DNA of 64,000 nt, taken from NCBI GenBank assembly GCA_028279365.1, contig JANQNX010000010.1, positions 332,206 through 396,205 on the forward strand, read 5' to 3'. The DNA comes from Gammaproteobacteria bacterium. Lineage in GTDB: Bacteria > Pseudomonadota > Gammaproteobacteria > Eutrophobiales > Eutrophobiaceae. The position numbers and the translations under genes were made by a program. This document shows, piece after piece, positions 1 to 64,000 of the stretch. Under the pieces are notes generated by a model. The model did no database searches, was not told the DNA's origin, and saw only the letters and a list, made by a program, of their open reading frames with translations. The stretch's first letter is position 1. Each line of letters starts with the position of its first letter.

Positions 1-211
1 TTCTATCCGGCACATAACTACCGGTCGTCGCGACTTCGGCAATATAGAGTAAACCATATTGTCTGAGTAACTCAGCAAATTGTTCAGTTTCGTGGATAGT
101 TTCAGGGACAGGTCCTTCGATACCGTCATAGCCTTGTTCTTTTGCCCGCTTTACCGCTTCTGTATGCGAACCGGTAAAACCCCACAATGTTTTAAATAGC
201 TTAAGCTGCAT
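1..211 (-). CDS. TIM-barrel sugar isomerase/epimerase-like protein, 5' part only
   Basis: The first 70 codons of a leftward gene are visible and the rest lies beyond the window edge. The protein begins MQLKLFKTLWGFTGSHTEA and continues with GYDGIEGPVPE and a stretch reading YGLLYIAEVATTGSYVPDR. This is the beta-alpha pattern of the sugar phosphate isomerase/epimerase (xylose-isomerase-like TIM barrel) family, whose members bind a divalent metal. It starts 3 bp after the desaturase gene stops, so it is the last visible gene of the riboswitch-controlled operon. The substrate is unknown. Family assignment rests on the N-terminal pattern only. Confidence 0.65.
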   Translation of the reverse strand, partial: MQLKLFKTLWGFTGSHTEAVKRAKEQGYDGIEGPVPETIHETEQFAELLRQYGLLYIAEVATTGSYVPDR

Positions 212-214
212 AGA

Positions 215-1189
215 TTAAACCCCGGCCAGAAATGAAACCCCTGCAGCACCGTAATTAACATCGACAGGATTTTCTCCTGTTTCGTGAACGCGTTTTACCC
301 GGAATTGATGAAAGTCAGATAACTGTTGCTTTAGCGAGACTTCAGGCGCAGTTTTATCTGCATAATGCTCACGATGTAACTGCGGCAGACGATGCCAGGG
401 TTCAGCGGGTCGATGATGATGCACATTGTGATAACAAAAGTTTAATACCAGCAAATTTAAGCACGGATATTTTTCAGATAGCAAATTACTCCAGGTGTGT
501 GCCTCTTCATAATTCCGATCGAATTCTGGAAACACTTTCTCTTCATCCAGGTTCACCCGTACTTCATAGATATGTTGAAATGCATCCATAAAGCCCAGCA
601 CCCTTATGAAGAGCAAGTAAGCAAGGCTATAGATAATCATTGTTTTCCAACTCCAAAGGGCCAATGCAGAAAAAAACAGAAAACGTAAACCCAGAATAGT
701 TAGCACCCTATTTCGCTGATGTTTACGCGCAGGCAAAATAAATGGCGCAGCAATGCTTAATATATGCGTTAATATTTCTACTGCCGGAATGTAAAACCAT
801 TCCAGTATTTCAACCAGGTGGCAAATCATAGGGTGTTTTTCTAAAAAAGCCTGGTGATCAATCGCAAGGGAATCGACCCGGTTCGCATGATGGCGCATAT
901 GTTTCTTTTTCAAACACTCGTATTCCGAATAACAGGCACCGGTAATCCATGATAATGCGCTGGCCAGCGCTATATTCTTATGATTATCACGTAATAAGGT
1001 TTTATGTATGCATTCATGCAATAAATACGCAGCAATGATCAGGCTATGCGATAGCAATAATAAGGCTAGTAGATTTAATAAAAGATTATCTTGTGCTGCC
1101 CAGTAAAAGGATAAGATGTAACCGGTAAACACATAGACAAACGCACAAAAGTTAGGAATAACACCATCACGATATTTGAATAATTGCAT
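215..1189 (-). CDS. Membrane di-iron fatty acid desaturase/hydroxylase family protein
   Basis: A 324-residue integral membrane protein with the three histidine clusters of the FA_desaturase superfamily: HECIH near residue 58, HMRHH near residue 97 and HNVHHH near residue 254. These clusters hold a di-iron site that uses O2 to desaturate or hydroxylate a substrate. Hydrophobic segments lie at about 14-55, 133-153 and 165-200. The family also includes alkane and other small-molecule hydroxylases, so lipid desaturation should not be assumed. It sits about 70 bp behind the GS-like gene and 3 bp before the isomerase-like gene, inside the operon led by the guanidine-type riboswitch. That context hints at a nitrogen compound as substrate, which is inference. 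Confidence 0.8.
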   Translation of the reverse strand: MQLFKYRDGVIPNFCAFVYVFTGYILSFYWAAQDNLLLNLLALLLLSHSLIIAAYLLHECIHKTLLRDNHKNIALASALSWITGACYSEYECLKKKHMRHHANRVDSLAIDHQAFLEKHPMICHLVEILEWFYIPAVEILTHILSIAAPFILPARKHQRNRVLTILGLRFLFFSALALWSWKTMIIYSLAYLLFIRVLGFMDAFQHIYEVRVNLDEEKVFPEFDRNYEEAHTWSNLLSEKYPCLNLLVLNFCYHNVHHHRPAEPWHRLPQLHREHYADKTAPEVSLKQQLSDFHQFRVKRVHETGENPVDVNYGAAGVSFLAGV

Positions 1190-1258
1190 AACATCATCTC
1201 GCTTCCGGGTCGTCCCAATAATAAATACACGTTAAAGGTCGTCCCTTAACGTATTACT

Positions 1259-2650
1259 CTAGAATAAATGACTATACCGCTCTATCTCCCAGGCACTGAC
1301 ACTCTGGTGATACTCTTCCCACTCTTCTGTTTTATAACGAATAAATTCGTCTTTCAATTCTTTACCTAAAGTGGCTTCGATTAAAGGGTCATCAGTAAAG
1401 GCCTGGACTGCCTCAGCCAATGTTTGTGGTAAGAACTCGATACCGCGTTTCGTGCGTTCCTCATCGGTTAATTCATATAAGTTATCTTCCTGTGGACTTC
1501 CCGGATCAATCTTTTCGCGCACGCCTTCCAGACCAGCCGCTAATGCTAATGTCGCGGCCAGATAAGGATTCACTGACCCATCAGCATTACGGGATTCGCA
1601 ACGTCCCCCGCCCATGGGCACACGAACTGAATTGGTTCGATTATTGGAACCATAGGAATTAAATACCGGTGCCCAACTAAAATAACTCATCGCACCTTGC
1701 CTGACCAAACGTTTGTAACTGTTTACCGTGGGTGCAAACGCGGCACATAAGGCGCGGCCATGTTTTAAGATACCTCCAATAAAATAATAGCCGGTTTCGG
1801 TTAGACCTAAACCGCGCGTATCGTCTTTTGGATCACAGGCAAAGACATTATCGCCTGATTCCAGATCGAACAAAGACATATTAAAATGCGCACCATTACC
1901 GGTTTTATCCTTAAACGGTTTTGGCATAAAGGTCGCGATCAAGCCCTCATCTTTGGCGTAACGTTTGGCCAGTTCACGAAAGAAGATAAACCGATCACAC
2001 ATGCTTAACGCATCAGCATAATTAAAATCAAATTCAAACTGACCGTTAGCGTCTTCGTGATCAAACGAATAAAGATCCCAACCAAGATCGTTAATAGTCT
2101 CGGCCATGCGATCCAGCCAATCGAAATTATCCATAAAACCGCGAATGTCATAACACGGTTTGACTAACTTATCGTCCATATTCGGAATATGTAAGCTACC
2201 ATCAATATCCTGTTCCAGTAAAAATACTTCGCATTCAATCCCCAGATTAAAACCAAAGCCTAATTCTTCTGCTGCTTGCAGCTGCTGTTTTAATGCAACA
2301 CGAGTATTTAATTTATAAGGTTCACCCTTAAAGGTATTATCCGCCGGCATCCAGGCAAGCTTGGGTTCCCATGGGCATTGAATAATATGATCGAGATCAG
2401 GCACTGATGCGATCTCATCATCATTCGGTTTTTGTCCCAGGCCATCCAGGGCATAGCCGGTGTAAAGCTCGGAGCCATGTGCCATATGTAACAGATGGTC
2501 AATCGGCACTACCTTGCCTTTAGGCACACCGTGAATATCGACATAGGCACCCATACAATAACGTACACCCTTGTCTTTTAATTCCTGTTGGATGGCAAGA
2601 ATTTCTTCATCCGTTTTATCATCAATGCAAGAGTTTGTTTTCGTATCCAT
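1259..2650 (-). CDS. Glutamine synthetase-like glutamate-amine ligase (GlnT/GmaS type)
   Basis: About 463 residues from the chosen ATG, which lies 13 bp after the creatininase gene; an upstream GTG at 2710 would overlap that gene and add residues untypical of the family. The GS catalytic core is intact: an ECEVF Glu pair, an NGQFEFDF segment, GNGAHFNMS (the GNGxHxN loop), [18 protein letters not shown] and RCESRNAD near the C terminus. The N terminus ([17 protein letters not shown]) resembles the GlnT and gamma-glutamylmethylamide synthetase (GmaS) group rather than GlnA. These enzymes use ATP to join the glutamate gamma-carboxyl to ammonia or an amine. Here it may glutamylate an imported guanidino or amine compound, or reassimilate released ammonia. 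No strong ribosome site is visible. Confidence 0.8.
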
Positions 2651-2663
2651 GTCAAGAACTGGA

Positions 2664-3416
2664 CTAATTAAAATAAGATTGATCAAGCGGCGGCTGTTCA
2701 GACAAACCACTTTGTATTAATTCTGATAAGTCTTCGACCATCCATTGAAAGGCCTGATCGCCTTTCTGTTTTGTCGCCAAAGAAGGTTGGCCGGTGACAC
2801 CATTGGTACTAGTACGATTAACCGGGTGCGCAAAAACCAGTCCATCAGTCCTATCCGGATCGTCTGCCTCGTTTAACTTTTCCATGTCAACCATGTCTGC
2901 TGCAACTGACAGCATTAGTGAGGTCTCTGCATCATTGGCATGCCAGTCATCACCATCGGCGAAATGAAATGCTTTAACGCGGTCACTGATGCTGGCAGAA
3001 TTGATAACAGACACCATGAGGTCATCATGTTCTGCTCGCAGCATTTCCAATGCACAGCGTAGTGGTGCGGCATTCGTCACATGGGTATTAATAATGAATA
3101 ATCGTTTAACACCACTGTAATAGGCCCAATCGCCCATCTGTTTAATTAAATCGATCAACGTCGTTGGTTGTATAGCAATCGTACCCGGCCAGCGTTGGCT
3201 ATGACCTATCGAACAACCATAGGGCATGGTTGGCAGCATCATGACCCCAGTCTCTTTTGCAACAGCCTTACAGAGTTTATCGGCCAACACCGCATCCATA
3301 CCACAACCCATATGTGGTCCGTGTTGTTCCGTTGCGCCAATGGGTAGTATCGCTGCCGGAATCTGCTGCAGTTTCTCAGCAACATCCGGCCACGGCATTT
3401 TTTCCAGCAAGGTCAT
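2664..3416 (-). CDS. Creatininase-family metal-dependent amidohydrolase
   Basis: 250 residues of the creatininase fold, a family of cytoplasmic metalloenzymes that open cyclic amides (creatinine) or hydrolyse other C-N bonds. The metal-binding pattern is recognisable: GATEQHG gives E30 and H32, and D41 follows at the spacing seen in Pseudomonas creatininase. A later [10 protein letters not shown] supplies the conserved Glu. The usual NGHGGN loop is changed to NTHVTN, which keeps the His but loses both glycines, so the substrate may differ from creatinine. Its ATG overlaps the ATPase stop by 4 bp, showing translational coupling in the transporter operon. Likely role: hydrolysis of the imported guanidino compound or of a derivative of it. 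Confidence 0.82.
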
Positions 3417-4315
3417 GGTTCAACCTCATCTCCAACACGCGTTAAACGGATCATATTCAGTTTGTCATCGTCATCTTCCGTTGAAGGCGGATGAATGAGT
3501 TCATCGATACGTTTGCGTGTCGCTAAAAATTCCGGAGTAATAAATTGTTCAACATCACGTGGTCGTGGTACCGGTACTTCGATAACTTCTTCGACTTCAC
3601 CCGGATGGGACTTTAAAACAAGAATACGGTCAGCCAGATAGATCGCTTCATCCAGATCATGCGTAATAAACAAAACAGTAATATCAATATTATGCCAAAT
3701 CTGTAGCAAGTAAGACTGCATCTTGCAGCGCGTTTGTGCATCCAGCGCACCATAGGGCTCATCCATTAACAATATACGCGGTTTATTTGCTAACGCTCTG
3801 GCAATAGCGACACGTTGTTTCATCCCGCCTGATAATTGATCAGGATAAGCATCGGCGAATTTTTCCAGACCAACCAGATCAATCCACTGTAATGCTTCAC
3901 TTTCTGCTGTGGCATAGCTCATACCCTGGCTGCGCAAACCAAACATCACATTTTTCTTAACCGTTAACCACGGGAATAAGGTATAACCCTGAAATACCAT
4001 GCCTCTATCAGGACCGGGGCCGGATACCGGCTTACCATCTAACAATACTTGACCGGAAGAAGCCGATTCCAAACCGGCCAGGATTCGTATTAAGGTCGAC
4101 TTACCACAACCGGAAGCCCCAATCACACAGACAAATTCACGCCGGTGCGCTTTAAAATTAATGTTTTTTAAGGCGGTCACATCACCTTTCGGTGTGGAAA
4201 ATATTTTTTGTAAGTCCTTTACTTCCAGGATGACTTCGCGTTGCTTTATTTCATCAAAGCGTTGTTTAACTTCATCGCTTTGTTCAAGATAGCTAGGCAA
4301 TTCTATTTTAGTCAT
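3413..4315 (-). CDS. NitT/TauT-type ABC transporter ATP-binding protein
   Basis: A 300-residue ATPase with Walker [11 protein letters not shown]-loop in [11 protein letters not shown], signature [15 protein letters not shown], Walker [13 protein letters not shown] and H-loop FITHDLDEA. This is the SsuB/TauB/NrtC subgroup that powers uptake of nitrate, sulfonates, taurine and similar small solutes. About 35 residues precede the core domain and about 40 charged residues follow it. It starts 9 bp after the permease gene and overlaps the creatininase gene by 4 bp. Transporters of this group are common cargo of guanidine-I riboswitches, so guanidine or a related cation is the favoured solute. Confidence 0.93.
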
Positions 4316-4324
4316 ACTGCTCTC

Positions 4325-5290
4325 CTAAGCCTTATTCGCTGCTTTTTCCCAGGGAAAAATATGTTTACCGATCTTGGCCAGGATCATGTCGGATAATAAA
4401 CCGATGATGCCGATCATCATGATGGCAGCAAAGACATTATCAAAGTTTTTATAACGTGCCTGTTGCGTAATAAACCAGGTAATACCCGAGCTCGTACCGA
4501 TTAATTCTGCAACGATTAGATAGGTCCAGGCCCAACCTAACAGGATACGCAAGTCGCGATACAAATCCGGAATGATCCCGGGAATCACGACCTTAAATAA
4601 TAACTGTAAGCGTTTCGCACCTAAGGTTAATGCGGCTTCCAATAAGGCAATATCCAGTTTGCGTGTGGTATTGGAAATTACCAACACCTGCTGAAAGAAT
4701 GTCCCGATAAAGATAATCGCTATCTTGGGTCCATCATGAATACCAAGTATTGCAACCGCTAATGCGCCGAACGCAGGTGCGGGTAAGTAACGAAAAAATT
4801 CAACAAACGGTTCATTTAATCGCGAGACAGCGGCATAGGTACCACACAACACACCCAATGGTACGCCGATTAATGATGAAAGCGTAAACCCCCAAAAGAT
4901 GATGGTAATGCTATGCCATAAACTTTCATGCAACCACTTTTCACTTCTTCGTCTTGGTTCTGTTGTAAACGATGTAACAAACGCCTTGGCGACTTCATGC
5001 GGTGCAGGAAGATAAATAGGATTTGCCGGTTCACCATCAGGTAACAGCTTACCTGTTTCTTCCATCTTACCTGTCTCTTTATCAAACACTTCACGGTCGA
5101 CTAACATGTCAACCTTGAAGTAAGAGACATCGCCTGGCTCAACAATCTTTACCTTGGGATGCCATAAAAAAGGAAGATAACTCACTGCACTCCAGATTAA
5201 GAGTGGCAACAAAAATGACGCAATCGTCAGCACCCTGGTGCGCTTTAAAGATAAAGCGACACGCGGTGCAAACCAGGGGACTGAACTCAT
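4325..5290 (-). CDS. NitT/TauT-type ABC transporter permease
   Basis: A 321-residue inner-membrane permease of the BPD_transp_1 family. One N-terminal membrane segment (about 22-43) is followed by a roughly 60-residue polar insert rich in Asp, Glu and Lys. Five further segments then carry the EAA loop (EAALTLGAKRLQLLFKVVIP) that contacts the ATPase. The insert between the first and second membrane spans is longer than in typical SsuC or TauC proteins. It presumably lies in the periplasm, where it could contact the binding protein. It is flanked by its binding protein (19 bp away) and its ATPase (9 bp away), so the importer is complete. Confidence 0.92.
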   Translation of the reverse strand: MSSVPWFAPRVALSLKRTRVLTIASFLLPLLIWSAVSYLPFLWHPKVKIVEPGDVSYFKVDMLVDREVFDKETGKMEETGKLLPDGEPANPIYLPAPHEVAKAFVTSFTTEPRRRSEKWLHESLWHSITIIFWGFTLSSLIGVPLGVLCGTYAAVSRLNEPFVEFFRYLPAPAFGALAVAILGIHDGPKIAIIFIGTFFQQVLVISNTTRKLDIALLEAALTLGAKRLQLLFKVVIPGIIPDLYRDLRILLGWAWTYLIVAELIGTSSGITWFITQQARYKNFDNVFAAIMMIGIIGLLSDMILAKIGKHIFPWEKAANKA

Positions 5291-5309
5291 AGCCTATTTA
5301 ACCAACGAT

Positions 5310-6296
5310 TTATTTAGCCATGGTTATCGAAGGATCGATGTAACCGTCGATGCCTTGTGCATCTTTATACACTTCATACTTCAGGTTGAAGTCGTCGGCT
5401 ATCTTTGACGAACCGTATAAGGATGTAAAACCATCACCTTTAGCAAAGAAAGCTTTTGCTTCATCAAGCGTCAGGATCTTCGTGCCAGAAAGAAAAGGTT
5501 TATATTCTTCTGGTGTCACACCAACCCTGGCCGCCATGATTGACACTGCTTCGTCCTGGGTAGCAGGGTCTTTGATGAAACTGACAGCCTTGTACCAGAC
5601 ATCGACCACCTTGGACCAGGCTTCTTTGTTCGCAGCCAGACTGCTTGGTGATACCGCCAATACGTCATAGATCAAACCTGGTTCATCTTTAGACGTGTAA
5701 ATTGCCTTTGAACCTGGAACCAAAGTTAATGCCTGACCTGAACTGGGCTGCCAGGCCACAATGGCACTGACATCACCGGAGGCTAAGACTTGAGGTGTTT
5801 CATTGGTAGGAACATTAACCAATTCAACATCAGCTTCAGTCATGCCGCTTTTTTCCAGAGCATTTAACAGTAATAAATGACCGACAAAACCAATTTCAAC
5901 GCCGATTTTTTTTCCTTTCAGGTCTTTAATACTTTCAATACCTGGCGCAGCAACCACCATGTCATTACCGTTACTGTAGTCATTAATAATGATCATGACA
6001 TTACTCGCACCCGTTGCACCTGTTACCAGGGCATCGCCGTTAGTCATCGCAACTGCATCTAACTTACCGGCAGCAAAGGCATCCATTGAAGCCACATAGT
6101 CAAACCATTCAAATTCCACATCAATGCCGACTTCCTTAAACATGCCTTTTTCAATCGCGACTTCCCAGGCAACCCAACCCGGCCAATCACTGTAACCAAT
6201 TTTTAACGGTTCGGCTTGAGCAGATAGAGACATACTGCTGGTAAACAGGGTAGCAACCAGAACTAAAACATTACGTAAAGACTTATGAAGCTTCAT
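5310..6296 (-). CDS. ABC transporter periplasmic binding protein, NitT/TauT (SsuA/ThiY-like) family
   Basis: 328 residues beginning with a Sec signal peptide ([18 protein letters not shown], cleavage likely after SAQA near residue 28). The mature part has the NMT1/SsuA/ThiY pattern: [11 protein letters not shown] at its start, [28 protein letters not shown] and [13 protein letters not shown]. Acidic and aromatic residues near the first strand (SDWPGW, FEWFDY) would suit a cationic ligand, although that is inference. It is the first gene of the operon, with a strong GAGGGGAA ribosome site three bases before the ATG-proximal TTT. It lies directly behind the guanidine-I-type riboswitch, which makes guanidine or a guanidino compound the most likely ligand. 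Confidence 0.92.
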
Positions 6297-6320
6297 AAAC
6301 TTCCCCTCGTTGGTTTGTTG

Positions 6321-6370
6321 AAAAAATTATTGAATGAGAGGTTTGATCACAGACAAGCTGTTTACCTCCC
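6321..6370 (-). terminator. Candidate riboswitch expression platform (terminator-like alternative stem)
   Basis: On the minus strand the aptamer's 3' block GGGAGGT (6370-6364) can pair with ACCTCTC (6342-6336), with one G-U pair. A run of six T follows at 6326-6321. Pairing would destroy the aptamer, as expected for an ON switch in which ligand binding prevents termination. The T run starts about 9 nt after the stem, so the terminator is imperfect. CCTCTC could instead pair with the GAGGGG ribosome site of the binding-protein gene, giving a competing translational fold. Confidence 0.5.
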
Positions 6371-6477
6371 GGGCTTTTATCCCGCCGTGTAACCTTCGCG
6401 TTGAAGGTCGATTGCTCTCGGACCAGTCGCGCTTGAATTAATGCGCCGGAACCCTAGCAATCCTTTGAAATGCAGCT
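6356..6477 (-). promoter_or_regulatory. Guanidine-I (ykkC subtype 1) riboswitch aptamer
   Basis: Read on the minus strand, the leader contains in order the hallmark blocks of the ykkC RNA. CTAGGGTTCCG is at 6457-6447, GGTCCGAGAG at 6424-6415, and ACACGGCGGGATAAAAGCCC followed by GGGAGG at 6390-6365. The closing stem can form between AGCTG (6477-6473) and CAGCT (6360-6356). A variable hairpin, AACCTTCGCGTTGAAGGT when read on the plus strand, lies at 6391-6408. The downstream genes (a nitrate/taurine-type importer and nitrogen enzymes) match known guanidine-I cargo better than the ppGpp or PRPP variants, whose usual genes concern amino acid or purine synthesis. Recognition is by eye against the known consensus. 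Confidence 0.93.
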
Positions 6478-6519
6478 ATCGTGAAATCATTAATAGCTCT
6501 CGTTCTTAAATGAATAGAG

Positions 6520-6535
6520 CGCAATATGCATGCCA
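6520..6535 (-). promoter_or_regulatory. Sigma-54 (-24/-12) promoter of the riboswitch operon
   Basis: On the minus strand the sequence TGGCATG-CATA-TTGCG matches the sigma-54 consensus TGGCACG-N4-TTGCW with two substitutions. The essential GG and GC doublets are 10 bp apart, as required. Transcription would start near 6509, about 30 nt before the riboswitch aptamer. Such promoters need an enhancer-binding activator, and NtrC-like sites lie upstream. Confidence 0.75.
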
Positions 6536-6586
6536 TGCCTGAAACATAATAAAAATAAGGCTTTCCGAGTCATAGCCAAACTACTA

Positions 6587-6603
6587 TGCGTTGATCTGGT
6601 GCA
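6587..6603 (+). promoter_or_regulatory. NtrC-like enhancer site, promoter-proximal
   Basis: TGCGTTGATCTGGTGCA fits the NtrC dyad TGCACC-N5-TGGTGCA perfectly in its right half and partly in its left half. It is centred about 86 bp upstream of the predicted sigma-54 start at 6509, a usual enhancer distance. Confidence 0.55.
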
Positions 6604-6617
6604 GTATTTATTATGGA

Positions 6618-6634
6618 CGAACCAATACTGTGCA
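6618..6634 (-). promoter_or_regulatory. NtrC-like enhancer site, promoter-distal
   Basis: On the minus strand TGCAC-AGTAT-TGGTTCG matches the NtrC dyad at TGCAC and TGGT. It is centred about 117 bp upstream of the predicted start and 31 bp (three helical turns) from the proximal site, close to the spacing of the paired NtrC sites of enterobacterial glnA. The two sites lie within or beside a longer inverted repeat with ATCTGGT (6594-6600) and ACCAGAT (6641-6647) as outer arms. Confidence 0.55.
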
Positions 6635-6718
6635 TTTAAAACCAGATTGTGGGATAGTTGTAGTAAGCATTCATTAACCGATAGTATTTAGGTTTTAAAA
6701 GCATCAAGGACGATGGTA

Positions 6719-8239
6719 ATGAGCACAGCAAGGATTTATTCACGGGCACAGGATGGCGTCAACGCACCGCTGGTGAATGTCGAAGTGCACCTGTCGCGCG
6801 GACTACCTAGCTTCACGATTGTCGGATTACCGGAAACCACAGTAAAAGAGAGTAAAGAGCGTGTTCGCAGCGCGATCCTGAATAATCAGTACGAATTTCC
6901 ATTAAGCCGCATTACTATCAATCTAGCCCCTGCCGATCTACCCAAAGAGGGTGGACGTTTTGATCTACCTATCGCTATAGGCATTTTATTGGCCTCGGGA
7001 CAAATACATACTGACAATATCGATCAATATGAAATTGTCGGTGAGTTGTCACTGACAGGTGAACTAAGAAAAATAAGCGGTATCTTGCCGGTCGCCATCG
7101 CTACTGGCGAAACACGCCGACATTTAATCCTGCCTAAAGAAAATGCGGACGAGGCGACGTTGGTCGAGAACATCATCTGTAAACCTGCGGGTCATTTATT
7201 AGAGGTCGCCGCGCATTTTTCCGGCGTCACACCCATTAATGACTGGCAAGCTACCTCACCGGATGCTGACACTGACTATCCCATTGATATGAATGATATC
7301 TATGGTCATGAACACGCCAAGCGTGCTTTGGAGATTGCGGCAGCCGGCGGCCACAACCTGTTATTCATGGGCAACCCCGGCTCCGGCAAGACCATGCTAG
7401 CGGAACGCATGACCACCATCATGCCGCCATTAACTAATACACAGGCATTGGAAAGCGCGGCTATTGCGTCAATCAGTCATCAGGGCTTCGATACCAAACA
7501 ATGGCAACATCGTATTATGCGTGCGCCACATCATTCAGCCTCTGCCGTGGCACTGGTTGGCGGTGGCAGTCATCCAAAGCCAGGGGAAATATCACTCGCA
7601 CATTATGGATTATTGTTTCTGGATGAACTCCCCGAGTTTGATCGCAAGGTCTTGGAAGTCTTGCGCGAACCACTGGAATCCGGCCGCATTGTAATCTCCC
7701 GTGCGGCCAGACAAGTCGAATTCCCGGCAAAGTTTCAGTTAATTGCGGCAATGAATCCCTGCCCCTGCGGTTATCTGGGAGACAGCAGCGGTCGCTGTCG
7801 CTGTACTGAAGAACAAATTAATCGCTATCAACAAAAAATATCAGGACCGTTGCTGGATCGCATCGATATGATTATTGAGGTAAATAGTATCCCAGAGGCA
7901 ATGCTGCAAAAACAACGTGATAACAAGGGCGAACACAGTGCGGCGATTCGCGAGCGAGTAGTGGCTGCAAATGCAGTGCAACAAAATCGCCAACAAAAAT
8001 CAAATGCCATGCTAACGAATAAACAAGTTGAACAATATTGCCAACTTGATCAACAACAACGGGAATTACTCTTACAAGCAACGCGTAAACTGGGCTTATC
8101 AGGCCGGGCGCTACATCGAATAATGAAGGTCGCGCGAACCATTGCCGATCTGGCCAACAGCGAGTATTTACATATCAATCATTTATCCGAAGCCATCAGC
8201 TACCGGCAAAAGCAACTGTCTGCACAAATCATCGCATAG
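6719..8239 (+). CDS. comM: ComM/YifB family Mg-chelatase-like AAA+ ATPase
   Basis: 506 residues from the ATG at 6719, preferred over the one at 6713 because the AAGGA ribosome site then has a spacing of 8 bases. An N-terminal Lon-like domain (ARIYSRAQDGVNAPLVNVEVH, GLPSFTIVGLPETTVKESKERV) precedes the AAA+ domain with Walker A GNPGSGKTM and a C-rich segment CPCGYLGDSSGRCRC. In naturally transformable bacteria ComM is a branch-migration helicase that extends heteroduplex during DNA integration. The gene is divergent from the transporter operon, so its promoter shares the intergenic space with the sigma-54 control region. Confidence 0.95.
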   Translation: MSTARIYSRAQDGVNAPLVNVEVHLSRGLPSFTIVGLPETTVKESKERVRSAILNNQYEFPLSRITINLAPADLPKEGGRFDLPIAIGILLASGQIHTDNIDQYEIVGELSLTGELRKISGILPVAIATGETRRHLILPKENADEATLVENIICKPAGHLLEVAAHFSGVTPINDWQATSPDADTDYPIDMNDIYGHEHAKRALEIAAAGGHNLLFMGNPGSGKTMLAERMTTIMPPLTNTQALESAAIASISHQGFDTKQWQHRIMRAPHHSASAVALVGGGSHPKPGEISLAHYGLLFLDELPEFDRKVLEVLREPLESGRIVISRAARQVEFPAKFQLIAAMNPCPCGYLGDSSGRCRCTEEQINRYQQKISGPLLDRIDMIIEVNSIPEAMLQKQRDNKGEHSAAIRERVVAANAVQQNRQQKSNAMLTNKQVEQYCQLDQQQRELLLQATRKLGLSGRALHRIMKVARTIADLANSEYLHINHLSEAISYRQKQLSAQIIA

Positions 8240-8290
8240 CCTGGAAAAACGCCACTTGCACCAATGCAATGAATAGGGTGAAATTGAGAC

Positions 8291-8671
8291 ATGAGTGAAA
8301 AAGACTACGACATAGAAGTTAAGGCAGAAACCAATTACATTAGCGATCAATCTTATCCGGAAGAAGAGCGTTTTGTGTTTGCCTATAAAATCACGCTAAT
8401 CAATCAAGGTCAGCTCCCTGCCACTCTGCTCCGACGCCACTGGCTGATTACCGATGCCAATTGCAAGGTACAGGAAGTTAGAGGTGATGGTGTCGTCGGT
8501 GAACAACCGCGCATCATGCCGGGAGAATCATTTCAATATACCAGCGCCGCCGTGTTGGAAACCCCGGTTGGTTGCATGCAAGGCAGTTACGAAATGATTG
8601 CTGATGACGGCGTCGAATTTAACGCACCTATTCCCATTTTTAACCTCGCGACACCCAATACGATTCATTAA
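8291..8671 (+). CDS. apaG: ApaG domain protein
   Basis: 126 residues, the usual ApaG length, with YPEEERFVFAYKITLINQG, LLRRHWLITDANG-like LITDANCKVQEVRGDGVVGEQP and the C-terminal MQGSYEMIADDGVEF. ApaG is a fibronectin-III-like cytoplasmic protein. In several bacteria it lies directly before apaH, as here with a gap of 3 bp, and it has been linked to pyrophosphate-containing nucleotide or RNA-cap metabolism. The start has a GGGTGAAATTGAGAC leader with a modest ribosome site. Confidence 0.95.
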   Translation: MSEKDYDIEVKAETNYISDQSYPEEERFVFAYKITLINQGQLPATLLRRHWLITDANCKVQEVRGDGVVGEQPRIMPGESFQYTSAAVLETPVGCMQGSYEMIADDGVEFNAPIPIFNLATPNTIH

Positions 8672-8674
8672 CAC

Positions 8675-9514
8675 ATGCCCACCTATGCCATAGGTGATTT
8701 ACAGGGTTGCTACGCAGAACTTCTGGAATTACTGGAACGAATCAAGTTTAACCCGAAAAAAGACACGCTGTTGTTTGTGGGTGATTTAGTCAATCGCGGA
8801 CCAGCCTCACTCGAATGTTTACGCTTCGTTAAATCCCTTGGTAAATCAGCGAACGCGGTATTGGGAAATCATGACCTACACTTACTCGCGGTAGCCAATG
8901 ATGTACGTAAACCGCATAAAAAAGATACCTTGCAGGAAATCATTGATGCGAAAGATTGCGATGAACTGCTTAAATGGTTAAGACAACGACCATTACTGAT
9001 TCATGATGACAAACTGGCGTTTACTATTATTCATGCCGGCCTGCCACCGCAATGGTCATTAAAACAAACCCGCAAGTTAGCAAGATACACAGAGGCCATG
9101 ATACAAAGCCAACGCTTTGAATCGTTTATTCAGATGATGTATGGCGATGAACCCAGCGTCTGGTCAGATGAGCTCAATGAAAATGATAAACATCGTTTCA
9201 TTATTAATAGCCTGACGCGCTTACGTTATTGCTACAGTGATGGGCGTTTGGATATGAAAACCAATTCAGCACCCGGCAACCAAGAGGCGAACCTCACACC
9301 CTGGTACGCGATGCCGGAACGTAGAACCAAAAAACATTCGATTATCTTTGGGCATTGGTCAACGGTCACACTCGGTAATGAACAAGACTTCACCCAATAT
9401 AATGTTTACCCGTTAGATACCGGTTGTTTATGGGGTGGTGCGTTAACAGCACTACGACTGGAAGATAAAAAACTGTTTAGCGTACCTTCGCAACAACCCA
9501 AGTTTCATAAGTGA
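8675..9514 (+). CDS. apaH: Bis(5'-nucleosyl)-tetraphosphatase, symmetrical
   Basis: 279 residues of the calcineurin-like phosphoesterase family with the metal motifs GDLQGC, GDLVNRG and GNHD near the N terminus and IIHAGLPP further on. ApaH splits Ap4A into two ADP and also removes Np4 caps from bacterial RNA. It follows apaG by 3 bp and overlaps the next gene's GTG start by 4 bp, so the three are probably co-transcribed. Confidence 0.96.
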   Translation: MPTYAIGDLQGCYAELLELLERIKFNPKKDTLLFVGDLVNRGPASLECLRFVKSLGKSANAVLGNHDLHLLAVANDVRKPHKKDTLQEIIDAKDCDELLKWLRQRPLLIHDDKLAFTIIHAGLPPQWSLKQTRKLARYTEAMIQSQRFESFIQMMYGDEPSVWSDELNENDKHRFIINSLTRLRYCYSDGRLDMKTNSAPGNQEANLTPWYAMPERRTKKHSIIFGHWSTVTLGNEQDFTQYNVYPLDTGCLWGGALTALRLEDKKLFSVPSQQPKFHK

Positions 9515-9831
9515 TTTCTCAACAAGCGATTTACGACAGGGTTCGTCTTATCCCTGAAGGTAAAGTCGCAACCTATGGGCAAATAGCAAAACTTGTAGGT
9601 TATCCGAGGCATGCAAGACAAGTCGGTTATGCATTAGCCAGATTAGATCAAGACTCCAATGTGCCATGGCATCGTGTCATTAATGCTAAAGGCATGATTA
9701 GCCCAAGAGGATTTGAAGGCAGTGATGATTTGCAACGGATTCTATTGGAAGAGGAAGGCGTTGTGTTTATTGAAGGAAAGATTTCATTAAAAGAGTTTCA
9801 ATGGAAACCAAAGAACGATGACATTCGGTGA
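9511..9831 (+). CDS. Alkyltransferase-like protein (ATL)
   Basis: 106 residues from a GTG overlapping the apaH stop (GTGA). It matches the DNA-binding half of O6-alkylguanine-DNA alkyltransferase: IPEGKVATYGQIAKLVGYPRHARQVGYAL and VPWHRVINAKG. The active-site Cys of the PCHR motif is replaced by Trp (PWHR), so it cannot accept an alkyl group. Proteins of this kind bind O6-alkylguanine lesions and hand them to nucleotide excision repair. Confidence 0.92.
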   Translation: MISQQAIYDRVRLIPEGKVATYGQIAKLVGYPRHARQVGYALARLDQDSNVPWHRVINAKGMISPRGFEGSDDLQRILLEEEGVVFIEGKISLKEFQWKPKNDDIR

Positions 9832-10402
9832 ACGTTATTTGAATCGTCACATCCTGTTCGAAATTGCACCCGGTATTATCTTCTTGATCGCTAACTTTGC
9901 ATCAGGGCTGATGTGGGCTACAGCAGCAGTCATTATTGCAACAATCATATTTACGCTGTTGGGCGTTGTGATAGAACGAAGAATCCCGATGTTTCCAGTC
10001 GTTACGGTATTACTAGTCTTGGCACTAGGCGGAGCAACACTACTCTTTCAGGATGAAACATTTATCAAGATACGACCTACCATTGGCAGGTGTTTGTTTG
10101 CAACTTCACTAGCATTGGGTTTGTTATTACGTCCACCACTACTGGCCAGGGCACTTGAAGGTCAAATCTACTTATCAGAAACGGGATGGCGAATATTAAC
10201 CCTACGCTGGATTATTTTTACATTGCTAACGGCCGGACTCAATGAAGTAATATGGCGGACGCAATCAACTGACACCTGGGTGACTCTTAATACAGTGATT
10301 ACCATTTTATCCATCATTGGATACATCATCATCACCCGTTTTACTGCGCCGACTTATTGGTTGGAAACAAATGATGAGAATGAAAAAACTTATCTCTCTT
10401 AA
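9818..10402 (+). CDS. IspZ/YciB-like inner membrane protein
   Basis: 194 residues with about five hydrophobic segments. The motifs fit the intracellular septation protein A (YciB/IspZ) family: FEIAPGIIFLIANF near the start, FIKIRPTIGRCLFATSLALGLLL in the middle, and GWRILTLRWIIFTLLTAGLNEVIWR. YciB affects envelope synthesis and cell length in enterobacteria. It overlaps the ATL gene by 14 bp, so it is read from the same transcript. It is a little divergent, and the family name is more certain than the function. Confidence 0.8.
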   Translation: MTFGERYLNRHILFEIAPGIIFLIANFASGLMWATAAVIIATIIFTLLGVVIERRIPMFPVVTVLLVLALGGATLLFQDETFIKIRPTIGRCLFATSLALGLLLRPPLLARALEGQIYLSETGWRILTLRWIIFTLLTAGLNEVIWRTQSTDTWVTLNTVITILSIIGYIIITRFTAPTYWLETNDENEKTYLS

Positions 10403-10482
10403 AACAACTAAAGTTCATTAATTCATCGTTAATCGCATCTAAATTTGACTTTGTTTTGCGTCTTTGTGATGCCCTACTTTTA

Positions 10483-10512
10483 TTCATAGAAAAGTTACAA
10501 TGCGGTTATAAT
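10483..10512 (+). promoter_or_regulatory. Sigma-70 promoter of the orphan membrane gene
   Basis: TTCATA (10483-10488) and a perfect TATAAT (10507-10512) are separated by 18 bp. The ATG of the next gene follows 28 bp later with GGAG at a spacing of 7. Confidence 0.6.
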
Positions 10513-10540
10513 ATTTGAGATTATTTGATGGAGAAAATGT

Positions 10541-10975
10541 ATGGAAACAATATTTGAAAATCTCACAAATCCTTCATGGTGGTTTACAGGAGTTTTCTTT
10601 GCGCTTCTGACAAAATATGTCCCCGAGTTATTTAAATTTCTAAAGAAAAGGTTATCTCGCACCAGCCGTTCTCTTTCACGTTTATTTTTACTTAAGCTAA
10701 AATTAAAAGTTAAATCAAGTAGACATAATATTGCTGCTATAAACTACGAAAGCGTCAAAGCGCAGTCATACTTTACCTTGTTCTTATTTACATGTTGCTT
10801 GTATATAGTTTGGTTTGCATTCGGATCTTTAGCAGAAATACAAAAGCAGAGTTTTTTAGCTTTTATTATTTTAATAATGCCCATTTATATAATTGAGTTT
10901 ATTTGGCTTCGACAGAATATGTTAGCGCTAAGTTTAATACGGGAATATAACAAAGTTAGATATAATAAAGTTTGA
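10541..10975 (+). CDS. Small membrane protein of unknown function
   Basis: 144 residues, not recognised. Three hydrophobic segments are visible at about 12-28, 75-97 and 103-125. A strongly basic stretch (KKRLSRTSRSLSRLFLLKLKLK) follows the first segment and probably faces the cytoplasm. The gene is more AT-rich than its neighbours and has its own sigma-70 promoter and ribosome site, which suggests recent acquisition. It lies in the accessory patch between the yciB-like gene and folA. Confidence 0.65.
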   Translation: METIFENLTNPSWWFTGVFFALLTKYVPELFKFLKKRLSRTSRSLSRLFLLKLKLKVKSSRHNIAAINYESVKAQSYFTLFLFTCCLYIVWFAFGSLAEIQKQSFLAFIILIMPIYIIEFIWLRQNMLALSLIREYNKVRYNKV

Positions 10976-11455
10976 ATCTATAAATAGTAAAAACAAGACA
11001 TCAATAGGCCTGTTTATTCGCACAGACTTACTATGGAAAAACAATTTTGTTCAAAAATTAGTTTCGCCTTCGTCCCTGAATCAATGCGCTAAAATAGACT
11101 CCTATCTATTTTCCGCTATCACTATTGCATCACTCGGCAAGGCACCACGGGAATATTGCGTGCCTCAAAGCAATAAATTGTCATCACTTAACTACTTGAT
11201 AAAGTTGATTTTCTTAAACTATTCTCGATATCAGGAACCGAAATCATTTTAGTATTGAAATTAGCGATGGGAGTTTACTGGATATTGAAAGACTATAGCG
11301 GTAAAGTCTGTTAGCACATTGATTAAAAGGAGGTAACAATCATATCCAGGCCATACTCCCTATATAACATTATCTGACATTCGGCTGTCTAACATACTGT
11401 TAGGTGTCGCAATCAGAAAACGATTTATTAATTCAACTGGAAAAGGAGGAAAGAT
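10976..11455 (+). other. 480-bp intergenic region without a convincing gene
   Basis: No reading frame of note. It contains a stem-loop AGGCAC...GTGCCT at about 11139-11165. A perfect ribosome-site sequence AAGGAGGT at 11326-11332 has no start codon behind it, which may be a relic of a lost gene. A short hairpin CTAACA-TAC-TGTTAG is near 11389-11403. The end holds the strong AGGAGG site of the next gene. Confidence 0.6.
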
Positions 11456-12160
11456 ATGTCACGGTTCCGAAAGTCAATAACTAGGGCAATTTATAATGAA
11501 TTTGGTCGTTTCCCAAATGTAGAACTCAGCCAAAGACGAGCTCTTGGGCAGGTCGGCACCTACGATGGTCGACGCTCAGAATTTAATTGGTTACACACTC
11601 TAGAACAACTAGATATTACGTCAAAAGAACTTGATCCCAAAGAGTTTGGGAGTTTTGTTGAAGAACAGTTCACAATGGGTAGTGAAACACAGGTATCTTT
11701 TATAGCCGATGCTGCTGGAAGGTCATCAGCACGCATGAATTTTGCGCAGGCGAGATCACTAGTGGCTCAAGCTACAAAAATGACTTGTTATTCTCTAGAT
11801 ACAAATCAACTACGAGCAGCAATTATTGATGCCATCGATCGCGGCATATACTGGTCATATGATTGGGTAGTAGTAACTGACCTATTTGTTGCTGAGTCAT
11901 ATTCTCAATTCTACTCTTCGTCGAAAAAATCAAATGTTACTGTCTCAGCACAAATCCTAGAATGCCCAGCAATCTTTAACTTAGCTGACCCGCAACTTCA
12001 ATTGGGAGTGTCACATAAAACAGGTGCTGTACATCAAGTTATTGCCCAGCAAAATGTAACTCCGTTTTTCCTAATTCAAAAACTGAAAGGGTGGAAAAGA
12101 GAGTACAAAATCAAACCTTACTGGTCACCTAACGAACTAACTTTAGCACCATATGGATAA
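11456..12160 (+). CDS. Orphan protein of unknown function
   Basis: 234 residues with no signal peptide or membrane segment, preceded by a near-perfect ribosome site (AAAAGGAGGAAAGAT). The N-terminal region reads MSRFRKSITRAIYNEFGRF and then ALGQVGTYDGRRSEFNWLHTLEQLDI. After it comes an alternating beta-rich middle (VSFIADAAGRSSARMNFAQA) and a strand-rich part, YWSYDWVVVTDLFVAESYS. The layout of an amphipathic beta region followed by a VVVTDLF strand is loosely reminiscent of gasdermin-like pore formers, but no homology can be claimed from sight. There is no protease gene next to it. It is probably part of an acquired patch. Confidence 0.6.
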   Translation: MSRFRKSITRAIYNEFGRFPNVELSQRRALGQVGTYDGRRSEFNWLHTLEQLDITSKELDPKEFGSFVEEQFTMGSETQVSFIADAAGRSSARMNFAQARSLVAQATKMTCYSLDTNQLRAAIIDAIDRGIYWSYDWVVVTDLFVAESYSQFYSSSKKSNVTVSAQILECPAIFNLADPQLQLGVSHKTGAVHQVIAQQNVTPFFLIQKLKGWKREYKIKPYWSPNELTLAPYG

Positions 12161-12226
12161 TTAATACGTAACATTACTCTGTTTAATTCCCGTATGTCAT
12201 GCTGAGAAAGTTAGCAATAACAGGGG

Positions 12227-12437
12227 CAATTGCGCAGGACGCACAATTGAGTACATTCATTCAGGGATGAATGTATGCACGACCCGTTGTGACTAATAAC
12301 TGACGAAGGAAGCCAAAGGCCATGACATTAGGGAAAGTTTGAAATGCAGGATGCATAAATGTCGCGATTGCATGGATGCAATATAGCGACGCTTGGGTAC
12401 TTCTTTATGAAAAGAAGTACCTCGCCGTAGAAGGCGA
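12227..12437. repeat. Array of short hairpins with CAGGA-type loops
   Basis: Six or more palindromes stand in a row between the orphan gene and folA. Examples are TACATTCAT-TCAGGG-ATGAATGTA (12252-12275) and ATGCA-GGA-TGCAT (12344-12356). Another is ATTGCA-TGGA-TGCAAT (12367-12382), nested in GTCGC/GCGAC. An 11-bp stem GGTACTTCTTT/AAAGAAGTACC lies at 12396-12421, and TCGCC/GGCGA at 12422-12437. The whole 330-bp gap 12161-12489 holds no gene. Related modules flank the tRNA-Gln near 49.5-49.9 kb, so this is probably a dispersed REP- or MITE-like family. Confidence 0.65.
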
Positions 12438-12489
12438 AAACATAAGTAAAAAGGAAACCTCTGGATAAAATATTTCTCAAATATAAAAA

Positions 12490-12978
12490 TTAACTCATAT
12501 GTTCTAATACAACAAAACTATAGTCATATTCATTCTTCTCATCCGCAGTATGATTCTCCCTTGAAATTTCCTTCCATTCTTCCCGATTAAATTCAGGGAA
12601 GTACGTATCCCCTTCGACTTCGGCATGAACTTCAGTGATATACATTCTACTTACGTGATCAAACGCCTGTTTGTAAATTTCAGCACCACCGGTAATCATC
12701 ACTTCGTCGATATCCTTGCAATGTTCAAACAAGGTATCAATGCTGTTTAACACCGTGCAGCCTTCTGCCTGATAATCCTGAAGCCGGGTTAACACAATAT
12801 TTTCCCGACCGGGTAACGGTCTACCAATCGATTCATGCGTCTTACGCCCCATGACAATGGGTTTACCCATAGTGGTGGCTTTAAAATGTTGCAAGTCGGA
12901 AGATAATCGCCAGGGCAAATCGTCCTTGTTACCGATGACGCAATTATTATCCATCGCGACGATGAGTGATAACTTCAT
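12490..12978 (-). CDS. folA: Dihydrofolate reductase
   Basis: 162 residues, typical for bacterial FolA. The motifs are MKLSLIVAMDNNCVIGNKDDLPWRL, then SSDLQHFKATT with the catalytic Asp, GKPIVMGRKTHESIGRPLPGRENIVLTR for NADPH binding, and VMITGGAEIYKQA. The enzyme reduces dihydrofolate to tetrahydrofolate with NADPH. It lies 5 bp downstream of the mlaC-like gene and close to thyA, whose reaction makes dihydrofolate, so the cluster regenerates folate for thymidylate synthesis. Confidence 0.97.
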   Translation of the reverse strand: MKLSLIVAMDNNCVIGNKDDLPWRLSSDLQHFKATTMGKPIVMGRKTHESIGRPLPGRENIVLTRLQDYQAEGCTVLNSIDTLFEHCKDIDEVMITGGAEIYKQAFDHVSRMYITEVHAEVEGDTYFPEFNREEWKEISRENHTADEKNEYDYSFVVLEHMS

Positions 12979-12983
12979 TTCAG

Positions 12984-13577
12984 CTATTTCTTAATCGCGT
13001 AGCTATCGATGTCTTTCTGCATGTATTCAAGCAAGCCGTCAACGCCCTGGTTTTTGACAATCGCCTGGTACTCATTGCGATAACTTTGTACCAGGCTCAG
13101 TTGTTCGACAATAAAATCATAGGCAAACCAGATATCGACGAAGCGTCGCATACGATAAGAGATAGGTATTTGCACATTGTTATTTTTAACAATCACGGTA
13201 TCAACCGTCACATAATCCGTGTTGTCATAACTGGCGGAGATATACTCAACCTGCTCACCGGCATAGTTGCGTATCCTCACCCAGTAGCTTTGCAGAATGA
13301 TCGTTTCAAATTTTGTGATGAATGCTTCGCGTTGTGCTTCGCTTGCCTTGCGCCAATTGGTAGCCAACACGCGACGTGACATCTCGGTAAAGTTAATGCG
13401 TTGTTTAACGATCGTAAAAACATTGTTACGTTTTACCCTTTCTGAAATACCATCATTGCTTAATACATCCAGTACAGCATCAATCGTTTGTTTGACGATC
13501 AGTTCAGGCGGTTCATTTTCCGCGTTTGCTGATAGGCTAACGACGAGACATAATAACAATGGCAATAATCGTTTCAT
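12984..13577 (-). CDS. MlaC-like periplasmic toluene-tolerance (Ttg2D) family protein
   Basis: 197 residues with a signal peptide (MKRLLPLLLCLVVSLSANA). The mature protein matches the MlaC/Ttg2 family: VKQTIDAVLDVLSND, RVKRNNVFTIVKQRINFTEMSRRVLATNW, FITKFETIILQSYWVRIRNY and a C-terminal VDIWFAYDFIVEQLSLVQSYRNEY. MlaC carries phospholipids between the outer-membrane MlaA and the inner-membrane MlaFEDB complex. Here it stands apart from any mla transporter genes, between thyA and folA, so it may be a paralogue with a specialised partner. Confidence 0.88.
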   Translation of the reverse strand: MKRLLPLLLCLVVSLSANAENEPPELIVKQTIDAVLDVLSNDGISERVKRNNVFTIVKQRINFTEMSRRVLATNWRKASEAQREAFITKFETIILQSYWVRIRNYAGEQVEYISASYDNTDYVTVDTVIVKNNNVQIPISYRMRRFVDIWFAYDFIVEQLSLVQSYRNEYQAIVKNQGVDGLLEYMQKDIDSYAIKK

Positions 13578-13589
13578 CAGGTAAGTCCT

Positions 13590-14381
13590 CTAGACGGCAA
13601 TCGGCGCCGTTATTTTTGGATGGTATTGGTAATTCTGTAATTCAAAATCATCATACACAAACGCAAAGATATCTTGCACATCGGGATTAATTTTCATGGT
13701 CGGTAGTGGAAAAGGTTTCCTGCTTAATTGTTCATCGACCTGTTCCAGATGATTACGATAAATATGCGCGTCTCCCAGGGTATGGACAAACTCACCTGGC
13801 TGTAAGCCACATACCTGCGCAATCATCATCATTAATAAGGCATAAGATGCAATATTAAACGGCACGCCCAGGAACACATCAGCACTGCGTTGGTATAACT
13901 GACAGGATAACTTGCCATCAACCACATAAAACTGAAAAAAGGCATGACACGGGGCTAACGCCATTTTATCCAGTTCGCCAACGTTCCAGGCGCTGACAAT
14001 TAGACGGCGTGAGTCCGGATTGGTTTTGATTTGCTCAATCACGTTGGTAATTTGATCAATCGTGCCCTGTTCCGTTTTCCATGAGCGCCACTGTGCCCCG
14101 TACACTGGTCCCAGCTCGCCCTTATCATCGGCCCACTCATCCCAGATAGTGACGCCATTTTCATTTAAATAATGAATATTCGTATTGCCTTGCAGGAACC
14201 ATAACAACTCATAAATGATCGATTTCAAATGACACTGTTTGGTAGTCACGAGCGGAAAACCATCTGCTAAATCGAAACGCATTTGATAGCCAAATACACT
14301 ATAGGTGCCGGTACCGGTACGGTCTTCTTTGAGACTGCCGTGCTCACGAATATGACGCAGTAAATCGAGGTATTGTTGCAA
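13590..14381 (-). CDS. thyA: Thymidylate synthase
   Basis: 263 residues, nearly the E. coli length. The signature motifs are present: [14 protein letters not shown] near the start for the folate and phosphate site, [11 protein letters not shown] with the phosphate-binding arginines, [14 protein letters not shown] with the nucleophilic Cys, and [12 protein letters not shown]. The enzyme converts dUMP and methylene-tetrahydrofolate to dTMP and dihydrofolate. The gene starts 2 bp after lgt ends and is followed by the mlaC-like gene and folA, all leftward. Confidence 0.98.
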
Positions 14382-14383
14382 TG

Positions 14384-15166
14384 CTATGCTTTCCTGTAGG
14401 CCATGAAAATGAATACGATGCCCAATATGATCATTGGCGACGATAACACCTGCCCCATCGTCACCCAGTCAAATGCGATATAGCCAATATGTTCATCCGG
14501 GACGCGGACGAATTCTACTAGAAAACGAAACACACCATAACCCAGCAAAAATAAACCTGACACGGCCATCATCGGTCTGGGTTTTGAAGAGAACCACCAG
14601 AGGATAATAAATAAGATGAGCCCTTCCAGAAACGCCTCGTATAATTGCGATGGGTGCCGGGGAATACCACCTGCCGCCGGATCGGTAAACACCATTGCCC
14701 AAGATAAATCGCTAGGGCCACCCCAAAGTTCGCCGTTAATAAAATTACCAATGCGCCCGGTAAACAGACCGACCGGCACCACCGGCGCAATAAAATCAGT
14801 AAGGCTGAAAAAGGGCTGACCAAGCTTCCTGGCGAATATTGCCACCGCCAATAAAACTCCCAGTAAACCACCGTGAAACGACATGCCACCCTGTTGGATA
14901 TAAAAAATTTCTATCGGATTCGATAAATAATAGGAAAAATTATAAAACAGCACTGAGCCCAAGCGCCCACCGACAATAATCCCGATCATGCTGTAAAAAA
15001 CCAGATCGCCCAGTTGCTGTGCATTGATCCAGTTTGTGTTGCTGATCCGGGTCTTTAATAACCACCAGGCGCCCAGAATACCGGCCACATAGCTGATGCC
15101 ATACCAGTGAATTTGGACAAAACCGAGGTTGAGAGCAACCGGATCGATGTCAGGATAGTTCATCAT
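14384..15166 (-). CDS. lgt: Prolipoprotein diacylglyceryl transferase
   Basis: 260 residues from the ATG at 15166. An upstream TTG at 15196 is possible, but family members start close to the conserved [13 protein letters not shown] segment. It is a polytopic inner-membrane enzyme with seven predicted spans, the FHGGLLG motif with the essential His, and the Lgt signature [13 protein letters not shown]. It transfers diacylglycerol from phosphatidylglycerol to the lipobox Cys of prolipoproteins. The lgt-thyA order is common in Gammaproteobacteria. Confidence 0.97.
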
Positions 15167-15305
15167 AATCTGCGTAAATAGTAACACGCCTGTCAAAAAG
15201 TCATTGAATCAAACTTTCTTCAGGATCAATAACATATTGGCTAAAGGAAAAAGAATTCTTGCCGTTATTGTGATTACTAAAAAACAACAAGATTGAAAGT
15301 ACATA

Positions 15306-16181
15306 ATGGCTGTAGCACAAACATATTCAAGCATGCGGCTGGAAATTCAGAAGATAGATTATCTGCCGCCGATGCCTGCGGTGGCTCAGGAAATACTGAT
15401 CGCGTCTAATGACAAGACCAGTGATATGGATGATATCGCCGCCATTATCAAAAAAGATGCGGGCCTATCTGCCAAGATTATCGGTGTGGCCAACTCTGCC
15501 TATTTCTCTTTTCCCAGAAATGTAACGTCTCTGGAACAGGCCATTATCAACATACTCGGGCTGGATCTGGTGAAAGGTTTTGCCCTCACATTGGCCATGA
15601 GTGGCGTATTTAAAACCGATAAATGTACCAACTTTGATATTAAACGTTATTGGCAAAGCGCTTTTTTCACCGCCGAACTTGCAAGTGGATTTGGCCAATA
15701 CATTAAACTGGATAATGATATCAAATCAGAACAACTCTACTTATTTGGACTACTTCATAACATCGGCATCCTGGTTCTGACTGATCGCTTCCCAAATATT
15801 ATGTCCGAACTGTTTTTAACTGCAGCCAAGGACAAGGAAAAACGACTGATTGATTACGAATCAGAAACGGTCGACTTTAACCACCATGAAGCAGGCGGTT
15901 GGCTGGCTCAGAAATGGCACCTGCCTGACGAGGTGATTGATGTGATTGAACAACACCATAATCTCAATTACCAGGGTAGAAACAGTCAGCTGGTGATACT
16001 GCTCGGGCTATGCGCTCGCATTGCACGACAATGGCAACTCGATACCTCTTACTGCCCGTTTGAGGAAATACACTATTTCGAGATGCTAGGTGTGGAAGAA
16101 GAGATTGTTAAAAAATATCTGGATAAAGCCAAAGCAAAAAAAGACGATATTGTTCAGCTTGTCGATGACATCACTAATTAA
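15306..16181 (+). CDS. HDOD-domain signalling protein
   Basis: 291 residues consisting almost entirely of one HDOD domain: LPPMPAVAQEILIASNDKTSDMDDIAAIIKKDAGLSAKIIGVANSA, then ILGLDLVKGFALTLAMSG and LFGLLHNIGILVL. The HD motif of phosphohydrolases is degenerate here, as usual for HDOD, so a catalytic role is unlikely. Such proteins act in signalling networks for motility, biofilm or stress. Its stop codon lies 4 bp before the start of a diguanylate cyclase, so the pair probably work together. Confidence 0.9.
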   Translation: MAVAQTYSSMRLEIQKIDYLPPMPAVAQEILIASNDKTSDMDDIAAIIKKDAGLSAKIIGVANSAYFSFPRNVTSLEQAIINILGLDLVKGFALTLAMSGVFKTDKCTNFDIKRYWQSAFFTAELASGFGQYIKLDNDIKSEQLYLFGLLHNIGILVLTDRFPNIMSELFLTAAKDKEKRLIDYESETVDFNHHEAGGWLAQKWHLPDEVIDVIEQHHNLNYQGRNSQLVILLGLCARIARQWQLDTSYCPFEEIHYFEMLGVEEEIVKKYLDKAKAKKDDIVQLVDDITN

Positions 16182-16185
16182 CACT

Positions 16186-17385
16186 ATGCAAAATTTGATT
16201 GAGAAAATAAACGAGGACGGAATGCATACCGATGTCCTTAGCATCAGGTTTTCCAAATTACTGGATTGCTTATCCGGTCTGCGCAAGTTGTCTCATTTGG
16301 GTAATCAGCGTCTAAGTAAACAGGTCCTGCTTGATGAGATTATGCGCACAGTCTATGAATACCTCGAAGCAGAGATAGTGACATTATATCTGCAGGAGGA
16401 TGATGAATTGCATCGTGTTGCCATCCTGCATTGGGAACAATTCACCAATAATCGTTCCGGTATTTGCAAAGACTATGTCTCAACTGACTACAACCAGGGT
16501 CTGCTAGGCAAGGCTATTATTAACAAAAAAGTGATCCATATTGACAACTGTGCCGAGAACAACGTCGTTTCAATATCAGATAAAGACTATAAAAAAGGCG
16601 CGGTGATTTATGCGCCTATTATGACGAATGATGAGTTGCTGGGCGTGGTAGAACTCTATCATCCACATGAGGGTCATTTCAGTGCCTGGCAGGAACATTC
16701 TATTGTCATCTACTGTGACATGATAGGCATGTTAATCGCCAACAATCGTTTGTTAGAAGACATGCAAAGTGTTGTTAATAGTCGTACGTCTGAACTGCAG
16801 CGTTCGTTGAAAGAATGTGAAAAACTTCGATCCAAGTACGAGGAAATGTCGATCATTGATCACCTGACCAAGCTCTACAATCGACGCTTCTTTTTTAACG
16901 AAGTCGCCTCAGGTTTATCCCGCGCATCAAGATACAACCAGCCTTTCAGCTTGTTAATTATGGATCTGGATTTCTTCAAAAATATTAATGACCAGTATGG
17001 TCATGAGTGTGGTGATTATGCGCTACAGTGCATCGCAGGCATACTGTCACGGTTTACCCGCGAAGGTGACACGCTGGCACGTTACGGCGGTGAGGAATTT
17101 GTTCTGGCGCTGCCCAATACCAATGGCGATGGTGCAAATAAACTGGCCGAACGTATCAGACAAACGGTGCAGGAAAACGTATGGGAATGGGAACAGCATT
17201 CCTTTTCCATGACCATCAGCATCGGCCTCACCTCAACAGGACAGGTATCAGATGATATTGATGACTTCAATAACTACTCGCCACAAGTCGCAGATTTAAT
17301 TCGTGAAGCCGACCGTGCCTTGTATTTCGTTAAACAAAATGGACGCAACAACGTAAAAGCCTTCATCGATTTACCTAAAACATAA
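16186..17385 (+). CDS. GAF-GGDEF diguanylate cyclase
   Basis: 399 residues from the ATG at 16186; a longer frame would overlap the HDOD gene by 92 bp. A GAF-like sensor domain (about 40-190) contains VTLYLQEDDELHRVAILHW and GLLGKAIINKKVIHI. It is linked by a helical segment to a GGDEF domain (about 225-390). The active-site loop is RYGGEEFVLALP and an RxxD inhibitory site (REGD) lies five residues before it, so it should make c-di-GMP and be product-inhibited. It is coupled to the HDOD gene and has a second metal site, DLDFFKNINDQYGHE. Confidence 0.95.
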   Translation: MQNLIEKINEDGMHTDVLSIRFSKLLDCLSGLRKLSHLGNQRLSKQVLLDEIMRTVYEYLEAEIVTLYLQEDDELHRVAILHWEQFTNNRSGICKDYVSTDYNQGLLGKAIINKKVIHIDNCAENNVVSISDKDYKKGAVIYAPIMTNDELLGVVELYHPHEGHFSAWQEHSIVIYCDMIGMLIANNRLLEDMQSVVNSRTSELQRSLKECEKLRSKYEEMSIIDHLTKLYNRRFFFNEVASGLSRASRYNQPFSLLIMDLDFFKNINDQYGHECGDYALQCIAGILSRFTREGDTLARYGGEEFVLALPNTNGDGANKLAERIRQTVQENVWEWEQHSFSMTISIGLTSTGQVSDDIDDFNNYSPQVADLIREADRALYFVKQNGRNNVKAFIDLPKT

Positions 17386-17632
17386 TCAAACCACAATTAT
17401 TTCGTTGCATTTCGCAACACCACACATCCACTTTTTTGTATCGTTTTACGACAGTTGATTTCAACGTCAAAAGCGATGAAGATAGTCATCTTCTTAAGAT
17501 GTTCATATCGTAAAACTACGTTGTACTTCTGCCAGGATAATTATTGTGAGTATGCTACTTAGCAAGCAAAAGACTTATTGATTACCAACAGCAGTAATGA
17601 TCAGCGCTACTCAAACAGAGGGGAAGAGAGCG

Positions 17633-19435
17633 ATGCCTACTAGTAATAAAAAACTGTTGGCCTGGGTCAATGATCTCGTTGATCTATGTCAACCCGATGC
17701 CGTCGTATGGTGCGATGGTTCCAAGCAAGAATGGGAAACCATGTGTCAGATCATGGTTAACACCGGCACGGCAAAAAAGCTTGATGAAAACAAGCGTCCG
17801 AACAGCTACTACGTGCGTTCTGTCCCAGAGGACGTAGCACGTGTTGAAGACAGGACGTTCATATGTTCAGAGAAACAAGAGGATGCCGGCCCGACTAATA
17901 ACTGGTGCGACCCTGCTGAAATGCGGGAAACACTGAACGGTCTTTTCAACGGCTGTATGAAAGGCAGAACCATGTATGTGATTCCTTTCAATATGGGGCC
18001 AATTGGTTCTGATATCTCACAGATTGGTGTTGAAGTTTCTGACTCACCCTATGTGGTTGCAAGCATGCATATCATGGCGAGGGTCGGGAATGCCGTGTTG
18101 GAAACGCTCGGCAATGATGATTTCGTCCCATGCGTCCACACCGTCGGTGCGCCATTAGAACCGGGACAGCAAGATGCACCCTGGCCTTGTAATCCGGACA
18201 ATCGCTATATCGTCCACTATCCAGAAACACGTGAAATCTGGTCACATGGTTCCGGTTATGGTGGTAATGCCCTACTAGGTAAAAAGTGTTTTGCTTTGCG
18301 TATTGCATCCAGCATGGGCCGCGAAGAGGGCTGGCTGGCTGAGCATATGTTAATTATGAAACTCACCAACCCCGAAGGAGAAACACAATATGTGGCCGGC
18401 GCGTTCCCGAGTGCCTGCGGTAAAACCAACCTGGCCATGATTACCCCTTCCTTACCCGGATGGAAAGTGGAAACCATCGGCGATGATATTTGCTGGATGA
18501 AGTTTGGTGAAGATGGACAGCTCTATGCGATCAACCCCGAAGCCGGTTTTTTTGGCGTTGCACCCGGCACCAGTATGGCATCGAATGCCAATGCCATGCT
18601 TTCCATGACTAAAAACTCAATTTTTACCAACGTAGCTGAAACCGATGACGGTGATGTCTGGTGGGAAGGCATGACTGAAACACCACCGGCACACCTTATC
18701 GACTGGAAGGGTAATGATTGGACTCCCGATTCCGATACCCCTGCTGCACATCCCAACGCTCGCTTTACTGCTCCGGCTGAACAGTGCCCGGTGATTGCAG
18801 ATGAATGGCAAGATCCTGAAGGCGTACCCATTAGCGCTATTCTATTTGGTGGACGCCGGGCATCTGTCGTGCCGTTGGTTACGGAAGCCTTGGACTGGAA
18901 TCATGGTACCTTTATGGGAACCATCATTGCGTCAGAAATGACTGCGGCGGCATTTGGTACGATTGGAAAACTCAGACGCGATCCGATGGCGATGTTACCT
19001 TTCTGTGGCTATAACATGGCAGATTACTGGGGGCATTGGCTAAAAATGGGTCACAAACAGGGAGCGAAGCTGCCCAAGGTGTTTTACGTTAACTGGTTCA
19101 GAAAAAATGACGCCGGTAAATTCATGTGGCCCGGCTTTGGTGAAAATAGTCGTGTCCTAAAATGGATCTTTGAACGTTGCAACGGAAAAGCAGAGGCGTT
19201 AGCAACGCCAATCGGTATGATGCCAACCCTGGAAGCGATCGATATGGATGGGCTCGACATTAATGAAACGGATAAAGCCAATTTGTTCCGGGTAGATATC
19301 GAAGGCTGGTTACAAGAACTACCCAGCATTAAAGACTATTACGAGAGTTTTGGCAGTCATTTACCTGAGGAGTTATGGCAACAAATCGCGGAGCTTAAAA
19401 AGCGGCTGGAGTCGGAACAACAAGCCGTCGCATGA
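17633..19435 (+). CDS. pckG: Phosphoenolpyruvate carboxykinase (GTP)
   Basis: 600 residues, the size of GTP-dependent PEPCK and unrelated to the shorter ATP enzyme usual in Gammaproteobacteria. The start at 17633 follows a purine-rich GAGGGGAAGAGAG site. Diagnostic motifs include [12 protein letters not shown] (kinase-1a loop with the reactive Cys), [13 protein letters not shown], and [25 protein letters not shown] near the GTP site. It makes PEP from oxaloacetate, so together with the neighbouring malate synthase it supports growth on acetate, fatty acids or other C2-yielding compounds. It could be of transferred origin. Confidence 0.97.
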
Positions 19436-19667
19436 TGTAGCTTTTTGACAGGTGCAAAACACAGCATTGCCTATCTGTTCGATGCCTGTGATGCAGACAC
19501 CGAATACAATCTCAGTTGCATAAAGTGAGTAACGAAAAACAACTCGCTTTGTTAAAAAAGCTCATCGTTTGATTAATAAAAACTCTTAGTTTTGTTTGCT
19601 GTTCACAGCAAGCTAAGCTAACATGCTGCATTGCAGCAATAACGTTTTAAAGGTAGCTATACAGATT

Positions 19668-21854
19668 ATGCAAATCGATTCAGATAATTACGTCTCGCTC
19701 GGCAAACTTAAAATACAGACGCCATTACATGACCTGGTAAAAAAGGACATTGCACCCAAGACCAGGGTGACAAACAAACAATTCTGGACCGCAATGGAAA
19801 ACCTGATTGCAAATAACATGGATGACAATGCCAGGTTGTTAAAAAAGCGCGACAGCTTACAAAAGAAAATTGATAAATGGCATATCGAACATCGTGGCAA
19901 AAAGCACAAGCCTGCCGCCTATAAAAAATTCCTAAAAGAGATCGGTTACCTGGCAGAGGAAGTGGCTGATTTTGAGATTAACAGTGACAATGTCGACGAT
20001 GAAATTGCTAACGTACCCGGACCACAACTGGTCGTCCCTTTGGACAATGCCCGTTATGTACTGAATGCGGTCAACGCGCGCTGGGGTAGTTTATACGATG
20101 CCTACTACTCAACCGATACTGTGTCTGAAGCCAACGGCTGTCGAAAGATAAAAAAATATAACCCGATCCGTGGTGAACGTGTGATAGAACGGGCGCGGAA
20201 TCTACTCGACAGACATTTCGCATTGGAGCGTGATACCCACAAGCATGTCACCCAATATTTCATCAAGAACAATCAGCTTACTGTGCACTTTGGTGATGGA
20301 AGTGAAACTACCTTACTAAAACCGCAACAGTTCATTGGTTATACCGGCAAGCCGGAGAACCCGGATTCAGTCCTGCTATGCCATCATAGCCTGCACCTTG
20401 AAATCAAATTTGGTGATGGCTTTTTTATTGGTCGTCGCGACCATGCCAAGATTTATGATATTCAATTGGAATCAGCCGTCACCGCTATCATGGACTGTGA
20501 AGACTCGGTCGCATCAGTCGATATGGAAGACAAACTCAAGGTGTATCGCAACTGGCTCGGTTTAATGAAAGGCACGCTGGTGCGCACGATTGAAAAAGAA
20601 GGGGAAACTATTAAGCGCAGCATGGAGCCGGATAAAACTTACATTGGCAGCAATGGTAAACCGGTAGTCAAGCATGGTCGCAGTTTGATGCTGGTACGAA
20701 ACGTCGGCAACCATCTTTATACCGATATGGTGTTATACGATGGCAAACCTGTGCCGGAAACATTCGTTGATCTGTTGGTCACGTCATTATCTGCTGTGCA
20801 TGATCTGAACGGAAACAGCAAACGTGGCAATAGCCGTAAAGGCTCTATTTATATTGTGAAGCCCAAAATGCATGGCCCTGAGGAAGTGGCATTTAACAAT
20901 AATCTGTTTGCCCAGGCAGAACAGGCCTTGAGCTTAAAAGAAAACACTTTAAAGATGGGGATCATGGATGAAGAACGACGCACGTCGGTCAACCTGAAGG
21001 CCTGTATCCATGCAGCAAAAGATCGTGTGGTATTTATCAATACCGGTTTTCTTGATCGTACTGGCGATGATATTCATACCAACATGGAAGCCGGGCCGAT
21101 TATTCCTAAAGACGAAATCAAACAGGCGAAATGGTTGAATGCCTACGAAAACTCGAACGTACAGATCGGGCTCGAATGCGGACTGAAAGACAAGGCGCAG
21201 ATCGGTAAAGGTATGTGGGCGATGCCGGAAGAAATGAATGCCATGATGAAAACCAAGATTCAGCATTTGAAAGCCGGTGCTAATACCTCATGGGTACCAT
21301 CACCAGTGGCAGCAACATTACATGCCATTCATTATCACCGACTCAATGTCAAAAGCCGGCAGATGGCGCTAATGGATCTGGCCAAGGTACCGGTTGATGA
21401 CATATTGGATATCCCTGTACTCAATGGTAAACGCAAACTAAGCACTCTCGAGATACGACATGAACTGGAAAATAACGCTCAGGGCATACTCGGCTATGTA
21501 TCTCGCTGGGTCGGTCAGGGGGTTGGCTGTTCCAAGGTACCTGACATTAACGACACGGCACTCATGGAAGACTGTGCGACACTGAGGATATCCAGTCAAC
21601 ATATTGCCAACTGGTTACATCATGGCATCGTCAGCAAAGATGAAGTACGTGAAGCCATGAAACGGATGGCGGTGATTGTCGATAGGCAAAACCGTGATGA
21701 TAAAAATTACGAACCGATGTCGAAAGATTTCAGTGCCAGCGTTCCTTTTCTGGCCGCGATTGATCTGGTACTAAAGGGACGTAAACAACCCAACGGCTAT
21801 ACCGAATTTATTTTGTATAAACGTCGACTCGAACAGAAGAACCTCGGGAATTAA
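19668..21854 (+). CDS. glcB: Malate synthase G
   Basis: 728 residues from the ATG at 19668; an ATG at 19623 is in frame but adds residues unlike the family. Isoform G is shown by the length and by motifs such as ALNAVNARWGSLYDAYY-like LNAVNARWGSLYDAYYSTD, MDCEDSVASVDMEDKL, GPIIPKDEIKQAKWL and AGANTSWVPSPVAATLHAIHYH. It condenses glyoxylate and acetyl-CoA to malate in the cytoplasm. No isocitrate lyase is in the window. It follows pckG on the same strand after a 230-bp gap with no gene, so they may be regulated separately. Confidence 0.97.
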   Translation: MQIDSDNYVSLGKLKIQTPLHDLVKKDIAPKTRVTNKQFWTAMENLIANNMDDNARLLKKRDSLQKKIDKWHIEHRGKKHKPAAYKKFLKEIGYLAEEVADFEINSDNVDDEIANVPGPQLVVPLDNARYVLNAVNARWGSLYDAYYSTDTVSEANGCRKIKKYNPIRGERVIERARNLLDRHFALERDTHKHVTQYFIKNNQLTVHFGDGSETTLLKPQQFIGYTGKPENPDSVLLCHHSLHLEIKFGDGFFIGRRDHAKIYDIQLESAVTAIMDCEDSVASVDMEDKLKVYRNWLGLMKGTLVRTIEKEGETIKRSMEPDKTYIGSNGKPVVKHGRSLMLVRNVGNHLYTDMVLYDGKPVPETFVDLLVTSLSAVHDLNGNSKRGNSRKGSIYIVKPKMHGPEEVAFNNNLFAQAEQALSLKENTLKMGIMDEERRTSVNLKACIHAAKDRVVFINTGFLDRTGDDIHTNMEAGPIIPKDEIKQAKWLNAYENSNVQIGLECGLKDKAQIGKGMWAMPEEMNAMMKTKIQHLKAGANTSWVPSPVAATLHAIHYHRLNVKSRQMALMDLAKVPVDDILDIPVLNGKRKLSTLEIRHELENNAQGILGYVSRWVGQGVGCSKVPDINDTALMEDCATLRISSQHIANWLHHGIVSKDEVREAMKRMAVIVDRQNRDDKNYEPMSKDFSASVPFLAAIDLVLKGRKQPNGYTEFILYKRRLEQKNLGN

Positions 21855-21883
21855 CTTATCGCTGCCTGACGACAGCGATACAT

Positions 21884-22819
21884 TCACAGAGAACGATTAA
21901 ATGCGGATTCAAACCCTTGTTTGAATTCATCCAACGTAAAGCGATGGTTTTGCGTACCATGTTGTTCGATCTTGATCGCACCCATTAGCGACGCAATACG
22001 ACCGGTAGTTTCCCAATCCATGTCATGCGTTAAGCCATACAGTAAACCGGCGCGATAGGCATCGCCGCAGCCGGTCGGGTCATTAATTACGGCCGGTTTT
22101 GCCTGGGGTATATCAAACTCTTTGTCTTTAGTATAAATACTCGAACCCTCTCCACCTCGTGTGACGATTAAGGCATCGACCATCTCACTAATCTGTTGCG
22201 CGCTTAGACCGGTACGGTCCTGCATTAACTGCCACTCATAATCATTGACCGTTACCCAGGCCGCCTTATCAATGAACTGTGTCAGTTCTTCACCATTGAA
22301 CATCGGCATACCCTGGCCCGGATCGAAGATAAATGGGATATCAGCATCGGCAAATTGTTCAGCATGTTGCAACATACCGTCGCGTCCATCTGGAGAAATA
22401 ATCCCTAACTGAACATCTTTTGCATCGCTGATTTTATTTTTATGTGATTCGTTCATTGCGCCAGGGTGAAACGCGGTAATCTGATTATCATCCAGATCGG
22501 TAGTAATGAATGCCTGACCGGTAAAGGATTCATCAATGATGGTAATATGATCACGATTGATTCCATTCTCATCCATCCAGCTGGCATAAGGGTTAAAATC
22601 TTTACCGACCGTTGCCATCGGTAATGCCAGATTGTTTTGCAACAGGTTCAGACCATAGGCAATATTACCGGCACAACCGCCAAACTCCTTACGCATATCC
22701 GGCACCAGAAATGACACATTTAGCATGTGCACTTTATCCGGCAAGATATGATTTTTAAACTGATCGGGAAATACCATGATATGGTCGTAGGCCATTGACC
22801 CACAAATTAGTACACTCAT
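21884..22819 (-). CDS. PfkB-family carbohydrate/nucleoside kinase (adenosine kinase-like)
   Basis: 311 residues of the ribokinase fold. The N terminus reads MSVLICGSMAYDHIMVFPDQF, a sugar-binding segment FGGCAGNIAYGLNLL follows, and the C-terminal DPTGCGDAYRAGLLYGL carries the catalytic Asp and anion hole. The sequence most resembles the bacterial adenosine kinase-like branch of PfkB kinases, although substrate cannot be fixed by eye. It converges on glcB. A stem-loop TATCGCTG/CAGCGATA at 21857-21880 lies between the two stops. Confidence 0.88.
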   Translation of the reverse strand: MSVLICGSMAYDHIMVFPDQFKNHILPDKVHMLNVSFLVPDMRKEFGGCAGNIAYGLNLLQNNLALPMATVGKDFNPYASWMDENGINRDHITIIDESFTGQAFITTDLDDNQITAFHPGAMNESHKNKISDAKDVQLGIISPDGRDGMLQHAEQFADADIPFIFDPGQGMPMFNGEELTQFIDKAAWVTVNDYEWQLMQDRTGLSAQQISEMVDALIVTRGGEGSSIYTKDKEFDIPQAKPAVINDPTGCGDAYRAGLLYGLTHDMDWETTGRIASLMGAIKIEQHGTQNHRFTLDEFKQGFESAFNRSL

Positions 22820-22911
22820 TTACGTTTATCCTTCATTATTCGAGGTGCGTGCAATATAACATTGTTAACTGTTTTTTTAATCATTGCGTGATTAATCACC
22901 TAAAAATAATA

Positions 22912-23580
22912 ATGAACATCGAACCGCTTACACTGACACAGTCATTTTTTCATCATCAAACACTGTTTGCTTTTATTGCTTACAGCATCGCTGTTTTGGT
23001 ATTGCTGCCAGCCTTCTACCTTGTGCATGAAAAACTAAACCATCATTACTTGCAAGCGATGTGGGACAAGATCGGCATGCCGCTGTTACGCACGGTCATA
23101 TTGATTGGTTTTATTTTACTAATTTATCCATTGAATTACGGCCTGGCACAAGCACCAGCGTTATCAGAACTGATGGGATCGGATAACAGCAGACGAGACT
23201 TTCTGGTGAATATTGTTTTTCTTTTGACTTTCCTCTACCCGTTCATCCCGCTATTGGGCAAATCTGAGGAATTCATTATTCCCCTACAAGGCATACTTTG
23301 CAGCATGATACTGTTTCGCTGGCTTTGCCAAGCACTAGGAGTAAATGACTATAGTTTGATTGTTAATCTGAGCACATTTCTGATAATCATCTGCATTGCC
23401 TTCCTTACGCACTGGTTAGCAAAACACCTATCTGCCTATCTAGGCCAACACCTGGATAACACATTAAACCGGCAGGGCTTTGTTATACTCTCTTTCCACG
23501 CCATTATTATGATCATGCAAAGCCCGATCATTTTTTTATATAGCCAAAGTTTAGGCCACCAGCTGCTCAAGCCAATATGA
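22912..23580 (+). CDS. Uncharacterised integral membrane protein
   Basis: 222 residues from the ATG at 22912, which avoids the overlap with the divergent kinase gene that an earlier start would create. About six hydrophobic segments are visible, including LFAFIAYSIAVLVLLPAFYL, LLRTVILIGFILLIYPLNYG and the histidine-containing FLTHWLAKHL. No catalytic motif is recognised. It lies alone between a divergent sugar kinase and a histidine kinase gene. Confidence 0.7.
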   Translation: MNIEPLTLTQSFFHHQTLFAFIAYSIAVLVLLPAFYLVHEKLNHHYLQAMWDKIGMPLLRTVILIGFILLIYPLNYGLAQAPALSELMGSDNSRRDFLVNIVFLLTFLYPFIPLLGKSEEFIIPLQGILCSMILFRWLCQALGVNDYSLIVNLSTFLIIICIAFLTHWLAKHLSAYLGQHLDNTLNRQGFVILSFHAIIMIMQSPIIFLYSQSLGHQLLKPI

Positions 23581-23628
23581 CCTGTTTTCAACAACAGGAT
23601 AAGTCTGGTCATTGTCAGAACCATATAA

Positions 23629-25140
23629 ATGGTACACAACTTGCTAAAAGTTCATATGCTTGATCAGATACCAACAACAGTAGAGTTTATTAATCTGCTG
23701 ATAAAAGAAGCGCCAGCTGCGATTGCAATACTAGATAAAAATATGCGCTATCTGGCTTATAGTGATCGTTGGTTAACAGACTATGCCATTTCAAAAACAT
23801 CCATCGTTGGCGAATCGCATTATGATTACTTTCCCGATCTTCGACCGGAATGGATTGAAGAACATCAAAAAGCACTCCAGGGAGAAACGATTGAAGCCAG
23901 GGATCAAAAATTTGAGCGGTTAGACAACAGCGAAATATGGATGCGGCGAAAATATATGCCGTGGAGGGATACCGACAACAACATCGCCGGAATCGTTATT
24001 TTCAATGAAGTCACCACTGCGCACATGCAACTGCTGGAAACATTGGAAACTCTGAAGAAGACCAACCAGGAACTGAACGATTCGAAAACATTACAGAACC
24101 TGATCCTGGAAAACTTCCCTGACTACATTTTTATCAAGGACAGTGATTTCAAAATAGTCATGGCAAATAGGAATTTTATCAATATCTATCCACCGGAAAA
24201 GCGTGATTATGTTATTGGTTACACGACATTTGAAGAGTATGAAACGGAAGAAGTCGATTTGTTTTTGGAAATGGATAAAAAAGCATTAATGGAAGGCTAT
24301 TCCGAGATAATTGAACACATCATTTCCCCGGATGGGGTTCGCAGAACTCTTTTCACAAAAAAAATTCGCTTTGAAAATAACAGGAATGAAGCTTACATTT
24401 TAGGAATTGCAATCGATGTCACTGAACGCGAAACACTAATTAAAACGCTTAAAGATCAGAATGAAGAATTAGCCGCGTTTTCATACCGAGCTTCACATGA
24501 TTTAAAAGGACCTTTGGTTAGCATGCAGCGCCTGGCATCCTACATTTATGAAGATTTGAATGAAGGTGAAATTGAAGAGGCAAAAGAAAACATATTAAAA
24601 ATACAGAAGCAATCGGAAAACCTGGTGCAACTGGTTGCCGACATACTCGACTTAACCAAGGCCACGCTTAAAGATGTCGTATTCGAAAAGGTAAACATTA
24701 CGGCTATCATCGAAAACTTACTGGATAAGTATGACATGCTGATTAAAGATAACGATGTTGAAATCCGGTTTGATAAAGACATGTATGTGCTTAGCGAGGC
24801 GACCCGTATTACCCAAATCCTCGAGAACCTCATTATTAACGGCGTCAACTATGCTGATGTCGCTAAAACACAACGCTTTGTTTCAATTTCACTCGAACAG
24901 AAGAAAAACAGTTACCAACTGTTAATAGAAGATAACGGGATCGGTATTCCCGCTGAGGCTGGAGAAGACATCTATAAATTATTTACCCGATATAATACCT
25001 TGGCTGACGGCACAGGTATTGGCATGGCTATTGTAAAGAAGCACGTCGATAAACTTGACGGAAAAATAGGTTACACTAGCTCTGAACAAGGCACATTATT
25101 CAAATTAATTATTCCAGGGAAGATAGGCGAAGTACTATGA
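23629..25140 (+). CDS. PAS-domain sensor histidine kinase
   Basis: 503 residues (an ATG at 23656 is an alternative start). There are no membrane segments, so it is a cytoplasmic sensor. Two PAS domains (about 15-135 and 150-270) are followed by a HisKA helix with the phosphoacceptor H in SYRASHDLKGPLVSM. A HATPase domain then has ENLIINGVNYAD (N box), IEDNGIGIP, a YKLFTRYNT F box and GTGIGMAIVKK. It overlaps a single-domain response regulator gene by 4 bp, which forms its evident partner. Signal unknown. Confidence 0.95.
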   Translation: MVHNLLKVHMLDQIPTTVEFINLLIKEAPAAIAILDKNMRYLAYSDRWLTDYAISKTSIVGESHYDYFPDLRPEWIEEHQKALQGETIEARDQKFERLDNSEIWMRRKYMPWRDTDNNIAGIVIFNEVTTAHMQLLETLETLKKTNQELNDSKTLQNLILENFPDYIFIKDSDFKIVMANRNFINIYPPEKRDYVIGYTTFEEYETEEVDLFLEMDKKALMEGYSEIIEHIISPDGVRRTLFTKKIRFENNRNEAYILGIAIDVTERETLIKTLKDQNEELAAFSYRASHDLKGPLVSMQRLASYIYEDLNEGEIEEAKENILKIQKQSENLVQLVADILDLTKATLKDVVFEKVNITAIIENLLDKYDMLIKDNDVEIRFDKDMYVLSEATRITQILENLIINGVNYADVAKTQRFVSISLEQKKNSYQLLIEDNGIGIPAEAGEDIYKLFTRYNTLADGTGIGMAIVKKHVDKLDGKIGYTSSEQGTLFKLIIPGKIGEVL

Positions 25141-25559
25141 ATAAATATTCCGTATTGATTGTTGACGATAGTGAAGCAGATCGATATTTACTTAAGAGGG
25201 ATTTGAAAGGCATCAAAAATATCACTCATGTACATGAAGCAAGCAATGGCAAAGAGGCACTCGATTTTTTGACCAACCATGAAAATAATTCCAAACAGTA
25301 TCCTAATAAATTTCCACCATTGTTCATATTTTTTGACATTAATATGCCAGTCATAGATGGTTTTGGTTTTTTAAAAGGCTTTGATGAAATTAAGGACGGT
25401 TATGAAAATTATGATTCAATCATCTTCATCATGTTTACCACTTCACAACTACAACAAGAAATTGATCTGGCTTTGTCTTATGAGTTTGTCAAAGAATATC
25501 TGATTAAGGGAGACATTGATAAGACCACGTTAAAAGAACGCTTATCCAAGTACCACTAA
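25137..25559 (+). CDS. Single-domain (CheY-like) response regulator
   Basis: 140 residues, receiver domain only: acidic pair in IVDDSEADRYLLKRDL, phosphoacceptor Asp in FFDINMPVIDGF, switch Thr in FTTSQ and Lys in YLIKGD. It has the Rcp1-type insert around residues 45-55. With no output domain it must act through protein contact. The ATGA overlap with the kinase gene shows they are made together. Confidence 0.95.
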   Translation: MNKYSVLIVDDSEADRYLLKRDLKGIKNITHVHEASNGKEALDFLTNHENNSKQYPNKFPPLFIFFDINMPVIDGFGFLKGFDEIKDGYENYDSIIFIMFTTSQLQQEIDLALSYEFVKEYLIKGDIDKTTLKERLSKYH

Positions 25560-25592
25560 GCCGGGAATTCGTTTCATTATCAGTGGCAGAGT

Positions 25593-28409
25593 CTAGAGTA
25601 GTGATTTAAGAAAATAACCGGTATGAGAGGATTTGTTTTTAGCAATATCTTCCGGTGTCCCGGTGGCAATGATTTCACCACCGCCATCACCGCCTTCCGG
25701 CCCGAGATCGACTATCCAGTCAGCCGTTTTAATCACATCCAGGTTATGCTCAATCACAATAATGGTATTACCATGCTCACGTAAGCGATGGAGGATATCG
25801 AGCAGCTGTTGAATATCATGAAAATGTAAACCGGTTGTCGGTTCATCAAGAATATACAGTGTCTTACCAGTATCGCGTTTGGATAATTCTTTTGACAACT
25901 TCACTCGCTGCGCTTCACCACCGGACAGGGTAGTCGCGTTCTGTCCTAGCTTGATGTAAGACAGTCCTACATCTACCAGCGTTTGTAATTTTCTTGCCAA
26001 CACCGGCACTGCATCAAAAAACTCGCGCGCCTCTTCAACGCTCATCTCTAGTGCTTCGTGTATATTCTTACCCTTATAACGAATATCCAGCGTTTCCCGG
26101 TTATAGCGTTTGCCTTTACAAACATCACAAGGCACATAGATATCGGGCAGGAAATGCATTTCGACTTTAATCAGCCCATCGCCCTGACAAGCTTCACAAC
26201 GTCCGCCTTTGACATTAAAGCTGAACCGCCCCGGCTTATAGCCACGCGAGCGTGCCTCGGGTGTAGTTGAATAAAGTTCTCTGATGGGAGTAAAAAGACC
26301 GGTATAGGTTGCAGGATTAGATCGCGGCGTTCGTCCTATCGGGCTTTGATCAATGTCAACGACCTTATCAAACTGATCCAGACCTTCAATTGATTTAAAC
26401 GCTGACGGCGTCGTATTGGCACGGTTTAAATCCCTGGCCGCAATCTGATATAGCGTATCGTTAATTAATGTCGATTTGCCCGAGCCTGAGACGCCGGTAA
26501 TACAAGTCATCAAGCCAACCGGGATAGTTAAATCCACATTCTTTAGATTATTGCCGCTGACTTTTTTTAATTCCATCACCTGCATCGGATTAAATGGTGT
26601 GCGAGACTTTGGCACGGCAATCATTTTTTTACCGGATAAGTATTTGCCGGTTAGTGATTTCTTATTGGACGCGACTTGTTTTGGTGTGCCCTGCGCGACA
26701 ATTTCACCCCCATGTACTCCTGCCCCGGGACCGATATCAATCACGTGGTCAGCCGCATTGATCGCTTCTTCATCATGCTCGACGACAATCACGGTGTTAC
26801 CAAGATCACGTAAATGAAACAAGGTACCTAGCAAACGTTGATTATCACGCTGGTGTAAACCGATAGAGGGTTCATCAAGAACATACATCACACCAACCAG
26901 ACCGGCGCCTATCTGACTGGCCAGACGAATACGCTGGGCTTCACCACCAGACAAAGTCTCGGCACTTCGTTCAAGCGTTAAATAATCCAGCCCGACATTG
27001 ACCAGAAAATTGAGCCGGTCATTCACTTCCTTGAGTATCTTGACGGCAATCTTTCCGCGCGCGCCTTTTAATTTGAGTTTGCTGAAGAACTGCTGTGCTG
27101 TGGCAATCGGCATGGCCGTGATTTCAGGCAGGGCTATGTTTTCAATCAACACATGCCGGGCCGATTCATTCAGACGCGTACCATTGCAGGCACTGCAGGG
27201 CTTGTGTCCCTGATACTTGGCCAACTCTTCTCGCACCATGACAGAGTCAGTTTCCCGGTAACGTCGTTGTAAATTGGGAATAATCCCTTCGAATGGGTGT
27301 TGTCGAATCACTTTGCGATTGCGTTCTCGCATATATTCGAATTCGATTTCCTCGTCGCCACTGCCATATAACAAGATATCCTGATGTTTTTTTGTCAAAT
27401 CTTTATAAGGCGTATCCAGATCAAATTGATAATGCTTGGCCAGTGAATGAATCATCTGGAAGTAATAGGCATTGCGTCTGTCCCAGCCTTTTATCGCTCC
27501 GCCGGGCAAGCTTAAATCAGGGTTTTGTACCACCCGCTCCGGATCAAAAAACTGGATATTGCCCAAGCCATCGCAAAGCGAACAGGCACCGGCCGGGTTG
27601 TTAAACGAAAATAACTTGGGTTCCAGTTCATTCAAACTGTAACCACATTGCTTACAAGCATAACGGGAGGAAAACAATTGCTCATCATCATCACCCGCCA
27701 TCGGGATAATCAATGCGATACCATCAGATAACCGTAACGCAGTCTCAAACGATTCGCTTAGACGCAGGCGTAAGTCCTCGCGTACCTTAAACCTGTCCAC
27801 CACGACTTCAATCGTGTGCTTTTTATGCAGCTCCAGATTCGGCACTTGATCCAGCTCCATGATTTCGCCATCAACGCGAGCACGGATAAAGCCTTCAGAA
27901 CGTAAACGATCAATAACTTGTATATGTTCGCCTTTCCTGCCCTGAACAACCGGTGCCAGCAACATCAGCTTTTCTTCCTCTGGTCGCGCCAAGACCAGAT
28001 CGACCATTTGTGAAATGGTTTGCGCTTCCAGCAAACTATTATGTTTTGGGCAATGCGGCTGACCGACCCGAGCAAATAACAAGCGTAGATAGTCATAGAT
28101 CTCGGTAATGGTGCCGACAGTCGAGCGTGGGTTATGCGACGTGGTCTTTTGTTCGATTGAAATTGCCGGGGATAAGCCCTCAATATGATCGACATCCGGT
28201 TTTTCCATCATTGATAAAAACTGGCGAGCGTAGGCAGATAAAGACTCAACATAACGCCGTTGTCCGTCCGCATAAATCGTATCAAACGCGAGTGATGATT
28301 TACCTGACCCGGAAATACCAGTCACGACAATCAGCTTGTCTCTGGGGATATCGAGATCAATATTTTTCAGGTTATGCGTACGCGCACCGCGGATAAAAAT
28401 GGTATCCAT
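25593..28409 (-). CDS. uvrA: UvrABC system protein A
   Basis: 938 residues, the usual length. Two ABC modules are visible with Walker [15 protein letters not shown] and [14 protein letters not shown], two LSGGEAQR signatures, and zinc modules CKQCG...CSLC and [16 protein letters not shown] followed by [10 protein letters not shown]. UvrA scans DNA for bulky lesions and loads UvrB in nucleotide excision repair. It is divergent from an MFS gene and ssb, an arrangement widely conserved in Proteobacteria. Confidence 0.98.
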
Positions 28410-28485
28410 TAATTACTCACACTTCAGGAAGCAACCTGCTAATATAAATTCTTTTTCAATCTCAAGCCAAATTTAATTCCCGGTC

Positions 28486-29697
28486 ATGAAATCAACGTCC
28501 TTGTCAGCATCAGAACGCAAAGCTGCGCTTGCACTTGCGCTGGTTTTCTTTTTACGCATGCTGCCGCTGTTTATGGTGTTGCCTGTATTGGCGATGGCGG
28601 ATAACGATTACACTAACGCCACACCGCAGCTTCTGGGTCTGGCATTGGGTATCAATGGCCTGACACAAGCCTGTCTGCAAATCCCGTTTGGCATGCTGTC
28701 TGATCGGTTCGGTAGAAAACTGGTCATTGTATCCGGCCTAATGATGTTTATGCTTGGCAGTTTCATTGCCGCGAGTGGCGAATCTATCCTTGGCTTAATA
28801 CTGGGTCGCGCGCTACAGGGAGCAGGTGCAGTCTCTGCCGCGAGTATGGCACTGGCGGCAGATTTATCGAGAGCAGAGACCCGCACCAAGGTGATGGCGT
28901 TAATTGGCATTAGTATCGGTCTGGCGTTTCCTATTGCCTTTATTATTGGCCCGCTGCTATATCACCAAATCGGCATGCACGGCTTGTTTTATCTAAGTTG
29001 CGGTTTTGGTGCGATGGCTATCGCATTGTTATTGTTTGTTGTACCTCATCCGGAAAAGAGCGGGTCTAAAACAGTGATCCGACTGGCAGACGTCATTCAG
29101 ATTATTAAAACACCTTATTTACTGAAACTGGATTTGAGTATTTTCGTATCGCACATGATCCTGATGGCAAACTTTGTTGTCATCCCCATTGCCTTTCGCG
29201 ATGTCGCTGGGCTTGATACTTCGCTGCACTGGCAGGTCTATCTGGTGATTTTGATCGTCTCGTTATTTATTACCGTGCCGCTGATCATGCTGGGCGATAA
29301 GTTGAACAAAATCGCCTTGTTTTTTACCAGCAGTATCGGGCTCATATTACTGTCCCAACTCGGTCTATTTCTGTTTCATCAACAGCTTATTCAAATCGGG
29401 CTATTCATGGTGTTATTTTTTGGCGCATTTAATTATCTGGAGGCGTTGTTACCCTCTGAAGTATCAAAATCAGTCTCTCCGGATATGAAAGGCACGGCAT
29501 TAGGTATTTTCTCGGCTTCACAATTTATCGGGATATTCTGTGGCGGTTTACTCGGTGGACTATTGCATCAACGCGGCGGTATTGACAGCGCGCATCTGTT
29601 TTCTTTAATCGCAACCATCCTCTGGTTGACACTGATGCTGGCCATTCCCAACGATCGCGTGTCGGTAAAAAATGGGCTTGATGAAGAGACTATCTAA
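28486..29697 (+). CDS. MFS transporter (YajR-like group)
   Basis: 403 residues with twelve predicted membrane spans. The MFS loop motif GMLSDRFGRKLVIVSG lies between spans 2 and 3, and GRALQGAGAVSAASMALAADLSR marks spans 4-5. The fold and its place between uvrA and ssb match the drug:H+ antiporter group that often occupies this locus, including YajR-like proteins. Unlike YajR it has no C-terminal soluble domain. The substrate cannot be inferred. Confidence 0.88.
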   Translation: MKSTSLSASERKAALALALVFFLRMLPLFMVLPVLAMADNDYTNATPQLLGLALGINGLTQACLQIPFGMLSDRFGRKLVIVSGLMMFMLGSFIAASGESILGLILGRALQGAGAVSAASMALAADLSRAETRTKVMALIGISIGLAFPIAFIIGPLLYHQIGMHGLFYLSCGFGAMAIALLLFVVPHPEKSGSKTVIRLADVIQIIKTPYLLKLDLSIFVSHMILMANFVVIPIAFRDVAGLDTSLHWQVYLVILIVSLFITVPLIMLGDKLNKIALFFTSSIGLILLSQLGLFLFHQQLIQIGLFMVLFFGAFNYLEALLPSEVSKSVSPDMKGTALGIFSASQFIGIFCGGLLGGLLHQRGGIDSAHLFSLIATILWLTLMLAIPNDRVSVKNGLDEETI

Positions 29698-29832
29698 AGC
29701 GACAATACTGCTTCGATTTCAAAGACAGGGAAGCGCTTGAGATTCAAAAAAATAATCCGTAAATAATTTTTCTTAATATTCAGTAGCTTATAAACCAGCT
29801 ACCGCTATTTCATTTTCTGGGAGCAAAGCACC

Positions 29833-30297
29833 ATGGCACGAGGCGTCAATAAAGTCATACTCATCGGTAATCTTGGTAACGATCCGGATATTCGTTACAC
29901 TGCTAGTGGCGCAGCTGTAGCCAATATCAGTCTGGCAACAGCGGAATCCTGGCGTGATAAAGACAGTGGCGAACAACAAGAAAGAACGGAATGGCATCGG
30001 ATTGTATTCTTTGGTCGTTTGGCGGAGATTGTTGGCGAATATTTGCGTAAAGGCTCGCAAATTTATGTTGAAGGCAGGTTACAAACACGTAAATGGCAAG
30101 ACAAGGAAGGCCATGATCGCTATACCACTGAAATTGTGGCGAATGAAATGCAAATGTTAGGTAGCCGTAGTGGTGGCTCGGCAAGTTATGATAATGCCCC
30201 GGCAAAACCTTCTTCCGCTCCGGCACCTGCTGCCAGCAATAGTCCTGCGCCAGCGACCAGTGCAGTCGATGATTTTGACGACGATATCCCGTTTTAA
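29833..30297 (+). CDS. ssb: Single-stranded DNA-binding protein
   Basis: 154 residues. The OB fold ([56 protein letters not shown]) covers about 1-110. A Pro/Ala/Ser-rich linker leads to the acidic tip DFDDDIPF, which docks repair and replication partners. The start has a GGGAGCA ribosome site. Confidence 0.98.
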
Positions 30298-30312
30298 AAT
30301 ATAGGACGTCTA

Positions 30313-33300
30313 TTAATGCTTGAAGCGTTCAATCGGTTCGGGTTTTTGAATGCCATAACCCTGAGCAAAATTGACGCCTAACTTGCGTAACATAGAGAAT
30401 ATTTCATCGTTCTCAACAAATTCCGCAATCGTCTGCAACTTCATTGTTTGCCCAAGGCGGTTAATTGCCGACACCATTTCATAATCAAACGGATCGTCTA
30501 TCAGATCACGAATAAACGCGCCGTCGATCTTGATGTAATCAACCGGCAGGTTCTTTAAGTAGGCAAATGAAGACAGCCCGCTGCCAAAATCATCCAATGC
30601 GAAGCGGCAACCTTTTTGCTTCAGTTCGTTAATAAATAACTTGGCGTTGGTTAGATTCGCGATAGCCGCAGTCTCGGTGATCTCAAAACAAAGCTTATCT
30701 GCGGGCACTTTACTGTTATTGATAATATCAATGTAATTCTCGAGAAAATTCTCATTACTCAAGGACTGGCCAGAGATATTTATAGAACAACTATCTATCT
30801 TGTCGCACATATTTCGATCTGACTCAAGCCAGTTGAGCGTCATCTGTAATACCCACTGGTCAACATGCTGTGACAGGTTATAACGCTCTGCAGCGGGCAA
30901 GAAAGCACCGGGAAGAATATAGGCACCATCATGCGTTTTAATCCGCACCAGTAATTCAAAACGGCGCCCATTGGATACATCATGGTTATTAACCGGCACG
31001 ATATCCTGATAGAACAAACAGAACATTTTTTCTTCCAGGGCTTGATTAATCCTTGTTACCCATTGCATTTCACCACGGCGTTTTTCCAATTCAGTATCAT
31101 CCGGCGTGAACACATGAATCCTGTTTCGGCCTGATTCTTTTGCCACATAGCAAGCATTATCGGCAGCGCTCAATACATCAGTGACGTTACCACTACTTTC
31201 ATTGAGAGGCACCAGACCAATACTGACACCAACCGTAAATTTGTTATCGTTCCATAAAAACCGGAAGTCCTCGACTGTCTTGAGAATTTTTTCAGCGACT
31301 TTCTTGGCTTTAGTCAACGAACAATGCTCAATTAAAATACCAAATTCATCACCCCCTAAACGTGCCAGCGTATCCCGATTTCGCATATTGGAACTCAGCA
31401 ACTCACTCAATTGACGTAACATGGCATCACCAGCCAGATGACCACAGGTATCATTAATAATCTTGAAGTTATCCAGATCCAGGTAACAGATTGCGTGTCC
31501 AGGAATACTGATGCTACTGTCGTTTAATAAACGAGCCAGTCTGTTTTCAAAATCACGCCGATTAACCAGATTCGTCAGGGCATCATGCGTTGCCTGATAT
31601 TCAAGCTGTTGCGCAAGACGGAAGTTCTCTGATATGTCTTCACAAACGATCAGTAATTCTTTTTTATTACCGTTACTGACAATATGCGCTGTCTCGTTGA
31701 CCCAGATAATCTGACCATTGCGGTGACGTTTTCTTAATTCCCATCGAAACATCTCATCGGGATGGGCAAAGTACTGTTTAATTTTCTGTTGTAACTTTCT
31801 GGCATCTTCTTCATGTATGACTTTTGATACATTTTCACCAATCAAATCATGAATATCATAACCCAGTGCTTTCGCACCAAAGTTGTTTACCGAAATCACC
31901 CGGCCTGCTTCGTCCAGACTAAAAAACATTGAGGGTGTACCATCATAAAGCGCTCTAAACTTCTCCCGACTCTCTGATAAACGTTTTTCATTTTCATTTT
32001 GCGCGATAATGTTTCCAACGATTCGTGAAATCTTTTCGATAATTTTTATCTCAAATGCGGTAGGTGAAGTTTTATTCTTGTAATATCCGCAAAAGGTGCC
32101 CAATATTTTATTTCGGCCCGATTTTATCGGTACTGACCAGCAAGCCTTTAGATCATAAACCAGAGCAAACTGCTTAAAGTTTTTCCATAGCTTGCTGGTT
32201 TCAATATCATCAACGATCACAAGCTCGTCTTCATATGCGGCTGTACCGCATGAAATTACATATTCACCAATTTTGATACCCTGGATATCATTAAGATACT
32301 TATCCGGCAAACCCGGCCCTACAGGATCGATTAAACATTGACTGGTTTCATCAAGTAACATGATTGAGCCCATCAACCCATCAAAATAGGATTCAATCAG
32401 TGTGATGATTTGTTCCAACGTCCTTTTATACTCATATCCTTTGAACTCGATCTGATAGCAATGATTCTCCAGCTCTAGCAAGATCTCGGCTTGTTTTTGC
32501 TCGGTAATATCTTTTGCAATAAATAACTTTCTATCATGACCAAATTGATTAATACCAAACACCGAGACCAGTAAATATCTCTTATCACCATTTTCATTTT
32601 TTATAATTAATTCGGTTGGTGATGTTGGCGGCTTTTTTAATTCACCCGCAACATAGACATTCATATCAGCCATAAGCAAATCCAGATCGCTTGCATGCTG
32701 ACCCAGTGCTTTTTCTCTGGAGCACCTCTGGACCTCGCAAAAACGTTGATTGACATCCATGATGATATTTTCATAATTCGTCAACCAGATAATATCTGAA
32801 CTTGATTTAATAAACGTCTCGAGAAAATCACGCGCCTGATTCAATTCGTTTTCAAAACTTAGCTGATCAGTAATATCCCGAACAACAACGACAACCGAAG
32901 TTAAATTACCAGAAGGTGAAAAATAAGGGTTATAGATAGAGTGCAAGGTTTTTTTCACGCCGTCAGGAAATTTTTTTACTATCATTCCTGAAACGCGAGC
33001 CTGTTTGTTAATACATTCATCCAGCCTGGGTTTTATATATTCTTCAAAATCTTTTTCACCAAGTAGCAGTTTTACATGTCGATTAACAATTTTGTCTTGT
33101 GGTTTATTAAAGTAGGTTTCATAAGCCGCGTTAACAAAGATATATTCATAATCAAGATTAACGATCGACATCAAATCGCTGGAACTACTCACCAGGTTCT
33201 TATAAGCAGACAGCACTTCTTCATGTTTACTCTGATTAAGACAATCTGCCAGGCGAACACTAAACAACTGGATCAATGACTGGTAATGTTGAAGTCGCTT

Positions 33301-34932
33301 TAACGGCTTTTGATTGATAACGCAGAAATAGCCCATGGTTTCACCGTCCATGGATAACAGTTCAGTCGCGCAAAAGCTTTCAATATGGAACCGATCCAGC
33401 TGAAATTTGGGATAACTATTCTGAAAACCGTCAGCAATAAATAACCCGTTTGTGCCGGACAGTTCCGCGAAGGGAGATTGCTGTAATGGGAAACTTATGG
33501 ACGCTTGAAAATCACCGTCGCGTAAATAATTGATTGTCTCACATCGTTGGGTCTCATGTTGTAGTCTGATCACCATGGTGATATCAGCACTTAAAACATG
33601 ATGAACCTGAGCAGTAAATTGTTCGAAGAAGTTTTCAGAGTAGCGTATAGAAAATGCCTTGGCAGATAGCGCAAAGGTTGATTCGTAACGATAGTTTTCA
33701 AGTTCTATCGACGCTTTTGCTGCAACATCCTGCAAAATGCCAAAATAAAAGTCCTTATCTCGCATAGGCTTTGTGTCAAGCATATATAAATGGCCAATGA
33801 CGTTTTGACGATGATCAAACAGCGGCACTGCACAGTAGCTCTCAGAATTTAACTTATCCAGATCCTTATCTTTGGGAAAATGTTTTTTGACTTCCTCAGC
33901 GCAGATATACTCCTCGCCCTTTATCACCTCTTCGCATGGCGTATTTTTTAATTCGTACTCCAGATTTTCCATATGCTGACCGTTATGTACAAAGGCCATG
34001 GTACGTACACTGGTGTCGGTATAGTCGGTACATTCGGTAATCGCTACCGTGCTGACCCCGGCTTTTCTTGCAATCATGTCAACCAGCTCTTCAAAAAATA
34101 CAAGGGTATTGCCGTAATCATTCGCTGGTGACGGAAGATTAATATTTTGAGACACATAAGGCTTATCCAGAACAAACACACTATCGATTCGGATAATCCT
34201 GTTGTCATCATCTTTTAATGCTATCGCCTGCTCTGTGATGAATTCAGCCTGTTCCAGATTATTAAGTATGCGATAACGAAGCGAGTAACTGCCATGCTGT
34301 TCAAGTAAGTCGGGCACTGATTTTGCAATTAATGAACGATCCTGGTCATAGACAATATCTTCCAGTTTATTTTTGCCAATGATCTGCTCAGTCTGGTAAC
34401 CAAACTGTCGGCTGAATGAATGATTACACTCCCGAATCGTGCCATCGACACTACGGCTGATGACAGGCATATCGATAATTTTTGTTAAATTGCGAAAGCG
34501 ATTAAGACTAAACCTCGGTCGGTATAGCAGCTCTTCATTGTAACTATTTTCAGTCTTTATGGCCGAGTCCATTCGCTGAATAAAAATATAGTGATTGACC
34601 GGCGAACGCTGGTTATCAATTCCTTTAACCAGCAACAGCATGACGTTAATTAACGAGCCGTCTTTTTTCTTTGCATTTAACTGGATTTCTGCACGACCGT
34701 TATCCAGCATATCCTGATAGGCTTTTGTAGCCAGGGATTTATCATCTTCATCGATGTTATCCAACCAGACCATATTCAACATCTCGGAAATCTCGAAGTT
34801 GAATTTTTCTGCATAACTCTGATTAACGGTCAGGTAATTACCCTGCTTATCAATTCTCGCAATACATTCAATGGCAGCATCGAAAATATCGCGAATTTCT
34901 GCAGACCGAGACGAGCTGTTTTTTAAGGACAT
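30313..34932 (-). CDS. Large multi-PAS/GAF GGDEF-EAL signalling protein
   Basis: 1539 residues without a membrane segment. From the N terminus it has two or three PAS domains (1-270), a GAF domain (275-415), another GAF-like region (430-570), PAS domains around 580-700 and 705-820, a GAF domain (830-990) and a PAS domain (1000-1115). GGDEF (1120-1290) and EAL (1300-1535) follow. The GGDEF loop is intact (LARLGGDEFGIL) with an RNRD inhibitory site. The EAL domain has ELL in place of EAL but keeps FEITE, DDFGSG and YIKIDG. It may therefore make c-di-GMP, break it down, or switch between the two by ligand input. It converges on ssb and is monocistronic. Confidence 0.92.
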   Translation of the reverse strand: MSLKNSSSRSAEIRDIFDAAIECIARIDKQGNYLTVNQSYAEKFNFEISEMLNMVWLDNIDEDDKSLATKAYQDMLDNGRAEIQLNAKKKDGSLINVMLLLVKGIDNQRSPVNHYIFIQRMDSAIKTENSYNEELLYRPRFSLNRFRNLTKIIDMPVISRSVDGTIRECNHSFSRQFGYQTEQIIGKNKLEDIVYDQDRSLIAKSVPDLLEQHGSYSLRYRILNNLEQAEFITEQAIALKDDDNRIIRIDSVFVLDKPYVSQNINLPSPANDYGNTLVFFEELVDMIARKAGVSTVAITECTDYTDTSVRTMAFVHNGQHMENLEYELKNTPCEEVIKGEEYICAEEVKKHFPKDKDLDKLNSESYCAVPLFDHRQNVIGHLYMLDTKPMRDKDFYFGILQDVAAKASIELENYRYESTFALSAKAFSIRYSENFFEQFTAQVHHVLSADITMVIRLQHETQRCETINYLRDGDFQASISFPLQQSPFAELSGTNGLFIADGFQNSYPKFQLDRFHIESFCATELLSMDGETMGYFCVINQKPLKRLQHYQSLIQLFSVRLADCLNQSKHEEVLSAYKNLVSSSSDLMSIVNLDYEYIFVNAAYETYFNKPQDKIVNRHVKLLLGEKDFEEYIKPRLDECINKQARVSGMIVKKFPDGVKKTLHSIYNPYFSPSGNLTSVVVVVRDITDQLSFENELNQARDFLETFIKSSSDIIWLTNYENIIMDVNQRFCEVQRCSREKALGQHASDLDLLMADMNVYVAGELKKPPTSPTELIIKNENGDKRYLLVSVFGINQFGHDRKLFIAKDITEQKQAEILLELENHCYQIEFKGYEYKRTLEQIITLIESYFDGLMGSIMLLDETSQCLIDPVGPGLPDKYLNDIQGIKIGEYVISCGTAAYEDELVIVDDIETSKLWKNFKQFALVYDLKACWSVPIKSGRNKILGTFCGYYKNKTSPTAFEIKIIEKISRIVGNIIAQNENEKRLSESREKFRALYDGTPSMFFSLDEAGRVISVNNFGAKALGYDIHDLIGENVSKVIHEEDARKLQQKIKQYFAHPDEMFRWELRKRHRNGQIIWVNETAHIVSNGNKKELLIVCEDISENFRLAQQLEYQATHDALTNLVNRRDFENRLARLLNDSSISIPGHAICYLDLDNFKIINDTCGHLAGDAMLRQLSELLSSNMRNRDTLARLGGDEFGILIEHCSLTKAKKVAEKILKTVEDFRFLWNDNKFTVGVSIGLVPLNESSGNVTDVLSAADNACYVAKESGRNRIHVFTPDDTELEKRRGEMQWVTRINQALEEKMFCLFYQDIVPVNNHDVSNGRRFELLVRIKTHDGAYILPGAFLPAAERYNLSQHVDQWVLQMTLNWLESDRNMCDKIDSCSINISGQSLSNENFLENYIDIINNSKVPADKLCFEITETAAIANLTNAKLFINELKQKGCRFALDDFGSGLSSFAYLKNLPVDYIKIDGAFIRDLIDDPFDYEMVSAINRLGQTMKLQTIAEFVENDEIFSMLRKLGVNFAQGYGIQKPEPIERFKH

Positions 34933-35249
34933 ATATCTAATCTGATAAAGCTAATTTCTAAATGAAAAACAAATAAATACGCAAATTATTTCCTTATTTG
35001 ATTATTGTGTAGTGCATATTGGTAAATGTCGTTAATATCACACATCTTTGCTCTCTTAAGTAAGAAATATAATGTGATACAGTTCTCATTATCCTGTATC
35101 GCTGATTGTTTCTAAAAATGACAACTGATATCGCGCAATCTAATTAGTGAACTAAAATTTTTAATTTTTAGTGGGTTACCAAACTATCTTAACTTAAGTT
35201 CAAGTAAAAAAGGAATGTCTCTATTTTTTCAATTTCTCGGTAGGAAGCT
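34933..35249. other. Divergent intergenic region between the GGDEF-EAL gene and pyk
   Basis: 317 bp, AT-rich, with no gene. It must hold the promoters of both flanking genes. A short palindrome CTAAAA-N8-TTTTTAG lies near 35153-35170 and the pyk ribosome site is TAGGAAGC just before its ATG. No known RNA motif was seen. Confidence 0.5.
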
Positions 35250-36704
35250 ATGTCAATTAACACGCATATAAATCTATTAAAGAACCGGCGCACCAAGATC
35301 ATCGCGACGCTGGGACCCGCCAGCAGCGATGCGCAAAAAATCAGGCAACTGATCAAGGCCGGCGTCAATGTTTTTCGGCAAAATATGTCGCATGGCGATC
35401 ACGACTACCACAGAGAGACCTATGCATTGGTCAGACAAATCTCTGCTGAGCTGGACAAACCCATTGCCATCCTTGCCGACCTTTGCGGGCCTAAAATAAG
35501 AACCGGGAAATTTAAAAACGATGCGATTGAACTGATTGATAACAACAGTGTGATTGTTACCACACGCGATGTAATCGGTGAAGATAATTTGATCCCTTCG
35601 CAATATGCTGCCCTGGCCGATGATGTAGAACCTGGCGATCGAATATTAATGGCCGACGGTAATCTCGAACTGGAGGTTGAGAAAGTTGAAAGTTCTGAAA
35701 TCACCTGTACGGTAATTTATGGTGGCAGACTCGGTAATCATAAAGGGATTAATTTGCCAGGTGTTAACGTCTCGGCACCGTCACTAACTGAAAAAGATAA
35801 ACGTGATGCTCAGCTGGCATTGGATCTGGGTGTTGATTACATGGCGCTGTCTTTCGTCAGGTCAGCAAAAGATATTTTTGATCTGAGGCAATTAATAGAG
35901 ATGCACGAAAACTCGGCAGGTATTATTGCCAAGATAGAAAAACCGGAGGCACTGGCTGAGGCCAATGCCATTATCGATGCATCGGATGGGATTATGGTTG
36001 CACGTGGAGACCTTGGCGTAGAATTAAATCCGGAACAGGTACCGGTTGCGCAACATCAATTAATTGATCTGGCTAGAAAGAAATTTAAACCGGTCATCGT
36101 TGCGACGCAGATGCTGGAATCAATGATCGAAAATGCCCGACCCACTCGCGCGGAGGTCACCGATGTGGCAAATGCCGTTACGCTTGGTACTGATGCAATC
36201 ATGCTATCGGGTGAGACGGCAGTCGGCGCATTTCCAGTAGATGCCGTCAAAATGATGGATCGTATTGCCCGACAAACAGAATCCTATCTCTGGGCACAAC
36301 ATGCCTATGGTGGCAGGGTCAATGATAAAAAAACGAGTGAAGCAATCCCGGTATGGGAAGCGGTAGCAAATTCAATGGCACATCTGGCACAGGATCTAAA
36401 AGCACGAGCGGTTGTTGTGTTATCTCAAAGTGGCATGTCGGCCGCGACCATGAGCTCAGCAAGACCCGCGGCACCGGTGGTTGCTATCACAGGTAATATT
36501 CAAGCCTGTCGAAAAATGGCCCTGTATTGGAGTGTTATCCCGATTCAATCCGACGATGCCGGCAAGACTAACCCGAATGAATTAGCCAGACAGACGGTGA
36601 AAGAAGTCGGTATGGCAAATGATGGCGATAAAGTGTTATTGGTCAGAGGCTTTCACGATGAAATTAAACTCAATACGCCATCGGTGACGGTGATTACGGT
36701 TTAA
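35250..36704 (+). CDS. pyk: Pyruvate kinase
   Basis: 484 residues. The motifs are RRTKIIATLGPASSD, FRQNMSHGDHDYH, IIAKIEKPEAL with the catalytic Lys, MVARGDLGVELNPEQVP and the Mg/K site VATQMLESMIENARPTRAEVTDVANAV. A C-terminal regulatory domain follows. The enzyme makes pyruvate and ATP from PEP. The N-terminal extension of about 12 residues and the overall length fit proteobacterial pyk. It stops 2 bp from the convergent DUF934 gene. Confidence 0.97.
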   Translation: MSINTHINLLKNRRTKIIATLGPASSDAQKIRQLIKAGVNVFRQNMSHGDHDYHRETYALVRQISAELDKPIAILADLCGPKIRTGKFKNDAIELIDNNSVIVTTRDVIGEDNLIPSQYAALADDVEPGDRILMADGNLELEVEKVESSEITCTVIYGGRLGNHKGINLPGVNVSAPSLTEKDKRDAQLALDLGVDYMALSFVRSAKDIFDLRQLIEMHENSAGIIAKIEKPEALAEANAIIDASDGIMVARGDLGVELNPEQVPVAQHQLIDLARKKFKPVIVATQMLESMIENARPTRAEVTDVANAVTLGTDAIMLSGETAVGAFPVDAVKMMDRIARQTESYLWAQHAYGGRVNDKKTSEAIPVWEAVANSMAHLAQDLKARAVVVLSQSGMSAATMSSARPAAPVVAITGNIQACRKMALYWSVIPIQSDDAGKTNPNELARQTVKEVGMANDGDKVLLVRGFHDEIKLNTPSVTVITV

Positions 36705-36706
36705 TA

Positions 36707-37195
36707 CTATCGAACCTTATAGATTGGCAAAGCACCGTCAGCAGCGGTTTGATAGCGTACGCTGAAATCTTTAAAGCCGGCCAAGGCTTCCTCCGGGTCC
36801 TTGTCATGACGCAATTCATACGAATCAATACCGCAACGCTGCATAAAAAATAATTGATCCCGTAGCACATCACCTATTGCGCGAAGCTCTCCGTTAAAAC
36901 CATAACGCTCTTTTAATAGTCGGGCATGAGAATAAGAGCGCCCATCTTTAAACGCAGGGAAATCGAGTGCTATCAAATCAAAATGTGACAAGTCATCAAC
37001 AACGGCTTCTGTTTCAATATCGCCATCGATCCAGATGGCATGTCTGTAATTATTTGCCAGCAGTGATTCACGATTCTCTTGCCAAAATGCAAACGGTACG
37101 ATGACATCGCCAGCAGGACAATCTGCAATCGACTCTATCTCCCGGACTAGCGTCCAATTATCTTCAACTACCTTTGACTCTTTAATGACTCGCAT
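36707..37195 (-). CDS. DUF934 protein associated with sulfite reductase
   Basis: 162 residues from the ATG at 37195, which overlaps the end of the sulfite reductase gene by 14 bp; a longer frame would overlap by about 100 bp. Motifs VIVPFAFWQ, GDIETEAVVDDLSHFDLIALDFPAFKDGRSYSHARLLKERYGF and GDVLRDQLFFMQRCGIDSYEL mark the DUF934 family. It is found next to assimilatory sulfite/nitrite reductase genes in many Proteobacteria. Its exact role in siroheme enzyme function is not established. Confidence 0.93.
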   Translation of the reverse strand: MRVIKESKVVEDNWTLVREIESIADCPAGDVIVPFAFWQENRESLLANNYRHAIWIDGDIETEAVVDDLSHFDLIALDFPAFKDGRSYSHARLLKERYGFNGELRAIGDVLRDQLFFMQRCGIDSYELRHDKDPEEALAGFKDFSVRYQTAADGALPIYKVR

Positions 37196-38837
37196 AGACT
37201 TTTTCCTTAAACGGTGACATACCCACGCGTCGGTAAGTATCCAGAAAGCGCTCATCTTCGTGTCGATTTTCGATGTAAACATCAATCAGCTTAGCAATCA
37301 CATCTGCAACCTCAGCTTTGGCAAATGATGGTCCTAATCTATCGCCCAGTGACGCCTGTTTCTCGGCCGAACCACCCAGCGTTAATTGATAGTGTTCTTC
37401 GCCCTTCTTATCTACACCCAGAATACCGATATGCCCGACATGGTGATGTCCACAGGCATTCATACAACCTGACATCTTTATTTTAAGCTCACCTATATCA
37501 TGCAAATAATCCAGATCGTCGAATTTTTCATTTATCTGTTTTGCAATCGGAATAGAACCGGCATTGGCCAATGAACAAAAATCCAGACCCGGACAACAAA
37601 TCATGTCAGTGAGCAAACCTATATTCGGCGTTGCCAACTGTTGTTCCGACAGCTTTTGCCAAAGGGTATATAAATCCGCCTGTTTCACATTAGGCAATAC
37701 CAGGTTTTGATCGTGCGTCACAATAATTTCACTATAGCTATATTGATCAGAAAGCGAAGCAATCCACTCCATTTGCTCGGCAGTGGCATCGCCCGGTGCA
37801 ACACCCGGTGATTTTAATGAGATGACCACGGCTTTATAGCCAGCTACCTTATGATTAAATAAATTGCGCTTTGCCCAATTGGCAAAGGCTTTATCAGATG
37901 CCAGATGCTGTTCAAACGTATTATCGTTACTGGCATCCGTATCATAGTCCGGCATGGTAAAAAATGATTTAACGCGATCAATTTCTTTTTGATCTAGTTG
38001 CATCACACCGTCTTTGATGTGTTCCCACTCTTCCTCGACCTGACGGGTAAATTCTTCTTGGCCCAATGCGTTGACAAGGATTTTAATTCTCGCTTTATAA
38101 ATATTATCTCTTCTGCCATGACGGTTATAGACACGTAATATTGCTTCAAGATAAGACAACAGGTGTTTCTTCTCCAAAAACGGACGTATGGTCGGTCCTA
38201 TGTAAGGCGTGCGGCCCAGGCCACCACCAGCAATGATCTCGAAGCCCACTTCTCCGGCTTCATTTTTAACCAGGTAGATACCTATATCATGCACCTGTAC
38301 TGCCGCTCTGTCGTTAGTAGCGCCCGAGACGGCAATCTTGAATTTTCTCGGCAGAAAGGAAAACTCTGGATGAAAGGTCGACCACTGTCGAATAATTTCA
38401 CAATAAGGCCTTGGATCTTCCAACTCGTCCTCGGCAACACCGGCAAACTGATCAGAAGTCGTATTACGAATGCAGTTACCACTGGTTTGAATCGCATGCA
38501 TCTCAACCGAGGCCAAATCAGCAAGGATATCCGGCACGCGTTCCAGATCGGGCCAGTTATATTGGACATTTTGTCGGGTACTAAAATGCGCGTAATTCTT
38601 ATCGTATTCGCGTGAGATGTGCGCCAACATGTTCAGTTGCTTGCTGGAAAGCAAACCATATGGAATGGCGACGCGTAGCATCGGCGCATGACGTTGAACA
38701 TAAAGACCGTTCATTAAACGTAGTGGGCGAAATTCATCCTCGCTTAACTTTCCTTCAAGGAAGCGTTTTGTCTGGTCACGAAATTGTTCAACACGTTCGT
38801 CAACAATCGTTTGATCGTAATCGTCGTACTTATACAT
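37182..38837 (-). CDS. cysI: Sulfite reductase, siroheme hemoprotein subunit
   Basis: 551 residues of the nitrite/sulfite reductase family. Two ferredoxin-like repeats are visible (RHAPMLRVAIPYGLLS early, and a repeat around 330-450). The four 4Fe-4S/siroheme cysteines are in CCPGLDFC (first Cys of the pair counted separately) and MSGCMNACGHHH. The enzyme reduces sulfite to sulfide for cysteine synthesis, and nitrite reduction is less likely given its DUF934 partner. No flavoprotein subunit is nearby, so electrons may come from ferredoxin or an unlinked reductase. Confidence 0.93.
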   Translation of the reverse strand: MYKYDDYDQTIVDERVEQFRDQTKRFLEGKLSEDEFRPLRLMNGLYVQRHAPMLRVAIPYGLLSSKQLNMLAHISREYDKNYAHFSTRQNVQYNWPDLERVPDILADLASVEMHAIQTSGNCIRNTTSDQFAGVAEDELEDPRPYCEIIRQWSTFHPEFSFLPRKFKIAVSGATNDRAAVQVHDIGIYLVKNEAGEVGFEIIAGGGLGRTPYIGPTIRPFLEKKHLLSYLEAILRVYNRHGRRDNIYKARIKILVNALGQEEFTRQVEEEWEHIKDGVMQLDQKEIDRVKSFFTMPDYDTDASNDNTFEQHLASDKAFANWAKRNLFNHKVAGYKAVVISLKSPGVAPGDATAEQMEWIASLSDQYSYSEIIVTHDQNLVLPNVKQADLYTLWQKLSEQQLATPNIGLLTDMICCPGLDFCSLANAGSIPIAKQINEKFDDLDYLHDIGELKIKMSGCMNACGHHHVGHIGILGVDKKGEEHYQLTLGGSAEKQASLGDRLGPSFAKAEVADVIAKLIDVYIENRHEDERFLDTYRRVGMSPFKEKVYASH

Positions 38838-38987
38838 AGTTAGAATTTATATCCTGCTATATTGAACGCTGCGAAAGATAGCAAGACGTTGCTAGATGGA
38901 AAAAGACTAAATATTACTATATTTATAAACAATTGTTATTAAAAACACATCTGTAACACTGACAAGCTGAATCAGTGTTCAGAGCGC

Positions 38988-39227
38988 TCAGGAAAATTGG
39001 TACTTGGCGAGGAGATAACGGCCTTTACGGGTGAGATAGCCCTCTAGATCAATAAAACCCATTGTTTTCGCCATCCTGAATAAGGACTCAGGCTGGTTAG
39101 AAGGAAGATAGACTAGTCCATCACCGTAGCGAAACTGAAGTACCTTGGCGATATCCGCCTCTAATTCTGGCTCCAGATCAGATTCGACGGTTTTTAACAA
39201 CTTGTTTTCCTGTGTTTTTATTTTCAA
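38988..39227 (-). CDS. Small protein of unknown function, winged-helix-like C terminus
   Basis: 79 residues beginning with TTG and without a clear ribosome site, so the start is uncertain. The middle and end (FRYGDGLVYLPSNQ, FRMAKTMGFIDLEGYLTRKGRYLLAKY) look like a small helix-turn-helix or winged-helix unit with an LTxKG turn. No family is recognised. It stands alone between the divergent promoter side of cysI and the zapE gene. Confidence 0.55.
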   Translation of the reverse strand: MKIKTQENKLLKTVESDLEPELEADIAKVLQFRYGDGLVYLPSNQPESLFRMAKTMGFIDLEGYLTRKGRYLLAKYQFS

Positions 39228-39336
39228 TATTTATATTATTTATTAAGTAGTTATATAGTTTATTTATTTAAAACTGTCAAATATTAGACTTATTAATATG
39301 ATATTCATCACTATTTATGGGGAGTAATTAAAAAAT

Positions 39337-40431
39337 TTATGACAAATGCTGCTTGGCTAGATAGTCATGCGTGCGCATTTCCTCCAAACGACTGACAGTA
39401 CGTTTAAACCCCTCCGCCAGCCGTTTACCTGTATATAAGTCAACAGGTTCTGCCTCAGCGGTAACGATCAGTTTGACATGTCGATCGTAGAACTCATCAA
39501 TCAAGGTCATGAAACGTTTCGCCAGATCGTTTTCCATGTCCGTCATCACAGTCACATTAGCCAACAATACCGTTTGAAACTGACGGGCCAGCTCGATGTA
39601 ATCCGCCGGTCCTCGCGGACCATCGCACAGCGCAACAAATTCAAACCAGGCGACGCCGTCACCACATAACACGGTTTCAATCTCCCGGCCCTCAATCTCG
39701 AGTGTTTTGTTTGCAACGCCCTCATCCGGACTAATATGCACAAAATTGTTTCTCAGCATGGCTTCAGCCTGATCATCCAAGGGCACATGGTAGATCTCAG
39801 CCTGGTCAAGGAATTTCAATCGATAATCAATACCGGAATCAATATTGACGACCCGGGTGTGTGATTTGATTAACGCAATCGCCGGGAGAAACCGCTCTCG
39901 CTGCAATCCGCCTTGATATAAATCATCGGGATGTTGATTAGACGTGGCGACCAATACCACACCTCGCTCAAACAATGCCTCAAACAAACCTGCCAGCAAC
40001 ATCGCATCGGTAATATCAGACACATGAAATTCATCGAAACAGATAACCCGTGTCTTGCTGGCAATATCATCAGCGATTAACGTAAGCGGACTCTCGGTAT
40101 TCTTCAGCGCTTTTAATTGATGATGTATTGATTGCATGAAGCGATGAAAATGAATGCGCATTTTTTCTTCAAACGGCAAACACGAATAAAAGCAATCCAC
40201 CAGATAGGTTTTACCACGACCCACGCCGCCCCAAAAATAAAGCCCTTTGGTAGTCTCATTTTTCTTGAACAGCGCTGCGCGAATACCGGCTAGCAACGAT
40301 GGCTTGTTCTCTATTGCTATCAATTCATCAAATAATACCTGAATACATTCCACTGCTTTTTGCTGCGACGGATCGAATTCAAAATCCTCTCGCTGCAGAT
40401 CAAGCTGATACTTCTCTATGGGTGTTGTCAT
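39337..40431 (-). CDS. zapE: Cell division protein ZapE (AFG1-like ATPase)
   Basis: 364 residues of the AFG1/ZapE family: Walker A in FWGGVGRGKTYLVDCFY, Walker B ICFDEFHVSDITDAM, and the sensor region VLVATSNQHPDDLYQGGLQRERFLPAI. ZapE is a cytoplasmic ATPase that acts on FtsZ during constriction under stress or low oxygen. It is transcribed leftward away from the membrane protease gene. Confidence 0.96.
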   Translation of the reverse strand: MTTPIEKYQLDLQREDFEFDPSQQKAVECIQVLFDELIAIENKPSLLAGIRAALFKKNETTKGLYFWGGVGRGKTYLVDCFYSCLPFEEKMRIHFHRFMQSIHHQLKALKNTESPLTLIADDIASKTRVICFDEFHVSDITDAMLLAGLFEALFERGVVLVATSNQHPDDLYQGGLQRERFLPAIALIKSHTRVVNIDSGIDYRLKFLDQAEIYHVPLDDQAEAMLRNNFVHISPDEGVANKTLEIEGREIETVLCGDGVAWFEFVALCDGPRGPADYIELARQFQTVLLANVTVMTDMENDLAKRFMTLIDEFYDRHVKLIVTAEAEPVDLYTGKRLAEGFKRTVSRLEEMRTHDYLAKQHLS

Positions 40432-40499
40432 GATGGAATCTATTCAGCAAAATAAAATCTATTTGTTATAGAATCATAAAATAGTATCACGACCCGCCT

Positions 40500-41186
40500 A
40501 TGCTACCAGCGCTGATTATCGTATTCGTTCTACTCGTTATTTTTGTCCCACAGTTTTGGGTCAAGGCTGTGCTGAAAAAATACGACACCCCAATTAGTGA
40601 GATGCCGGGCACTGGTGCCGAACTGGTCAGCCACCTGAAAAATAAATTTAACCTGGAAAAACTGGATGTTGAGATAGCTGAGCAGAATAACGATCACTAT
40701 GACCCCAGAGCAAAAACGGTCAGGCTATCGGAAAGTAATTTTAATGGTACCTCACTGACCGCAGTCACTATCGCCGCACATGAATTTGGACATGCACTGC
40801 AGGATCACACGGCATACAAACCCTTACAATGGCGAACGCGCTTTGCCGAGTTTTCATCCATCGCACAAAAGCTCGCATCAGTCATACTACTGTCCTTACC
40901 CTTTTCCTTTATTCTGGTAAAAGTCCCGTTTTTTAATCTGACTTTGTTACTCAGCGGCTTGAGTGTGATGTTTTTACCGGTGATATTACATCTGATGACC
41001 TTACCGGTTGAGTTTGACGCCAGTTTTAACCGTGCCTTACCGATCCTTGAGAAAGGTGAGTACTTACCAGCATCCGCATTGCCGATAGCCAGAAAAATAT
41101 TAACCGCTGCGGCATTGACCTATGTTGCTGCATCCTTAGCCAGTCTGCTTAATTTTTATCGCTGGTTAGCGATACTCAGAAGATAA
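40500..41186 (+). CDS. Membrane zinc metallopeptidase (YugP-like, DUF2268/neutral zinc type)
   Basis: 228 residues with an N-terminal membrane anchor (LPALIIVFVLLVIFVPQFWV). A DHYDPRAKTVRLSESNFNGTSLTAVTIAAHEFGHALQDH segment follows, whose HEFGH is the zinc and catalytic motif. Two further membrane spans lie at about 120-175, and the last is near the C terminus. It matches the YugP family of putative membrane zinc proteases, found in many bacteria without a defined target. The genes on both sides face other directions, so it appears to be a single-gene unit. Confidence 0.9.
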   Translation: MLPALIIVFVLLVIFVPQFWVKAVLKKYDTPISEMPGTGAELVSHLKNKFNLEKLDVEIAEQNNDHYDPRAKTVRLSESNFNGTSLTAVTIAAHEFGHALQDHTAYKPLQWRTRFAEFSSIAQKLASVILLSLPFSFILVKVPFFNLTLLLSGLSVMFLPVILHLMTLPVEFDASFNRALPILEKGEYLPASALPIARKILTAAALTYVAASLASLLNFYRWLAILRR

Positions 41187-41194
41187 ATCTGCGC

Positions 41195-42271
41195 CTAAAA
41201 CAGTTGCTGCTGTTGCCCGCTCAACACCGGTTTAATAAAGCTATGACAATTTAATTGAATGTGTTCGCCTTTCGCTATGCCCAAACGGGCACAGCACTTA
41301 TTAAAACGTTGTTGGATTAAATCAGCGAAAACACCGGTACCTTTCAGGCGCTGACGATAATCAGCATCGTAGTCTTTTCCACCACGTGACTGCCGAATGA
41401 CACTCATGACATGCTCGGCTTTGTCTGGATAGTGATGCTGTAACCATTGTTTAAATAATGTCTTGATTTCATGTGGCAGCCTCAGCAAGACATAACCGGC
41501 ACTCTCAATACCTGCGGAGTTTGCTTGTTCGAGTACTGTTTCCATTTCGTGATCGTTGATAAAAGGAATCACCGGAGCAAACATCACACCGACCGGGATG
41601 CCTGCTTGTGATAATGTCTTTAGGGTTTGTAAGCGTCTTGCCGGTGCGGTTGCTCGCGGCTCCATGCTTTGCATCAGAATATTGTTAAGCGTGGTGATAG
41701 AAATAAACACTTTCACCAGATTGTCTTTCGCCATTGACGACAATAAATCCAGATCGCGCTCAACCAGACTGGACTTGGTAACAATAGTTACAGGATGTCT
41801 GGTCTCATGCAGTAATTCAATGATCTGGCGCGTGACCTTCAAGCCACGTTCAATTGGTTGATAGGCATCGGTGTTACCACCTAATGCAATCGGACTACAT
41901 TGGTAAGTTGGTGCGGATAATTCCCGCTTTAACAGTTCGACCGCATTTTTCTTGTAGAACAACCGGGTTTCAAAATCCAGGCCGGGTGACAAGTCCATAT
42001 AGGCATGTGCAGGCCGTGCATAACAATAAATACAGCCATGCTCACAACCGCGATAAGGATTAATCGACTGGGTGAACGGAATATCCGGCGAGTTATTGGA
42101 AGAAATAATACGTTTCGCCTTTTCTTCGACCACAGTCGTTGTCGGTTTGGTATTACTCTCTGCAGTGAGCCACCCGTCATCAATCCGTTCGCGGGTATTT
42201 TCTAAAAAACGCGCATCCGGATTACTGGCGGTTCCCCGCCCCTTGATCTCGTCTTGTTCAGGAAGCGTCAT
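41195..42271 (-). CDS. PA0069-family radical SAM protein
   Basis: About 358 residues from the ATG at 42271; an ATG at 42334 would add residues untypical of the family. The N-terminal IKGRGTASNPDARF and the radical SAM cluster in GCEHGCIYCYARPAHAYMD (CxxxCxxC) are characteristic of the group related to spore photoproduct lyase. SAM-binding strand segments such as VTIVTKSSLVERDLDLL follow. The reaction is not known. The gene is divergent from rmuC with about 100 bp between the chosen starts. Confidence 0.9.
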   Translation of the reverse strand: MTLPEQDEIKGRGTASNPDARFLENTRERIDDGWLTAESNTKPTTTVVEEKAKRIISSNNSPDIPFTQSINPYRGCEHGCIYCYARPAHAYMDLSPGLDFETRLFYKKNAVELLKRELSAPTYQCSPIALGGNTDAYQPIERGLKVTRQIIELLHETRHPVTIVTKSSLVERDLDLLSSMAKDNLVKVFISITTLNNILMQSMEPRATAPARRLQTLKTLSQAGIPVGVMFAPVIPFINDHEMETVLEQANSAGIESAGYVLLRLPHEIKTLFKQWLQHHYPDKAEHVMSVIRQSRGGKDYDADYRQRLKGTGVFADLIQQRFNKCCARLGIAKGEHIQLNCHSFIKPVLSGQQQQLF

Positions 42272-42375
42272 CAGTAAAATAATCTGCTCAAATTCGGTTG
42301 TCGAATGATAGTATAAGTCTCCTAAATGCTTCATCAACTACACTCATTTATACCGGCTCACGCGTAATACAGATT

Positions 42376-43698
42376 ATGCTGCTTCCCATCTACGCTGACG
42401 CGATTTTATTGATTCTGCTGGTGCTGGTGATATTCCTGTTATACCGCTCCTATCTGGGTAACGCAGTGAACAGCAGCCTGATTCGACTGGAAACGCGTTT
42501 TGACGAACAACAAAAACAACTGGATCGTTTTCAGGAACAGCTTAACCGTGCTCAAACCGCACAGATTGAAGCCTTGTTCAAACAATCCGCCAATCTGTCG
42601 GAAACCATGGCAGATTTGAAACATCAGCTAAGTCGTTTGTTGGGCGAACATCAAACCCGTTTCGAGCAGCGTCAGGGTGAGGCAATTAAAACCCTGAATG
42701 AAAGTTTACAAACCGGCATGACCCAGTCACAACAACAAGTGAATGAATCACTGTCACGTAATATTGAAGGCTTGATGAAACAGGTCAACCAATTGACTGA
42801 AAAAACCGACTTACGCCTGAAAGAGATCAGCGGTCAGGTAGAAAAACGATTAGCAGAAGGATTTGAAAAAACAACGGCAACATTCACTGATATTGTTAAA
42901 CGCCTGGCATTAATTGATGAGGCACAAAAAAAGATCACCGAGCTATCCGGCAATGTCGTCAGTCTGCAAGAGGTATTAAACGATAAACGTTCACGCGGGG
43001 CATTTGGAGAAGTTCAATTAAATTCACTTATCAGTAATGTGATGCCTGAATCCAGTTTTAACATTCAGCACAAACTCTCGAATGATAAAGTCGCCGACTG
43101 TGTCCTGTTTCTGCCCGAACCAACCGGCAACATCGCGATTGATTCCAAATTTCCGCTGGAATCATATCGAAAGATGACCGATCTGACCTTAAGCAGTCAT
43201 GAACGTAATCAGGCAGAAAAGCAGTTTCGCACTGATGTCAGTAAACATATTAAAGACGTCAGTGAAAAATATATTATTAAAGGCGAAACCTCGGATGGCG
43301 CTGTGATGTTTATACCGGCCGAGGCTATCTTTTCAGAAATCCAATCACATTACCCGGATCTGGTGGATCGTGCTCACCGGTCCAGAGTCTGGATGGTGTC
43401 ACCAACCACGTTATGGGCGACCTTGAACACCGCTCGGGCAGTATTGAAAGATGCCGCCACCCGTGAACAGATTCATATCATCCAGGAACACCTGCGTCAT
43501 CTCGCAGCGGATTTTGGTCGCTTCCAACAGCGTATGGATGACCTGGCAAAGCATATCGATCAGGCCCATCGCGATGTCGACAAGATCAATACATCGGCTA
43601 AAAAAATCAGCCATCGCTTCGAAAAAATCGAAAACGTCGAACTGGGAAATACTAAACAAGTCACACTTTCTGCCGATAATAATGATAATAGTGACTAA
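42376..43698 (+). CDS. rmuC: DNA recombination protein RmuC
   Basis: 440 residues from the ATG at 42376, which places a membrane anchor (YADAILLILLVLVIFLLY) at the N terminus. A long coiled coil covers about 30-190 and a nuclease-like domain follows with SRGAFGEVQLNSLI and DSKFPLESYRKM. RmuC limits inversions at short inverted repeats. The family-typical C-terminal helix VDKINTSAKKISHRFEKIENVEL is present. Confidence 0.93.
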   Translation: MLLPIYADAILLILLVLVIFLLYRSYLGNAVNSSLIRLETRFDEQQKQLDRFQEQLNRAQTAQIEALFKQSANLSETMADLKHQLSRLLGEHQTRFEQRQGEAIKTLNESLQTGMTQSQQQVNESLSRNIEGLMKQVNQLTEKTDLRLKEISGQVEKRLAEGFEKTTATFTDIVKRLALIDEAQKKITELSGNVVSLQEVLNDKRSRGAFGEVQLNSLISNVMPESSFNIQHKLSNDKVADCVLFLPEPTGNIAIDSKFPLESYRKMTDLTLSSHERNQAEKQFRTDVSKHIKDVSEKYIIKGETSDGAVMFIPAEAIFSEIQSHYPDLVDRAHRSRVWMVSPTTLWATLNTARAVLKDAATREQIHIIQEHLRHLAADFGRFQQRMDDLAKHIDQAHRDVDKINTSAKKISHRFEKIENVELGNTKQVTLSADNNDNSD

Positions 43699-43789
43699 TA
43701 TTGCATTGCATCAATTTTAATCTTGTTTATAATCAAATAGTAACTATGCAAAATACGCTTTTATTTTTACAGTTTGCTAGTGTAAGCAG

Positions 43790-44608
43790 ATGGAGCTAAG
43801 AGGTATCATTTTTGATGTCGACGGCACCCTTGCCGATACTGAAGAATTGCATCGTCTCGCGTTCAACAAGGCATTCAGCGATTTTGATCTCGACTGGCAC
43901 TGGTCCGAACAGCAGTATTACGACATCCTCTCGATTTCCGGCGGCAAAGAACGCTTTAAGTATTGTCTTGATAACGATCTCGAACTCAAGGATCAGATCA
44001 AAGATGTCCCGGGCTTCATCATTGACTTACATCGCTGTAAATCTGAACATTATCAAAACTTGCTTCGAAGCGATGAGTTACAGTTACGTTCTGGCGTAGA
44101 GCGTCTGATTAGCGAAGCCATAGACGAAGATATTTCCCTGGGTATCGCCACTAGCTCATCAACGGATAATTTCAATACGCTGGTTGAACAAACACTGTCA
44201 GTTGATCCCAACGAGATTTTCAAAACGATTGTGACTTGCGATGTTGTCTCCGACAAAAAACCCTGCCCAGTAGTATATCAATGTGCCATGTCAGGATTGG
44301 GACTGACACCTGAGGTTTGTGTTGCGATTGAAGATACTAGCAATGGAAATGAAGCTGCAATTAATGCCGGTATCACCAGTATTATTACGACGCATGCCTA
44401 CACCAAAGATAATGACTTCAACGGCGCATCTTTGGTCATTGATAAACTGGGTGAAACAAATGAGCCTTTCACTAGCAGCCAGGGCGAGACCTATGGCAAA
44501 CAAATGGTAGATGTTGAGTTAATCCAAAAGATTATACTTCGTCAATGTGACAAAGAGTTTACGACCGACTTTGACGACACCCCAAACTACGCTGCCCAAT
44601 CAAGATAA
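43790..44608 (+). CDS. HAD-superfamily phosphatase, CbbY-like
   Basis: 272 residues with the HAD nucleophile motif GIIFDVDGTLADTE. The cap region reads FDLDWHWSEQQYYDILSISGGKERF, the GIATSSSTDNF segment carries motif II, and CVAIEDTSNGNEAAINAG gives motif IV. This is the CbbY/CbbZ-like branch, whose members dephosphorylate sugar phosphates or isomerise them. In Calvin-cycle bacteria CbbY removes xylulose bisphosphate, but no other Calvin genes are in the window, so the substrate is unsettled. Confidence 0.88.
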   Translation: MELRGIIFDVDGTLADTEELHRLAFNKAFSDFDLDWHWSEQQYYDILSISGGKERFKYCLDNDLELKDQIKDVPGFIIDLHRCKSEHYQNLLRSDELQLRSGVERLISEAIDEDISLGIATSSSTDNFNTLVEQTLSVDPNEIFKTIVTCDVVSDKKPCPVVYQCAMSGLGLTPEVCVAIEDTSNGNEAAINAGITSIITTHAYTKDNDFNGASLVIDKLGETNEPFTSSQGETYGKQMVDVELIQKIILRQCDKEFTTDFDDTPNYAAQSR

Positions 44609-44725
44609 TTACACATAAAAAATTATTCCACGTATACTAGCTACAGTATCTTTTAACAGGAATTAAACGGTGTAACATAGCTCCTTATAGCGATCACCTG
44701 CTAAACATTATCCGAATATAGATAT

Positions 44726-45637
44726 ATGACCTTATCTGAACTACGTTACATAGTAGCAGTAGCAAAAGAACTTCATTTTGGCCGTGCGGCAGAACGTTGT
44801 TTTGTGAGCCAGCCAACCTTGAGTGTCGCTGTTAAAAAACTCGAAGACGAACTCGACGTTACTCTGTTTGAACGGCATCAACATGAAGTCGCGATTACTG
44901 AAATTGGCCAAACGATTGTCAGACAGGCTGAAATTATTCTTAATGAAGCCAATAACCTGAAAGAGATAGCGCTAAATAACAAGGACGAACTCAGCGGCGA
45001 ACTTAAGCTGGGAATTATTTATACAATTGGGCCTTATTTGTTACCCGATATGATTTCGTTGATGAACAATTCAGAATCCAATCTCTCTTTTATCATCGAA
45101 GAAGACTACACCGTCAATTTGTCGAAGAAATTAAAAGCAGGCGAAATCGACATTGCCATTATGGCGAACCCTTACGAGGAGAGCGGTATCAATACTGAAG
45201 TACTTTACAAGGAACCGTTTGTTGTTGCACTACCTAAACAACACCCGTTGGCAAAAAAGAAAAAACTGAATCCGGATGATTTGCTGGACGATACCATGCT
45301 GCTGTTAAAAACTGGCAACTGTTTTCGGGATCAGGTACTGGAGCTTTGTCCGAGTTGTATCAACCCGATGAAAAAAACCAAAGAGATTCAAAAAACGCTC
45401 GAAAGCAGCTCCATCGAAACCATTAGACAAATGGTCGCAGCAGATGTCGGTATCACCATCCTGCCCTCACTCTCGACAAAACAGAATACCGGTTTGAATA
45501 GCCTGCTTGAGTTCAGACCATTCAATAAACCGATACCGCATCGGGAAGTCATTATCGCCTATCGTAAATCCTATCCCAGGATGAAAGCGGTCGAGTATGT
45601 TAAAGAGCTGATTAAAAACTGTAAGCTCGATCTTTAA
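44726..45637 (+). CDS. oxyR: Hydrogen peroxide-sensing LysR regulator OxyR
   Basis: 303 residues with the LysR helix-turn-helix at the N terminus (LHFGRAAERCFVSQPTLSVAVKKLEDELDVTLFER). The effector domain contains LLKTGNCFRDQVLELC, two cysteines nine residues apart. They match the Cys199/Cys208 pair of OxyR, which forms a disulfide on H2O2 exposure and turns on peroxide defence genes. No peroxidase gene is adjacent, so its targets lie elsewhere. Confidence 0.92.
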   Translation: MTLSELRYIVAVAKELHFGRAAERCFVSQPTLSVAVKKLEDELDVTLFERHQHEVAITEIGQTIVRQAEIILNEANNLKEIALNNKDELSGELKLGIIYTIGPYLLPDMISLMNNSESNLSFIIEEDYTVNLSKKLKAGEIDIAIMANPYEESGINTEVLYKEPFVVALPKQHPLAKKKKLNPDDLLDDTMLLLKTGNCFRDQVLELCPSCINPMKKTKEIQKTLESSSIETIRQMVAADVGITILPSLSTKQNTGLNSLLEFRPFNKPIPHREVIIAYRKSYPRMKAVEYVKELIKNCKLDL

Positions 45638-45657
45638 CCAGCTTCTCCTGAAAGAAC

Positions 45658-47046
45658 TTAGGGCTTTATTACCAGAAAGGCCGCTGTATTACCTCGAATA
45701 ATTCTAAACAGCAGTGCATCATCTTTCTTATTCACTGCATCAAGAAATTGTCCCATGTTTACTACATCCATTCGATTCACAGACGTAATCACATCACCTT
45801 CTCGTAGACCACTCACCCAGGCGATACTGCCGCGTTCGACTTTTATTACCTGAACACCGTTTACTTTTCGAAAGTAAGGGCTGTCCTGTTTTATTTCACC
45901 TACCGTCACACCTTGTAATAGTTTGTTAACTGAGCGTGGCGAGGAAGAATTATTGGCTGCAATACGATTCTCTTCAACCGTGATCGTGAAGCGCTTTTCT
46001 TTTCCGTTACGTAACACGGTCATTTTGACTTTTTGACCAATCGGTAATAGCCCTACACGATTCCTTAAATCACCAGCATTGCGAATTCGTTTACCGTCAA
46101 CCGATAAAACGATATCACCCGGTTTCAGTCCCGCTTTATCAGCCGGTGATTTTTCCAGCACTTCATTAATGATAGCTCCGGATCGTCGTTCTAAATCAAA
46201 CGCTTCAGCTAACTCGGGACTGATGTCCTGCATGCTCACGCCGAGATAAGCGCGCTTCACCTCACCAGTTTCAAGCAACTGTTCCATGATCTGTAACGCC
46301 ATGTTAATCGGGATGGCGAAGCCAATACCAATATTGCCACCACTTTGAGAAAAAATAGCGGTATTAATTCCAACCAGTTCCCCGCGAAGATTCACCAGTG
46401 CCCCGCCGGAATTACCCGGATTAATCGATGCATCCGTCTGGATAAAATCTTCATAGCCTTCGATACCCAAACCACTTCGGCTCAGGGCACTGATGATGCC
46501 TGAGGTAACAGTTTGTCCCAGGCCAAAGGGATTACCAATCGCAACGACAAAATCACCCACGTTAATCGAATCGGAATCTGTAGTCTGAATGTCCGTCAGG
46601 TTTTTTGCCGGCACCTTGATCACCGCCACATCGGTTTCAGGATCGGTACCGACGACTTCTGCTTCTAACTGTTGCCCATCTCGCATCGTGACCGTAATTT
46701 GGATAGCGTTGGCAATGACATGATTGTTGGTCAAGATTAATCCGCGTTTGGCATCAACTATCACACCGGAACCCAAACTACTGGTTTTACGCTCAATCAT
46801 CTGATCCGGTACACCAAAAAAACGTCGAAAAAACGGATCGGCAAAGAGCGGATTCATGTTTTGTTGAATGCGACCTTCCGTCGCGATATTAACCACCGCC
46901 GGTGTTACCTTCTCCAGCATGGGTGCCAGACTGGGTAACTGTTTCCCATCAACTTCTATGGGTAATGCAGCATTCACCAATGACGCAAAAAGAGAAACTA
47001 AAATAAAAAAAGCGTGATAAATACCTAGCTTCAAACTGTTCTTCAT
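45658..47046 (-). CDS. degQ: Periplasmic serine protease, Do/DegQ type
   Basis: 462 residues with a signal peptide (about 1-26). A trypsin-like domain has the triad His in LTNNHVIANA, Asp in TDPETDVAVIKV and Ser in GNSGGALVN. Two PDZ domains follow (about 260-350 and 370-455), which recognise misfolded C termini. DegQ/MucD-type proteins degrade or chaperone damaged envelope proteins. It lies just beyond an hsp20 gene in the same direction but is separated from it by a terminator. Confidence 0.93.
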   Translation of the reverse strand: MKNSLKLGIYHAFFILVSLFASLVNAALPIEVDGKQLPSLAPMLEKVTPAVVNIATEGRIQQNMNPLFADPFFRRFFGVPDQMIERKTSSLGSGVIVDAKRGLILTNNHVIANAIQITVTMRDGQQLEAEVVGTDPETDVAVIKVPAKNLTDIQTTDSDSINVGDFVVAIGNPFGLGQTVTSGIISALSRSGLGIEGYEDFIQTDASINPGNSGGALVNLRGELVGINTAIFSQSGGNIGIGFAIPINMALQIMEQLLETGEVKRAYLGVSMQDISPELAEAFDLERRSGAIINEVLEKSPADKAGLKPGDIVLSVDGKRIRNAGDLRNRVGLLPIGQKVKMTVLRNGKEKRFTITVEENRIAANNSSSPRSVNKLLQGVTVGEIKQDSPYFRKVNGVQVIKVERGSIAWVSGLREGDVITSVNRMDVVNMGQFLDAVNKKDDALLFRIIRGNTAAFLVIKP

Positions 47047-47120
47047 GGGATCGTTTCCTGATTTTTTTATATTAGTAAAAGGCGGTGGTTTTAAAGTTCA
47101 ATAGGGATAATTGAGAACAT

Positions 47121-47147
47121 AAAAAAGGCGGGCTGACCCCGCCTTTG
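47121..47147 (-). terminator. Rho-independent terminator behind hsp20
   Basis: On the minus strand a 9-bp GC-rich stem AAAGGCGGG/CCCGCCTTT with a five-base loop is followed by TTTTTT. It sits 17 bp behind the hsp20 stop and before the degQ start. Confidence 0.9.
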
Positions 47148-47163
47148 TCTACATCAATCAGAT

Positions 47164-47607
47164 TTAGCTCTTCACTTCGATACGACGTGGCTGCACCTTT
47201 TCATGCTTGGGCAAAACGATAGTTAACACACCATCTTTACCTGTCGCCTCAATGCGATCAGCATCAGCCGTATCCGGCAGGCTAAAACGTCGATAAAAGG
47301 TGCCGCTCATTCGCTCGACGCGCGTGTAAGCTTCGTTCTCCTGTTTATTTTCAGAAGTCCGTTCACCTTTAATACTCAAAATACCATCTTCCATGGTGAT
47401 ATCGATATCCTTCGGATCGACACCCGGCAGGTCGGCAGTAATTAAAAAGCGATTTTGCTCTTCTTTAATATCGACGGCTGGACGCCAATGACTGGTGACC
47501 ACATTTGAGTAATCACTGTCTCCGTTATTTTGGTCAAGATAGCCTCGATTCAATTGTTGCTGAACACGTTCCAATAAATTCCAGGGTTCATAAGATGAAA
47601 GCGTCAT
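47164..47607 (-). CDS. Small heat shock protein Hsp20
   Basis: 147 residues from the ATG at 47607, which has GTGGAGGA as ribosome site; an in-frame GTG at 47622 is part of that site. An alpha-crystallin domain (about 40-135) contains WRPAVDIKEEQNRFLITADLPGVDPKDIDI, LSIKGERTSE and GTFYRRFSLPDTADADRIEATGKDGVLTIVLPK. It holds unfolding proteins in a refoldable state. No sigma-32 promoter was confirmed by eye. Confidence 0.95.
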   Translation of the reverse strand: MTLSSYEPWNLLERVQQQLNRGYLDQNNGDSDYSNVVTSHWRPAVDIKEEQNRFLITADLPGVDPKDIDITMEDGILSIKGERTSENKQENEAYTRVERMSGTFYRRFSLPDTADADRIEATGKDGVLTIVLPKHEKVQPRRIEVKS

Positions 47608-47697
47608 AGTGTTATCCTCCACAAGTCAGTTAGTTAACACGACATATTGTCTTGCTAACTAAATGGGGATAGCCGTTATTTTTTCAAGTTAGAAAAA

Positions 47698-48345
47698 CTA
47701 GATTCGGTAAGCCGTTTTTGTCATCACTTTGGATATCACGGACATGACACGTTTGATCGGTTTGGGTAATTCGTTGGCACCCGCATGTTCCGCTGTCGTT
47801 GCGTGCTTTAATTCATCAGTTCGCATTTGCTCAAGTATGGCTCGGGTGCGTGTGTCATCAGCAGGTATCTGCAGTAAGTGTTTATCGAGATGACGAACAA
47901 CCTGATATTCAGTTTCTGCCAAAAAACCCAGATTCCATTTATCACCGAAACTACCGGCAATTAATCCAATTCCAAACGACCCGGCATACCATAGCGGCTG
48001 CAAATAACTCGGGTGATCGTCTAATTCGCGCAGTCGAGCTTCACACCAGTCGAGGTGATCAATCTCCTCGTCAGCCGACTGCATCATATCTTGCTTGAGT
48101 TCGTCACTGTCAGCAGTCAGGGACTGGGCCTTATATAATGCCTGAGCGGCTATTTCACCCGCGTGATTCACCCGCATTAATGCGGCTATTTCCTGTTTTT
48201 GTTGCACAGATAATGGTGCTTCGGGCTGATCGGCTGCCGGGTAATCGCGAGCGCCTCTGTTATGGTCAGACTCATGCAGGTTCTTGAGCGCACTATCGAA
48301 AGCGACAATCAAATTATCTAGCCCACTAAACTTTTGATTTTTCAT
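47698..48345 (-). CDS. coq7: Demethoxyubiquinone hydroxylase Coq7
   Basis: 215 residues of the ferritin-like di-iron Coq7 family: MRVNHAGEIAAQALYKAQ, EEIDHLDWCEARL, GLIAGSFGDKWNLGFLAETE and ELKHATTAEHAG carry the repeated ExxH iron ligands. It adds the C6 hydroxyl in ubiquinone synthesis, replacing the flavin enzyme UbiF. It shows that the organism respires with ubiquinone. The gene is divergent from rplM. Confidence 0.96.
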   Translation of the reverse strand: MKNQKFSGLDNLIVAFDSALKNLHESDHNRGARDYPAADQPEAPLSVQQKQEIAALMRVNHAGEIAAQALYKAQSLTADSDELKQDMMQSADEEIDHLDWCEARLRELDDHPSYLQPLWYAGSFGIGLIAGSFGDKWNLGFLAETEYQVVRHLDKHLLQIPADDTRTRAILEQMRTDELKHATTAEHAGANELPKPIKRVMSVISKVMTKTAYRI

Positions 48346-48519
48346 GCTTTTCTATAAATGTACTGTCTATTAACCGATATGTTAATGCGTTACGAATGTC
48401 ATAATCCAGAGCTAAACGATCTATTTGCCAATTAGCAGCCTTGTTATATTGACACAAATGGGGTCAATCCGTAGTATTCACGCTCTTTTTTCAGGGCAAT
48501 TCGAATTCTAGGACAAAGC

Positions 48520-48948
48520 ATGAAGACCTTTACTGCAAAACCTGCTGAAGTCAAACGCGACTGGTATGTTGTTGATGCGACGGGTAAGACGCTAGGCCGG
48601 CTGGCTAGCGAAGTCGCACATCGCCTGCGCGGCAAACATAAAGCAGAATATACCCCTCACGTTGACACTGGCGATTACATTGTTGTGATCAATGCCAAAG
48701 ATATTCGCGTCAGTGGCAACAAACGTACCGATAAGCTTTATTATCATCACACCGGTTACCCTGGCGGTATTAAATCCATCAGTTTTGAAAAACAGATCGC
48801 AAAAAAACCTGAAAAAGTCATCGAGACTGCAGTAAAAGGCATGCTTCCCAAAGGTCCACTTGGACGAGCAATGTATCGTAAATTAAAAGTGTATCCTGAT
48901 GCGCAACATCAGCATGCTGCGCAACAACCACAGGTATTGGAGATTTAA
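48520..48948 (+). CDS. rplM: 50S ribosomal protein L13
   Basis: 142 residues, standard for L13: [45 protein letters not shown] and [19 protein letters not shown]. It is followed by rpsI after 2 bp, as in almost all bacteria. Excess free L13 represses its own operon in E. coli by binding the rplM leader. Confidence 0.99.
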
Positions 48949-48950
48949 TC

Positions 48951-49340
48951 ATGGCAGACACCTACTACAGTACTGGACGACGCAAGAACGCTTCTGCCCG
49001 CGTTTTTCTTAAAAAGGGTTCCGGTCAAATCACAATCAACAATCGCACGTTGGAACAATATTTCGGACGTGAAACCGGACAAATGATTGTTCGCCAACCA
49101 TTGGAAACTATCGATATGGTTGATAACTTTGATTTCAACATTACTGTTACCGGTGGTGGCATTTCAGGACAAGCCGGTGCTATTCGCCATGGTATTACCC
49201 GTGCCCTGATTGAATATGATGAAACCTTACGTAAGCCATTGCGCCAGGCCGGTTTTGTTACACGTGATGCAAGAGAAGTGGAAAGAAAGAAAGTCGGTCT
49301 ACACAAGGCCCGCAAACGTCCACAATTCTCAAAACGTTAA
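48951..49340 (+). CDS. rpsI: 30S ribosomal protein S9
   Basis: 129 residues with [17 protein letters not shown] at the start and the basic tail RKRPQFSKR that reaches into the ribosomal P site. It is translated from the rplM transcript. A strong terminator follows 21 bp behind its stop codon. Confidence 0.99.
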
Positions 49341-49361
49341 TTGCTTGCCGATTAACAATTT

Positions 49362-49390
49362 TAAAAAAGAGGGGTTACCCTCTTTTTTTT
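49362..49390 (+). terminator. Rho-independent terminator of rplM-rpsI
   Basis: A stem AAAAGAGGG/CCCTCTTTT with a four-base loop is followed by a run of eight T. Confidence 0.92.
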
Positions 49391-49466
49391 GCTGTAAAGA
49401 AAATGATGAGGGTTAATCCAATACTGGTATTATGGATTCTGACCTATGATTTTAGATGGTTCGACA

Positions 49467-49632
49467 CAAAATCATCAGGAATGATTTTGAACAGCGCAAG
49501 CTGGCCCAAAGGGCGCAGGGCAGGAAGCCCGGAGTAAATAGGCAAGGATAGCCGATTTGGATATCGCGAAAGCGATACACGAAGTGCGAGTTACAGGAAT
49601 GTAACGAGTCAGTCCTCTATCCCAGTAGAGGA
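49467..49632. repeat. Hairpin-repeat module upstream of tRNA-Gln
   Basis: A row of palindromes: AAAATCAT-CAGGA-ATGATTTT near 49468-49488, TATCGC-GAAA-GCGATA, GTTAC-AGGAAT-GTAAC, and CCTCTA-TCCCAG-TAGAGG near 49614-49631. The CAGGA-centred stems match those at 12.2-12.4 kb and the module on the other side of the tRNA. No gene lies between the rpsI terminator and the tRNA. Confidence 0.6.
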
Positions 49633-49652
49633 TCCATAAATTGAGAGTGAAT

Positions 49653-49726
49653 TGGGGGTTCGTCTAATGGTAGGACTACGGACTCTGACTCCGTCAGTAG
49701 AGGTTCGAATCCTCTACCCCCAGCCA
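49653..49726 (+). tRNA. tRNA-Gln (anticodon CTG)
   Basis: A 74-nt cloverleaf with encoded CCA. The acceptor stem is TGGGGGT/ACCCCCA, the D arm contains TAATGGTAGGA, and the anticodon stem ACGGA/TCCGT holds the loop CTCTGAC (anticodon CTG, reading CAG). The T arm is AGAGG-TTCGAAT-CCTCT. No second tRNA is nearby. Confidence 0.96.
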
Positions 49727-49784
49727 ATATAAAAAGGAAAAGTCGGCTTGCTGGCTTTTCCTTTTTATTTGCATGCAGAAGCTT

Positions 49785-49905
49785 CGAACCGATAATAGGT
49801 TCGACCGATTGGTATGGAACGAATCGGAACAGTCGAGCTTTGCGAGACTGACCCGCAGGGCAAAATACAGGGATGTATTTTGTAGTCCTCTACCCCCAGC
49901 CATTA
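49785..49905. repeat. Hairpin-repeat module ending in a copy of the tRNA-Gln 3' end
   Basis: Palindromes CCGATT/AATCGG, CAGTC/GACTG and AAATACA-GGGA-TGTATTT are followed by TCCTCTACCCCCAGCCA at 49886-49902. This exactly repeats the last 17 bases of the tRNA gene (49710-49726), 176 bp away. It lacks the other tRNA arms, so it is not a second tRNA. It may be an attachment-site relic or reflect the element's habit of ending in a tRNA-like stem. Confidence 0.6.
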
Positions 49906-49992
49906 AAACGGCTTTTCAGCCTTTAATTTTCTAGCTATCCCTTCGGAAATCGACAACTAAAACCGTTTTTTATTAATTATTCATAAATACGT

Positions 49993-50017
49993 AATGCAAA
50001 TCATTATCATTTGCATT
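49993..50017 (+). promoter_or_regulatory. Fur-box-like palindrome and promoter
   Basis: AATGCAAAT-CATTATC-ATTTGCATT is a perfect 9-7-9 inverted repeat with the CATTATCATT core of Fur sites. It touches a TATAAT box at 50017-50022 upstream of the gene at 50078, a position suited to repression in iron-rich cells. Confidence 0.7.
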
Positions 50018-50077
50018 ATAATTTATTTCATATAGCTTTTTGGTCATAACTAACCGTAATTTCAAACAGGGATCGCC

Positions 50078-50362
50078 ATGGAAATAGACAAACCCGATAA
50101 TCACCTGCCGAGCCTGGAAGTATTAATGGCTTCAATTTATTACTTGATGACGCGCTATGCACGATTACCGGATACAAAATTATCCCAGGCAATTTCCGAT
50201 CATTTTGAAATGCTTAGTAATCATCCTAATTGCGATTCCGAGATCCTGAAAAAAGCAGGCTATCGCCTGGCATCGCAATGGAAAGAATACTTGCAGGATG
50301 AAGACACAAATTTATCGGCAGATTCCTTATTCATCACACAATCACAACCGAAGGTACATTAA
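50078..50362 (+). CDS. Small protein of unknown function, probably Fur-regulated
   Basis: 94 residues, not recognised, predicted soluble and helical (LEVLMASIYYLMTRYARLPDTKLSQAISDHFEMLSNHPN). It has no signal peptide. The ATG is preceded by CAGGGATCGCC. The Fur-box-like palindrome about 65 bp upstream suggests it is made when iron is scarce. The next small gene follows after 25 bp, so both are likely on one transcript. Confidence 0.65.
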   Translation: MEIDKPDNHLPSLEVLMASIYYLMTRYARLPDTKLSQAISDHFEMLSNHPNCDSEILKKAGYRLASQWKEYLQDEDTNLSADSLFITQSQPKVH

Positions 50363-50387
50363 TCACTCATAACTTAAGGAGATTGTT

Positions 50388-50603
50388 ATGCACACTCCAT
50401 GTGAAACGGTTTTATTAGGACAATCACAATTTTGCAGTGTTTCCTATTGTGCAGACTGTAAGGCCTATCATTTACACATTGGTCCTATGACTATGCATTT
50501 AAAAGAAAAGGTATTTGAAAGCGTATGCGAAGTGTTAATCGATGTATACATGAGAAAAAATAAACAAACTCACTATATTGATCAAAGCGTTCGTCAACAT
50601 TAA
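50388..50603 (+). CDS. Small cysteine-containing protein of unknown function
   Basis: 71 residues with CxxxxYCADCKAYHLHIGPMT near the middle: C18, C22 and C25 with nearby histidines could bind a metal. A strong AAGGAGA ribosome site precedes the ATG. The arrangement of an N-terminal Cys cluster followed by a two-strand segment is like small DUF6686-type proteins, but this is only a resemblance. It is co-oriented with the Fur-linked gene before it. Confidence 0.65.
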   Translation: MHTPCETVLLGQSQFCSVSYCADCKAYHLHIGPMTMHLKEKVFESVCEVLIDVYMRKNKQTHYIDQSVRQH

Positions 50604-50612
50604 GTAATTATT

Positions 50613-50747
50613 CACTATCACGAACACCCGCTTTTAATAGTGATAGATAACAAGGTTTGTTAAAAGAGAAATTCCTCCTGTATTTCTCTAGACAAAAACA
50701 GCGAGGTGTCTGTCGTTTCCTCTCTCATACGTCGGCATCTCGCTGTT
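50613..50747 (+). ncRNA. Candidate structured RNA: three consecutive hairpins
   Basis: Three stems follow each other in a 290-bp gap. They are CTATCAC/GTGATAG (50615-50646), AGAGAAAT-TCCTCCTGT-ATTTCTCT (50665-50689) and AACAGCGAG/CTCGCTGTT (50697-50747). The second exposes a CCTCC loop, the complement of a ribosome site, as in some small regulatory RNAs. No promoter or T run was identified, so this could equally be a 3' UTR structure. Confidence 0.35.
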
Positions 50748-50851
50748 ACCTCTAACATAACATGTAGACCTAAACACAAAATAAAAGACAACGTGAATTA
50801 AAAAGTTAACGACAAGAATTAATCAGTGACAATATTTGAAAAGCTTAATAT

Positions 50852-50870
50852 AATAATGAGAATGATTCGT
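50852..50870 (+). promoter_or_regulatory. Fur-box-like site
   Basis: AATAATGAGAATGATTCGT agrees with the 19-bp Fur consensus at 13 positions. It lies just before the likely start of the small gene at 50895 and inside a longer open frame, which argues that the longer start is not used. Confidence 0.55.
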
Positions 50871-50894
50871 ATTTGTATTTTATGTAATTTTTTA

Positions 50895-51170
50895 ATGATT
50901 AGTAAAGACTTACCCCAAATAGATTCGCTGCTCTCCTGCCTGATCAGGCTCATGTCGAACTATCAACTTTCCCCTCATGAAAGTCAGCTGATGACATTAG
51001 TTCAAGTCATCAAACAGGTGCAAAGTCATCCTGATTATCAAGGTAATCAACCAGTACAGGTGGCAATGGAACAAGCGCTTCCCATTTGGCAGGCAAAAAT
51101 ACAACAGCTTCAGCAAAAAGCCTGTTGTCAGCAAATTCAAGCATACAAAAAAAACAGGTCGTTACACTGA
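50895..51170 (+). CDS. Small protein of unknown function upstream of the aldehyde dehydrogenase
   Basis: About 91 residues from the ATG at 50895; an ATG at 50826 is in frame but would span the Fur-box-like site. No clear ribosome site marks either start. The protein is helical (LSPHESQLMTLVQVIKQVQSHPDYQGNQPVQVAMEQALPIW) and ends in a Lys/Gln-rich tail with a CC pair. It is not recognised. It precedes the aldehyde dehydrogenase gene by 33 bp. Confidence 0.55.
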   Translation: MISKDLPQIDSLLSCLIRLMSNYQLSPHESQLMTLVQVIKQVQSHPDYQGNQPVQVAMEQALPIWQAKIQQLQQKACCQQIQAYKKNRSLH

Positions 51171-51203
51171 CCTGACTCGTTAAGTAACCGGAGGAAATAA
51201 ATC

Positions 51204-52745
51204 ATGGATCAAAAAGTCAATTTACTACCGTCAACCGCCCTGGAGTCAATTCAAGGTGATATTAATATTCGGACCCGATACGCCAATTATATTGGTGGTG
51301 AGTGGGTTGAACCTGCAAAAGGCAGTTATTTTGAAAACACCACGCCTATCACCGGCGAAATAATCTGTGAGATTGCTCGCTCGACTGAGCAGGATATAGA
51401 AAAAGCACTGGATGCAGCGCATGCAGCCAAACAAGGCTGGGGTAAAACCTCGGTCACAGACAGAGCCAATATTCTTCTGAAAATTGCGGATCGTCTGGAA
51501 GAAAAATTAACCGAGATTGCCATTGTTGAAACCATTGATAACGGTAAACCATTAAGAGAAACCAAGGCAGCAGATATTCCGCTGGCGATTGACCATTTCC
51601 GTTATTTCGCTTCCTGCATTCGTTCTCAGGAAGGATCAATCTGTGAGATTGATGATGACACGGTTGCCTATCATTTCCATGAGCCTTTGGGCGTAGTCGG
51701 ACAAATCATCCCATGGAACTTCCCTATCCTGATGGCGGCCTGGAAGCTTGCTCCGGCATTGGCTGCGGGTAACTGCATCGTGTTAAAGCCGGCCGAGCAA
51801 ACCCCAATGAGTATCATGGTCGTGATGGAAATCATTGCCGACCTGCTACCTCCAGGTGTATTAAATATTGTTAACGGTTTCGGTGTTGAAGCGGGTAAGC
51901 CGTTGGCGAGTAGTTCCCGAATCAGCAAAATTGCATTCACCGGTGAAACCACGACCGGTAGATTAATCATGCAATATGCCTCAGAAAATATTATTCCTTC
52001 AACTGTCGAACTAGGCGGTAAATCTCCGAATATCTTTTTTGCCGATATTATGGATGCGGATGATGATTTCTTTGATAAAACCCTGGAAGGCTTTGCCATG
52101 TTCTGTCTGAATCAGGGCGAAGTCTGTACCTGCCCTTCACGCGCACTGGTACATGAATCAATTTATGATCAATTCATCGAACGCGCTATCGACCGCGTTA
52201 AACAGGTCAGGCAAGGTAACCCGCTCGATGAATCAACCATGATAGGTGCGCAGGCATCATCTGATCAGCAAGAGAAAATCCTTTCCTATATTGCTATTGG
52301 TACTGAAGAAGGCGCTGAACTGCTTACTGGTGGCAATAAAGCAAACGCAGGAGAAGGCCTGGAGAAAGGCTATTATGTTGAGCCGACTGTACTTGCCGGC
52401 CACAATAAGATGCGCGTCTTTCAGGAAGAGATTTTTGGCCCTGTACTTACGGTCACCAAGTTTAAAGATGAAGCAGATGCGCTGTCGATTGCCAACGATA
52501 CTCTGTATGGTTTAGGAGCCGGCGTATGGAGTCGCAATGCTAATACCCTGTATCGAATGGGACGCGGTATTCAGGCCGGTCGGGTCTGGACCAACTGCTA
52601 TCACTTATACCCTGCCCATGCTGCATTTGGTGGTTATAAACAGTCTGGTGTCGGACGTGAAAACCATAAGATGATGCTGGATCACTATCAGCAAACTAAA
52701 AACATGCTGGTTAGTTACAATCCAAAAGCAATGGGCTTCTTTTAA
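51204..52745 (+). CDS. NAD-dependent aldehyde dehydrogenase, ExaC/AldB type
   Basis: 513 residues of the ALDH superfamily: [31 protein letters not shown] for cofactor binding, VELGGKSPN with the general-base Glu, [15 protein letters not shown] with the catalytic Cys, and IFGPVLTV. The [11 protein letters not shown] motif is typical of the acetaldehyde/lactaldehyde dehydrogenase group (ExaC, AldB). It oxidises short aldehydes to acids. A strong CGGAGGAAA ribosome site precedes the ATG. The DUF779 gene behind it is a frequent partner of this enzyme group. Confidence 0.94.
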
Positions 52746-52767
52746 TCATTTACAGGTAAGACCGACC

Positions 52768-53172
52768 ATGCAGCAAGTTGAACGTGTCTCAGCAACAGAA
52801 GAAGCAATAGCGTTAATCGAATCATTGCGGGCTGAGCACGGTCAGCTGCTGTTTCACCAATCGGGGGGCTGCTGTGATGGCAGCGCCCCAATGTGTTATT
52901 GCATTGACGATTTCAAAATCGGCAATAGCGATGTGCTGTTGGGTGACCTGGAAAACTGTCCGTTTTATATGAGTGCCTCACAATTCGAGTACTGGAAACA
53001 CACGCATTTGATTATTGATGTTGTGAAAGGCAGGGGCAGCGGTTTTTCACTGGAAGCACCAAGAGGCGTCAGATTTCTTACACGTTCGCGCTTATATACT
53101 GATGAAGAACAAAGCCTGTTGGACAACGTGCCAGAACCCGAACGTGGCGCACAACCCGTAGTTAACGGCTAA
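52768..53172 (+). CDS. DUF779 protein
   Basis: 134 residues with a cysteine-rich SGGCCDGSAPMCYC near the start and FYMSASQFEYWKHTHLIIDVVKGRGSGFSLEAPRG later, which mark the DUF779 family. Members are often encoded directly after an ExaC-type aldehyde dehydrogenase gene, as here after 22 bp. The role is unknown; a metal or redox function is suggested by the cysteines. Confidence 0.93.
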   Translation: MQQVERVSATEEAIALIESLRAEHGQLLFHQSGGCCDGSAPMCYCIDDFKIGNSDVLLGDLENCPFYMSASQFEYWKHTHLIIDVVKGRGSGFSLEAPRGVRFLTRSRLYTDEEQSLLDNVPEPERGAQPVVNG

Positions 53173-53400
53173 TCATCAATCCTGCCTGATTTTCAGGTTA
53201 ATATTGTATTGTCGCTCGACGCATTGACGCAAAATCAAACATTACGATTATCAGCTACTGAAAGCTTATCATCCTCACATTCATTTTCCGATAGAAGGAA
53301 AAACCAGATAAAAATTTATTCCCACATTAACTAATGCATTATCGTAGAATAGTTAGAACAGTCTTTATCTAACAATCATTTATCCCTGTTTAGCTAAATC

Positions 53401-53634
53401 ATGTCATTAACGCTGGCCGACCTTAAACCTGGAAACCGGGTGCGTATAATAAATGTTGATACAGCTGATGATGCAGTTGTAAGACTGATGTCACTCGGCT
53501 TAATAGAAGGTGTTGAACTCGAATTTATTAATTCCTCTTTAGGTGGCGATCCGCTGGAACTCAGACTTTATGGTAGCGCTATTTCCATGCGTCGCGAGCA
53601 AGCCAGGCATTTCCATGTAGAAAATACCGACTGA
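53401..53634 (+). CDS. feoA: Ferrous iron transport protein A
   Basis: 77 residues forming an SH3-like FeoA domain: TLADLKPGNRVRIINVD, VVRLMSLGLIEGVELEFI and LRLYGSAISMRREQARHFHVE. FeoA is a small cytoplasmic partner that supports FeoB. It ends 6 bp before feoB. No convincing Fur site was found in the 228-bp gap ahead of it. Confidence 0.95.
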   Translation: MSLTLADLKPGNRVRIINVDTADDAVVRLMSLGLIEGVELEFINSSLGGDPLELRLYGSAISMRREQARHFHVENTD

Positions 53635-53640
53635 TTAACT

Positions 53641-55815
53641 ATGTCTTCAAAAGTAGAGACCGTTAAGGTACCGCTGGAAAAACTTACCGCCACCTTGCCT
53701 CCCAGGGCAAGCGTTGCGCTGGTAGGTAATCCCAACTCGGGAAAAAGTACCTTGTTTAACCGCCTGACCGGGATGAAACAAAAGACCGCCAACTTCCCGG
53801 GCGTAACGGTGGAAAAACGCTCGGGCAAACTGTCAATTGATGAAATACCAATCGAGTTGATTGATTTACCCGGCACATATTCATTAACGCCCTATTCTAC
53901 TGATGAAAAAATTACCGTCAGCGTACTGCTGGATCGTTTGGAAAATGAAACAACTATCGATGCGGCGATTGCTGTGGTCGATGCCACTCGTCTGTATCAA
54001 AGTCTATGTCTTGTGCAGCAGCTTATCGAACTGAATAAACCTGTCATGCTGGTATTAACCATGATAGATGTAGCAAAACAGGATGGCATACAAGTCAATA
54101 TAGAAAAGTTACGCAATATATTACAGGGTATACAGATTGTATCCGTTGTCGCAACGAGTGGAGCAGGTTTACCCGAATTTAAGTCAGAACTGGTCAAGTT
54201 AATAACGAGAGAATACGGAGACAAAGATTCTTTTTGGCCGGAGTTGCGTGAGAAAGCCATCGAAATCCAGGCGCAATTGAGTCAGGAAAAAGCTGCCACA
54301 CCGGTTCATGAAATTGAAAGGGCCTTGATCGACTCAACGGTTGAATTTGATGATCCAACACTGATGGGACATGTGTCGAGCACCAGACAATCACTGTGTC
54401 AGGATCAGGCACCTGTTGCCGTTGAAGCACGCCAGCGTTTCCTGCTGTCAAAACAGATCGTTGAACAAGTACAGACCTCGGCACCACCTGTCTCACAATG
54501 GGTGGCAAGATTAACGACAAAAATAAACCAGCCTATCCCGGCTACGCTTTTATTTTTCTTATTAATGGCGGTGATATTCCAGGCAGTGTTTGCCTGGGCG
54601 ACACCGTTAATGGACATGATTGATAACGCCACCGCCGGGACCGGTCAATGGATAGAAGGCCTACTACCGACAGGCATGTTAAGCAGTTTAATCGTGGACG
54701 GTGTCATTGCTGGAGTCGGCAGCGTCATTATCTTTCTACCACAGATCATTATTTTGTTTCTTTTTATTATTATTTTGGAAGATACCGGTTATCTTGCGAG
54801 GGCGGCATTCCTTAGTGATAAGGCAATGCGTTCACTGGGACTATCAGGCCAATCGGTCATTCCTTTGTTATCCAGTTTTGCCTGTGCGGTTCCCGGTATT
54901 ATGGCAACGCGTGTCATTCCTGATCGACGAGATAGACTGGCCACCATCATTGCCGCGCCGTTTATGACCTGTTCCGCCCGGCTGCCTGTATATGCATTAC
55001 TAATCGCCGCGTTTGTCCCCAATACCAATATTGGTTTTCTTAATCTGCAAGGCCTGGTTTTATTTGGTTTGTACTTACTTGGCATTGCGGGCGGTGTATT
55101 CACTGCTTTTTTATTGAAACGCTCGGCGCTAAAAGGTCCCAAGCCCTCGTTCATGCTGGCCTTGCCTGAATTTCGCGTACCGAATTTGCAAACCGTATTA
55201 TTAAAGCTGCTTGATCGGGCCCGCATATTTTTAAAACGCGCCGGTACGATTATCTTTTTTGTTGCGGTTATTGTTTGGGCACTGTCTTACTTTCCTCGTT
55301 CGGAAAGTATTCAATCGGAAAAACAGGCGGCCTATCAACAGGCACAAGCCACGTTAAATGATGAGGCGTTGGAAACAAGACTGACAGATATTGATAACAA
55401 AGCGGCAGCGGATCAACTCTCGCAAAGCTGGTTAGGGCGTTCCGGTCAATTCGTTGCACCTGTGTTTGAACCGCTAGGCTGGGACTGGCGTATTTCTGCC
55501 GCCGTTATTGCCAGCTTCCCGGCCCGCGAAGTGGTCATCGCCGTGCTCGGAACTATTTATGCCGTTGGTGCCGAGGCCGATGAAGCAACACTATCCGAAC
55601 GCATACAATCAGCCAGTTGGGAAGACGGCACTAAAATTTTTAGCTTGCCAGTTGTTATCGGTCTGTTAGTTTTCTATGCTTGGTGTCTGCAATGCGGTGC
55701 GACGATAGCCATCATGCGCAGAGAGACCGGCGGCTGGCGCTGGCCATTATTCGCCTGGACTTACATGACATTGTTAGGCTATTCAGCCGCTTTACTTGTC
55801 AATTTTTTATTTTAA
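53641..55815 (+). CDS. feoB: Ferrous iron transporter FeoB
   Basis: 724 residues. An N-terminal G domain carries GNPNSGKSTLFNRLTG (G1), a Thr in NFPGVTVEK (G2), DLPGTYSL (G3) and LTMIDVAK (G4). A helical spacer (about 190-280) and a membrane region follow with two Gate motifs: LLSSFACAVPGIMATRVIPDRRDRL with the conserved Cys, and the C-terminal FPAREVVIAVLGTIYAVG. It imports Fe2+ across the inner membrane. No feoC follows. Length is slightly shorter than E. coli FeoB. Confidence 0.97.
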   Translation: MSSKVETVKVPLEKLTATLPPRASVALVGNPNSGKSTLFNRLTGMKQKTANFPGVTVEKRSGKLSIDEIPIELIDLPGTYSLTPYSTDEKITVSVLLDRLENETTIDAAIAVVDATRLYQSLCLVQQLIELNKPVMLVLTMIDVAKQDGIQVNIEKLRNILQGIQIVSVVATSGAGLPEFKSELVKLITREYGDKDSFWPELREKAIEIQAQLSQEKAATPVHEIERALIDSTVEFDDPTLMGHVSSTRQSLCQDQAPVAVEARQRFLLSKQIVEQVQTSAPPVSQWVARLTTKINQPIPATLLFFLLMAVIFQAVFAWATPLMDMIDNATAGTGQWIEGLLPTGMLSSLIVDGVIAGVGSVIIFLPQIIILFLFIIILEDTGYLARAAFLSDKAMRSLGLSGQSVIPLLSSFACAVPGIMATRVIPDRRDRLATIIAAPFMTCSARLPVYALLIAAFVPNTNIGFLNLQGLVLFGLYLLGIAGGVFTAFLLKRSALKGPKPSFMLALPEFRVPNLQTVLLKLLDRARIFLKRAGTIIFFVAVIVWALSYFPRSESIQSEKQAAYQQAQATLNDEALETRLTDIDNKAAADQLSQSWLGRSGQFVAPVFEPLGWDWRISAAVIASFPAREVVIAVLGTIYAVGAEADEATLSERIQSASWEDGTKIFSLPVVIGLLVFYAWCLQCGATIAIMRRETGGWRWPLFAWTYMTLLGYSAALLVNFLF

Positions 55816-56068
55816 GCATCTCTTAACATGCTTAAAAAAATTATAGCCCGCAAATGGGTCGCGTAAAAACACAACACAAATGCTACTTTTATAGCGTTAT
55901 CCCTGTTCGAACATGAAAACAAAACATGAGTCTATGACCCACAGTCACGCTACTCATGCTTTGGCAAACTGGGCTAATATAACTACAGCGTTTCATTCCA
56001 ATAAAATATGCTGATTAATTCCTTATGCATAGTAAACTGAACAGATAACCAGTATTTGTATATCTAAG

Positions 56069-56443
56069 ATGTTAAAAAATCTTGCTTTCATATTGCTTTT
56101 CATTAGTTTTGTTTGCACAGCTGCAGAATTTAACGATGACAGAAAGTTGCTGCTGGAAGCAGATGGCGCGGAGATGGGCGATCTAAGCTACGGTGACTTT
56201 CTTAACTGCCTGCAAAACGCATCATTTGAATCAGAACCAGGCCCAAGGGAAATCATCACCAATGTAAAGCGCCTGGTAATGACAACCATCCATAACCAAC
56301 AATGGGCGTTTCAGACTCGGGAAAATATCGACTCAGTCATCATTGAGGATATCACCATCAATACCAAGCATATCTATCGACCCAATGATAAACAGAAAAA
56401 ACTGCTGCATATTCTTGTGCATTGCGACTTTAACAAGCTCTAG
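56069..56443 (+). CDS. Small exported protein of unknown function
   Basis: 124 residues with a signal peptide (MLKNLAFILLFISFVCTAA, cleavage near residue 19). The mature part has two Cys (FLNCLQN and LVHCDF) that could form a disulfide in the periplasm. No family recognised. The ribosome site is weak. The DUF4426 gene follows after about 50 bp in the same direction. Confidence 0.6.
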   Translation: MLKNLAFILLFISFVCTAAEFNDDRKLLLEADGAEMGDLSYGDFLNCLQNASFESEPGPREIITNVKRLVMTTIHNQQWAFQTRENIDSVIIEDITINTKHIYRPNDKQKKLLHILVHCDFNKL

Positions 56444-56500
56444 GAAAAAGTTGACGGTCTGTAGTATAGTTATTTCATGCTGAATTGACTGGAGATGCTG

Positions 56501-57010
56501 ATGAAAAGTTACACAGTTAAACTAACGTACACGCTACTATTCCTGTGTTTTTCATTTATTGTCGGTTGCGAGCAACAAGCTGCAACGGGTACCGCTGTCC
56601 AGGGCGCGCGAGTCACGCTGGAAGCCAATGAACATAGTAAATCGTTCGGCGAATATACCGTGCTGGTAAATGCAATCACGACCGATCAACTGCCTGTTGA
56701 AGTCGCTCAAGGCTACGGTATTTCCAGAAGCAAAAATCAGGCAATGCTTAATGTCTCCATACAAAAGATAACACCTATGGGCACGTCACCTGTCGCGGCG
56801 AAGGTGGCGGTTGCTGTCAAAAACCTTAACAACCAATTAAAAGATTTTGACGTACGCGAGATCAAGGAAACCGAACCCGATGCCATTTACTATATCGGTC
56901 AGGTTTCAGTGAATCATGAAGAGACATTGATCTTTGATATTGATGTGCAAACCGAAGGATCAACACAACCCATGCTCATCAGCTATCGACAACGTTTCTT
57001 CACGCTCTAG
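56501..57010 (+). CDS. DUF4426 exported protein
   Basis: 169 residues from the ATG at 56501, whose GGAG site has better spacing than the ATG at 56495. A signal sequence ends in FSFIVGCEQQ, a lipobox-like Cys. The FGEYTVLVNAITTDQLPVEVAQGYGISRSKNQAMLNVSI segment and the later VSVNHEETLIFDIDVQ match DUF4426, a beta-rich gammaproteobacterial family of unknown role. Likely a lipoprotein. Confidence 0.88.
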   Translation: MKSYTVKLTYTLLFLCFSFIVGCEQQAATGTAVQGARVTLEANEHSKSFGEYTVLVNAITTDQLPVEVAQGYGISRSKNQAMLNVSIQKITPMGTSPVAAKVAVAVKNLNNQLKDFDVREIKETEPDAIYYIGQVSVNHEETLIFDIDVQTEGSTQPMLISYRQRFFTL

Positions 57011-58570
57011 CTAATCACTATTACGCTTGCTATTTTGCAAGCGTTTTTGTTTTACCCTTTCAACCGCGTCAGCAATCAACTGCTGTTTCGCTGCCTTATC
57101 TGATTCTAATGCGTTCACATCCGGTATATCAGCTTGCGTTGGCTTTTTTGTTTTTTTGTTAGCTGACAATTCCCGATCACGCTTTTTAAGATAACGATGT
57201 TGCAGCTGTTCAGCCTCCATTGCAGCACGCCGATCGTTCCATATCTTATGCTTACTTAACCGGTATTGTTCTACCAATGGAATATGACTGGGACAAACAA
57301 ATGAGCAACACCCACATTCGATACAATCAAACAAACGAAAATCCGTCAGGCGTTTGGCATTATATTTTTTCGAATGCCAATGCAGTTGCTGTGGTTGTAA
57401 TCCTGCTGGACAAACCTGTGCGCATTCATCACAACGGATACAGGGTGACGCCTCCTGATCAGATATCGATTCTTCTGTGGTGACAGAAAGTAAACAATTG
57501 GTTTTTTTTATCAATGGCGCCGAGTCGTCCAGCAACCGATAGCCCATCATTGGTCCACCGATAATCATGTAAGCAAAATCATCTTGATAGCCACCGCAGT
57601 GCGCTACGATGTCTTTTATTGGTGTACCAATCAGCGCTTCAACATTGCATGGTTGCCGTATTCCCTTTCCTGTCACGGTAACAATACGTTTGATTAACGG
57701 TTCTGCATCAATCACTGCACGTTTGGCGGCAAGTGCTGTGTTGACGTTATACGTCACGACACCAATGTCAACCGGGAGTCCATCAGCAGGAACATCAATA
57801 CCGGTTATCGATTTGATCAGCTGTTTTTCTCCACCAGCCGGATAGAGGCTGGATATTTGTTTTAGTTGAATATCCTTATCGCGATGCTGCGCTAATGCTG
57901 CATCTACTATTTCGATCACTTCCCGTTTGTTATCTTCAATGGCAATGACGCATTCATCGACCTGCAGTGCATGAGCAAGGATATCGACGCCGATAATAAA
58001 CTCCTCTACGTAGTTGCGTATCACTGTCTCATCACAACTAATGTAAGGTTCACACTCCGCCGCATTGATGATCAACAAACCGATATCCAGGGTCAGACCC
58101 GGAATGAGTTTGACTGATGATGGAAAACCGGCACCGCCGAGCCCAACGATACCTGCGCGCCGAATGTGTTCCTGTAGTTCGACCGGGTTAGCCGTTTGAT
58201 AATCTGTTATCGATTGGCGATCTGCACACCAATGATCGTTACCATCAGTTTGTATGACGATGCAACGTGATACCGACGCAGAGGGGTTCGGCAATACATG
58301 ATCAGTAATGGCTTTTACCACACCTGAACTGGGCGCATGCACAGACGCGCTAATATTCGCTTTTGCTTCTGCGATTAATTGTCCCTTTTCAACCTGGTCC
58401 CCAACGTCGACCAACGCTACAGGCATTAGTCCTACGTGTTGTAACAGCGGCACATAAAGTAACTCAGGGATCGGTACTGTGCTCAATCCTGCCTCAAGAG
58501 ACATGGATTTGTTCGGCTTTAATGACAGCCCGCCATTAAATGGAATTGGCTTTTCCAGTACAGTAATCAT
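57011..58570 (-). CDS. rnfC: Stand-alone RnfC-like electron transport protein
   Basis: 519 residues of the RnfC/RsxC family. An N-terminal barrel-sandwich domain (PIPFNGGLSLKPNK) is followed by a Rossmann domain with GIVGLGGAGFPSSVKL for NADH/FMN and SLYPAGGEKQLIKSITG. Two 4Fe-4S motifs follow, CIRCDECAQVCPAGLQP and CIECGCCSFVCPSHIP, and a charged C-terminal tail. In the Rnf complex RnfC takes electrons from NADH. None of the other rnf genes is next to it, which is unusual. It may pair with unlinked subunits or serve another enzyme. Confidence 0.92.
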   Translation of the reverse strand: MITVLEKPIPFNGGLSLKPNKSMSLEAGLSTVPIPELLYVPLLQHVGLMPVALVDVGDQVEKGQLIAEAKANISASVHAPSSGVVKAITDHVLPNPSASVSRCIVIQTDGNDHWCADRQSITDYQTANPVELQEHIRRAGIVGLGGAGFPSSVKLIPGLTLDIGLLIINAAECEPYISCDETVIRNYVEEFIIGVDILAHALQVDECVIAIEDNKREVIEIVDAALAQHRDKDIQLKQISSLYPAGGEKQLIKSITGIDVPADGLPVDIGVVTYNVNTALAAKRAVIDAEPLIKRIVTVTGKGIRQPCNVEALIGTPIKDIVAHCGGYQDDFAYMIIGGPMMGYRLLDDSAPLIKKTNCLLSVTTEESISDQEASPCIRCDECAQVCPAGLQPQQLHWHSKKYNAKRLTDFRLFDCIECGCCSFVCPSHIPLVEQYRLSKHKIWNDRRAAMEAEQLQHRYLKKRDRELSANKKTKKPTQADIPDVNALESDKAAKQQLIADAVERVKQKRLQNSKRNSD

Positions 58571-58698
58571 ATTGATTCAAGTCAAAAACACTTGCTCAAG
58601 TATAGCATGTGGAAAATATCGGCTAGTGAGTCATATCACTGACGCAGATAAGCGTTTACAATTCAATTATCCTCATTCAACAGGCAGGCTTGGTTAAC

Positions 58699-59646
58699 AT
58701 GTTTACAGTCGAAGTGGATAAACGAGTCAAAGGCGACTCACAAACAATCTGGCAGGTAATCACTAACGCCCAGTTTTTTGCTGAAGCAGCGCCGAATATC
58801 TTACGGGTAGAAGAACTCGGCGGCGAAGCAACATCATTATCACGACGAATCCATCACAAGAGCGGACGTAACTGGGAAGAGCATTGCAAACAATGGCAGC
58901 CGCAAGATAAATTCACCATGCAAATCAGCACGGAGAACTACCCACTGCCGGTCAGTTCTATTCAGCGTACCATTAGCATGCAACAGATGAAACGCAGTAC
59001 CTTAATCACCATTCAGTACGATTATACGGCCCAATATGGGCCGCTGGGTTTCTTTATTGACAAGTATCAAATCAGACCGGTGTTAAAAATCTTTGCTACC
59101 CAACTGTTAGATAATCTGGCGCGCAAAATTAACCAAACCGGTGATAATCGAATCATCTCAGCGCAGACTATCCTGGAGAGTAAAGACTCAACCATTTATA
59201 CCATTACGCCAACGACACTAATTGCGGAAGCGTGCAAAATATTGACAGAGAAACGAATCGGTTGTGTGATTGCACTGGATGAGACAAATAAAATTGCCGG
59301 CATTCTATCTGAACGCGATATTGTCAATGCAATAGCCAATGCTGATGAGCCTGTTCTTAACAATCAGGCAAAACAACATATGACCAGTAATGTTATCCTC
59401 TGTCACCCTGACGACAGCATTGATGAATTGATGTCCAGCATGAGCGAGAGACGTATTCGCCATTTACCGGTTGTCGATGATAATGAAACCCTGCTCGGTG
59501 TGATTAGTATCGGTGACATTATTAATCATCGCATGTCTGAACTTGAATTGGAGTCGGATGCCATGCATCAATACATCGAAGGTAGGAAATGGCGAGAAGT
59601 GGCGATGCAGATCGGCCGCGATGCCGCGTCGGAAGAGTTTTCCTGA
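58699..59646 (+). CDS. SRPBCC-CBS two-domain protein
   Basis: 315 residues from the ATG at 58699. The first half (1-150) is an SRPBCC/polyketide-cyclase-like ligand fold (VDKRVKGDSQTIWQVITNAQFFAEAAPNILRVEEL). The second half holds a CBS pair: STIYTITPTTLIAEACKILTEKRIGCVIALDE, LSERDIVNAIAN, and a repeat VILCHPDDSIDELMSSMSERRIRHLPVVDD with VISIGDIINHRM. CBS pairs bind adenine nucleotides and a lipid-like ligand may sit in the first domain. It is divergent from rnfC. The function is unknown. Confidence 0.88.
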   Translation: MFTVEVDKRVKGDSQTIWQVITNAQFFAEAAPNILRVEELGGEATSLSRRIHHKSGRNWEEHCKQWQPQDKFTMQISTENYPLPVSSIQRTISMQQMKRSTLITIQYDYTAQYGPLGFFIDKYQIRPVLKIFATQLLDNLARKINQTGDNRIISAQTILESKDSTIYTITPTTLIAEACKILTEKRIGCVIALDETNKIAGILSERDIVNAIANADEPVLNNQAKQHMTSNVILCHPDDSIDELMSSMSERRIRHLPVVDDNETLLGVISIGDIINHRMSELELESDAMHQYIEGRKWREVAMQIGRDAASEEFS

Positions 59647-59657
59647 GCGATACCCAC

Positions 59658-60206
59658 TCAGGGTAATTCAGTCAACACCTGTTGCGCTGGTTTTCTTATT
59701 GTTTTTGGCACCTCCGCCGCGTAGCCATACCAGACAATACCAATAATTTTTTCTGCTTCCGGATCCACCCAGACCAAATCATAAAAACGTTCATCACGCG
59801 TCACCGGACCCGTGGACCATTTTGAACCGATGCCCTGCTCGCATAAAACCAACATTAAATTCTGGATCGCGCAACAACAGGCCGCATAGTCTTCGGTATA
59901 TTTCAATTCATCATCCGATTTAATGCAGGTCACTACCAACCAGCCGGGAATCGACATCCAACGTGCGTATTTTTTTTCCGCCGCCTCCTCGCCTTTACTG
60001 CTAATCAACATGCTGCGATTCAATTCACACACCGACTTGATGGTCTCTTGCTGTAACAAATAGAAATGCCAGGGTTCGGTCAGGTGATGATTAGGTGCCC
60101 AACACGCAGTCTCGATTGCAGTCTTGATAACTGAATCATCCACTGGCTTACCAGCGATGTAGTCGTGAATCGTACGTCGTTTTCGAATCAGTTGGTTGAT
60201 GTCCAT
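59658..60206 (-). CDS. Nitroreductase family protein
   Basis: 182 residues of the FMN-dependent nitroreductase fold: RKRRTIHDYIAGKPVDDSVI at the start, CWAPNHHLTEPWHFYLL for FMN binding, CCCAIQNLMLVLCEQGIGSKW and IIGIVWYGYAAEVPK. It uses NAD(P)H to reduce nitro compounds or quinones. It resembles YdjA-type small members. It stands alone, converging on the SRPBCC-CBS gene. Confidence 0.92.
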   Translation of the reverse strand: MDINQLIRKRRTIHDYIAGKPVDDSVIKTAIETACWAPNHHLTEPWHFYLLQQETIKSVCELNRSMLISSKGEEAAEKKYARWMSIPGWLVVTCIKSDDELKYTEDYAACCCAIQNLMLVLCEQGIGSKWSTGPVTRDERFYDLVWVDPEAEKIIGIVWYGYAAEVPKTIRKPAQQVLTELP

Positions 60207-60552
60207 GCTTGAATATATAAGAAAATGAAACTGATTATATCAACCCGATGGTGCAACGCACCTTGGTATTTTCTCAATACCAGTGAGTGAAACAAACCTA
60301 ATCCTGCTAGCTCGGTCACTGCCAATTTACCCGGCAAAAATCGCAAAAAAACACTCGTCTGATCACTGTGAAATTAACCTGAATAGGCAAGTTTAACAAA
60401 TTTGTCCTATACAAAAATAAAAAATAAATGTACAGCTTTTCAATTAGTTATAAAAAATAATGTCCAACACTTGAACAAGTTTGACGATACTGGTCGACTA
60501 ATGTCGACATTATGTCTAGTCTTGTCTCATGAAAATTTCAGAGGTCTAACTT
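60207..60552. other. Intergenic region with promoters of the nitroreductase and MerR-type genes
   Basis: 346 bp without a convincing gene. It has hairpins GGTGC-AAC-GCACC and TGGTATT-TTCTC-AATACCA near 60250-60285. A TTTGT-CCTAT-ACAAA palindrome lies near 60390-60420, with further TGTAC and TGTCC boxes behind it. These may be operator sites of the MerR-type regulator, which is inference. Confidence 0.4.
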
Positions 60553-61542
60553 ATGTCTACTGTTACAAAAGCTGTACAAAACAAGCTACCGACTACATTC
60601 AAAATCGGTGCGGTATCAAGGATTACCAACATACCGGTTGATACCTTAAGAATTTGGGAAAGACGTTATAGTGTGGTCGTACCGATTCGTTCAGATAACG
60701 CTGATCGGCTTTACCAACGTGAGGATATCAACCGACTTACTTTGCTAAAGATGCTGGTCGATAGAAGTCATTCGATTGGTAGTATCGCGCACTTATCCAA
60801 CGAAGAGTTAATCGAGCGTCTCGACATACACGACGAGAAGAATTCACAAATCAAAGTGAATCGGGATTCAAACATCAACCCGCTCAAGGTTGCAGTCATC
60901 GGTGATGTATTGTCACTACAATTGGAACATAACAAAATCGTTGATAACCGCATTGACTTTGAAGGTTTGTACCAAACCCAGGAAGAATACCTGAATAACA
61001 AACCTCAGCATCCGGTCGATATATTAGTTGTTGAATATCCGGCTATTCAGGAAGACACCCTGTTTGCAATTGATGATCTGTACCGTCAATCTGGCGCGAA
61101 AAAAATGTTGATTGTTTATGGTTTCACCAACAGTGGCGCAAAGAAGCTGTTGAATGAGAGCCGATATACGCTGGTGCCCGCACCCATTACCGTTGAACAT
61201 CTGCATGCAGAAATCAAACAGCTGTTAGAGACATCAGATAAGAACGGTCAGGCAGTCACTGAAGTATCGGTTGATAAACCGGCACCAACAAGAATATACA
61301 GCAACAACCAGTTGATCAAATTATCATCCGCCTCCAGCACAATTAAATGCGAGTGCCCTCAGCATTTATCCAGCATCATTCTGAAATTGGTACAGTTTGA
61401 AGTTTACAGCGAACAATGTGAGAACCGCGGGCTGGATGACGCCAAACTGCATGCCTATCTTGGCAAAATGACTGGCCATGCACGCTCAGTGATGGAAAAG
61501 GCCCTGACCGAGGTGGTCAAAGCTGAAGGGATAGAAGTGTAG
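60553..61542 (+). CDS. MerR-type regulator with a degenerate C-terminal sensor domain
   Basis: 329 residues with an N-terminal MerR helix-turn-helix (KIGAVSRITNIPVDTLRIWERRYSVVVPIRSDNADRLYQREDINRLTLL). The layout resembles the CarH/LitR light- and B12-dependent regulators. The B12-binding DxHxxG motif is absent, though a Rossmann-like region (LKVAVIGDVLSLQL, VDILVVEYPA, LIVYGFTNSGAKKLL) remains. It may bind another ligand or work by partner contact. It overlaps the hydrolase gene by 1 bp, so the two form a unit. Confidence 0.85.
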   Translation: MSTVTKAVQNKLPTTFKIGAVSRITNIPVDTLRIWERRYSVVVPIRSDNADRLYQREDINRLTLLKMLVDRSHSIGSIAHLSNEELIERLDIHDEKNSQIKVNRDSNINPLKVAVIGDVLSLQLEHNKIVDNRIDFEGLYQTQEEYLNNKPQHPVDILVVEYPAIQEDTLFAIDDLYRQSGAKKMLIVYGFTNSGAKKLLNESRYTLVPAPITVEHLHAEIKQLLETSDKNGQAVTEVSVDKPAPTRIYSNNQLIKLSSASSTIKCECPQHLSSIILKLVQFEVYSEQCENRGLDDAKLHAYLGKMTGHARSVMEKALTEVVKAEGIEV

Positions 61543-62492
61543 TGTCTTTGTTATCGCTTATTCGATTTGGCGTAATTGTTTTAAGCATATTCATAACCCC
61601 AGTTGCAGTCGCTGACATTCAAAAAACGTCCGGGGAAGATAACTTCGACCCCTCCTCACCCCCCGGACGTTTTGTCAGTGTCGGACTGCACATGATGTAC
61701 ATCGATTGTATGGGTGACTCAGCACCTACGGTACTGATTGATGTAGGCCTGGCTGATGCTTCTGCAAATTGGTATAAATTAGCTAAGCAGCTTTCAAACA
61801 ATGTTAAAGTCTGCCTATACGACCGCGCCGGTTATGGCTTAAGCGATACCGGACCCGGTGCCAGGACAACGTCACAAATTACCAAAGAACTGCATGCCTT
61901 ACTTGATAAAGCCGAAGTACCTGGCCCTTATATCCTGGTTGGGCATTCGTTTGGTGGATTTACCGCACGTTATTTTGCAACAAGCTATCCTGAAGAAACT
62001 GCAGGCCTGGTGCTGGTGGAATCATCACATCCCGATCAAATCTATCGTCTGGCTGGTCTGGATAAAATCAATAAAAAACCACTAAAAGTTGCCAGGCGAG
62101 AACCACCACCGGATCACATGAACGCTTTTGAAAAACGCTGGTACTTTCTTAACTCAAGTCGTAAAGCCACCTTTGCCCAAATGGAAGAGCTGCGTTACTT
62201 CAAGGACAGTGCGTTTGAGGTAAAACATGCCGGTCCACTTCCCGACGTACCGTTGGCGGTGCTGACTAGAGGTAAGCACCAACTCCCGGAAGTCGACGGC
62301 GTTTCACTGGAACAGGAATGGCAAGATATGCAGTCAGAACTGCTTACGCTGAGTCGCAATAGCTGGCAGCAGATTATTAAAGACGCTGGGCATAATCTTT
62401 ATGCTGATGCGCCAGACATTGTTATCTCAACTATTTTAAAAGTCGTTGAACAAGTAAGAGCAAAACGTATATCAAAACTGATTGTTCATTAG
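61542..62492 (+). CDS. Exported alpha/beta hydrolase
   Basis: 316 residues from a GTG that overlaps the preceding stop. A signal peptide (LIRFGVIVLSIFITPVAVA) suggests export to the periplasm. The fold motifs are YDRAGYGLSDTGPGARTTSQI, nucleophile Ser in LVGHSFGGFTARYFATSYP, and the C-terminal His in DAGHNLYADAPD. The substrate is unknown. Coupling to the MerR-type regulator suggests that they are expressed together. Confidence 0.9.
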   Translation: MSLLSLIRFGVIVLSIFITPVAVADIQKTSGEDNFDPSSPPGRFVSVGLHMMYIDCMGDSAPTVLIDVGLADASANWYKLAKQLSNNVKVCLYDRAGYGLSDTGPGARTTSQITKELHALLDKAEVPGPYILVGHSFGGFTARYFATSYPEETAGLVLVESSHPDQIYRLAGLDKINKKPLKVARREPPPDHMNAFEKRWYFLNSSRKATFAQMEELRYFKDSAFEVKHAGPLPDVPLAVLTRGKHQLPEVDGVSLEQEWQDMQSELLTLSRNSWQQIIKDAGHNLYADAPDIVISTILKVVEQVRAKRISKLIVH

Positions 62493-62767
62493 CTACATCC
62501 GTCATTATTCAGCTCGTCAAACGGACAGGCTTTCGCAAACTTGCCTATAGGTAGAAAAGACCTCGTAAAATTACACAACTGCACGGCTTAAGCTCTGACT
62601 GAGACCTGTTTATATCTTTGTTTTTATTGGAATAATCCATGGTAACTGAAACAGAATCTAAATAGCTAATATTTCAGTATCTCAACCTTTTCATAAGTTT
62701 TTTTTATTAAGGAAAATGCATGCGCTGCCGTTAAGAAGGTATCAAAAATTTTCAAAGGACTCATATT

Positions 62768-63127
62768 GTGAGCGCACAAGTACAAACAACTGAAAGACGG
62801 CGGGAAATACGCTTCAAATTTCAGAATAAAGTCTACCTACAAAGTGATAACGAGTTTGTTGGGTATGCTGAGAATGTTCACATGCATGGCATGATGCTGG
62901 TGAGTCCTGATCCGATACCGGAACTTGAAAAAATCGAGCTTTGGTTTTCATCCAACACTGATGAAAAAGAAGAGGATAAGATTTTTATCTGCGCGTATCG
63001 CGTATGGCAAAGTATTACCAATGACGGTGCAAGATTATATTGCTCAGGCTTACATTTTGAAGAACCGGGTGAAGATACCAAAGAAAAACTGCATAGTTTA
63101 ATACTGGAGCTGGATGAATATAGCTAG
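62768..63127 (+). CDS. PilZ-domain protein
   Basis: 119 residues from a GTG preceded by AAAGGA. It is a single PilZ domain with the RxxxR motif in TERRREIRFKF and, where D/NxSxxG is expected, NVHMHG with His in place of Ser. It may bind c-di-GMP with altered affinity. The 275-bp leader holds three small stem-loops without a recognisable riboswitch. Its partners among the diguanylate cyclases in the window are unknown. Confidence 0.85.
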   Translation: MSAQVQTTERRREIRFKFQNKVYLQSDNEFVGYAENVHMHGMMLVSPDPIPELEKIELWFSSNTDEKEEDKIFICAYRVWQSITNDGARLYCSGLHFEEPGEDTKEKLHSLILELDEYS

Positions 63128-63158
63128 ATTTATACATGAGCGATAACAAGCTTCACAG

Positions 63159-63497
63159 CTAAGATAAAATAAAAGCCGCACCAATCTCACAGATTAATAA
63201 AAAACCCATAAACGACATAATCATTAATGGCATAGAGGGCAAGACCCAAAGCAAAGTCATCAATATAGCAAGCCACTTATTAGTTCTGGTAGCCAATAAA
63301 ACAGAAATACTTTTAATGCCTGCAAATAATATGACTGGAGCAAACCAGAACAAGACACCAACTGAACGTGCCGCCCCATCAAGACCTACACTGTCGACCA
63401 GACTCAAGGATAGTATAGCTAGCAAGATCGCGATAAAAGGCGACACCAGCCAGCATTTATCTTTCAATGTCATTGGCTGTTTGTCTGCACTTCCCAT
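63159..63497 (-). CDS. Small membrane protein of unknown function
   Basis: 112 residues with three or four hydrophobic segments (LVSPFIAILLAILSLSLVDS, VLFWFAPVILFAGI, WLAILMTLLWVLPSMPLMIMSFMGFLLIC). The start codon lies directly against the dUTPase stop, so it is co-transcribed with that gene. No family recognised. Confidence 0.65.
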   Translation of the reverse strand: MGSADKQPMTLKDKCWLVSPFIAILLAILSLSLVDSVGLDGAARSVGVLFWFAPVILFAGIKSISVLLATRTNKWLAILMTLLWVLPSMPLMIMSFMGFLLICEIGAAFILS

Positions 63498-63935
63498 TTA
63501 ACCAATCTGCTTATTATCGTCTTCCGTTTTAGTCGATTGTTTGTAATCGCTATCCTGTCGTTTTAAATTGACCGCGTGCTTTTGTTGATAGATATCCATG
63601 ACCTTGTCAGCATCCAGTCCGGCACACATCATTGCCGACACCAAAAAGTGCAAAATATCGATCAGTTCAACCCGAATATTTTGCATATCGATCTCGTCTT
63701 TACTCCACCATTTCCAGAGTAATTCTTCATCCAATTCGATCAGCTCTTCTTTCATGGCTTTGGAATAATTCATCAACCATTCATTCGGTAAGTCATTCAC
63801 GCTGACTTTATTTTCTGCTGCCGCAGCGATAATCGCCTGCATGGACAATGCGTTTCCGTCCTTGTCAGTTAATTTATTTTTTGCGAACACATAATCATTT
63901 AATTCAGTTTGCATTGCGAAAATCTTGTCAAGCAT
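63498..63935 (-). CDS. dUTPase, dimeric (all-alpha) type
   Basis: 145 residues from the ATG at 63935, with GGGGCAG as ribosome site. It has the all-alpha NTP pyrophosphatase motifs KEELIELDEELLWKWW (ExxE metal ligands) and RVELIDILHFLVSAMMCAG (ExxD-type ligands). This fits the dimeric dUTPase family of Leishmania and Campylobacter. It would hydrolyse dUTP to dUMP and so feed thymidylate synthesis while keeping uracil out of DNA. Confidence 0.88.
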   Translation of the reverse strand: MLDKIFAMQTELNDYVFAKNKLTDKDGNALSMQAIIAAAAENKVSVNDLPNEWLMNYSKAMKEELIELDEELLWKWWSKDEIDMQNIRVELIDILHFLVSAMMCAGLDADKVMDIYQQKHAVNLKRQDSDYKQSTKTEDDNKQIG

Positions 63936-64000
63936 GGTCTGCCCCGTGTTGATGTAAATTTTGTCTAAACTACCATGCTTATCGACATTCACAAGTCCTG

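Follow-up and report, generated by a model that had tools for sequence, protein, structure and literature searches.

By the window we mean the whole 64,000-nucleotide stretch of DNA that was analysed. Close to its start lies a minus-strand operon whose first gene, encoding the substrate-binding protein (SBP) of an ABC transporter, is preceded by a guanidine riboswitch, a sigma-54-type promoter and two NtrC-like dyads (Table 1). For the type III glutamine-synthetase-like (GS-III-like) ligase, the true start probably lies inside the listed GTG frame. The operon runs past the window start, and the downstream genes are found at L092 in the order TIM-barrel protein, Guanidine-I (Gd-I) aptamer, UAAP1, UAAP2, carboxyltransferase subunit and allophanate hydrolase. 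They are followed, at L092 171-3306, by a Gcw_chp-family gene, glnK, amtB and a second glnK; ahead of the first of these four stand an NtrC dyad and a sigma-54 site that scores weakly (12.1). Overall, the cluster holds three guanidine riboswitches, in the order Gd-I, Guanidine-II (Gd-II), Gd-I, of which the original prediction covered only the first. A promoter was detected for this first one only: no sigma-54 site of its own was found upstream of either inner riboswitch, that is, the internal Gd-II (L231) and the second Gd-I (L092 9132-9227, 87.9 bits, before UAAP1/UAAP2).

Table 1. Promoter, riboswitch and gene features of the operon in the window
Feature	Position	Strand	Details
Distal NtrC-like dyad TGCACAGTATTGGTTCG	6618..6634	-	Centre at about -117, score 10.9
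Proximal NtrC-like dyad TGCACCAGATCAACGCA	6587..6603	-	Centre at about -86, score 9.9
Sigma-54 (-24/-12) promoter ATGGCATGCATATTGCG	6520..6536	-	14.0 bits by PWM, top site of the window
Predicted transcription start	6509	-	From sigma-54 geometry, 12 nt past the -12 element
Leader, 41 nt, predicted start to aptamer	6469..6509	-	
Guanidine-I (Gd-I) aptamer	6364..6468	-	Rfam RF00442, 94.9 bits, E 5.9e-16
Candidate terminator hairpin	6336..6370	-	Stem of GGGAGGU (aptamer 3' end) and ACCUCUC
SBP of ABC transporter, NMT1/SsuA type	5310..6296	-	Pfam, NCBIfam
ABC transporter permease	4325..5290	-	Pfam BPD_transp_1
ABC transporter ATPase, ntrCD-like	3413..4315	-	Pfam, NCBIfam
Creatininase-family amidohydrolase	2664..3416	-	Pfam Creatininase 3.4e-70
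GS-III-like ligase	1259..2710	-	NCBIfam TIGR03105, 650.8 bits, over cut-off
Guanidine-II (Gd-II) riboswitch, inside operon	1206..1250	-	Rfam RF01068, 34.6 bits
Fatty-acid-desaturase-like membrane protein	215..1189	-	Pfam FA_desaturase 2.3e-27

The original prediction had placed ahead of the first riboswitch a TGGCATG-N4-TTGCG promoter with exact -24/-12 spacing, together with two NtrC-like dyads 31 bp apart at about -86 and -117. Both the promoter, on the minus strand at 6536-6520, and the dyads were found as stated. We scored sites with sigma-54 and NtrC matrices that were set by hand from known consensus sequences. In a scan of the whole 64 kb, ATGGCATGCATATTGCG outscored every other sigma-54 site. 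Its core, TGGCATG-CATA-TTGCG (6535-6520), carries the GG at 6534/6533 and the GC at 6522/6521, 12 bp apart, which is the correct -24/-12 spacing; compared with the consensus TGGCAYR-N4-TTGCW, the final base is G instead of A or T. RpoN is encoded in the genome (PF04552, 237.2 bits). Across the 3.14 Mb genome, the bare sigma-54 consensus had 14 matches, versus 11 for a reversed control. Therefore, the motif alone is little proof, and it is position and conservation that carry the case. Aligned sigma-54 sites are present at the close-relative loci L012-L016.

The two dyads form the sole pair in the 64-kb window that is 30-32 bp apart with each member scoring at least 9.9. Both are imperfect and deviate from a palindrome. 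Their positions and spacing agree with what is expected of NtrC dyads of the TGCACY-N5-GGTGCA type, which lie about 80-150 bp upstream and are helically phased. Their 5' half-sites, TGCACAG in the distal and GCACCAG in the proximal dyad, are conserved in close relatives: the distal half is kept in L012-L015, the proximal TGCACCAG is kept in L013-L015, and GCACCAG is found in L012.

The first Gd-I aptamer lies well above the gathering threshold of 63 bits, and its conserved core positions match in the alignment. The candidate hairpin that uses its 3' end has a predicted energy of -11.4 kcal/mol alone, and of -15.3 kcal/mol in L012. A U6 run at 6326-6321 starts 9 nt past the hairpin stem, which is atypical; the T run is kept in L012-L015. 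A formal terminator scan called no terminator. The expression platform may act on translation instead of transcription termination.

Conservation was quantified in 80 orthologous loci whose SBPs are 66-87% identical; being related, these loci are not independent samples. We searched up to 500 bp ahead of the SBP start and called a sigma-54 site at a score of at least 12, a cut-off close to the 99% level obtained with shuffled regions of 500 bp. Riboswitches were located by covariance model. A sigma-54 site was present upstream of the SBP in 69 of the 80 loci, and this held wherever the riboswitch stood. Of the 17 loci whose transporter leader contains Gd-I, 16 had the site; with Gd-I on a divergent enzyme operon, all 10 did; and with Gd-I internal, between transporter and enzymes, all five did. 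Even among the 48 loci with no Gd-I of these three kinds within the stretch examined, the site was found in 38. By these counts, the promoter is the constant part of the family and the riboswitch the movable part. Scanning orthologous leaders for the same sites had been put forward as a check on the prediction, and the outcome was clearly positive.

A few further features of these loci deserve mention. The creatininase-family and GS-III-like genes (1259-3416) accompany the transporter in many relatives that have no riboswitch in the transporter leader, including Thalassolituus, Methylophaga and Thiomicrorhabdus. Many loci of this kind (L026, L033, L039, L041, L042 and L063 among them) also have, after the GS-III-like gene or after the ATPase, an ORF of about 150 aa. 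Three records (L016, L084 and L088) whose titles name Klebsiella pneumoniae, Oxalobacteraceae and Verrucomicrobiaceae MAGs also carry the gammaproteobacterial type of operon; probably these records are misnamed or misbinned, or the operon was transferred.

We then looked at Gd-I more widely, in 369 genomes of Gammaproteobacteria and 398 of Pseudomonadota, and likewise at Gd-II, for which the covariance search supplied the positions, as strict regular expressions missed sites. In both Gd-I samples, the promoter lay 20-110 nt upstream at most sites. With the orthologues included, 79 of the 84 Gd-I leaders of transporter or assimilation genes had a sigma-54 site within 150 nt; among 150-nt windows drawn at random from the same loci, 1.3% had one. 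The sigma-54 core typically started 63-77 nt before the aptamer (median 73 nt). NtrC dyads were enriched as well. At 68% of 99 Gd-I promoters, an upstream dyad exceeded the 95% level of shuffled sequence, the corresponding figures being 6% for random regions and 3% for the leaders of exporters; in the phylum-wide sample, only half of the promoters had such a dyad. Pairs of dyads 30-32 bp apart numbered 18 in the orthologue sample, 20 in the class sample and 16 in the phylum sample, where 0.3, 0.5 and 0.6 were expected. Across samples, 30-32 bp was the modal spacing, and the predicted 31 bp lies at this mode of the family.

Which protein activates the promoter needs to be considered separately. 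The genome encodes one true NtrC (TIGR01818, 741 bits versus a cut-off of 558.6) and about nine further NtrC-like activators, full-length or partial. Some protein other than NtrC, such as a sensor of guanidine or another amine, could thus activate the promoter, and the imperfect dyads of the window, as well as the phylum-wide sample with above-chance dyads at only half of its promoters, fit such a possibility. We nevertheless regard it as unlikely. The dyads of the window match the NtrC consensus, and their position and spacing are as at glnK-amtB of the close relative L310, which is preceded by a sigma-54 site and two dyads 30 bp apart. The spacing of 30-32 bp recurs in three samples, transcripts of a Burkholderia operon described below are lost in an ntrC mutant, and no dedicated activator gene was seen beside the operon in the window. 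On these comparisons, NtrC is the likeliest activator among several possible sigma-54 activators.

The original prediction had also taken the ligand to be a nitrogen source rather than a compound to be detoxified, and the leaders of exporter genes allowed us to examine this reading. Protein size and a short motif at the N terminus served to identify exporters of the SMR family. None of the 36 Gd-II leaders of SMR exporters had a sigma-54 site, versus 79 of the 84 Gd-I leaders (Fisher p = 1.4e-25); in this contrast, riboswitch class is confounded with gene function. Gd-I and Gd-II leaders were compared because no Gd-I exporter leader was found in the Pseudomonadota samples. Gd-II also stands before desaturase-like genes at three sites, with a sigma-54 site at those of two relatives (L223 and L238) and none at that of the window.

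The genes of the operon point in the same direction as the leaders. UAAP1 and UAAP2, the carboxyguanidine deiminases CgdA and CgdB, and the allophanate hydrolase all scored over their cut-offs (TIGR03425, TIGR03424 and TIGR02713). The carboxyltransferase has an Asp aligned with Asn1330 of K. lactis urea amidolyase, a position that we take to be diagnostic for guanidine versus urea, and the Asp was found in 30 of 30 scorable carboxyltransferase sequences of orthologous loci. An importer, the deiminases, this Asp-bearing carboxylase, allophanate hydrolase and glnK-amtB make a gene set that, like the leaders, favours the use of the ligand as a nitrogen source. According to PMC12186494, guanidine carboxylases have Asp and urea carboxylases have Asn.

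The carboxylase gene (L092 5626-7626, 666 aa) encodes the carboxyltransferase part only; biotin carboxylase and biotin carrier domains are absent from it, so a single-chain carboxylase with all these domains is not encoded in the operon. The corresponding gene in L012-L015 likewise begins at the carboxyltransferase part. Elsewhere in the genome, the biotin carboxylase and carrier matches are AccC/AccB-like only, and the operon carboxylase may borrow such subunits. The desaturase-like protein (215-1189) and the TIM-barrel protein (L092 9281-10117) recur at guanidine loci, the former sometimes with a Gd-II and a sigma-54 site of its own, as at L223 and L238. They may act in place of MgdH/MgdL, with methylguanidine or a different substituted guanidine as substrate.

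Exporters are driven by guanidine riboswitches elsewhere (PMC12186494), and one could suppose that this operon, too, serves to detoxify guanidine and that its nitrogen promoter merely recovers nitrogen as a by-product. This is very improbable in our view: the transporter is an importer and not an exporter, the deiminase-allophanate hydrolase set is complete and comes with a carboxylase, the promoter is missing from the exporter leaders, and under a nitrogen-starvation promoter nitrogen-replete cells would stay unprotected. A true start at a sigma-70 promoter, with the riboswitch as sole control and a sigma-54 match by chance, has the lowest probability of all and was rejected: the sigma-54 consensus is barely above its reversed control in the genome, but no sigma-70-like site above chance was found in 6250-6750, and the sigma-54 site is aligned in close relatives and recurs at the rates given above in orthologous loci and Gd-I leaders.

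Several known systems come close to the proposed NtrC/sigma-54 and riboswitch control. The Gd-I operon of Vreelandella boliviensis (PMC12508155) has Gd-I first and Gd-II inside, an importer and the carboxylase pathway, and uses guanidine as a nitrogen source; its gene set comprises an ABC importer, CgdAB, guanidine carboxylase and MgdH/MgdL. Its proteins are high on guanidine, and on ammonium they are undetected or about a thousandfold lower (PMC12508155); that paper mentions neither NtrC nor the sigma-54 factor. The locus studied here differs in having three riboswitches, where the Vreelandella methylguanidine operon has two, in having desaturase-like and TIM-barrel proteins in place of MgdH/MgdL, and in its additional creatininase-family and GS-III-like genes.

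In Burkholderia cenocepacia H111, BCAS0269-0272 comprise SBP, UCA and carboxylase genes that are NtrC-dependent under nitrogen limitation (PMC5491218). In the ntrC mutant under this condition, urea carboxylase was lost (log2 -6.0); for the related SBP and the urea-carboxylase-related aminomethyltransferase, the same table has the entry na(m), which its note relates to the number of reads in the mutant (PMC5491218). The operon was published as one of urea metabolism, with guanidine unmentioned. A B. cenocepacia strain other than H111 carries a divergent pair of Gd-I aptamers, one with a sigma-54 site 55 nt ahead of it and the other with one at 50 nt. Finally, a survey of sigma-54 regulons predicted COG3665 (urea carboxylase related) as a target in alpha-, beta- and gammaproteobacteria (PMC12316311). 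The survey thereby predicts that this same family of genes is under sigma-54 control; the link to guanidine is absent there, and riboswitches are mentioned once, in the reference list. The canonical glnA and glnK-amtB promoters share with the window the -24/-12 core and the upstream NtrC dyads about 30 bp apart, but have no downstream riboswitch.

Taken together, these results suggest, with a probability that we put at roughly 0.85, that guanidine assimilation is controlled here through two inputs, an NtrC/sigma-54 promoter followed by a guanidine riboswitch. When nitrogen is short, phosphorylated NtrC would occupy the two upstream sites and activate sigma-54 polymerase at 6536-6520. The transcript would then cross the Gd-I aptamer, where bound guanidine would block the terminator-like hairpin that uses the aptamer 3' end. 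Judging from the riboswitch class, the operon would be read through only with guanidine present. The inner Gd-II, before the desaturase-like gene, and the second Gd-I, before the deiminase genes, would probably re-gate one long transcript. The products of the operon would take up guanidine, or compounds related to it, and break guanidine down to ammonia. We infer NtrC binding, sigma-54 initiation and guanidine-dependent read-through, and hence also the AND logic, by which nitrogen shortage and guanidine would both be needed; comparison across loci supports this logic well. Nitrogen-status control would be the constant layer across the family, with the position of the riboswitch varying.

With less confidence than for the window itself, we consider it probable that Gd-I in Pseudomonadota acts as a general AND gate with NtrC/sigma-54. 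Control by nitrogen status would be a near-universal first layer of guanidine assimilation, the riboswitch would form the movable second layer, the riboswitches of exporters would stand outside the circuit, and the window would hold a three-riboswitch version, probably on one nitrogen-controlled transcript. The parts are known, and their systematic combination appears to be undescribed in the open literature searched, where we found no paper joining NtrC/sigma-54 with guanidine riboswitch control and where, among the papers listed, the Burkholderia NtrC regulon and the sigma-54 survey were the relevant ones; an earlier mention elsewhere is possible.

The field has yet to settle why guanidine is sensed by so many bacteria, and whether it reaches them as a toxin or a nutrient. 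The pairing of a nitrogen-starvation promoter with a guanidine-sensing RNA across Pseudomonadota suggests that guanidine is food here and not poison. It offers an answer that could be read from sequence, the nitrogen-starvation promoter marking nutrient operons and its absence marking exporters. NtrC regulon data labelled 'urea carboxylase' would thereby become linked to guanidine metabolism.
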